Shown here: positions 1 to 37,361 of the stretch, in pieces
Layout of the letters: each line of letters opens with the position of its first letter
How positions within the stretch are numbered: position 1 is the first letter of the stretch
Assembly: GCA_030950545.1 (NCBI GenBank)
Contig: JAUZRJ010000147.1
Span: 1-37,361 of the forward strand
Source: Aquificota bacterium
GTDB taxonomy: Bacteria > Aquificota > Aquificia > Aquificales > Aquificaceae
Reading direction: 5' to 3'
DNA: 37,361 nt
The notes under the pieces: generated by a model
Seen by the model: the letters and a program-made list of their open reading frames with translations, nothing else
Databases searched by the model: none
What the model was told of the DNA's origin: nothing
Made by a program: the position numbers and the translations under genes

Positions 1-294
1 CCGAGAAAGGCGAGGCCGTTTATAGGATGGTATTCAGGTGATCACATCACACTGGTCTTTCTGACAACAAGGCAAAAAAGTATACAGGTTAACACGGGGT
101 TCTGCAAGAAGTTATCTGAGAACTGCGGGTGGATAGAAGATGTGTGCTACGTGCTCGAGGACTGGAGGAGGAAAGGTGTATACAGATTTACGCTGAGGAG
201 GGAGCTTTTTAAAGATTACGTTTTCTGTGGAAGATGTGAGGACCTGGATTTTCTCGAGAAGCTGAAGGAAGTTACTTATGAGGGAGAAGATTGA
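1..294 (+). CDS. 5'-truncated ORF, C-terminal ~97 aa; weakly MazF/PemK-like protein, first gene visible of the Calp-like cassette
   Basis: Frame 1 is open from base 1 to TGA at 292-294 (PRKARPFIGWYSGDHITLVFLTTRQKSIQVNTGFCKKL...YVFCGRCEDLDFLEKLKEVTYEGED). The 'RP...GDHITLVFLTTR' start resembles the MazF/PemK beta-barrel. It overlaps the next start codon at 278. Not in the supplied ORF track because it has no start in the window. Confidence 0.6.
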   Translation, partial: PRKARPFIGWYSGDHITLVFLTTRQKSIQVNTGFCKKLSENCGWIEDVCYVLEDWRRKGVYRFTLRRELFKDYVFCGRCEDLDFLEKLKEVTYEGED

Positions 295-916
295 AGCCCT
301 CCTTAGCGGGAACGAGGAGGCGAGAAGGTTCTTCCTCGAGGAGATCAAAAAGGTCGCCCTCCAGAGTAAAGTGGAGCACTTTCTGAGAACACGCCTGGGG
401 GACGATTACGCGGAGGAAGTCCTCTCAGATCTGATACTGAAATTCATAATCATGAGGGAAGTCCTCCTCAAGAAGGAAAGGATAACAAGAAGCTACGTCA
501 GAAAGGTTATAAGGTCATGTCTCGTGGACACGGTAAACAGGGAGGGTAAGATCAGCACCGTGAGTATAAACAATCCCGTCAACCCTCACGAGGAGGGATG
601 GGTTGAGAGCTTTGAGGACCTCCTCGGTAAGGAGGAAGATAAGGACCTGAGAATTCAGGCGGAAGAGCTCTTTGATGTGATCATGTCTTTACTTTCCGAG
701 AAGGACAAAGACACCCTGTGTTATTACCTTAATACGGAGATCTACGACAGGAATGTAGAGGTAAAAGGCATGTCAAAGGACGCCCTCTACAAGAGATGGG
801 AGAGGCTAAAGAAGAAGATAAGGGAGAAATTGACCTTCGTGCCTACCGAAGAGGAGTTCAGAATCTTTGCGGAGAGGTTCCTGTCAGAAGTGTGTGCTGA
901 AAGGGGTTATAAGTAA
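278..916 (+). CDS. calpS: ECF-like RNA polymerase sigma factor (CalpS-like)
   Basis: 212 aa. Sigma region 2-like segment (DDYAEEVLSDLILKFI...SYVRKVIRSCLVDTVNREGK) and region 4-like HTH (LLSEKDKDTLCYYL...MSKDALYKRWERLKKKIREKL). Directly upstream of the CalpT-like and Lon-SAVED genes. Confidence 0.75.
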   Translation: MREKIEALLSGNEEARRFFLEEIKKVALQSKVEHFLRTRLGDDYAEEVLSDLILKFIIMREVLLKKERITRSYVRKVIRSCLVDTVNREGKISTVSINNPVNPHEEGWVESFEDLLGKEEDKDLRIQAEELFDVIMSLLSEKDKDTLCYYLNTEIYDRNVEVKGMSKDALYKRWERLKKKIREKLTFVPTEEEFRIFAERFLSEVCAERGYK

Positions 917-1692
917 TGGGCGAAGATATGCAGAAGATCCTGTACGAAAACTTCATCAAAAGTTTGGGGGACGAAGTTCTGGAGGTTCCAGCTCCCAAAC
1001 CCCCTGAAGTTGGACAGGTAAGGCTCTACCTCATGACCCCGCCTGAGTATATCCTGATAACGGAAAAGGTGCACGAAGACCTCTTTAAGATAGTTCCCCT
1101 GACCTCATACGTTCAGCTTGCCATCACCAACAAGTACCCTCCCACGATAAGGTGGCGGGGCTTCCTGCTCGTTCCCCTTCCCTTTGAAGTTTATGCAGAA
1201 AAGACCCTGCTTGAGAAGCACTCAGAAGCGGTCTTTAAGGTGTCCGAAGGCCTGGAAAAGATAGCGGAGTACGTGAAAACTGTCAGGATCAGGGGGATCG
1301 GGAAGTGGAGGGAGAAGTTTATAGAAAAGAACATCGAAAGGTGGAAGGACATAAACCTTTCGAGCATAGTAGCGTCCGTGATCCGGGCGGAAGAAGGAAA
1401 AACTATAGTGATCAGGTTCCGAGCCCCGGTCAGTGAAGACCGGGAAACGAAACTCGCAGCCAGATCTCAAGGAGCCTTCAGGGGGAGTAACTGGATCGGG
1501 GTCCTGGAGGAGGGAAGGCTTTATATGTACTTATCTGAAGATCTGGTGGGAAGGCGTATAAGGATAAGCTACAGGGGAGAGGTCCTCTACGAGGGTCCCG
1601 CCTCTCTCAGGTTCGTTGTTGAGGATGTGCCCGAGACGGTCACAGACCTGGAGGAGGGTCTGAATGTTCAGGTTCTCGGAGATAGATCCTGA
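916..1692 (+). CDS. calpT: CalpT-like protein: MazF-like N-terminal half plus C-terminal extension; predicted protease substrate/anti-sigma
   Basis: 258 aa. N-terminal EVGQVRLYLMTPPEYILITEKVHEDLFKIVPLTSYVQLAITNKY...WRGFLLVPLPF resembles the MazF/PemK barrel (G-x-V...PLTS). Size and position between sigma factor and Lon-SAVED match CalpT. TAATG overlap with the upstream gene. Confidence 0.6.
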   Translation: MGEDMQKILYENFIKSLGDEVLEVPAPKPPEVGQVRLYLMTPPEYILITEKVHEDLFKIVPLTSYVQLAITNKYPPTIRWRGFLLVPLPFEVYAEKTLLEKHSEAVFKVSEGLEKIAEYVKTVRIRGIGKWREKFIEKNIERWKDINLSSIVASVIRAEEGKTIVIRFRAPVSEDRETKLAARSQGAFRGSNWIGVLEEGRLYMYLSEDLVGRRIRISYRGEVLYEGPASLRFVVEDVPETVTDLEEGLNVQVLGDRS

Positions 1693-3094
1693 CCACCTCA
1701 TCAAGCTTTTGAAGGCGGGTAAGCTCGACGAGGATCTTGATGACCTGTTCTCCCAGTTCTGGGACCTTTCCCCTCGTGTTCAGTTCGAGGTCGTAAAGTA
1801 CGTAAAGGAAAGATCGGTCTCACCTTCGGTCGGTGTGCTCGAGGAAACCTTTAAGGCGGACCACGAAGACATCAGGAAGTTCCTGAACCTGCCCCACAGG
1901 GAGTTCTTCGTTCCCGTGGTTGATCCGGGAGGCAGGGGTCTTCTGGTGAGGGGTCTATCTGTTAGGGGGACTCAAGCCCTTATAACTAACCAGAGGCATC
2001 TCCTGAGGAGTATGGAGGTTATAAAGAGCTTCCTCGGGGAAGGGTTTGCCCTGTTCTTCGATAGTGATATGGAAGGGGAGAGCTATATGCTACCCGCAGC
2101 GGTCAGTCTCTACATAGAAAGACCGCCACCGGATGCGGTCTTCACGGGAAGGATAGACGAGAAGGGAAACATATACGAGGTAAACGGGCTTCCTAAAAAG
2201 AGAAAAGCGGCTCAGAACCAGGGGCTCAGGCTCGTTGAACCTTCACGTTTGAGCAGGCTTCAGGACCTGAAGGACTGGTGTGATGCGAGAGCTTACCACG
2301 TTCCCGTATTCATAACTAACAGCCTGCGGGGCTACGAGGGAGAGCTCGGGAGCTTTTACGCGGGTGTCCGTATGGAGGATGTGGACCTCGTGCTGAACCA
2401 CCTCGAGGTCATAAACGGCATAGACAGAAAGGACCTCGTCCTCAGAACGGGACAGCTTTCGCCCGAAAGGGCGGTCTGGATAAAAGCGGTTACCGACTTC
2501 TACGCTCTGCTGAAGAGGCTGGAGAGAAGCCTCCACGGGAGGGAGATACCCCACATCGGGATAAAGGGACCCGCCAGCCTTGCCTTCTCCCTGGGTTCTG
2601 CCTACGGTAGCCAGAAGCCCTTCGTTTTCTACCATTTTCAGGACAGCACCTACCACCCCATAGAGGTGAAGAACGTCCGTTTTCTTAAAGAACGGGTGAA
2701 AAGCTACGAACACATAGAAGCCGAAATCCTGCCCGGTGGTGACCTGCTGGTGATCGTCCTCTCCATGGCCCACCACGATCCAGAAAGCGCGGTGATAGAG
2801 TTCACAAGGGATAAGAACCCTACCTATCTAGTCCTCAGACACAGGAGGACCGGAAACCTACCGCCCGAGGAGATGGTCCTCACCGCGAGGGAGTGTGCGA
2901 GCAAGATCCAGGATATGAGATCCGAGAAAAATTACAGGGAGTTTCACTTCTTCTTCGCCTGTCCTGTTCCTGTTGCCTTTATGGTCGGTGTCGCCTTCGG
3001 TTTCTACAACGACGGCTATGTTTATCAGTACTACGGGGACAGATACGAGAAAGTTGTGAGCTTCAGGGACATCAGGAACTTGAGGGAGGGGTGA
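1664..3094 (+). CDS. calpL: CRISPR-associated Lon protease with C-terminal SAVED domain (CalpL-like)
   Basis: 476 aa. Lon S16 signature DMEGESYMLPAAVSLYIERPPPDAVFTGRIDEKGNIYEVNGLPKKRKAA (S140/K179 align with the Lon Ser/Lys dyad). C-terminal half has two SAVED-like repeats: HIGIKGPASLAFSLGSAYGSQKPFVFYHF and HFFFACPVPVAFMVGVAFGFYNDGYVYQYYGDRYEKV. Confidence 0.85.
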   Translation: MFRFSEIDPDHLIKLLKAGKLDEDLDDLFSQFWDLSPRVQFEVVKYVKERSVSPSVGVLEETFKADHEDIRKFLNLPHREFFVPVVDPGGRGLLVRGLSVRGTQALITNQRHLLRSMEVIKSFLGEGFALFFDSDMEGESYMLPAAVSLYIERPPPDAVFTGRIDEKGNIYEVNGLPKKRKAAQNQGLRLVEPSRLSRLQDLKDWCDARAYHVPVFITNSLRGYEGELGSFYAGVRMEDVDLVLNHLEVINGIDRKDLVLRTGQLSPERAVWIKAVTDFYALLKRLERSLHGREIPHIGIKGPASLAFSLGSAYGSQKPFVFYHFQDSTYHPIEVKNVRFLKERVKSYEHIEAEILPGGDLLVIVLSMAHHDPESAVIEFTRDKNPTYLVLRHRRTGNLPPEEMVLTARECASKIQDMRSEKNYREFHFFFACPVPVAFMVGVAFGFYNDGYVYQYYGDRYEKVVSFRDIRNLREG

Positions 3095-3102
3095 TCCTGT
3101 AC

Positions 3103-3131
3103 TTGACAAAAGGATTTTGAGATTGTATCTT
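3103..3131 (+). promoter_or_regulatory. sigma70-type promoter upstream of feoA
   Basis: TTGACA (3103-3108), 17-nt spacer, TATCTT (3126-3131), 26 nt before the feoA start. Confidence 0.65.
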
Positions 3132-3132
3132 A
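3118..3132. promoter_or_regulatory. candidate operator dyad overlapping the feoA -10
   Basis: TGAGAT-TGT-ATCTTA; matches a second copy at 3378-3392. Confidence 0.45.
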
Positions 3133-3157
3133 ATATCAGTAAGCGGGAGGTAAAGGA

Positions 3158-3373
3158 ATGGATCTCAGGTCTGTAGATCTCGGGCAGGAGTTCACGGTCA
3201 AGTCCCTAAAAGCCAGGGACCTACCCCTTGTCAGGAAGCTGACCGCCATGGGGCTCAGGGAAGGGAAGAAGGCCAGGGTCCTCCTTAAGAACGGAAGGGT
3301 CATACTCCTCAGACTTGACAACTCGAGGCTTATAATAGACAGGGACCTTGCGGGCTACATCGAGGTCGCCTGA
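3158..3373 (+). CDS. feoA: FeoA ferrous iron transport protein
   Basis: 71 aa SH3-like FeoA (LTAMGLREGKKARVLLKNGRVILLRLDNSRLIIDRDLAGYIEV), immediately upstream of feoB. Confidence 0.93.
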   Translation: MDLRSVDLGQEFTVKSLKARDLPLVRKLTAMGLREGKKARVLLKNGRVILLRLDNSRLIIDRDLAGYIEVA

Positions 3374-3377
3374 GTTC

Positions 3378-3392
3378 TGAGATCGGATCTCA
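3378..3392. promoter_or_regulatory. candidate operator dyad between feoA and feoB
   Basis: Perfect inverted repeat TGAGATC-G-GATCTCA, same half-site as 3118-3132. Confidence 0.45.
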
Positions 3393-3398
3393 AATTTT

Positions 3399-5453
3399 AT
3401 GAAGACCATCTTAGTTGCGGTAGCGGGAAACCCGAACGTAGGTAAGACCACCATCCTGAACCACATAGCGGGAACAGATCTTAAGGTGGGAAACTGGCCC
3501 GGCGTCACGGTGGAAAAGAAGGAAGCCCTCGTAGAGTTCATGGGTTACAGGATACACCTTGTAGACCTTCCGGGGGTTTACACCTTAGATCCCGTTGCTG
3601 AAGACGAAAGGATAGCGGTAAGTTTTCTTGAAAAACAGAACCCGGACGTCATACTGAACATCGTGGAGACCCCCAATCTGGAGAGGAACCTTTTTCTAAC
3701 CACGGAGCTGTTAGAACTCGGCAGGCCCACGGTCCTCGTCCTTAACATGTGGGACGAGGCGATAAAGCAGGGCATAGAGGTTGACACGGACAGGATGAAA
3801 GAGCTTTTAAACGTGGAGGTTGTAAAGACCGTGGGAAGAACGGGAGAGGGTGTTGAGGACATACTCCCCGCAGTAGTCAGGGTTTACGAGGAGGGGAGGG
3901 TCCCAAAGGTGACCTACTCACCCGAGATCGAGGGAGTTCTATCACAGCTCTCGGGTGAGGGTTCAAGCAAGAGGGAGCTGATAGCCATTCTCGAAAACAC
4001 TCCTGAGAAGAGAAAACCCGTTGAGGAGAAGGCAGGAAAGCCCCTGAGGGAGATACTTGACGACGAGAGGTACGCCTTCGTCCATGGTCTCTCCGCGGAG
4101 GTCATGAAGAAGCGGAGCATATCGAGGAAGGACGTTACCGATGCCCTGGACAGGGTCGTCCTTCACCCCCTTCTGGGTTTCCCGGTTTTCGTGGGTGTTG
4201 TGTACATAACCTTCAAGATCGCCTTTGACTTCTCCACACCCTTTGTTGACTGGGTGGACAGCTTCATGGTTGATTTCCTCGGACCGTCCGCAGGGCTTGT
4301 TCTCAAAGCCCTTAACTTTCCCGACTGGTTCGTCAGGTTCTTTTCCGAAGCGGTTGTGGGAGGTGTGGGCTTCGTCCTCACCTTTGTCCCCCTAATAGGC
4401 ACTCTTTATCTCCTTATAACCCTTCTTGAGATGTCGGGCTACATCCCGAGGGTCGCCTTCCTCATGGACAGGTTTATGCACAGGCTCGGCCTCCACGGAA
4501 GGAGTGTTATACCTCTCATAATGGGTTTCGGATGTAACGTCCCCGCCATAATAGCTACGAGAACTATGGAATCAACGAGGGACAAGATTCTGGTAACCAT
4601 GATGATCCCTTTCATGAGCTGTCCCGCCAGGCTGGTCGTCTTTGCCTTTTTTGTCTCGATCTTCTTCAGGGAGAACCCCGCACTTGTCATAACCTTCCTC
4701 TACCTGCTCGGAATTCTTGTCGCTGTTGCGACGGCCTTCTTTCTGAGGAAGGCCGTCTACAGGGGTTCCCTGTCCCACTTCGTTATGGAGCTACCCCCCT
4801 ACAGGTTTCCCTCCTTCAAGACCCTCATCACCATAACCTGGGTTCACCTGAAGGATTTCCTCTACAGGGCCGGGACCCTCATATTCGGGGCGTCCGTGTT
4901 TATATGGCTTCTTCTTAACACACCGCCAGGTGCTGGGAACATATCCGAAAGCCTGGCGGGAAAGATAGGGAAGGTTCTCGTTCCCGTCTTTGAGCCGATA
5001 GGCATAGACAACTGGAAGGCGACCACATCGCTCATACCCGCATTCCTTGCCAGGGAGATAGTCATCAGCTCCATGGGGACCATATACACAGCGGAGGAGG
5101 CGGGGAAGATCGGAGAGTTCAACCCTAAGGAAGAGTTCCTCTCCCAGATGGAGTCCCTCGGGACCGCGGTCAGGGACGCCTTTGTCTCCCTGGTGACCCT
5201 GAGGATAGCCGCCTTTGAGGTTGAGGAGGAAGAGGAGGGTCTTAAAGATCTTATACGTAAGGACTTCACCCCTTCTTCCGCTCTTTCCTTTATGACCTTC
5301 ATACTGATATACACCTCCTGCCTCGGGACCTTTGCGGTCCTGGTCAGGGAGATAGGGAGAAAAAGAGCTGTGCTGTTCCTGGGCTACAGCTTCGTCGCAG
5401 CCTGGACGGTCTCCTTTGTGGTTTACAGGGTCTCCAGCCTGGTATTACAATAA
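3399..5453 (+). CDS. feoB: Ferrous iron transporter FeoB
   Basis: 684 aa. G-domain GNPNVGKTTILN, VDLPGVYTL, LNMWD; multiple TM helices including IMGFGCNVPAI. Confidence 0.97.
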   Translation: MKTILVAVAGNPNVGKTTILNHIAGTDLKVGNWPGVTVEKKEALVEFMGYRIHLVDLPGVYTLDPVAEDERIAVSFLEKQNPDVILNIVETPNLERNLFLTTELLELGRPTVLVLNMWDEAIKQGIEVDTDRMKELLNVEVVKTVGRTGEGVEDILPAVVRVYEEGRVPKVTYSPEIEGVLSQLSGEGSSKRELIAILENTPEKRKPVEEKAGKPLREILDDERYAFVHGLSAEVMKKRSISRKDVTDALDRVVLHPLLGFPVFVGVVYITFKIAFDFSTPFVDWVDSFMVDFLGPSAGLVLKALNFPDWFVRFFSEAVVGGVGFVLTFVPLIGTLYLLITLLEMSGYIPRVAFLMDRFMHRLGLHGRSVIPLIMGFGCNVPAIIATRTMESTRDKILVTMMIPFMSCPARLVVFAFFVSIFFRENPALVITFLYLLGILVAVATAFFLRKAVYRGSLSHFVMELPPYRFPSFKTLITITWVHLKDFLYRAGTLIFGASVFIWLLLNTPPGAGNISESLAGKIGKVLVPVFEPIGIDNWKATTSLIPAFLAREIVISSMGTIYTAEEAGKIGEFNPKEEFLSQMESLGTAVRDAFVSLVTLRIAAFEVEEEEEGLKDLIRKDFTPSSALSFMTFILIYTSCLGTFAVLVREIGRKRAVLFLGYSFVAAWTVSFVVYRVSSLVLQ

Positions 5454-5457
5454 GGAC

Positions 5458-7236
5458 ATGTGCGGGATAATAGGGTACACGGGGAAGGAGTCAGCCCTCC
5501 CCTTACTTCTGGGAGGACTTGAGAGACTCGAGTACAGGGGCTACGACTCAGCAGGGGTGGCCCTTATAGAGGGTAAAAAGCTCGTGGTTGAGAAGAAGGT
5601 CGGGAAGATAAGGGAGCTTATCAGGAGCCTCTGGGGAAAACCCTACTCGGGTAAGACGGGTATAGGCCACACCAGGTGGGCAACCCACGGCGCACCTTCC
5701 CTTAAAAACGCCCATCCTCACACGGACTCAAAGAACGAGTTTGCGGTCGTCCACAACGGCATCATAGAGAACTTTCTCGAGATAAGGGAAGACCTGAAGA
5801 GGGAGGGTGTGAAGTTCAGGTCGGAAACCGACACGGAGGTGATAGCCCACCTGATAGCGAGGAGCTACAGGGGAGACCTCCTGTCTGCGGTTCTTGAGGC
5901 GGTGGAGAGACTGAAAGGAGCCTTTGCCTTTGCGGTGATAACCGTTCACGAACCGGACAGGATAGTGGGTGTGAAGCAGGGCAGTCCCCTCGTGGTCGGT
6001 GTGGGAGACGGAGAAAACTTTCTGGCCTCCGACATACCTGCGATCCTTCCCTACACGAGGAAGGTGATAACCCTGAGCGACGGAGAGGTCGCGGATCTCA
6101 CCCCTGAGGGTGTGAACATATACGACTTCTACGGGAACCCGGTTACAAAGGAGATCATGCTTGTGCCCTGGGACATAGTCTCCGCGGAGAAGGGGGGGTT
6201 CAAACACTTCATGCTCAAGGAGATCCACGAACAGCCCAAGGCGGTCGGTGACACGGTTAGGGGTCTGATCTCCTCGGGTGAGGTTCTGCCTTTCAGTCTC
6301 AGGGAGTTCAGGAGAGTGATCCTGATAGCCTGCGGGACCTCCTACCACGCGGGTTTAGTGGGCAAGTTCTGGATGGAGAAGCACGCAGGAGTCCCCGTTG
6401 AGGTGGTTCACGCATCCGAGTTCAGGTACGCGGACACACCCGTTTCGGAAAGGGACCTGGTCGTGGGTATATCCCAGTCCGGAGAGACCATAGACACGAA
6501 GTTCGCCATGAACATGGCCAAGGAGAAGGGTGCGACGACAGTAGCCCTGGTGAACGTTGTGGGCAGTTCAATAGACAGGGAGGCGGACCACTCCGTATAC
6601 ACCCATGCGGGACCGGAGATAGGTGTTGCGGCAACGAAGACGTTCACCGCACAGCTCTCCGCCCTTTACTACCTGGCTGTCAGGGAGAGCCCGGACCGGG
6701 AGACCCTGGTGGGTGACCTGACGAGGGTTCCCACCCTTCTGGAGGTGGCCCTGGAAAGGGCTGAGGAAGTCGAGAAGGTAGCGGAGAAGTTCCTCAAGAA
6801 GAAAAACTTCCTGTATCTTGGCAGGTACCTGAGCTATCCTGTAGCCCTCGAAGGGGCGCTGAAGCTGAAGGAGATATCCTACATACATGCGGAGGGCTAT
6901 CCCGCCGGTGAGATGAAGCACGGACCGATAGCCCTCATAGACGAGAACATGCCCGTTGTCGTGGTAGCTCCCCAGGACAGGGTGTACGAGAAGACACTTT
7001 CCAACATAGAGGAGGTAAGGACCAGGAAGGGTACGGTCATAAGTGTGGGCTTTGAAGGTGATGGGAGGCTCAGGAAACTGTCCTCGGAGCTTTTGGAGAT
7101 ACCTCACGTTGTTGAAGATCTCACACCCTTTGTCTCGGTTGTCCCCCTCCAGCTCCTGGCCTACTTTATAGCGAGCAAACTCGGTCTTGATGTAGACCAG
7201 CCCAGGAACCTCGCCAAGACGGTTACTGTCGAGTGA
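5458..7236 (+). CDS. glmS: Glutamine--fructose-6-phosphate aminotransferase
   Basis: MCGIIGYTGKESALPLLLGGLERLEYRGYDSAGVA N-terminus with Cys2 nucleophile; SIS domains; C-terminus DVDQPRNLAKTVTVE. Start at 5458 preferred over track start 5416. Confidence 0.97.
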   Translation: MCGIIGYTGKESALPLLLGGLERLEYRGYDSAGVALIEGKKLVVEKKVGKIRELIRSLWGKPYSGKTGIGHTRWATHGAPSLKNAHPHTDSKNEFAVVHNGIIENFLEIREDLKREGVKFRSETDTEVIAHLIARSYRGDLLSAVLEAVERLKGAFAFAVITVHEPDRIVGVKQGSPLVVGVGDGENFLASDIPAILPYTRKVITLSDGEVADLTPEGVNIYDFYGNPVTKEIMLVPWDIVSAEKGGFKHFMLKEIHEQPKAVGDTVRGLISSGEVLPFSLREFRRVILIACGTSYHAGLVGKFWMEKHAGVPVEVVHASEFRYADTPVSERDLVVGISQSGETIDTKFAMNMAKEKGATTVALVNVVGSSIDREADHSVYTHAGPEIGVAATKTFTAQLSALYYLAVRESPDRETLVGDLTRVPTLLEVALERAEEVEKVAEKFLKKKNFLYLGRYLSYPVALEGALKLKEISYIHAEGYPAGEMKHGPIALIDENMPVVVVAPQDRVYEKTLSNIEEVRTRKGTVISVGFEGDGRLRKLSSELLEIPHVVEDLTPFVSVVPLQLLAYFIASKLGLDVDQPRNLAKTVTVE

Positions 7237-8140
7237 ACAGGAACTCGAGAAGCGCCTTCTGGGTGTGGAGTCTGTTCTCCGCCTGGGTGAATATGAACTC
7301 CGCAAACCTTTCAAAGACGTCTTCCGTTATCTCCTCTCCCTTCTTTGCGGGAAGGCAGTGCATAACGAGGACCGAGTCCTTGGCCCTTGAGATGAGGTCT
7401 CCGTTCACCTGGAAAGGTTTGAGCGCCTCAAGCTTCTCCTCCCTCCTCTCGTCCCCCATGCTGAACCACACGTCCGTGTAGATGACGTCCGCGTCCTTGA
7501 CAGCTTCCACCGGGTTCGTCGTCAGGTATATGTTCCCGCCAGTGAAGCTGGAAAGGTCGAGGCCCGCCTGAAGGTAGTAGCTGTCAGGACCGTAGTCCTC
7601 GGGTGTTGCGACGAACAGGTTAAGTCCGAAAAGGCCTGCCGCAACTATCCAGGAGTTGCAGACGTTGTTCCCGTCACCCACGAAGGCTATCTTTATGCCC
7701 TTTATCCCTTCCCCGAACCTCTCGTACAGGGTGTAAACGTCGCTGAGCACCTGGCAGGGGTGGGACTTATCGGTAAGTGCGTTTATAACTGGAACGTCCG
7801 ACCAACGGGTGAACTCTTCAAGCCATGTGTGGGAGTGGGTCCTTATGATCACGCCGTCAAGGTATCTCGAGAGGGTCCTGGCTGTGTCCTTCACGTCTTC
7901 ACCCCTCGAGAGCTGGAGTTCTTTCTCCTGAAGGAATATGGCCTTTCCCCCGAGCTGGCTTATGGCTACCTCAAACGAGACCCTGGTTCTGGTGGAGGGC
8001 TTTGTGAAGAGAAGACCGAGGTTTTTTCCCCTCAGAACCTGCGGTGCATCTTTTTCCCTCTTTATCTCCTCAGTTCTCCTTACCAGATACCAGCTCTCCT
8101 CCGGGTCGAGATTCCAGAGGTCTATGAAGTCCCGCTTCAT
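7223..8140 (-). CDS. argF: Ornithine carbamoyltransferase
   Basis: 305 aa. FTKPSTRTRVSFE carbamoyl-phosphate motif and HCLPAKKGEEIT. Confidence 0.96.
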   Translation of the reverse strand: MKRDFIDLWNLDPEESWYLVRRTEEIKREKDAPQVLRGKNLGLLFTKPSTRTRVSFEVAISQLGGKAIFLQEKELQLSRGEDVKDTARTLSRYLDGVIIRTHSHTWLEEFTRWSDVPVINALTDKSHPCQVLSDVYTLYERFGEGIKGIKIAFVGDGNNVCNSWIVAAGLFGLNLFVATPEDYGPDSYYLQAGLDLSSFTGGNIYLTTNPVEAVKDADVIYTDVWFSMGDERREEKLEALKPFQVNGDLISRAKDSVLVMHCLPAKKGEEITEDVFERFAEFIFTQAENRLHTQKALLEFLFTRQ

Positions 8141-8147
8141 AGGGATA

Positions 8148-9788
8148 TTATAGCTCCCTTAGCTTTCTGAGTATCCTCTCCCTCTGGCCTCTCTCTCCTT
8201 CCTTTCCCGCATCCAGTAGCCTGAGGGCTTCCTCGTAGTATCTCTTTGCGGACTCCTCAAAGCCCATCTTGAGGAGGACGTCTCCCACGTGTTCGTTTAC
8301 AACAGGGTCATCGTAGGCCCTTCTTAAGGCGTCAAGGAGATACTGTATCGCCCTCTCGTAGTCTCCCTTGAGGTAGTAAACCCACCCCATGCTGTCTATG
8401 TAAGCTGGGTTATCGGGGTCCTCCGAGAGGGCCTTCCTTATGAGCTGTTCCGCCTCATCCACCCTCGCATCACCGTACCACAGAAGAAGGGAGTAACCGA
8501 GATGGTTGTAAAGGTCTGGGTTGTCCGGATTGAGGTCTATGGCCTTCCTGAGGGCCTTTTCCACTTCCACTATCCTGCCGAGGTGGTCTAAAACGATCGC
8601 CTTCAGGAAGTAACCTCTGTAGTCGTTCGGGTTCAGGGATATGGCCCTCTCCACCGCCTCAAGGGCACCTTCGTAGTCCTCCCTGTCCATAAGCAGGTTA
8701 GCCTTAAGAAGGAGTAGCCTCACGCTGGCAGGGTTCAGGAAAAGGCCCTTCTCTATGATCTTCTCCGCCTTTTCCTTCTCCCCAAGGTGTATGTAAACCG
8801 TGGCGATCCTCTCTATCACCTTCTGGTTGTTGGGTATCTTGGAGTATATCTCCTCGTATATTGCCTTTGCCTTTTCAAGATCCCCCGTGACTTCAAGGGA
8901 TAGGGCGTAGGAGTAAGCGATGTTAAGATCCTCCGGGAACCTGTCGTAGAGCCTGCCTAGGACCTCCCTCGCCTCCCCGAAATCGCCCGACTGGAGCAGA
9001 GCTATCCCGTACTGGTATCCGTACTGGTAGTTCTCAGGGAACATGGAGTAGAGCCTGCTGAAGATACCCTTCGCCTCTTCCACCCTCCCGGTGGCCATGT
9101 ATAGCTGGGCGAGTTTCTCCAGAACCACCCTGTTGTCCGGGTCTTCCTTCAGCACCTCCCTGTAAAGCTCTTCAGCCTTAGAGTACTCCTCCCTGCCCTC
9201 GTATATCTTTCCCAGGGTGACGAAGGCTGCCTCAAAAGTCTTCCTTATCTCAAGCGCCTTCTGTAGGTACTCTATGGCTCTGTCTGTATCACCTTCCCTC
9301 ATGTAGATCTGACCCAGAAGGTAGTAGGGGAAGGGGCTGTCCGGGGTTATCTCCGCGAGCCTCTCTATGACCTCCTTCGCCTTTTCGGTCCTTCTCATCT
9401 TCAGATACTCGTCCGCAAGGAATATGAGAACCTCCCTGTTGTTGGGGAACTTCCTGTAGGCCCTCTCCAGGACCTTTACCGCCTTGTTCTTCTCGCCCTT
9501 AAGTCTGTAAACGCTGTACATCGCGATGTAGGGGTCAACCAGGTCGGGAAAGGTTCTCAGGTAATCCTTGGCTATTTTGAGGGCTTCATCGGTTTCCCTG
9601 AGGGCCATGACCAGCCTTATGGTGTCCATGTAAAGAGAGGGTGTGGGCTTCTGGTCCAGAGCCCTCAGACAGTAAGCCTTGGCGGTTTCGGAGTCATCAG
9701 ACAGATACCTGCACAGAATGTAGTCGTAGTAGTAGTTTCCAAAACCCAGAGCGGAAGCGGTAAGAAAAAGGACGATGAATACCGCCAT
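8148..9788 (-). CDS. TPR-repeat protein, probably exported
   Basis: 546 aa. Hydrophobic N-terminus (MAVFIVLFLTASALG) followed by many TPR units. Confidence 0.9.
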   Translation of the reverse strand: MAVFIVLFLTASALGFGNYYYDYILCRYLSDDSETAKAYCLRALDQKPTPSLYMDTIRLVMALRETDEALKIAKDYLRTFPDLVDPYIAMYSVYRLKGEKNKAVKVLERAYRKFPNNREVLIFLADEYLKMRRTEKAKEVIERLAEITPDSPFPYYLLGQIYMREGDTDRAIEYLQKALEIRKTFEAAFVTLGKIYEGREEYSKAEELYREVLKEDPDNRVVLEKLAQLYMATGRVEEAKGIFSRLYSMFPENYQYGYQYGIALLQSGDFGEAREVLGRLYDRFPEDLNIAYSYALSLEVTGDLEKAKAIYEEIYSKIPNNQKVIERIATVYIHLGEKEKAEKIIEKGLFLNPASVRLLLLKANLLMDREDYEGALEAVERAISLNPNDYRGYFLKAIVLDHLGRIVEVEKALRKAIDLNPDNPDLYNHLGYSLLLWYGDARVDEAEQLIRKALSEDPDNPAYIDSMGWVYYLKGDYERAIQYLLDALRRAYDDPVVNEHVGDVLLKMGFEESAKRYYEEALRLLDAGKEGERGQRERILRKLREL

Positions 9789-9791
9789 AAC

Positions 9792-10673
9792 CTACCTTCC
9801 CTTGTAGATCAGTATAGGTATGTCCACCCTCCTGAAAACCTCCGTCGATGTGCTACCTAAGATCACCCTCTTGAGTCCCGAAAGCCCCCTGCTCCCCATA
9901 AGGAGCATATCAAGGTCTCCGTCCTCCCTGACCCTCCTGACTATCTCCTCCGCGGGGTCATCACCTTCCCTGAAGACGGAGGAGACCTCAAAGCCCGCCT
10001 CCCTGAACCTGCCCTCAACCGTTCTCATATACTTTTTCTTCTCTTCCCTGTATTTGGCGTAGATCGCCTCCCCTATCCTCTCCACAACAGGTATATCTAT
10101 AGGCTCCTCCACGTGGAGTATCTCCACGGATACCCTGAAAGGTTTGAGGAACCTGAGGGCAAAGTCGGTCATATCCTCCGCTGTCTTGGAGAAATCGTAG
10201 GCGAGGACCACCTTTCTGGAAAAGGTGGGTTCAAAACCCTTGATGACTATCATGGGCTTCAGGCTGTGCTTGACCACTTTTTCCGCTGTGGACCCTATCA
10301 GGATCTTCTCCACAAGACCCTTCCTGTGGCTTCCTATTACCACGATATCGGGGTCCTCCTTTTCCTCCATCTCGAGGATCAGGTCTCTCGGGTCGCCCAC
10401 CTCAACGAGAGCCCGGGATTTCACAGGTTTAAGAAACTCCTGGAGACCCTTGAGTTTTTCCTCCGCCTCCCTTCTTTTCTTGGTCTCTATATCCTGAAGG
10501 ACCTTCACGTCTATGACGTCAACGCTCAGGCTCTCGGGATAGGGTATGTACAGGACGGGTGATACCGCGTGGAACAGTATGACCTCACCCCCGTGAGCCT
10601 CACATATCCTCTTTGCGGTCCTGAGGGTTGCGTTGGTTATCTCCGAAAAGTCAACGGGAACGAGGACCTTCAT
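9792..10673 (-). CDS. Universal stress protein, tandem UspA domains
   Basis: 293 aa. Two copies of the UspA nucleotide-binding motif (GSHRKGLVEKILIGSTAEKV and GSRGLSGLKRVILGSTSTEV). Confidence 0.94.
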   Translation of the reverse strand: MKVLVPVDFSEITNATLRTAKRICEAHGGEVILFHAVSPVLYIPYPESLSVDVIDVKVLQDIETKKRREAEEKLKGLQEFLKPVKSRALVEVGDPRDLILEMEEKEDPDIVVIGSHRKGLVEKILIGSTAEKVVKHSLKPMIVIKGFEPTFSRKVVLAYDFSKTAEDMTDFALRFLKPFRVSVEILHVEEPIDIPVVERIGEAIYAKYREEKKKYMRTVEGRFREAGFEVSSVFREGDDPAEEIVRRVREDGDLDMLLMGSRGLSGLKRVILGSTSTEVFRRVDIPILIYKGR

Positions 10674-11456
10674 CTAAACCTCCGCCATGTGCTTCCCCAC
10701 CACCGCCTCAAGGAACTCCTGGATCCTGCCGTTGGATGCGACAATGTCCCTGTAGCCGTTCCCCTTCACGATCCTGTAGGTTCCCCCCGCCTCTTTTAGT
10801 ATAACAGCTCCCGCGTATATGTCCCAGGGGTGGAGCTCAAACTCGATAAGGCCCTCAAAGATCCCCTCCGCAACGAAGCAGAGGTCAACCGCCGCTGCGC
10901 CGGGCCTTCTCATGGCGGCCACCTTGTCGAAGACCTCCCTGAATATCCTCCAGTAGACATCCAGGTCCCTTCTGGCCCTCGAAGGAAAACCGTAGGCGAC
11001 CACGGAAAGCTTCACCTGGGAAGTCTGGCTTACCCTTATACTCCTCCCGTTCTTGTATGCTCCTAGGCTCCTTCCCGCCCAGTAAAGGTGGTCAAAGTAC
11101 GGAAGATAGACCGCGCCTGCTACAATATCTCCCATGTGGGAGAGGGCGACCGACACGCCGAAGATGGGAAAGCCTGCTATGTAGTTCTTCGTCCCGTCGA
11201 GCGGATCGACGAACCAGACGAACTCACCTTCCGGGTCTCCCCCTTCCTCCTCGCCAACAACTTTGTGGTCCGGGAAGGACCTGGTTATGAACTCCCTTAT
11301 CCTCTCTTCGGACTCTCTGTCAACGTAGCTAACGAAGTCCTTTTCTCCTTTCTCCTCTATGCTGTCGTCGGTTACCTTTAAAAAGTTCTCCTTAAGGACC
11401 TGACCGCCTATGAGCACAGCGGTCTTGGCTACCCTGACGAACTCCTCTATCTTCAT
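10674..11456 (-). CDS. suhB: Inositol monophosphatase family protein
   Basis: 260 aa. GEEEGG, WFVDPLDGTKNYIAGFP and HPWDIYAGAVILKEAGG motifs. Confidence 0.92.
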   Translation of the reverse strand: MKIEEFVRVAKTAVLIGGQVLKENFLKVTDDSIEEKGEKDFVSYVDRESEERIREFITRSFPDHKVVGEEEGGDPEGEFVWFVDPLDGTKNYIAGFPIFGVSVALSHMGDIVAGAVYLPYFDHLYWAGRSLGAYKNGRSIRVSQTSQVKLSVVAYGFPSRARRDLDVYWRIFREVFDKVAAMRRPGAAAVDLCFVAEGIFEGLIEFELHPWDIYAGAVILKEAGGTYRIVKGNGYRDIVASNGRIQEFLEAVVGKHMAEV

Positions 11457-12649
11457 ACCTCCTCCCTGTCGTCCAGGACGTCGAGGCAGGGAAGGTGGTT
11501 CCCCTCCAGGAGCTGGAGGAAGGCTCCCCCACCCGTTGAGACGAAGTCTATGGCGCTGTAAACACCAGCCCTGTGTATGGCGTGGTCCGTATCACCCCCT
11601 CCCGCTATGGTGAGGGCCGGAGATTCCGCCACCATCTTGGCGACCGCGAAGGTCCCGTTCTTGAATCTGTCAAGCTCAAAGACACCCATAGGACCGTTCC
11701 AGATGACGGTCTGGGCGTCCGTCAGGATCTCCCTGATGAGGTCCACCGAAACAGGGCCTATGTCCAGACCCCTCCAGCCTTCCGGGATCTCCTGCCACGG
11801 GACCACTCTGGTCGGTGTGTTGTCCGAGATCTCTTTTCCCACCACGAAGTCTACGGGGAGGTAGAGCTTAACCTCCAGCTTCTTGGCTATGTCGAGTATG
11901 TCAAGGGCGACCGGGATCAGGTCCTCTTCAACGGGTGAGTCCCCAACGGTGTATCCCATAGCCCTTATGAAGGTGAAGGCCATGGCACCGCCTATGAAGA
12001 TCTTGTCAACCCTCTTCAGGAGGTTCTTGATTATCCCGAGTTTGGAGGAGACCTTGGCACCTCCCAGGAGCGCCACCACGGGCCTCTGGGGGTTCACCAT
12101 CGCCCTCTCAAAGTATGTGACCTCCTTCTCAAGGAGAAAACCCATGACCGCGGGCTTCAGGATCCTGGGGAGAAGATACATGGAGGCGTGCTTTCTGTGG
12201 CATGTCCCGAAAGCGTCTATAACGCACACATCACCCAAGCTGGCGAGCTCCCTTGCGAAGCTCTCTTCCCCTTTTGTCTCCCCTTCGTAAAACCTCAGGT
12301 TCTCAAGGAGCAGGACCTCACCATCCTCAAGACCCCTGACCGCCTTTTTCACCTCTTCACCCACGCAGTCGGGAGCGAACTTCACCTCCGTCCCGAGGAG
12401 TCTTGAGAGCCTCTTGGCGACCGGGAGCAGGGAGTACCTCATGTCCTTTCCTTTAGGCCTCCCGAGGTGGGACAGGAGTATAACCTTCGCCCTCGCGTCT
12501 AAAAGGTACTCTATGGTCGGGAGGGAGGCCTTTATACGGGTGTCGTCAACTATGTTGCCCTGTTCGTCTATGGGGACGTTGAAGTCAACCCTCACCAGAA
12601 CCCTCTTTCCCGTTATCTGTACGTCCCTTAAAGTCTTCTTGTAAGGCAT
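11453..12649 (-). CDS. pgk: Phosphoglycerate kinase
   Basis: GKRVLVRVDFNVPIDEQGNI, HLGRPKG, GGAKVSSKLGII, GGGDTDHA. Start MPYKKTLRDVQ at 12649 preferred over the longer track ORF (12820). Confidence 0.96.
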   Translation of the reverse strand: MPYKKTLRDVQITGKRVLVRVDFNVPIDEQGNIVDDTRIKASLPTIEYLLDARAKVILLSHLGRPKGKDMRYSLLPVAKRLSRLLGTEVKFAPDCVGEEVKKAVRGLEDGEVLLLENLRFYEGETKGEESFARELASLGDVCVIDAFGTCHRKHASMYLLPRILKPAVMGFLLEKEVTYFERAMVNPQRPVVALLGGAKVSSKLGIIKNLLKRVDKIFIGGAMAFTFIRAMGYTVGDSPVEEDLIPVALDILDIAKKLEVKLYLPVDFVVGKEISDNTPTRVVPWQEIPEGWRGLDIGPVSVDLIREILTDAQTVIWNGPMGVFELDRFKNGTFAVAKMVAESPALTIAGGGDTDHAIHRAGVYSAIDFVSTGGGAFLQLLEGNHLPCLDVLDDREEV

Positions 12650-12663
12650 GGATAAGAATTTTA

Positions 12664-13119
12664 TCACAGGGACCTTGGCGGGCTGTAAAGCAGGCCGAGG
12701 ACACCGCCCCAGATCATGTGGAGCAGGGTCAGTGAGAGGGGGTCTTTGAGGATAAGACCCATGAACTCCGCACCACCGAGGTAGAGGGGAATGGCTACCA
12801 AAAACACGAGGACGTTCCACACAAAGCCGAAGATGAGCCCCTTAATGAGACCTCCAGAGGGTATCCTGCTGTAGATTGCCGGGTGGGCAAAGAAGATGCC
12901 GAGCAGGAAGGAGTTGATCTGGTGGCCTACAGCCATCAGCAGGAAGACCTGCTCCTCAGGTACGCCCCAGCCCTCCATGACCTCCATGTAGTCCCTGTAT
13001 GTCCCGAAAAGCCCTAAGAACCCGTCCAGCATGATGTCCACGCCGAGCATGGCATAGCCCGCCAGGAAGCTGGCGATCAGGTAGCTCGGGAAGTTAACAC
13101 CCCTTATAACCTCACCCAA
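12664..13119 (-). CDS. Conserved multi-pass membrane protein of unknown function
   Basis: 151 aa with about four hydrophobic segments and conserved-looking GHQIN and HMIWGGVLGLLY motifs; overlaps the uvrC 3' end. Confidence 0.75.
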   Translation of the reverse strand: MGEVIRGVNFPSYLIASFLAGYAMLGVDIMLDGFLGLFGTYRDYMEVMEGWGVPEEQVFLLMAVGHQINSFLLGIFFAHPAIYSRIPSGGLIKGLIFGFVWNVLVFLVAIPLYLGGAEFMGLILKDPLSLTLLHMIWGGVLGLLYSPPRSL

Positions 13120-14797
13120 GGTACTTCTTAACCTCCTGCTTCAGGGATACGGGAAGTCCGAGCTTCCTCAAGGTTGCGTCATCAGCGGAGATGAGGTCGT
13201 ACAGGGTCTCGAAGTTCCTGTAGATTATCCTCTTCCTGACCTCACCAACACCTTTAACCTTTGAGAGGACCTCCTCCATTACCTTCTTGCCCCTGAGTTT
13301 CCTGCTGTAGGAGAGGGCGAACCTGTGCGCCTCGTCCCTTATGAGACCGAAGACCCTGTAAAGGGCAGGGTGATCCTTAAGCCTTATCTCCCTTCCGTCC
13401 TCCGTGAAGAGTATCTCCTCCTCCTTTGCGAGGGCAAAGACCTTAAGAGGCAGGTTGTAGGTTTTCTTCACGGACACACCCACACCGAGCTGACCCTTCC
13501 CCCCGTCTATGAGCCATATGTCGGGCGTCCTCTCCTCACCTTTTTTGAGCCTTCTCGCCCTCCTTTCCAGGACCTCCCTCAGGGCTCCGTAGTCGTCTAT
13601 TCCCGAAAGGGTCTTTATCCTGTACCTTCTGTATCTTCTCCTGTTCATCCTGCCCTCTTCCCACACGACACAGCTCCCCACGTAACCCTCACCCTGAAAG
13701 TGGGATACGTCAAACCCCTCGATCACCTCAGGCGGTTCCACCCCGAGTACGCTCCTGAAGTCCTCCTCCGGGACTGTCAGTCCCTCCTTGAGGTTCTCCT
13801 CCGCGAGTTCTCTGAGCTCTTCGGGGATGTCCCGGGAGAAACCCACCTCCCTTCCCGCCCTCTCCCTCAGCCACCTCTTCACCTCATCGCTGACGGGAAA
13901 GTTCCCGATCACGAGTTCAGGGATCCTGTTGTGGTAGTAGTAGCCGATAAGGAACTCCTCCAGGTCATCTTCGCTCCCGAGGTCGAAGACCTCCTTGCTG
14001 ACAACCCTTCCCGACCTTATCAGGAAAAGACCCACCCTCCCGCCTATCCGGTAAAAGAGGTCAGCCTCTCTGAAGGGCAGGCCCGAGACCGCCTGACCCT
14101 TTGCTATGTTCTCAAGGGCGACTATCTGGTCCCTTATCTGGGCGCACTTCTCAAAGAGCATCTCCCTTGACAGCTCTTCTATTCTTGAGTACAGCTTGGG
14201 AAGTATCTCGGAGACCTCTCCGGAGAGCAAAGCCTTCGCACCTTCAACGCTCAGCCTGTAGTCTTCCTCAGAGATGAGCCCCGCACAGGGACCTGAGCAG
14301 AGGCCAAGATGGTAGTCCATGCAGGGTTCTGACCTCTTGGGCATAGGGTCGCAGGTCCTGAGCTTGAAGACCCTGTGTATAAGCCTTTTTACCTTCCTGG
14401 CCTTCCCCGCCTGGAGGAATGGGCCGAACACCTCCCCGCCTTCAGCCTCTGACCTTCTCACCACCTTAACGGTCGGGAACCTGTCAGCTGTTATAAGGAT
14501 CAGGGGGTAACCCCCTCCGTGCTTGTGCATGACGTTGAACCTGGGTCTGTGGGTCTGTATGAGGTCTATCTCGAGGACGAGGGCTTCAAACTCGTTCCTC
14601 GTGACTATCCACTCAAGGTCCACAGCCTCCCTGACTATGGCGGACTCCTTAGGGTCAGTCTCCGCAAGCTTGAGGTGCTGGAGGAGTCTCCTCTTTATGT
14701 TCTTCGCCTTGCCTATGTAAACGGGCTTTTTCTTTCCCTTGAATATGTAAACCCCGCACCTCTCGGGGGCGGACAGGACCTTATCCTTTAAGTTCAT
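13112..14797 (-). CDS. uvrC: Excinuclease ABC subunit C
   Basis: 561 aa. GIY-YIG (GVYIFKGKKKPVYIGKAKNIKRRL), FDVSHFQGEGYVGSCVV, DGGKGQLGV, C-terminal HhH. Confidence 0.96.
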   Translation of the reverse strand: MNLKDKVLSAPERCGVYIFKGKKKPVYIGKAKNIKRRLLQHLKLAETDPKESAIVREAVDLEWIVTRNEFEALVLEIDLIQTHRPRFNVMHKHGGGYPLILITADRFPTVKVVRRSEAEGGEVFGPFLQAGKARKVKRLIHRVFKLRTCDPMPKRSEPCMDYHLGLCSGPCAGLISEEDYRLSVEGAKALLSGEVSEILPKLYSRIEELSREMLFEKCAQIRDQIVALENIAKGQAVSGLPFREADLFYRIGGRVGLFLIRSGRVVSKEVFDLGSEDDLEEFLIGYYYHNRIPELVIGNFPVSDEVKRWLRERAGREVGFSRDIPEELRELAEENLKEGLTVPEEDFRSVLGVEPPEVIEGFDVSHFQGEGYVGSCVVWEEGRMNRRRYRRYRIKTLSGIDDYGALREVLERRARRLKKGEERTPDIWLIDGGKGQLGVGVSVKKTYNLPLKVFALAKEEEILFTEDGREIRLKDHPALYRVFGLIRDEAHRFALSYSRKLRGKKVMEEVLSKVKGVGEVRKRIIYRNFETLYDLISADDATLRKLGLPVSLKQEVKKYLG

Positions 14798-14820
14798 AGC
14801 AGTATTAAAATTTAAGTTAG

Positions 14821-16869
14821 GTGAGATACAGGGAAGGCTGGATAGTTTTAGCTTTCATAATAATCCTCAGCGCGATAATAATCCCCATACCCGCCTTCCT
14901 GCTTGACATACTGCTCGCTACAAGCATAACCTTCTCTCTGGCGGTTCTTGTCCTGACCTTCTTCGTGAAGACCCCTTTGGAGCTCTCATCCTTTCCAACC
15001 ATACTCCTGATAGGTACGCTCTTGAGACTCTCCCTGAACATAGCAGCGGCGAGGAGGATCCTCCTCTACGGCCACGAGGGTACGGATGCTGCGGGCCACA
15101 TAATAGAGGGGTTCGGAAAGTTTGTTGTCGGCGGTGACGTGGTGGTGGGTCTGATAGTCTTTCTGATATTCATAGTGATCAACTTCATAGTGATCACGAG
15201 GGGTGCGGAGAGGATCTCGGAGGTCGCAGCCAGGTTCACCCTTGACGCGATGCCCGGAAAGCAGATGAGCATAGACGCGGACCTGAACGCGGGGATAATA
15301 AACGAGGAGGAAGCGAAGAGAAGAAGGGAACAGCTGGAGAGGGAGGCTTCCTTTTACGGAGCCATGGACGGGGCGAGCAAGTTCATAAGGGGAGACGCCA
15401 TAGCCGCACTCCTCATTCTCCTCCTCAGCCTCGTGGGCGGGCTCATAGTGGGCATAGTCTTCAAGGGTATGGACTTCATGGAAGCTCTTAACACCTACAC
15501 CCTCCTCACCGTAGGGGAGGGACTCGCGTCGCAGATACCCGCCCTGATCCTGTCCACCTCCGCGGGGCTGATAACCACGAAGGCCTCCTCAAGGGAAGAG
15601 GTCGGTAATGTAATAGCGGAGGAGTTCTCAAGGGAACCGAAGGTTCTTCTCTTCTCCTCTGGCCTCCTCCTGTTCATAGGCATGATCCCAGGACTCCCCA
15701 AGCTACCCTTCCTCATTATGGCCGGGATCCTGGGGGGTATCTACTATCTTCTCAGCAGGAGCCTGAGGGAGAAGCAGATAAAGGAGCTTGAGAGGATGGT
15801 TGAGGAGCAAAAGAGGGAAGAGCAGAGGAGAAGGGAGACCGAAGAGGAGGAGATAGTGCCCCAGCCGGATCCCATAACCCTGGAGGTGGGCTACGGCCTT
15901 ATACCTTACGTGGACGAGACCCAGGGGGGAGACATACCCCAGAGGATAAGGACCATGAGGAGGCAGATAGCCCAGGAGTACGGCGTCATAGTTCCCCTGG
16001 TCCACATAAGGGACAACCTCAGGCTCCAGCCTGACCAGTACAGGATCCTGATAAGGGGTATAGAGGTGGACTCCTACGAGATAAAGCCCGGCTACCTTCT
16101 CGCTGTTGACCTCGGGACCGCGAGGGGTGAGATAGAGGGCCTGGAGACCAAGGAACCCGCTTTCAAGCTGAAAGCCTACTGGATAACGGAAGACAGGAAG
16201 GACGAAGCCCAGAGGAAGGGCTACATGGTTGTGGACATCAGCACAGCCATAATAACCCACCTCTCGGAGGTTATAAAGAGAAACCTCCACGAGCTCCTGG
16301 GCAGGAACGAGGTTATAGAGCTGATAGACAGGCTCTCGAGGAAGTATCCCAAGGTTGTCAAGGACATAGTACCTGAGCAGGTGCCCGTCTCCGTCGTCCA
16401 CAGGGTCCTTCAGAACCTCCTGAGGGAAGGGATACCCGTTAACGACCTCCTGACGATCCTGGAGACGCTTGCGGACTACATAGACCAGACAAAGGACCCG
16501 GACCTCCTCACCGAGTACGTCAGGCAGAACCTGTCCAAGAGGATAACGAGGATGTACCTGACCGACGGGACCCTGTACGCCATAGCCTTATCGCCTAAGG
16601 TTGAGGCTAAGCTCATGCATCTCATAAACGAGGGTAAGGAGGACGAGTTCATAGACCTGATCCTGAACAGACTCCTCAACAAGATATCCAGGGAGATGGA
16701 AAAGTTCGTCCAGTTCAGGGCCCAGCCTGTGCTTCTCACATCGGGAAACCTGAGGAGGTACGTCAGGAGGGCCATAGAGCCCTACCTTCACCAGCTTGCG
16801 GTCCTGTCTTACAACGAACTTGAAAAGCAGGTTAACATGAAGATATTAGGATTAATAGATGAGGACTGA
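14821..16869 (+). CDS. flhA: Flagellar biosynthesis protein FlhA
   Basis: 682 aa. FHIPEP-family TM region ([45 protein letters not shown]); GTG start. Confidence 0.96.
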
Positions 16870-17977
16870 GAAGATAATAGCCGGGTCCCTCCAGGAGGCG
16901 GTGGAGGAGCTGAAAAAGACATACGGCGATAACGCTGTGGTTCTCTCTTCAAGGATAATAAGGAAGCAAAGGTGGAGTTTTCTCCCCTTTTTCAAAACAA
17001 CGATGCTCGAGATAACCGTCGGGATACCCGAAGAGGAGGACTTTAAAAAGGAAGTGGAGAACAGGGTAAAGGAATTTGAAAGGGCTGAAATGGTGAGAAG
17101 ATCCGCGGAGGAAGCCTTTAAGACCTTAAGCGGTGATCAGGACACATCGGATGTTGGGGAGGGGCTGTCTTTGAGGGCGAGGAGGGTTCTCTCCCGCATG
17201 GTTTACAGGGGCGTGAGGAAGGAGATAGCCAGAAAGATACTGGAGGAAGCCTGCGGGTACGACATAGAACTCGGCATGCTCGACTTTAAGGACGACATCA
17301 GGGAAGCCCTCAAGGACAGCCTCAGGAGGAACATAGTTTTAGAGGGGAACAGTTTTCAGAACGGAGACCTGAAGGTCATCGTTCTCATAGGCCCGACCGG
17401 GGTGGGCAAGACGACGACGATCGCCAAGCTCTCCTACATATTCAAGAAGACGGGAAAGAGGGTGGGTGTCATAACCCTGGACAGCTACAGGGTGGGCGCT
17501 GTTGAACAGCTGAGGTCCTTCGTGAGCGTGATGGAGCTTCCCTTCAAGATAGCGGAGACACCGAAGGACCTCATGAAGAGCGTGGACGAACTCGGGGACA
17601 GGGACCTTATACTTGTGGACACAGCGGGAAGGAGCCAGCACGACAGGTTCAGACTCAACGAGCTCAAGGTCTTTCTGGAAAACCTGAAGGCAGGCATATA
17701 CCTCACCTTGAGTGCTAACCTTTCGGAGATGGTGATGTACGAGGCAATAATGCAGTTCGGTATATTCCCGATAAGGGGTCTGATCTTCTCCAAGATGGAC
17801 GAGACCTCTTACCCGGGGAGCGTGATAAACGTCGCCTACAGGACCAAGCTTCCCGTCCTGTGCTTCACAACGGGCCAGACGGTCCCTGACGACATAGTCA
17901 TGGCGGACTACGACTATCTCGCCAGCCTTATCTTAGAGGAGGATCATGAGTTTAGATCAGCAGGTGGTACATCTTAA
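16859..17977 (+). CDS. flhF: Flagellar biosynthesis GTPase FlhF
   Basis: 372 aa SRP-type GTPase: [32 protein letters not shown]; between flhA and flhG. Confidence 0.94.
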
Positions 17978-18782
17978 GCACAGGGAAGGGTCCGAAGGGG
18001 GGACCCGTTACATAGCGGTCGCGAGCGGTAAGGGGGGTGTGGGAAAGACCTTGTTATCGGTGAACCTGGGAAAGTGCATATCGGACACGGGGAAGAAGGT
18101 CCTCATAGTGGACGCGGACCTGGGGCTCAGCAATGTCCACCTGATGCTCGGGATAACGCCCAGGAGGAACCTCACCCACTTCTTCTTCGGGGAGGCGACT
18201 TTTGAGGATATACTCGTCAGGGTAAGCGAGAACCTCCACTTTATATCCAGCGGTAGCGGGATCCTCGAGCTGGCCAAACTCCCGAAGGACCAGGTTCTCA
18301 GCCTGATAAGGAGACTGCAGGAACTTGCGGAGGGCGGGTATGAGGTGGTCATCTTCGACACTCCTCCCGGGATCCACGAGGACACGATAGCGGTCGTCTC
18401 CGCGGTAGACCGCCCGATCATACTCACAACCCCAGAACCCACCGCTGTTGCGGATGCCTACGCTCTGATAAAGGTGGTCAACAGGGAGGCCGGGACGGAG
18501 AGCTTCAGTCTGGTCGTGAACAAGGTCGAGGGAGAGGTGGAAGGGAGAAAGGTTTACGAGAGCATAAGACTCCTCACGGACAGGTTCACGAGGGCGAAGG
18601 TGGAGTTTCTGGGTTCTATCAGGTACAGGAAGAACCTCATAAGGAGGATCATAGACCAGGACCCTTACGACAGGGTCTTCACCTCTGACGTGTATAATAT
18701 CCTCTCTAAAATGGACCTCGGGGTCTCTCCTAAAAGGAGGAGCTTCTGGGACACGCTTATCGGAAGGTTGTTCGGAAGATGA
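17946..18782 (+). CDS. flhG: MinD-like ATPase FlhG
   Basis: 278 aa. Deviant Walker A (ASGKGGVGKTLLSVNLG), VDADLGLSNVHLMLG, IFDTPPGI. Confidence 0.93.
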   Translation: MSLDQQVVHLKHREGSEGGTRYIAVASGKGGVGKTLLSVNLGKCISDTGKKVLIVDADLGLSNVHLMLGITPRRNLTHFFFGEATFEDILVRVSENLHFISSGSGILELAKLPKDQVLSLIRRLQELAEGGYEVVIFDTPPGIHEDTIAVVSAVDRPIILTTPEPTAVADAYALIKVVNREAGTESFSLVVNKVEGEVEGRKVYESIRLLTDRFTRAKVEFLGSIRYRKNLIRRIIDQDPYDRVFTSDVYNILSKMDLGVSPKRRSFWDTLIGRLFGR

Positions 18783-19489
18783 AAGAAAGCCCTTACACCT
18801 ACAGGGAGAAGGAAAAGGAAGAGCTGATCCTGAAGTACCTTCCCCTCGTCAAGAGCATAGCCTTCAGCATAAAGAGACACCTTCCTCCCACCATAGACGT
18901 GAGGGACCTGATAGGCCACGGGATCATAGGTCTCATAAAGGCCATAGAGAAACTGGACACCCAGAAGAACCCCGAGAGCTACCTGAGGATCAGGATAAGG
19001 GGAGCGATATACGACTACCTCAGGAGCCTTGACTTCGGTAGCAGGAGGATAAGGGAGAAGGAGAGGAGGATCAAAAAGGCCCTGAGTGATCTGTCGGACA
19101 GGCTCGGCAGGGAGCCGAGCGATGAAGAGATAGCGGACTACTTGGGTGAAGACCTGGAAACCCTCCGTCAGGATCTCAGCAGGATTTCCTTTTCTTACAT
19201 ACTCAACCTGGAAGACGTCTTCACCGAAGAGAGGAGGAGCTACGAGGAGGTTCTTGGGTCGGGGAACGAAGACGTTGAGGACGAAATTATAAGAAAAGAC
19301 ACACTGGAAAGGCTGAGGAAGGCGGTAGAGAAGCTGGACGACAGGGAAAAGCTCGTCATACAGCTCGTCTTCTACGAGGAGCTACCTCTCAAGGATATAG
19401 CCCAGATCCTGGGCTGTTCCATATCGAGGGTTTCCCAGATAAAGGGTGAGGCTCTGGAGAAGCTCAGGAGGTTCCTCTCCGGGACCTGA
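18779..19489 (+). CDS. fliA: Flagellar sigma factor sigma28
   Basis: 236 aa. DLIGHGIIGLIKAIEKLD, RIRGAIYDYLRSLDFGSR, C-terminal region 4; end of the flh operon. Confidence 0.93.
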   Translation: MKESPYTYREKEKEELILKYLPLVKSIAFSIKRHLPPTIDVRDLIGHGIIGLIKAIEKLDTQKNPESYLRIRIRGAIYDYLRSLDFGSRRIREKERRIKKALSDLSDRLGREPSDEEIADYLGEDLETLRQDLSRISFSYILNLEDVFTEERRSYEEVLGSGNEDVEDEIIRKDTLERLRKAVEKLDDREKLVIQLVFYEELPLKDIAQILGCSISRVSQIKGEALEKLRRFLSGT

Positions 19490-20225
19490 CCCACTCCTCA
19501 AAGGAAAGCCCCTTCTTTATGCTCTCGAGGATCTCCCTCTCCAGGTCGGTCAGATCCTCGGGAACGAGGTCGGGCCTCTTTTTCAGGGTGTTCTCTATCC
19601 TGTGCCACATCTTCCAGAGTTCTACCAGCCTGTGGTTTCCTGAGAGCAGAATATCAGGGACCTTCATGCCCCTGAACTCCCTCGGTCTCGTGTAGACCGG
19701 ATACCCGAGCCACCTGCCCCTGAAGGAGTCCTCTTCTAAGCTTCTGGCTTCGCTCAGGACTCCCGGAATGAGCCTCGCAACGCCTTCTATAACCGCGAGG
19801 GCGACTATCTCGCCTCCGGAAAGGACGAAGTCGCCAAGAGAGACCTCGAGGTCCGCAAGGCTTTTTACCCTTTCATCAACACCCTCGTATCTACCGCAGA
19901 TGATCATGATGTTCCCTTTTTCCTTCAGGGACTCAAGGAGGGTCTGGTCTATCCTCTTTCCCCAGGGTTCGGTGACTATAACATAAGGTTTCCCGAACCT
20001 ATCTACAACGTGGTCGTAGGCTTTAAATACGGGCTCCGGCTTTATAACCATACCCGGAACACCGCCGTATGCCTCGTCGTCCACCTGACCCTTTTCCGCG
20101 AACTCCCTGAGGTCCAGGGGAAGGACCGAGACCTTCCCTTTTTTTACCGCCTGCTTCACAATACCGTACTCGCAGTAGCAGGAGATCACCTTCGGAAAGA
20201 TGGTGGCTATGAAGAACCTTACCAT
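19464..20225 (-). CDS. trmD: tRNA (guanine-N1)-methyltransferase
   Basis: 253 aa. VDDEAYGGVPGMVIKPEP, ICGRYEGVDERV, SLGDFVLSGGE. Confidence 0.96.
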   Translation of the reverse strand: MVRFFIATIFPKVISCYCEYGIVKQAVKKGKVSVLPLDLREFAEKGQVDDEAYGGVPGMVIKPEPVFKAYDHVVDRFGKPYVIVTEPWGKRIDQTLLESLKEKGNIMIICGRYEGVDERVKSLADLEVSLGDFVLSGGEIVALAVIEGVARLIPGVLSEARSLEEDSFRGRWLGYPVYTRPREFRGMKVPDILLSGNHRLVELWKMWHRIENTLKKRPDLVPEDLTDLEREILESIKKGLSFEEWVRSRRGTS

Positions 20226-21094
20226 CAGACGTTCAGGAACTCCCTCACCAGCTCCTCCGCCCTCTTCTGAGAGAACCTGTAGTAGGTCTCTATGGTGGTC
20301 TTCACGTTGGCGTGGCCCGCAAACTCTTTAACAACCTCAACGGGAAAACCGCTGTTGACGAGGTTCGTTATATATGTGTGCCTGAAGCTGTGCACGCTGA
20401 AAGGTATACCGAGCCTCTTTGAGAGCCTGTCGGTGTAAACCTGGAGTACGCCCCTCTTTACGGAGAAGTTCTCCTCAAAGTTCTCTATCCACCTGATCAT
20501 GCACTCGGTAACCCTGTAGGTCTCCTCCTTTGTGGGTCCGAGAACCGGCGCTATCCTGCCCCTGTTTCTCTTTGTCATGTGCGGGTCCAGTCTCACCCAG
20601 AGGATACCGCTCTTGTCAAGGTAGAAGTTCTCCTTCCTCAGCTTCTCAAACTCCCCCAGCCTTATACCGCTGTAGAGAAAAAGGGAGTAAATCTTCTCGT
20701 ACCTCTTGCCCTTAACAGCCTCCAGTATCCTCTTCACCTCCTCCCTGGTCAGGGCCTTCGGGTACGTAGGTCTCTTCTTGGAGTTCAGGTCCTCCCTTAT
20801 CTCCTCTATCGCCTTCTCTATCCCCGCGAACCTGTCCCTGTCTATGAACTCCCTCCTCAGGAGAAACCTGTACAGGTGCTTGAGAGCTGACAGGTTGGCG
20901 AGCAGTGAGGAGGGTCCGAGGGTGGACGTATCTACGAACCTGAATATCTGGGATGGAGAGAGGTTCAGCAGGTCTTCCTCAGAGGAAAGACCGAGGGTCT
21001 TCATAAAACTCTTTACGTGCCTTATGTAAAACTCCGTCGTCCTCTGGCTCTTAGTTCTTTCCAGGTTGTTTCTCCAGAGCCTGAGGATCTCCAT
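20225..21094 (-). CDS. Tyrosine recombinase, Xer-like
   Basis: 289 aa. Catalytic YSGIRLGE, HSFRHTYIT, GHANVKTTIETYYRF; N-terminal SAM-like core-binding domain. Confidence 0.92.
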   Translation of the reverse strand: MEILRLWRNNLERTKSQRTTEFYIRHVKSFMKTLGLSSEEDLLNLSPSQIFRFVDTSTLGPSSLLANLSALKHLYRFLLRREFIDRDRFAGIEKAIEEIREDLNSKKRPTYPKALTREEVKRILEAVKGKRYEKIYSLFLYSGIRLGEFEKLRKENFYLDKSGILWVRLDPHMTKRNRGRIAPVLGPTKEETYRVTECMIRWIENFEENFSVKRGVLQVYTDRLSKRLGIPFSVHSFRHTYITNLVNSGFPVEVVKEFAGHANVKTTIETYYRFSQKRAEELVREFLNV

Positions 21095-21111
21095 GTCCCA
21101 ATAATAATTAT

Positions 21112-21540
21112 ATGAAGGTAGTAGCCTTTATCGGCCACCACAACTCTGGGAAGACGAGCCTGCTTGAACAGGTTGCAAGACGCCTCAAAGAGAAAGGTTA
21201 CAGGGTCGGCTACATAAAGCACGACCCTAAGGGGCACGGTGTGACCGACAGGGAAGGGTCCGACACCGACAGGATATTCAGGATCTTAGACAGGGTCATA
21301 CTCCTTTCGCCAGACCGCCTGACCCTGTGGGACAGGAGGGAGGAGGACCTCTTCCGTGTGATCGAGGAGTTCTTTTCCGGCTACGATATAGTCCTCCTCG
21401 AGGGCTTTAAGGGTGTGGGCGGACTGCCCAAGGTGGCCTTAGGTGATGTGGAAGCTGACAACGTGATCATGAGGGTGAGCAGGGAAACTGGCCCTGAGCC
21501 TGTTGTAGAATTAATAGAAAGACTGGAGGGACGACAGTGA
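21112..21540 (+). CDS. mobB: MobB-like molybdopterin-guanine dinucleotide biosynthesis GTP-binding protein
   Basis: 142 aa. FIGHHNSGKTSLLEQV, GYIKHDPKGH, LLEGFKGVGGLPKV. Confidence 0.88.
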   Translation: MKVVAFIGHHNSGKTSLLEQVARRLKEKGYRVGYIKHDPKGHGVTDREGSDTDRIFRILDRVILLSPDRLTLWDRREEDLFRVIEEFFSGYDIVLLEGFKGVGGLPKVALGDVEADNVIMRVSRETGPEPVVELIERLEGRQ

Positions 21541-22112
21541 GTGCGGAGTGCTTTGAACACAGAGAACTCTGCCCCTTCTGCCACAGGCTGGCTCTGAAGG
21601 TCTGCGAGTACACGGAACCTTACCCGAGGGTGGAGGCGACCTGTGAGTGCTGTGGCTACAGGTCCTATGACGTTCCGATGAAACTGGACAGGGAGGCCTT
21701 CTTCAGGATACTGGATAAACTTTCCAGAAAGGAGATAGGTGATGTATGCATAGACGACAGGTGCGGATCGGATGACATCATAAAGCTCCTGCAGGAAGGG
21801 AGGTATGTGGAGTTCAGGTGTCTGGAGTGCGGTTCCGAGTGGAACAGCGACGAGGTGGCAAGGGCGATAAAGAGGATAAAGGAAGTCCAGAGCCACATCA
21901 AAAACGGGAACAGCCTGACGGATATACTGAGGGCGGGTGAGGGGGAGTGTCCCCTGTGTGGCTGGGACATAGGACACCTTCACGAAGGTTACATAGTGGA
22001 GATAACCTGTCCCGTGTGCGGATACCACAACGAGTTCAGGGAAGAGTTTCCCGAAAAAGAACCTCCGCCAGAGGTCCTTGAGAGGTTTGAAAAACCCGAG
22101 GAAGCGGGATGA
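21537..22112 (+). CDS. Multi-zinc-ribbon protein of unknown function
   Basis: 191 aa with Cys pairs CPFC/CECC, CxxC-like RCGS/CLEC, CPLC/CPVC; overlaps mobB and the next gene. Confidence 0.75.
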   Translation: MSAECFEHRELCPFCHRLALKVCEYTEPYPRVEATCECCGYRSYDVPMKLDREAFFRILDKLSRKEIGDVCIDDRCGSDDIIKLLQEGRYVEFRCLECGSEWNSDEVARAIKRIKEVQSHIKNGNSLTDILRAGEGECPLCGWDIGHLHEGYIVEITCPVCGYHNEFREEFPEKEPPPEVLERFEKPEEAG

Positions 22113-22600
22113 AAACACCCTTCCAGGAGGTGAAGAGGTTCATCCTGTGGAAGGACAGATTTCTGGAGGACCTCAACCGTATAGAGGAGGCGGATCTAAG
22201 CTCGATAAAAGAGGAGGTAAAGGGTCTCATCGGTGATGAACCAGAGGAAAGGCTCCTGAGGGCCATCAGGGCTATGTACGTCGGGGGTATGGAGAGGAGG
22301 GTGGAGGACCCTGATATAAGGAGGTGGACGAACTGGGGGGCAGTCAAGACCTATGAGACCTTCAACGGCTTTCCGAACCTATCCGACACGGAGCTCTACT
22401 TTGTGTTCTACAGCATAGGTAAGATCTTCGTTCCCCTCCTTTTGCACGAAAGGGGTGTGAAGTCGGAGCCCTTCAGGAAGCTATCCAAAGAAGAGCAGGA
22501 GGAGGCGGTTTTGGACGAGCTTGACACCATATGGGAAACCCAGCTCACGCTGATCCTTCAGGCCCTTCAGCTCCTCGATCTCAGGTCTATGAGGAAGTGA
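22109..22600 (+). CDS. Hypothetical protein
   Basis: 163 aa; ATGA overlap with the zinc-ribbon gene. Confidence 0.7.
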   Translation: MKTPFQEVKRFILWKDRFLEDLNRIEEADLSSIKEEVKGLIGDEPEERLLRAIRAMYVGGMERRVEDPDIRRWTNWGAVKTYETFNGFPNLSDTELYFVFYSIGKIFVPLLLHERGVKSEPFRKLSKEEQEEAVLDELDTIWETQLTLILQALQLLDLRSMRK

Positions 22601-24348
22601 GCCCCTTTCTTTGAAGGAACCGCCCTTATGGACCAGCCGTGGTCCTCCATTATCCTCTTCACGATGGCCATGCCTATGCCCATACCCTTCGGGTTCTTTG
22701 AGTAGTGAGGGAGGAACACGGAGTCCAGGTCCTCCTCGGGAAGGCCCTTCCCGTTGTCCCTGTAGCGGATCTCATCACCTGTAAACTCAACCTCCACCTC
22801 GGTAGCACCCCACTCGAGGCTGTTGTTTATCAGGTTGTAGAAGGCCTCCTTTAACAGGGAAGGATCAGCGATGATCTTACCGTCCCCTTTCAGGTTTATC
22901 CTGATACCCGCGGATGAGTAGACCTGCTTCAGATCCCCGATCAGGTCAGACATCCTGAACCTCTGGGGTCTCGGCTTCCTGTCCGCGGATAGGTGCCTGA
23001 ACTGGTTTATCAGGTTGTTTATCCTGTCTATCTCCTTCAGGACCACACCGGTTATCTCTTTGAGCCTCTGAGGGTCAACCCTTCCCGTATCCGTAAGCCT
23101 AACGAGTCTTTCCAGGTTCAGTCTTATCGGTGTGAGGGGGTTCTTTATCTCGTGGGCTATCCGCTTGACCGCCTCCTGCCAGGTCCTGAACCTCTCCGCC
23201 AGAAGAAGAGGTCCGACGTCCTCGAATATGTAAACCTTTCCGCCCGTTACCTCTATCTCCTCCACCTTGAGGTTTGGCTTTCTCACCGCCTCCTTCAGGA
23301 CCTTCTCCTTGTCCGTTTCCTCGCCGAACATGGACCTGAAGGTCCTGTTGGTTCTCACACTCTCATGACCTACGTAGAGAACGCCGACAGGAAGCGTGTC
23401 CAGGAGCCTCTCCAGTAGGTCCCTCTCCCTGATCAGCTGGTCGTAGATCTTCTTCAGGTTTTCCTTCATACTGGAAAAGGCCTTAAACAGGTCCTCTATC
23501 TCATCTCCTGTTCTCCTGATCTCCACGGGGACGTCCAGGTCGCCCTCCGCTATACGGAGTGCTTTCTCCGACAGGCTCTCTATGGGTTCGCTTATGTGTC
23601 TGGCTATCAGCATACCCAGCCACACGGTGGCAAGGAGCGTTATCAGGGAGAGAAAGACTACGAGGAACACGTATATGCCCGTGATTATGTCCCTCGTCTT
23701 GACGAAGGCCCTCACATCCAGAGCCAGCTTTCCGAAGCTGGATATGTTCTGGATAAGGGATGTGTCTTTTGAGAGTACAACGCGGTAATGTCTGTTCCCT
23801 GCTGTTATGCACAGGGTGTAGGAAAACTCACCCTCAGAGACCTCGAACCTGCACTCGGGCACTTCGACTACGCTCTTTACCTCTTTTATCCTGTTCACCT
23901 CCTCAACGAGGCCCCTCTCCAAGAGGGCTGTCAGTATGTGCCTGTAGCGGTCCACCCTGGAGAGCTCCATGGAAAAGAGGTCCCTGTAAACCCTGACAGC
24001 TGAGTTTGAAAGTTCGTGGGTCTTGGAGCTCAGGTACTCTTTCGTTGAGTGGAGTATGACGACCATGGAAACCAGGTTGAGTATCAGGATAGGTATGAAC
24101 AGGTAAAGGAACAGTATCGTGGCGAGTTTTCTTCTGAGTATGTTCCTCTTCTTCCCCAGGTAGACCTTTATAAGCTTCCTGAGTATGACCGCGGAGACCA
24201 CTATGAGGGCTATGAGGTCTATGTTTATAGCGAGAAGAAGCAGGTAGTAGTTGGCGTAGGGCAGGTTTTTAAGGTTCTGAAAGAAGGCAAGGTTTATGAG
24301 CAGGAAGGCGGTCAGTATAAGAAAGCCAAGAAGAGGACGCCTCCACAC
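22567..24348 (-). CDS. NtrY-like membrane sensor histidine kinase
   Basis: 593 aa. N-terminal TMs, HAMP (ISEPIESLSEKALRIAEGDLDVPV), HisKA RIAHEIKNPLTPIRLNLERL, HATPase NNSLEWG, DNGKGLPEE, GMGIGMAIVKRIMEDHGW. Confidence 0.92.
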   Translation of the reverse strand: MWRRPLLGFLILTAFLLINLAFFQNLKNLPYANYYLLLLAINIDLIALIVVSAVILRKLIKVYLGKKRNILRRKLATILFLYLFIPILILNLVSMVVILHSTKEYLSSKTHELSNSAVRVYRDLFSMELSRVDRYRHILTALLERGLVEEVNRIKEVKSVVEVPECRFEVSEGEFSYTLCITAGNRHYRVVLSKDTSLIQNISSFGKLALDVRAFVKTRDIITGIYVFLVVFLSLITLLATVWLGMLIARHISEPIESLSEKALRIAEGDLDVPVEIRRTGDEIEDLFKAFSSMKENLKKIYDQLIRERDLLERLLDTLPVGVLYVGHESVRTNRTFRSMFGEETDKEKVLKEAVRKPNLKVEEIEVTGGKVYIFEDVGPLLLAERFRTWQEAVKRIAHEIKNPLTPIRLNLERLVRLTDTGRVDPQRLKEITGVVLKEIDRINNLINQFRHLSADRKPRPQRFRMSDLIGDLKQVYSSAGIRINLKGDGKIIADPSLLKEAFYNLINNSLEWGATEVEVEFTGDEIRYRDNGKGLPEEDLDSVFLPHYSKNPKGMGIGMAIVKRIMEDHGWSIRAVPSKKGAHFLIDLRSRS

Positions 24349-24349
24349 T

Positions 24350-25009
24350 TCAGCTCTCTTTTATCCTGTGGTGCTTTATCATCTCACCTTCCGCCCAGTA
24401 GATGGCCATCTCCGCTATGTTCTCCGAGTGGTCCGCTATCCTCTCAAAGTGCCTCGCAACGAAGGAGAGGTGTATAACCCTCTTTATGTTCCTCGGGTCC
24501 TCCATCACGTACGTTATGAGCTCCCTCTCCAGCTGATGGTAGAGCTCGTCTATCATGTCGTCCTTCTCTATTATCTTCTTGGCGAGCATGGTATCCCTCT
24601 GGAGAAAGCTTATGACGCTGTCGTTAACCATCTCCTTAACCATCTGGGCCATCAGGGTGAGGTTAACGTAGGGCTTTAAAGGCGGTTCCTGGGCTAAGAA
24701 TATGGACCTCTCCGCTATGTTCTCCGCTTCGTCCCCCATCCTCTCTAGGTCGGAGACTATCTTGTACATACCCATAACGAGCCTCAGGTCCGAGGCTTCG
24801 GGCTGGTAAAGGGCGACTATCCTTACGCACCTCTTCTCTATCTCAACCTCGAGGGAGTCTATCTCGTCGTCTCCCTTTATTATCTCCTCCGCAAGCTCCA
24901 CGTCCTGTTCGTTCAGGGATCTTATCGCCTTGTCTATCGCCTCCTGGACGAGCTTTGCCATCTTTACAACCAGCTCCTTTGTCTCTTCCAGCTCCTCGAG
25001 GAACTTCAT
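24350..25009 (-). CDS. phoU: PhoU-family phosphate regulator
   Basis: 219 aa. Two PhoU repeats (MGDEAENIAERSI, ERIADHSENIAEMAIYWAEGEMIKH). Confidence 0.95.
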   Translation of the reverse strand: MKFLEELEETKELVVKMAKLVQEAIDKAIRSLNEQDVELAEEIIKGDDEIDSLEVEIEKRCVRIVALYQPEASDLRLVMGMYKIVSDLERMGDEAENIAERSIFLAQEPPLKPYVNLTLMAQMVKEMVNDSVISFLQRDTMLAKKIIEKDDMIDELYHQLERELITYVMEDPRNIKRVIHLSFVARHFERIADHSENIAEMAIYWAEGEMIKHHRIKES

Positions 25010-25019
25010 GGCTTTAAAT

Positions 25020-25679
25020 TTAACCTCCTGTCAGCTCCCTGTAAATCTCAAAACCGCTACTTGTCCCTATCCTGTCCGCCCCCGCCTCTATCATGGAGAG
25101 GGCAGTTCTCAGGTCCCTTATACCTCCAGAGGCCTTTACCTTTATCCTGTCTCCTGACCTTTCCTTCAGGAGCTTTACATCATCCGGGGTGGCTTCCGCG
25201 GGACCGAAGCCTGTTGAGGTCTTCACAAAATCCGCACCGCCCTCGATACATATGTCCACCGCTCTCAGCTTCTCCTCTCTGGTTAGATAGCAGGTTTCTA
25301 TGATCACCTTAAGGATAGCTCCCGTCTCCCTCTTGACCGCCTTTATCTCCTCCTCGACGTATCGGAAGTTTCCGGATTTGAAGGCGGATATGTTCATCAC
25401 CATATCTATCTCCTCCGCGCCGTCCAGAACTGCCTTCACAGCTTCCCTGACCTTGATCTCCTTCGGACTGAGACCGTGCGGGAAACCCACCACCGAACAG
25501 ACCTTAGTCCCGTTGAAAGCGTTCTCCCTGGCTGTCCTGACGTGGAAGGGCTGAACGCACACAGCGTAAAATCCGGCCTCCGACGACCTCCTGACGAACT
25601 CAAGAACCTCCCTCACAGTTGCGTTCGGTCTCAGCAGGGAGTTGTCTATGAGCTTGACTATATCCATAACATCTATCAT
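25020..25679 (-). CDS. deoC: Deoxyribose-phosphate aldolase
   Basis: 219 aa. IDNSLLRP, VCVQPFHV, CSVVGFPHG, FVKTSTGFGP, VKASGGIRDLRTA, RIGTSSG. Confidence 0.96.
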   Translation of the reverse strand: MIDVMDIVKLIDNSLLRPNATVREVLEFVRRSSEAGFYAVCVQPFHVRTARENAFNGTKVCSVVGFPHGLSPKEIKVREAVKAVLDGAEEIDMVMNISAFKSGNFRYVEEEIKAVKRETGAILKVIIETCYLTREEKLRAVDICIEGGADFVKTSTGFGPAEATPDDVKLLKERSGDRIKVKASGGIRDLRTALSMIEAGADRIGTSSGFEIYRELTGG

Positions 25680-25701
25680 AACCGGGAACTCAAGCAGGAT
25701 T

Positions 25702-25732
25702 AAAGACTTAAGGCGGTGAATCAGAAGTCTTT
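25702..25732. repeat. Inverted repeat AAAGACTT-N15-AAGTCTTT in the deoC/orf106 intergenic region
   Basis: Perfect 8-bp arms at 25702-25709 and 25725-25732. Confidence 0.6.
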
Positions 25733-25741
25733 GATAGATCG

Positions 25742-25756
25742 TTTTTTTTTTTTTTT
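25742..25756. repeat. T15 homopolymer tract in divergent intergenic region
   Basis: 15 consecutive T on the + strand. Confidence 0.95.
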
Positions 25757-25785
25757 GTAAAACCGAAGCGGGAGTTATATTTCAG

Positions 25786-26106
25786 GTGATGGATAGGGAC
25801 CTTGGCTCACTCCTGTCACGTCTGGAGAGGGTCAAGGCTATCCACTCTCTTCTTGTCCACACCTTGCTCAGCGGGTCAAGGGATGTTTACGTTGATGAGT
25901 GCGATCTTGATGACATACTCGCTGATCTGCTGAAGCTGGAGGCTGTCAGCATGGAAACAGCGGACCTGATCCTTTCGATCCACAGAGACTTTCACGAGTG
26001 TATAGCGGGATCCGACAACCCTGACCCGAAAAGGGTCCAGGTCCTGTATCTCAGATTGAACGAGCTCATAGACAGCCTTAAAAACTCCTTAGAGGATATA
26101 AATTAG
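25786..26106 (+). CDS. Small hypothetical protein
   Basis: 106 aa helical protein (MMDRDLGSLLSRLERVKAIHSLLVHTLL...); GTG 25786 or ATG 25789 start; 5 nt before def. Confidence 0.7.
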   Translation: MMDRDLGSLLSRLERVKAIHSLLVHTLLSGSRDVYVDECDLDDILADLLKLEAVSMETADLILSIHRDFHECIAGSDNPDPKRVQVLYLRLNELIDSLKNSLEDIN

Positions 26107-26111
26107 TTTTT

Positions 26112-26630
26112 ATGGTCAGAGAGATAGTGACCTACCCCGCGGAGGTGCTGACCACACCCACCCAGACTGTTGACGTTGTGGACAGGGAGATCAGGGATCT
26201 CATAAATGACATGTTCGAGACGATGTACAGCGCGGAAGGTGTGGGTCTTGCAGCCAACCAGATAGGTGTTCCCCTTAAGGTTATGGTCATCGACACCACT
26301 CCGAAAGAGGACGCCCCGGATCTCAAGGTCGTCCTCATAAACCCCGAGATAGTCTCCGCGGAGGGGAAGGTGAAGTACAGGGAAGGATGCCTCTCCTTTC
26401 CAGGGCTTACGGTTGAGGTGGAGAGGGCTGAGAAGGTCCTGGTGAGGGCTCTGAACGAACACGGTGAGCAGGTTGATCTTGAGCTTGAAGGATTTCCCGC
26501 CATAGTCTTCCAGCACGAACTCGACCACCTTAACGGTATAACCTTTATAGACAGGCTGAAGGGGTGGAGAAGGAGGATGGCCCTCGAGAAATACAGAAAG
26601 CTCATCAGGGAGGCGAAGAGACAGCCATGA
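26112..26630 (+). CDS. def: Peptide deformylase
   Basis: 172 aa. GVGLAANQIG, EGCLSFPG, QHELDHLNG. Confidence 0.97.
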   Translation: MVREIVTYPAEVLTTPTQTVDVVDREIRDLINDMFETMYSAEGVGLAANQIGVPLKVMVIDTTPKEDAPDLKVVLINPEIVSAEGKVKYREGCLSFPGLTVEVERAEKVLVRALNEHGEQVDLELEGFPAIVFQHELDHLNGITFIDRLKGWRRRMALEKYRKLIREAKRQP

Positions 26631-27574
26631 AGGTGGAGACGAGGCCCTTTTACTCTCTGAAAGACTACTTCCTTGAGAGGTACGGAAGGAGGGTCCAGAA
26701 GGTCACCGTAGCCCTTCCCTTCACCTGCCCGAACAGGGACGGCACAAAGGCTGTCGGAGGTTGCACCTTCTGTTACGACGGGTCCAAGCCCACCCTGATC
26801 GATCCGAGGGTCCCTCTCAGGGACCAGATAAGGGAGGGGATGGAGAGGGCGAGAAGGAAGTACGGTGAGGACATATACTTTTTCGTATACTACCAGTCCT
26901 ACACGAACACGTACGCGGACCTTGAAACCCTGAAGAGGGTTTACGACACAGCCCTTGAGTTTGAGGGTGTGGTGGGCATAGACGTGGGTGCCAGACCCGA
27001 CTGTGCTCCGGAAGAGGTTCTTGACCTTCTGGCCTCCTATGCGGAGAGAGGTCTTGAAGTCTGGGTGGAATACGGCCTCCAGTCCGCCAACTTCGAGACC
27101 CTGAAGAGGATAAACAGAGCTCACGGGGTTTCGGACTTCGTGGACGCGGTCCTGAGGACCAAGAGGAGACCCCTCAAGGTCTGTGCCCATGTGATACTCG
27201 GGCTTCCCGGGGAGACGGAGGAGGACTTCCTGGAGACCGCGAAGCTGATAGCCTCCCTACCCGTTGACGGTGTCAAGATCCACCCCCTTCACGTGATAAG
27301 GGGAACCGCTATGGCGGAGCAGTTCAGAAGGGGTGAGTTTGGCCTTCTGACATTTGAGGAGTACGTGAGGGCCTGTGCGGACTTTATAGAGATAATACCC
27401 GAAAACGTTGTGGTTCACAGGGTAACGGGTGAAGTGGACGAGAGCCTGCTCATAGCTCCCGATTACTGCTCGCCCAGGATGAAGAACAGGGTCCTTACCG
27501 CGGTCGAGAGGGAGCTGAGAAAGAGGGGAACCCGTCAGGGGTCAAACAGGAGGGCCCTCAACAGAGGTCTGTGA
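26627..27574 (+). CDS. Radical SAM protein, YhcC/TIGR01212-like
   Basis: MKVETRPFYSLKDYFLERYGRRVQKVTVALPFTCPNRDGTKAVGGCTFCYDG; start 26627 (ATGA overlap with def) preferred over 26564. Confidence 0.9.
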   Translation: MKVETRPFYSLKDYFLERYGRRVQKVTVALPFTCPNRDGTKAVGGCTFCYDGSKPTLIDPRVPLRDQIREGMERARRKYGEDIYFFVYYQSYTNTYADLETLKRVYDTALEFEGVVGIDVGARPDCAPEEVLDLLASYAERGLEVWVEYGLQSANFETLKRINRAHGVSDFVDAVLRTKRRPLKVCAHVILGLPGETEEDFLETAKLIASLPVDGVKIHPLHVIRGTAMAEQFRRGEFGLLTFEEYVRACADFIEIIPENVVVHRVTGEVDESLLIAPDYCSPRMKNRVLTAVERELRKRGTRQGSNRRALNRGL

Positions 27575-27575
27575 T

Positions 27576-28475
27576 ATGAACCCTTCCATCGACAAGGCGA
27601 AGGTCCTTCAGGAGGCCCTGCCCTACATAAGGGAGTTCCACGGAAAGGTCTTCGTCGTAAAGATAGGCGGTTCTGTGATGATCGAGGAAAACCTCAGGGA
27701 GGCCTTCGCCAAGGACGTGGTCCTTCTAAGATACGTCGGGATAAACGTCGTGGTGGTCCACGGGGGTGGGCCTCAGATAAGCAGGGTGCTCGAGAGGTTC
27801 GGGATAAGGCCCAGGTTCCTGGCGGGTGTGAGGAAGACCGACGAGGAGACCATGCAGGTGGTCGAGATGGTCCTTTCGGGAGACATAAACAAGGATATAG
27901 TGGCTCTCATAAACAGGTTCAGCGGTGAGAACATATACGCGGTCGGGCTTTCTGGAAGGGACGGCAGGCTTCTGAAGGCGAGGAAGATAGATAAGAAGGT
28001 CTACTTCTCAAAGATAGGTTTGCCTCCGCCGGGGGAGGATGTCGGGCTCGTGGGTGAGGTTGAGGAGGTGAACACGGACCTTATAGTCTCACTGCTTGAA
28101 GGAGGCTACATACCCGTGATAGCGCCCGTGGGTGTGGGTGAAGAGGGTGAGGCTTACAACATAAACGCGGACTTCGTCGCATCCTCAATAGCTTCATCCC
28201 TGAAGGCGGAAAAGCTCATCTTTCTTACGGACACAGAAGGTGTGAAGGACCTTCGGGGAAGGCTGATACCTACCCTTACAGAGGAAAAAGCGAGAGAGCT
28301 GATAAAGGAAGGTGTCATAAGGGAGGGAATGGTGCCCAAGGTGGTGGCGGGCCTGGAGGCCCTCGAAGGCGGTGTCAGAAAGGTTCACATAGTGGACGGC
28401 AGGATCCCCCACTCGGTTCTGGTAGAGGTCTTCACCGAAGAGGGGATCGGGACCGAGATCCTTCAGCGGACCTGA
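27576..28475 (+). CDS. argB: Acetylglutamate kinase
   Basis: 299 aa. VVKIGGSVM, VVVHGGGPQISRVLERFG, FLAGVRKTDEETMQVVEMVLSGDINKDIV. Confidence 0.96.
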   Translation: MNPSIDKAKVLQEALPYIREFHGKVFVVKIGGSVMIEENLREAFAKDVVLLRYVGINVVVVHGGGPQISRVLERFGIRPRFLAGVRKTDEETMQVVEMVLSGDINKDIVALINRFSGENIYAVGLSGRDGRLLKARKIDKKVYFSKIGLPPPGEDVGLVGEVEEVNTDLIVSLLEGGYIPVIAPVGVGEEGEAYNINADFVASSIASSLKAEKLIFLTDTEGVKDLRGRLIPTLTEEKARELIKEGVIREGMVPKVVAGLEALEGGVRKVHIVDGRIPHSVLVEVFTEEGIGTEILQRT

Positions 28476-29863
28476 GAGCCTCCGAGGGTGAGCTGTCTTA
28501 TCCTGACCGTCGGCTGGGCGTCAGTAACGGGAACCCCCTGACCGTCCTTACCGCAGGTCCCTATAGCCCAGCCGAGATCGTTTCCCACCGCGTCTATGTC
28601 CTGGAGGGCTTTCGGGCCGTTCCCTATCAATGTGGCACCTCTTATTGGATAGGTTATCTCCCCGTTCTCTATCATGTAGCCTTCCATTATCTCGAAGACG
28701 AAGTCCCCCGTTACCGTGTTCACCTCACCCCCTCCCATCTTAACCACGTAGACACCCCTCTTCGTGTCCCTGATTATGTCCTCTGGGTTGTCTTTCCCTT
28801 TCTCTATGAAGGTGTTGGTCATCCTGACTATGGGAACGTGGGCGTAGCTCTGGCGTCTTCCGTTTCCTGTTGACTCCCTCCCCTCCTTCATGGCCCTCAA
28901 CCTGTCGTACATGTAACCCACAAGGTAACCTTTCTCTATGAGTACTTTCCTCTGGGCGGGAACACCTTCGTCGTCCACGGTGAAGGACCCGTTCCTGTCG
29001 GGGAGGGTGGCGTCGTCCACAACGGTCACAAGATCACTTGCCACCTTACGTCCCAGCTTCCCCGAGTAAACGGAGAGACCCTTCTGGACCAGATCAGCCT
29101 CGAGTCCGTGACCCACCGCTTCGTGGATCATGGTCCCTCCCGCTTGAGAGGAGAGGACAACCGTGAAGGTTCCCGCGGGAGCCGGTTTGGCGGAGAGCAT
29201 AAGTATAGCCCTCTCCGCAGCCCTCTGGGCGACGACTTCAGGAGGGACCTCATCGAATATCTCGAACCCCTTCCTTCCCCCTATGGACTCGTACCCCTTC
29301 TGGAGGGTGTGTCCGTCGCTCGCAACCACCTCGACGTAGAAGACTATCCTCTTCTGGACGTCCTCCGCCATCTCCCCGAGTGTGTTTACGATGAGGATCT
29401 CCCTCGTCCTGTCCATGAGGACGGAGAGGACCTGTTTTATCCTGTCACCGTAGCTTCTCGCCTTCTCGTCCGCCCTTTTCAGGATCTCCGCCCTGAACCT
29501 GAGGTCCACCGCGTCCGGGTCCACAACCACAGGTGTCCAGCCCTCCAGGTATCTCTTTCCGACCGCAACAGGACCGTAACCCTCACCCCTTGCGAGGGTC
29601 TTCGCTATATGCATGAGGTTTTCAAAGGTGGGATCGTTTGTGTACCCGTAGTACGTCCTGCCGTTCTTCAAGAGCCTTATACCCACTCCCTCATCGTGTC
29701 CGTGGAGGATCCTGTCGATCTTCCTGTCCTCCAGCTCCATCCTGGTCGTCCTGGACCTCTCGTAGAAGATCTCTCCGTACTCACCGCCCTGGGACATGAG
29801 GTTGGACAGTATAGCTCCCGCCTTGTCCTTTATCATCTCCTTCACGTCTGACATGGCTTCCAC
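28463..29863 (-). CDS. tldD: TldD-like metalloprotease
   Basis: 466 aa. GGTMIHEAVGHGLEADLVQKG, GSFTVDDEGVPAQRKVLIEKG, NTVTGDFVFEIMEGYMIENGEI. Confidence 0.95.
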   Translation of the reverse strand: MEAMSDVKEMIKDKAGAILSNLMSQGGEYGEIFYERSRTTRMELEDRKIDRILHGHDEGVGIRLLKNGRTYYGYTNDPTFENLMHIAKTLARGEGYGPVAVGKRYLEGWTPVVVDPDAVDLRFRAEILKRADEKARSYGDRIKQVLSVLMDRTREILIVNTLGEMAEDVQKRIVFYVEVVASDGHTLQKGYESIGGRKGFEIFDEVPPEVVAQRAAERAILMLSAKPAPAGTFTVVLSSQAGGTMIHEAVGHGLEADLVQKGLSVYSGKLGRKVASDLVTVVDDATLPDRNGSFTVDDEGVPAQRKVLIEKGYLVGYMYDRLRAMKEGRESTGNGRRQSYAHVPIVRMTNTFIEKGKDNPEDIIRDTKRGVYVVKMGGGEVNTVTGDFVFEIMEGYMIENGEITYPIRGATLIGNGPKALQDIDAVGNDLGWAIGTCGKDGQGVPVTDAQPTVRIRQLTLGGSQVR

Positions 29864-29876
29864 CTGTGACCTCCTT

Positions 29877-30134
29877 TTAAAAGTTTAGGTCCTCCTCATC
29901 CGACTCTCCTATGATCTCGAGACCCCTGATGTGCTTTTTCATCCCCTCAAGTACGCTGATCAGCTCCGCGAACCTGTCAGGTGAGGCTATCAGGTCCACA
30001 AGGCCTTCACCTCTTCCCCTCGTTCTGGCGAGGGCTATCCTGCCCGCACCGTCCAGAAGGGCGTTCAGCAGTCCCACCTCACTGACGGGAACCTTTACGG
30101 TCAGTATCCTCGCCTTTACTCCCTTTTCTCTCAT
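29877..30134 (-). CDS. Small conserved protein, DUF4911-like
   Basis: 85 aa downstream of dnaX; overlaps the -1-frame extension of dnaX. Confidence 0.65.
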   Translation of the reverse strand: MREKGVKARILTVKVPVSEVGLLNALLDGAGRIALARTRGRGEGLVDLIASPDRFAELISVLEGMKKHIRGLEIIGESDEEDLNF

Positions 30135-30170
30135 ACCTTACCAGCTTGGCGTTAAAGACCTCCATCACCT

Positions 30171-31523
30171 TCAGAACAGACTGGTCGTATCCTTCCCCGG
30201 AGGGGGTTTTTTTTTAAGCACCCTGAACTCTACCTCGGGAACGGACCTTGCCACCCTTTCAAGCTCTTCCCTGACGGTCCTGTAGGTGTCCTCCTCTATC
30301 TCGTAAACGGTCTTCCCGTTCTCTATCCTCTTCTGGGCGGACTCTATCGCCTTACGGGCGATGGGTGAGACAAGAGCTTTTATCCTCTCCTCGGGGTCTT
30401 CCCGGACCTCCCCGGTCTTTGGACCTGTCTCAAGTATTCTGGAGATCGGAACTATCTCCTTCACTATCAGGGTTTTCACGACCGCCAGTTCGTAAGCCCT
30501 AAGAGGCGGTCTCGCCCTTGCCTCAAGCTTTCCTCTCGTTATGACGTTTTCGATGTACAGGAGAGCTTCCAGGGGGTACCCTTCAAACTCTGAGTAGACC
30601 TCGGGTTCATCGAGGACCCTTCCGGGTTCCCTAAGGCTCTTGAAGAGCACCGCGTTTCTGACCTCCTCCTCAAGGACCTCCCAGAACTTGTTCAGGTTGT
30701 AGCCTCTGTTGTAGAGGTCTCTCAGGAAGCGGACCGCCTCGTCCACTTCTGATTCCAGAAGGAGCTTCATGAACTCCCTCACCTTTGACCTGCTTATTAT
30801 CCCGAGGAACTCCTCCACGACCTCCTCGGTAACCCTGTCACCCCCCGCGAGGCTCGCCTGGTCAAGGAGGGACGCAGCGTCCCTCATACACCCCTCCGAG
30901 GCGGACGCTATCATCCTTAAAGCCTCTTCCGTGAACTCTATGTTTTCCTTACCGCATATCATCTTAAGGTACTCCACTATCTTCTCTTCACTTATCCTGC
31001 TGAACATTATCCTCTGACATCTGGAGAGTATGGTGGGGATTATCTTCTCGTACTCGGTCGTGCAGAGTATAAAAACCGTTCTCGGGGGCGGTTCTTCGAG
31101 GGTCTTGAGGAGGGCGTTAAAGGCCTCCTTAGTGAGCATGTGGGCCTCGTCGATTATGTAAACCTTGGTCTTACCCTTAATGGGTGTGTAGCTGACCGCC
31201 TCCTTGAGGGCCCTTATGTCGTCTATACCTCTGTTGGAGGCTGCGTCCATCTCAACGAGGTCCGGAAAGGAACCCCTTTCGATCTCCCTGCAGTTCTCAC
31301 ACTCACCGCAGGGCTCACCGTCCGCAGGGTTGAGGCAGTTCAGGGCTTTGGCGAGGATCCTGGCGAGGGTCGTTTTGCCCACACCTCTCGGACCCGCAAA
31401 TAGGTAGGCGTGGGACACCCTGTCTTCCTTTACCGCGTTCTTCAGGACCCTTACGGGGACCTCCTGACCCACAACCTCCCTGAAGAACCTCGGCCTGTAC
31501 TTTCTCGCGAAAGGTATGTACAT
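30171..31523 (-). CDS. dnaX: DNA polymerase III gamma/tau subunit (zero-frame product 450 aa)
   Basis: FARKYRPRFFREVVGQE, GPRGVGKTTLARILAKALNC, zinc module CGECENC, VYIIDEAHMLTKEAFNALLKTLEEPP. Possible -1 frameshift product ends at 30079. Confidence 0.96.
   Translation of the reverse strand: MYIPFARKYRPRFFREVVGQEVPVRVLKNAVKEDRVSHAYLFAGPRGVGKTTLARILAKALNCLNPADGEPCGECENCREIERGSFPDLVEMDAASNRGIDDIRALKEAVSYTPIKGKTKVYIIDEAHMLTKEAFNALLKTLEEPPPRTVFILCTTEYEKIIPTILSRCQRIMFSRISEEKIVEYLKMICGKENIEFTEEALRMIASASEGCMRDAASLLDQASLAGGDRVTEEVVEEFLGIISRSKVREFMKLLLESEVDEAVRFLRDLYNRGYNLNKFWEVLEEEVRNAVLFKSLREPGRVLDEPEVYSEFEGYPLEALLYIENVITRGKLEARARPPLRAYELAVVKTLIVKEIVPISRILETGPKTGEVREDPEERIKALVSPIARKAIESAQKRIENGKTVYEIEEDTYRTVREELERVARSVPEVEFRVLKKKPPPGKDTTSLF
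30207..30215 (-). promoter_or_regulatory. A9 slippery run in dnaX
   Basis: Minus strand GTG CTT AAA AAA AAA CCC CCT CCG GGG. The -1 frame continues 42 codons to TGA at 30079-30081. Confidence 0.65.
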
Positions 31524-31534
31524 GACTACATTTT

Positions 31535-31611
31535 ACCCCGCACCCGGGACGGCGGGCTTACCCTTGCTCCCTTTCGGGCCTGGGGGGTTCACCCTGTCCC
31601 GTTGCGGGGCT
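31535..31611 (-). ncRNA. ffs: Signal recognition particle RNA (small bacterial 4.5S type)
   Basis: Minus strand GCCCCGCAACGGGACAGGGUGAACCCCCCAGGCCCGAAAGGGAGCAAGGGUAAGCCCGCCGUCCCGGGUGCGGGGU. Conserved CAGG/AGCA symmetric loop, CCC-GAAA-GGG tetraloop hairpin, closing GCCCCGC/GCGGGG stem. Confidence 0.93.
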
Positions 31612-31618
31612 TCTTATT

Positions 31619-31624
31619 AATATA
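31619..31624 (-). promoter_or_regulatory. -10 element for the ffs-dnaX transcript
   Basis: Minus strand TATATT, 7 nt before the predicted 5' end of the SRP RNA; -35 weak (about 3/6). Confidence 0.45.
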
Positions 31625-31626
31625 CC

Positions 31627-31833
31627 TCAGCATGGACACTCCTTCACGCCCAGACGTCTGTAAAGGGATACGACAGGACACCAGTTGGTAAAGGCTGACT
31701 GGATCTGATTCAGGGCCATAAAGACTATGAAGGCTTTCCAGAACCAGTGCACATCAGCTTTCAGTATGCCAGCGAAGAAAACGACAAGGAGCACGGACCC
31801 GGAGGTTAACCTTAAGAGTCTATCCATACTCAT
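31627..31833 (-). CDS. YgaP-like transmembrane protein (DUF2892)
   Basis: 68 aa. MDRLLRLTSGSVLLVVFFAG...NQIQSAFTNWCPVVSLYRRLGVKECPC; RBS AAGGAGG upstream. Confidence 0.85.
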   Translation of the reverse strand: MSMDRLLRLTSGSVLLVVFFAGILKADVHWFWKAFIVFMALNQIQSAFTNWCPVVSLYRRLGVKECPC

Positions 31834-31855
31834 GACCCTTACCTCCTTAAGAACT

Positions 31856-31869
31856 TTAGAATATTCTAA
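31856..31869. promoter_or_regulatory. 14-bp perfect palindrome, candidate operator of the DUF2892 gene
   Basis: TTAGAATATTCTAA, about 23 bp upstream of the 31833 start codon. Confidence 0.45.
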
Positions 31870-31884
31870 TATACTTAATTAAAT

Positions 31885-31912
31885 TTGCAAGTTCCGTGCG
31901 GAAAGCTATATT
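31885..31912 (+). promoter_or_regulatory. Promoter of the yceD-rpmF-plsX-fabH operon with a dyad in the spacer
   Basis: TTGCAA (31885-31890), 16 nt, TATATT (31907-31912); spacer contains TTCCG-TG-CGGAA (31892-31903). Confidence 0.5.
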
Positions 31913-31947
31913 TATTTCAGGTAGAAAAAATCCCAAGGAAGAGGGCC

Positions 31948-32478
31948 ATGATAGTTCTGAACCTCAAGGAGATCTTTGAGAGGGAAACGCGTTTTGAGGG
32001 CAGGTACTCCCTCTCACCTCAGGACATAAAGTTCCCTCCGGACATAGGTGAGATAAAGGAACCCGTGGAGGTCTATGTGGAGATAACGAGGGACGACAGG
32101 GGATACAACGTTCACCTTGACATCAAGGGTAAGGTTGAGCTCGAATGTAGCAGATGCCTTGAGGTCTTCGAGAAGGACCTTTCCCAGACCAAGAACAAGC
32201 ACATAGAGCGCTATCCTGTCGAGGAGACGATTCATCTGTCTCCGGAAGACCTGGATGTTTCCTTCATGGAGGAGCCTGATCTCATAAGTCTGGAAGACCT
32301 CGTGAGGGAGGAGCTTATACTGGAGATACCCATGAAGCCCCTCTGCAGGCCCGACTGCCCCGGAATAGACTCACCTCACCTCCTGTTCGGAGACCTGGAG
32401 GACAGGCGCGAGGATCCGAGATTTGCTATACTAAAGAACCTGCTGAGGGACCCGGAGGTGAAGGATGGCAGCACCTAA
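31948..32478 (+). CDS. yceD: YceD/DUF177 family protein
   Basis: Start MIVLNLKEIFERETRF at 31948. LDIKGKVELECSRCLEVFEKDL and LCRPDCPGI motifs; upstream of rpmF. Confidence 0.9.
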   Translation: MIVLNLKEIFERETRFEGRYSLSPQDIKFPPDIGEIKEPVEVYVEITRDDRGYNVHLDIKGKVELECSRCLEVFEKDLSQTKNKHIERYPVEETIHLSPEDLDVSFMEEPDLISLEDLVREELILEIPMKPLCRPDCPGIDSPHLLFGDLEDRREDPRFAILKNLLRDPEVKDGST

Positions 32479-32650
32479 GGCGAGGACTTCCAAGTGGAGG
32501 AGGGACAGAAGAAGGGCCCAGAACTTTTTCGGTAAGTTCAGGATACCATCCCTTTCCGAGTGTCCCAACTGCGGTGAGAAGATAATACCCCACAGGGTCT
32601 GTCCTTACTGCGGGTACTACAAGGGAAGGGAAGTGGTAAGCGTGGACTGA
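32465..32650 (+). CDS. rpmF: 50S ribosomal protein L32
   Basis: 61 aa. MAAPKARTSKWRRDRRRAQNF...CPNCGEKIIPHRVCPYCGYYKGREVV. Confidence 0.97.
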   Translation: MAAPKARTSKWRRDRRRAQNFFGKFRIPSLSECPNCGEKIIPHRVCPYCGYYKGREVVSVD

Positions 32651-33669
32651 TGGAAGAGATCAGTTTCGCTGTTGACTGCATGGGGGGGGATTACGCCCCC
32701 CTTGAGATAGTCAGGGGTTGTATCTTAGCCGCGGAACAGCTGGGACACAGGATCCTGCTCGTTGGTGACGGTGAAGAGATAGAGAAAATCCTCAAAAAGG
32801 CGGGAAGGTTAAACGACCCGCTACTCCAGATAGTCCACGCCCCCGAAAGTATAGGCATGGACGAGCCTCCTTCATCTGTTCTGAGAAAGAAAAACTCTTC
32901 TCTGTACACAGCTGCCAGACTCGTGAGAGAGGGCAGTGCGGAGGGTTTGATCTCAGCGGGTAACACGGGGGCGGTCTTGGCGGTCGGCAAGTTCATAGTC
33001 GGTGTTGAGGAGGAGGTGGAAAGACCCGCCATAGCGGTGGCCCTTCCGAACCCGCGGGGCAAAACGGTCCTCATAGACGTGGGAGCGAACGTGGACTCAA
33101 AGCCAAAGCACCTGGTTCAGTTCGCGGTCATAGGCCACACCTACGCGGAGGAGATCCTGGGTGTAAGGAACCCGAGGATAGGTCTTCTGAGCATAGGCGA
33201 GGAGGAGGGAAAGGGAAACGAACTCGTGAGGGAGACCTACCCCCTTCTTAAGCAGACAGGTCTCAACTTTGCGGGAAACGCGGAAGGGAGGGACATATAC
33301 GCGGGAACCTTTGACGTCATAGTCTGCGACGGTTTTATAGGGAACGTGATCCTCAAAGCGAGCGAGAGTCTTGGTATGGCGGTGGTTCAGATGATCAAGG
33401 AGGAGGTAAAGAGGAGCGTCATCGCAAGGCTCGGAGCTTTTCTGCTCATGCCCGCCCTTGCACGGTTCAAGAAAAAGGCGGACTTCGCGGAATACGGAGG
33501 CATACCGCTACTCGGGGCCAGAAAACCTGTTATAATAACCCACGGGAGAGCAAACGCTAAAGCCATAAAAAATGCGGTGAAGGTGGCTACGGATTTCCTC
33601 CACACCGACTTTAACAGAAAGCTGGTGGAGAACATGAAGAGGCTGATCCCCGAGGGAGTGAAGGTCTGA
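32650..33669 (+). CDS. plsX: Phosphate acyltransferase PlsX
   Basis: 339 aa. FAVDCMGGDYAPLEIVRG, SAGNTGAVLAVGKF, CDGFIGNVILKASE. Confidence 0.97.
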   Translation: MEEISFAVDCMGGDYAPLEIVRGCILAAEQLGHRILLVGDGEEIEKILKKAGRLNDPLLQIVHAPESIGMDEPPSSVLRKKNSSLYTAARLVREGSAEGLISAGNTGAVLAVGKFIVGVEEEVERPAIAVALPNPRGKTVLIDVGANVDSKPKHLVQFAVIGHTYAEEILGVRNPRIGLLSIGEEEGKGNELVRETYPLLKQTGLNFAGNAEGRDIYAGTFDVIVCDGFIGNVILKASESLGMAVVQMIKEEVKRSVIARLGAFLLMPALARFKKKADFAEYGGIPLLGARKPVIITHGRANAKAIKNAVKVATDFLHTDFNRKLVENMKRLIPEGVKV

Positions 33670-34598
33670 TGGGGACGAAGATAGTGGGAACGGGTGTTTA
33701 CCTTCCGAGGACCGTTCTCACAAACCTGGACCTTGAGAACATGGTGGACACCACAGACGAGTGGATAACCACGAGAACGGGCATAAAGGAGAGGAGGATA
33801 GCAAAGGAGGAAAGCGTTCTGGAAATGGCGCTGAACGCCTCCGCGGAGGCGATAAGGGAAGCGGGTGTATCGCCCCGGGAGATAGACGCGGTCATAGTTG
33901 CCACCCTGACACCCGAGAAGAGGTTTCCCTCCACAGGTTGCCTCCTCCAGGCGGAACTCGGCGTAGATAAAGGGTTCGCCTTTGACATCTCCGCTGCCTG
34001 CAGCGGGTTCATATACGCCCTTGAGATCGCGGACTCCCTCCTTAAGACCGAAAAGGCGGACAGGGTGCTGATAGTCGGTGTTGAGAAGCTCTCCGAGATC
34101 GTTGACTGGGAGGACAGGAGTACCTGCGTCCTTTTCGGTGATGGTGCGGGGGCGGTTCTCCTGGAGAGGTCTTCGGACGGGAGTGACGTCCTCGCATCGA
34201 GGATGTACTCGGACGGAAATCTGTGGGACCTTCTCTACGCGGATAACTGCGGATATATAAAGATGAAAGGGAGGGAGCTGTTTAAGGTTGCGGTCAGGAA
34301 TATGGAAGAGGTGTGCAGGGAAGTCCTGGAGACCGCCGGTGTGGGTCCTGAGGAGGTCGATGTGGTGATACCTCATCAGGCCAACGTCAGGATAATAAAC
34401 TCTCTTGCGGAAAGGCTCGGGATACCGAGGGAGAGGTTCTTTGTGAACATAGAAAGGTACGGGAACACGTCCGCAGCGTCCATACCCATAGCCCTCCACG
34501 AAGCTCTGAAAGGAGGTAAGGTAGAGAGGGGAGACCTTGTCCTGTTCACAGCTATGGGGGGAGGTCTAACCTGGGGTGCGGTTCTGATCAGGTTCTGA
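33669..34598 (+). CDS. fabH: 3-oxoacyl-ACP synthase III
   Basis: 309 aa. [41 protein letters not shown]. Confidence 0.97.
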
Positions 34599-36576
34599 TC
34601 CTGTCAAGGACCTCGGACACGTCCTTTAACGGACTCTCACAGACATAGTTCCTGCAAAGGTAAAAAACCTTATCCTCTCCCTCCTCCGCGGAAAATACAC
34701 CTTCAGGTACGAAGACCTCCCTCTGAACCCTGAGCAGGTCCTCGGAGACACCCTTCCCCTTACCCTTCAGCTCAACGGTCCCGTTAACGAGCAGGTCAAG
34801 GGCAATCACAGAAAAGGTGTGTGCGGAAGGGATCAGGCTTATCTCTCCACCGAAGGACTCGAGACACCTTTCCGCCTCCTTTACAAGGTCTTCCTTCCCC
34901 GTCAACCTGCCTATCCTTATCAGGTTAAAGGCCATCACGCTGTTTCCGGATGGGGTCGCGCCGTCGTATATCTCCCTCTTCCTTACGAGAACCTCCTCCC
35001 CGTAGTCCGGTGTCTTGAAAAAGCCACCCCCTTTGTCCCTGAAGTGTTTGAGAACGTGGTCCACAAGCTCAAGGGCTCTGTCCAGGTAGGTCTTTTCAAA
35101 GGTCCCGAAGTAAAGCTCCGTAAGACCCCATATGAGGTAGGCGTAGTCCTCCAGGAAACCCCATATCTCCGCTGTACCGTCCTTGTACCTGTGGAGGACC
35201 CTGTCCCCCTTTACTGTGTTCCTGAGTATGAAATCCGCGGTCTTTCTCGCTGTATCCACGAAGTCTCTTCTTCCGAGGAGAACACCTGCCCTTGAGAAGC
35301 CCGCTACCGCAAGTCCGTTCCAGTCAGTCAGGACCTTCTCGTCCCTCAGGGGTCTTACCCTGTTTTCCCTCGCTCTGAAGAGCTTCTCCCTTATCTCCTC
35401 TATCCTTCTCCAGAGTCCCTCATCAGGGACCGTACTCATGTAAAGGATGTTCCTTCCCGTCTTCTCACGGGTCGCCTCCTCAAGGTAGTTGCCGTCCTCT
35501 TCCAGTGAGAACACCCTTTTTGCCAGGCTGAACTCCTCCTCCGAGAGAACAGCTTTAAGCTCCTCAAAGGTCCAGGTATAGAACTTCCCCTCCTCACCTT
35601 CGCTGTCCGCATCCTCCGCGGAGAAAAAGACACCTTCAGGCGACCTCATATCCCTGGTCAGGTACTCCGCTATCTCCTCCGCTGTCTTCCTGAAGAGTCT
35701 CTCACCCGTTACCCGGAACGCTTCCGCATAGGTGTAGAGAAGGAGGGCGTTATCGTAGAGCATCTTCTCAAAGTGCGGTAGCTTCCAGTACCTGTCTGTG
35801 GAGTATCTGTGGAAACCAAAGCCCACGTGGTCCCATATACCCCCCAGCCTCATCCTCGTTAGGGTGGTTCTCACCATATCAAGAGCCTTCTGGTTCTTGG
35901 TTCTCCTGTAGTATCTCATCAAGAACATCAGGTTGTGGGGAACGGGGAACTTGGGCGCGGACCCGAAACCCCCGTACTCAGAGTCGAAACTACCGAACAG
36001 CTCACCGAAGGTTCTGTGGATAACAGCTTCATCGAGTTCTCCCCTTGAGGGTTCTTTCTCCTCCTTAACCGCCTGGGCCACCTTGCTTGCTATCTCCTCA
36101 AGCTTTTCCCTGTTCTCCCTCCAGGCCTTGGCTACTGTGAGGAGAATTTCTTTGAGTCCTGGCCTTCCGTATCTTCCCTCCTTGGGAAAGTAGGTCCCTG
36201 CGAAGAAGGGTCTCCTGTCCGGAGTCATTATTATCGTGAGGGGCCACCCTCCGGTTCCCGTCATCGCCTGACACACGGACATGTAAACCGAGTCTATATC
36301 TGGCCTCTCCTCCCTGTCCACCTTGATGGAGACGAAGTTCTCGTTGAGTATCCTCGCTATCTCCTCATCTTCAAAGGACTCCTTTTCCATCACATGACAC
36401 CAGTGGCAGGTAGAGTAGCCTATGGACAGGAACACGGGCTTGTCTTCCTTCCTGGCCTTCTCGAAGGCCTCCTCACACCAGGGAAACCAGTCAACGGGGT
36501 TGTAGGCGTGTTGTAGGAGATAAGGGCTTTTCTCCTTTATCAGTCTGTTTGGCTTCTTCATCTGAATAAATTTCAC
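34588..36576 (-). CDS. Thioredoxin-domain (DUF255/YyaL, spermatogenesis-associated protein 20-like) protein
   Basis: 662 aa. [63 protein letters not shown]. Confidence 0.94.
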
Positions 36577-36602
36577 CCACAGAGGTGGGTCCCGCGATGA
36601 CT

Positions 36603-37361
36603 TCAGTCATTTGCGAGCCTGACCACCATGTGGACAAGCCCTCTGGTCACTCTGGAAAGGGCTTCAAAGTCCAGCTTGTCCGGTGTGTCCAGGGGCGTGT
36701 GGTAGTAAGGGTTTCTGAAAGGGGCTGTGTCGGTTACCATTATGGCGGGGGCGCCTATCCGCCAGAAGGACCAGTGGTCGGACCACCCCGCTCCCGGTAT
36801 CCAGCCGGGAACCGCACCCTTTTCCGCTGGGAAGTCTGTTCCTTCCCTGAAGTACCTGAAGGCCCTTTCAAGAAAACCCTTTGACTTCAGGTTTCCCACA
36901 AAGCCGATGAAGTTACCGACGGTCGGGTAAAGGAACCTGAAGAAGAAGTAGGGATACCTCTGGGAGTCTGGCTCCTGAGTATAGTAGCCTATGCTCTCCA
37001 GGCTGACCATGCCGTGGACCTTTACCTTCAGCGATCTTGCGTACACGAGGCTACCCATAAGGTCCGTCTGAAAGTAGGGAGGCTCCTCGTTTGTGAAGAA
37101 CACAAGCCTTACCTCCCTTCTGAACTTCTTGCCTTTAAGGGCTTCCGCTATAGCCAGCAGTGATGCAACACCGCTTGCGTTGTCGTCCGCACCGGGCGTG
37201 CCCGGAGCTGTGTCGTAGTGAGCTCCTACAACGAGGACCTCTTCCTGCTTTCCCTCCAGTCTCACCTCAAGGTTGGCGCACTCCCGCCCGTCCGCCCTGA
37301 AAACCTGCTTCCTCACCCTGTAGCCCATGCGGGAAAGCTCCCCCTCTATGAGCTCTTCCGC
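36603..37361 (-). CDS. M28-family zinc peptidase, N-terminus beyond window
   Basis: [45 protein letters not shown]. Frame stays open to base 37361 upstream of the track ORF start. Confidence 0.9.

Follow-up and report, generated by a model that had tools for sequence, protein, structure and literature searches.

The gene cassette at the start of the window (the whole stretch of 37,361 nucleotides analysed, which is the entire contig C54 of a 1.53 Mb assembly in 163 contigs, 99.7% complete) is best read as a Calp system, an arm of type III CRISPR immunity whose output is transcriptional, most likely partnered with a type III-A (Csm) complex in its own genome. We assign this joint reading of identity, mechanism and partner a probability of about 0.85. 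The Calp assignment, put forward in the first-pass annotation, is supported by the homology of all three proteins to CalpS, CalpT and CalpL and by the conservation of the catalytic residues. We regard it as sound that the cassette represents a further copy of an already known system, ordinary in its order and parts, and that what goes beyond the known is a fourth gene, here called upX, and a fused variant of CalpL found in relatives.

Three open reading frames with overlapping ends lie on the + strand, as had been claimed: CalpS at 278-916 (212 aa), CalpT at 916-1692 (258 aa) and CalpL at 1664-3094 (476 aa), with overlaps of 1 nt between the first two and 29 nt between the last two. Because homologues occur in the same order and on the same strand in dozens of Aquificota genomes, these are not chance reading frames. 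Among the 136 Aquificota species genomes compared, at least 36 loci have upX, CalpS, CalpT and CalpL in this order on the same strand. One locus with this order (L067) encodes a CalpL identical to that of PDB 7qda over residues 2-496 and is thus the characterised Sulfurihydrogenibium locus. The window has the same gene order as the published system and is therefore not unusual in this respect, although the order had earlier been singled out for study. The suggestion of a possibly undescribed instance holds for the locus, which is a new copy; the system is published, and its three proteins are all already modelled by PADLOC. Directly 3' of CalpL, at 3158-5453, lie feoA (FeoA domain) and a 684-aa feoB-like gene, which belong to unrelated iron uptake and give no sign of cassette membership.

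The SAVED domain of CalpL (residues 282-466, 2507-3061, + strand) is recognized by Pfam (PF18145, E=5e-23), while the Lon part was without a match in the Pfam search. Residues 24-464 align with the Sulfurihydrogenibium CalpL of PDB 7qda and 8b0u (E=8e-24), and the PADLOC Lon-SAVED models span the protein end to end (E=2e-141), which upholds the earlier call of a Lon-SAVED fusion. S152 and K193 of the Sulfurihydrogenibium protein, which we take to be the protease dyad, map to S140 (codon 2081-2083) and K179 (codon 2198-2200) of the window CalpL; both are invariant across the 21 Aquificota CalpL proteins aligned. The SAVED positions associated with cA4 and ring-nuclease action are likewise all present, H345, R361, K364 and H392 of the Sulfurihydrogenibium protein (SsCalpL) corresponding to H324, R339, K342 and H371. 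These four positions have been studied by mutation (PMC11417357), and the equivalent arginine and histidine are essential to ring-nuclease action in CcaCalpL and AcrIII-2 (PMC12751052). Searches of viral contigs and of plasmids returned no CalpL relatives, and among phages the sole relative was Thermocrinis Great Boiling Spring virus (TGBSV).

CalpT, by homology an anti-sigma factor and protease substrate, is matched by the PADLOC models Unk_02 (E=2e-53) and CRISPR-T (E=6e-19). A family profile that includes the characterised CalpT matches the CalpT10 chain of 8b0u (E=1.4e-15), which places a CalpT10-like C-terminal domain at 1459-1689. The start of that chain aligns adjacent to A181/A182 of the window CalpT (1456-1461), and both alanines are invariant in nine close relatives. 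The cut is accordingly predicted in this region, near A181/A182. The AlphaFold2 model of CalpT is of low confidence, with the N-terminal part below pLDDT 50 and the CalpT10-like part modelled best; in view of the poor N-terminal model, the MazF likeness of CalpT is taken from the literature (PMC9704534). Departures from the usual gene structure were seen at a few loci: CalpT and CalpL form a single 640-aa frame in a Thermocrinis MAG (L105:6737-8659), which is either a real fusion or a sequencing error, and CalpS (L050:7646-8313) and CalpT (L113:107-1284) are each found in two frames, through decay or sequencing error.

Taken alone, the 212-aa protein gives a weak call of an ECF-like sigma factor (TIGR02937, E=0.0014, aligned to positions 13-165 of the 165 in the profile); the call is good at the level of the family, where 16 of the 30 members match the ECF sigma model (best 1.9e-7); the PADLOC HTH model matches with E=5e-61. 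Both points on which the first-pass annotation had let its reading depend, a Lon-SAVED protein and a sigma factor, thus came out in its favour, since the 476-aa protein is homologous to Lon-SAVED proteins and the match of the 212-aa protein extends over the whole ECF model.

The mechanism would follow that described for Calp (PMC11417357 and PMC12751052). Its biochemical steps are carried over from the work on the Sulfurihydrogenibium and Cloacimonas CalpL proteins, to which the present analysis contributes homology, conserved residues, gene order and the presence of csm1. The Cas10 complex would sense viral RNA and make cyclic tetra-adenylate (cA4), upon which CalpL would bind cA4 with its SAVED domain and oligomerise. 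The Ser140-Lys179 Lon protease would then cleave CalpT near A181/A182, so that the N-terminal CalpT fragment leaves the complex with its bound CalpS. This fragment would be degraded, and CalpS would direct RNA polymerase to its regulon. The SAVED domain would also destroy cA4 and in this way reset the switch.

The partner of the cassette has to be judged from an assembly in which no RAMP, Cmr2 or Cas1 gene and no complete type III complex was found. The absence of RAMP or Cas1 from a 99.7% complete assembly raises the alternative that the signal-making complex has been lost and that the cassette is an orphan, inactive or decaying. CalpL being followed by iron-uptake genes rather than cmr genes points the same way, as do four further Aquificota genomes that have CalpL without a RAMP match. 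However, a csm1 gene at the end of another contig of the same genome (C163, L122:16239-18153) runs off that end in the right direction, cut before its GGDD, and it is this finding that demotes orphan status. CRISPR repeats (CTTTCAACTCCACACGG...) stand at the edges of two more contigs (C37:36-116 and C134:92-107), which indicates that most of the array and of its cas genes is missing from the assembly. The window, too, begins within upX; the truncated csm1, the repeats and this start all point to a gap in the assembly. The catalytic residues are intact, as are the four reading frames of the cassette. The closest relative, G020, whose CalpL is 72-73% identical and split over two contigs, also has unrelated, non-CRISPR genes after CalpL, and there the cassette lies downstream of csm1-csm5 and a CRISPR-associated TIGR02221 gene. 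We thus consider it unlikely that the cassette is an orphan. The ends of C163 (csm1) and C54 (inside upX) probably flank a break in a single III-A-Calp operon arranged as in G020; the two csm1 proteins are 32% identical, and the one found here may belong to a different III-A locus. In three other relatives (G009, G023 and G063) the cassette lies upstream of cmr genes, and the Cas10 proteins of relatives with csm or cmr genes beside the cassette retain GGDD. Matches to the 'Cas10' model PF22335 in the own genome were rejected, as the contigs concerned carry genes for GGDEF diguanylate cyclases and the matches are without GGDD. One CRISPR spacer of the own genome had no exact match in viral contigs.

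Two other readings concern the signal and the output of the cassette. SAVED domains occur widely among CBASS effectors, and this general background is what speaks for a cassette answering a CBASS nucleotide rather than a CRISPR one. As the own genome gave no match for a SMODS-type nucleotidyltransferase (PF18144) and csm or cmr genes adjoin the cassette in the relatives inspected, we give this origin of the signal hardly any credence. An output by toxicity, in which the MazF-like N-terminal part of CalpT, once released by CalpL, would cleave RNA and arrest growth, corresponds to the earliest published reading, where CalpT23 is a MazF-like toxin (PMC9704534). Later work has CalpT as an anti-sigma factor (PMC11417357), and CalpS directly adjoins CalpT in nearly all loci, which makes a toxin output very improbable. 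The preferred reading remains a Calp system with transcriptional output, driven by cA4 that most likely comes from a III-A complex.

The fourth gene modifies the earlier picture of a cassette of three genes. The frame at 1-294 (+ strand) is open at the contig edge, which cuts its 5' end, and overlaps CalpS by 17 nt; it encodes the C-terminal 97 aa of upX, a small cysteine-containing protein, covering profile positions 51-147 of 148. No second piece was found in the own assembly. In the roughly 60 related genomes compared, the gene nearly always accompanies the cassette; it lies directly upstream of CalpS, mostly with an overlap, at 36 or more Aquificota loci, among them the characterised Sulfurihydrogenibium one. 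Among 28 upX relatives, an Arg-Pro pair is invariant and four cysteines are conserved, the last two forming a CxxC motif, which suggests metal binding. AlphaFold2 gives a confident model for a full-length relative (pLDDT 89, pTM 0.86), for which Foldseek returned nothing significant against the PDB and a viral library. A kinship to CalpT as a paralogue was considered and rejected (hhalign probability 0.2%). The PADLOC model C3a162 (PDLC01080, listed as of unknown function) matches 6 of the 28 relatives, with a best E of 2e-60, and does not match the window upX. The literature searched yielded no published role for upX and no discussion of the upX gene of the Sulfurihydrogenibium locus.

The distribution of upX follows that of the cassette, 51 of the 59 genomes with upX having a CalpL match. 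Among the other eight, G010 has a fused CalpL adjoining, and in several upX and CalpS are neighbours where a contig ends; for G002, G028 and G059 no cassette partner was seen in the sequence read. It is probable that upX is a working fourth component. We lean towards the further view that Calp is a four-component system whose upX partner was overlooked earlier and would control CalpS or CalpT or the connection of these to Cas10. Tandem double copies of upX occur in L046, L105 and L110, and a second CalpT-CalpL pair, with no CalpS or upX found adjoining, in genome G123 (L072:8246-10637). A CalpS-type promoter upstream of upX is not claimed, because the best dyads occur at 5 loci against 3-4 in shuffles and the set contains near-identical genomes. 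By eye, L041, L050, L064, L090 and L088 show a TATAAT-like box some 20-40 nt ahead of the start of upX, which hints at a housekeeping promoter rather than CalpS autoregulation.

At eight loci (L056-L060, L106, L116 and L117), upX-CalpS-CalpT is followed by a variant Lon-SAVED protein, 560-570 aa long where complete; six of the variants lie at L056:7729-9426, L057:8951-10642, L058:336-2018, L059:2293-3975, L060:1655-3358 and L106:9341-11053. All four variants scanned carry at the C-terminus a PF08960 domain (STIV_B116-like), presumably of the AcrIII-1/Crn2 family (DUF1874). In the six variants aligned, the protease dyad is retained, the position of SsCalpL H345 is Q or E, that of K364 is P, and H392 is deleted. 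It looks from these sequences as if the built-in timer has been lost and a fused ring nuclease stands in its place. Both forms of CalpL are present in some genomes (G063, G058 and G061). A Csx1-Crn2 fusion is known (PMC12409355), and no report of a CalpL-Crn2 fusion was found in the literature searched.

The relatives of the window are Aquificota, named records with a match to its CalpL being Aquificaceae, Aquificales, Thermocrinis and Aquifex. The CalpL search gave matches in 63 of the 136 genomes; the count is 60 when G014 and G060, which have the Crn2-fused form only, and G013, with an end fragment, are excluded. RAMP genes are present in 55 of these 60 genomes as compared to 36 of the 76 others (Fisher p=2e-8, an optimistic value since the genomes are related). 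In a survey of type III loci, CalpL was found in 17 of 1113 (PMC11229360). Set against these surveyed loci, its presence in 60 of 136 species genomes makes the Aquificota the place for the study of Calp. Calp is among the few CRISPR outputs that alter transcription rather than destroy molecules; no regulon of CalpS is given in the literature searched. Both upX, as a conserved gene, and the fusions of CalpL to Crn2 supply new parts that can be tested.

Among the known systems, the window resembles CalpL/T/S of Sulfurihydrogenibium sp. YO3AOP1 (7qda, 8b0u) in its three proteins, in the order with upX first and in the catalytic and cA4 residues. It differs in sequence, CalpL being in the 24% identity range to distant homologues, and in its CRISPR neighbours, which are probably III-A here, unlike those of the Sulfurihydrogenibium locus and of III-B loci. 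The PADLOC models HTH (PDLC01153), Unk_02 (PDLC01140), CRISPR-T (PDLC01048) and CRISPR-Lon (PDLC01050) cover the CalpS, CalpT and CalpL of the window. CcaCalpL (SAVED-Lon) of Candidatus Cloacimonas acidaminovorans (PDB 9eyi-9eyk) shares the Lon-SAVED architecture (E=5e-9) but is more distant in sequence, the match being confined to the stretch 129-459. AcrIII-2/vSAVED of Thermocrinis Great Boiling Spring virus (9r8s), published as derived from host CalpL, has a SAVED domain 42% identical to that of the window with the same ring-nuclease residues, but it is a viral anti-CRISPR consisting of SAVED alone, without the protease. CalpS matches the sigma factor of the type III-E CRISPR system Craspase (NF041236) weakly, with E=0.021, far below the model cut-off. 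Craspase is like Calp in that a protease controls a sigma factor, whereas the protease is an RNA-guided caspase in the former and a cyclic-nucleotide-activated Lon protease in the latter.
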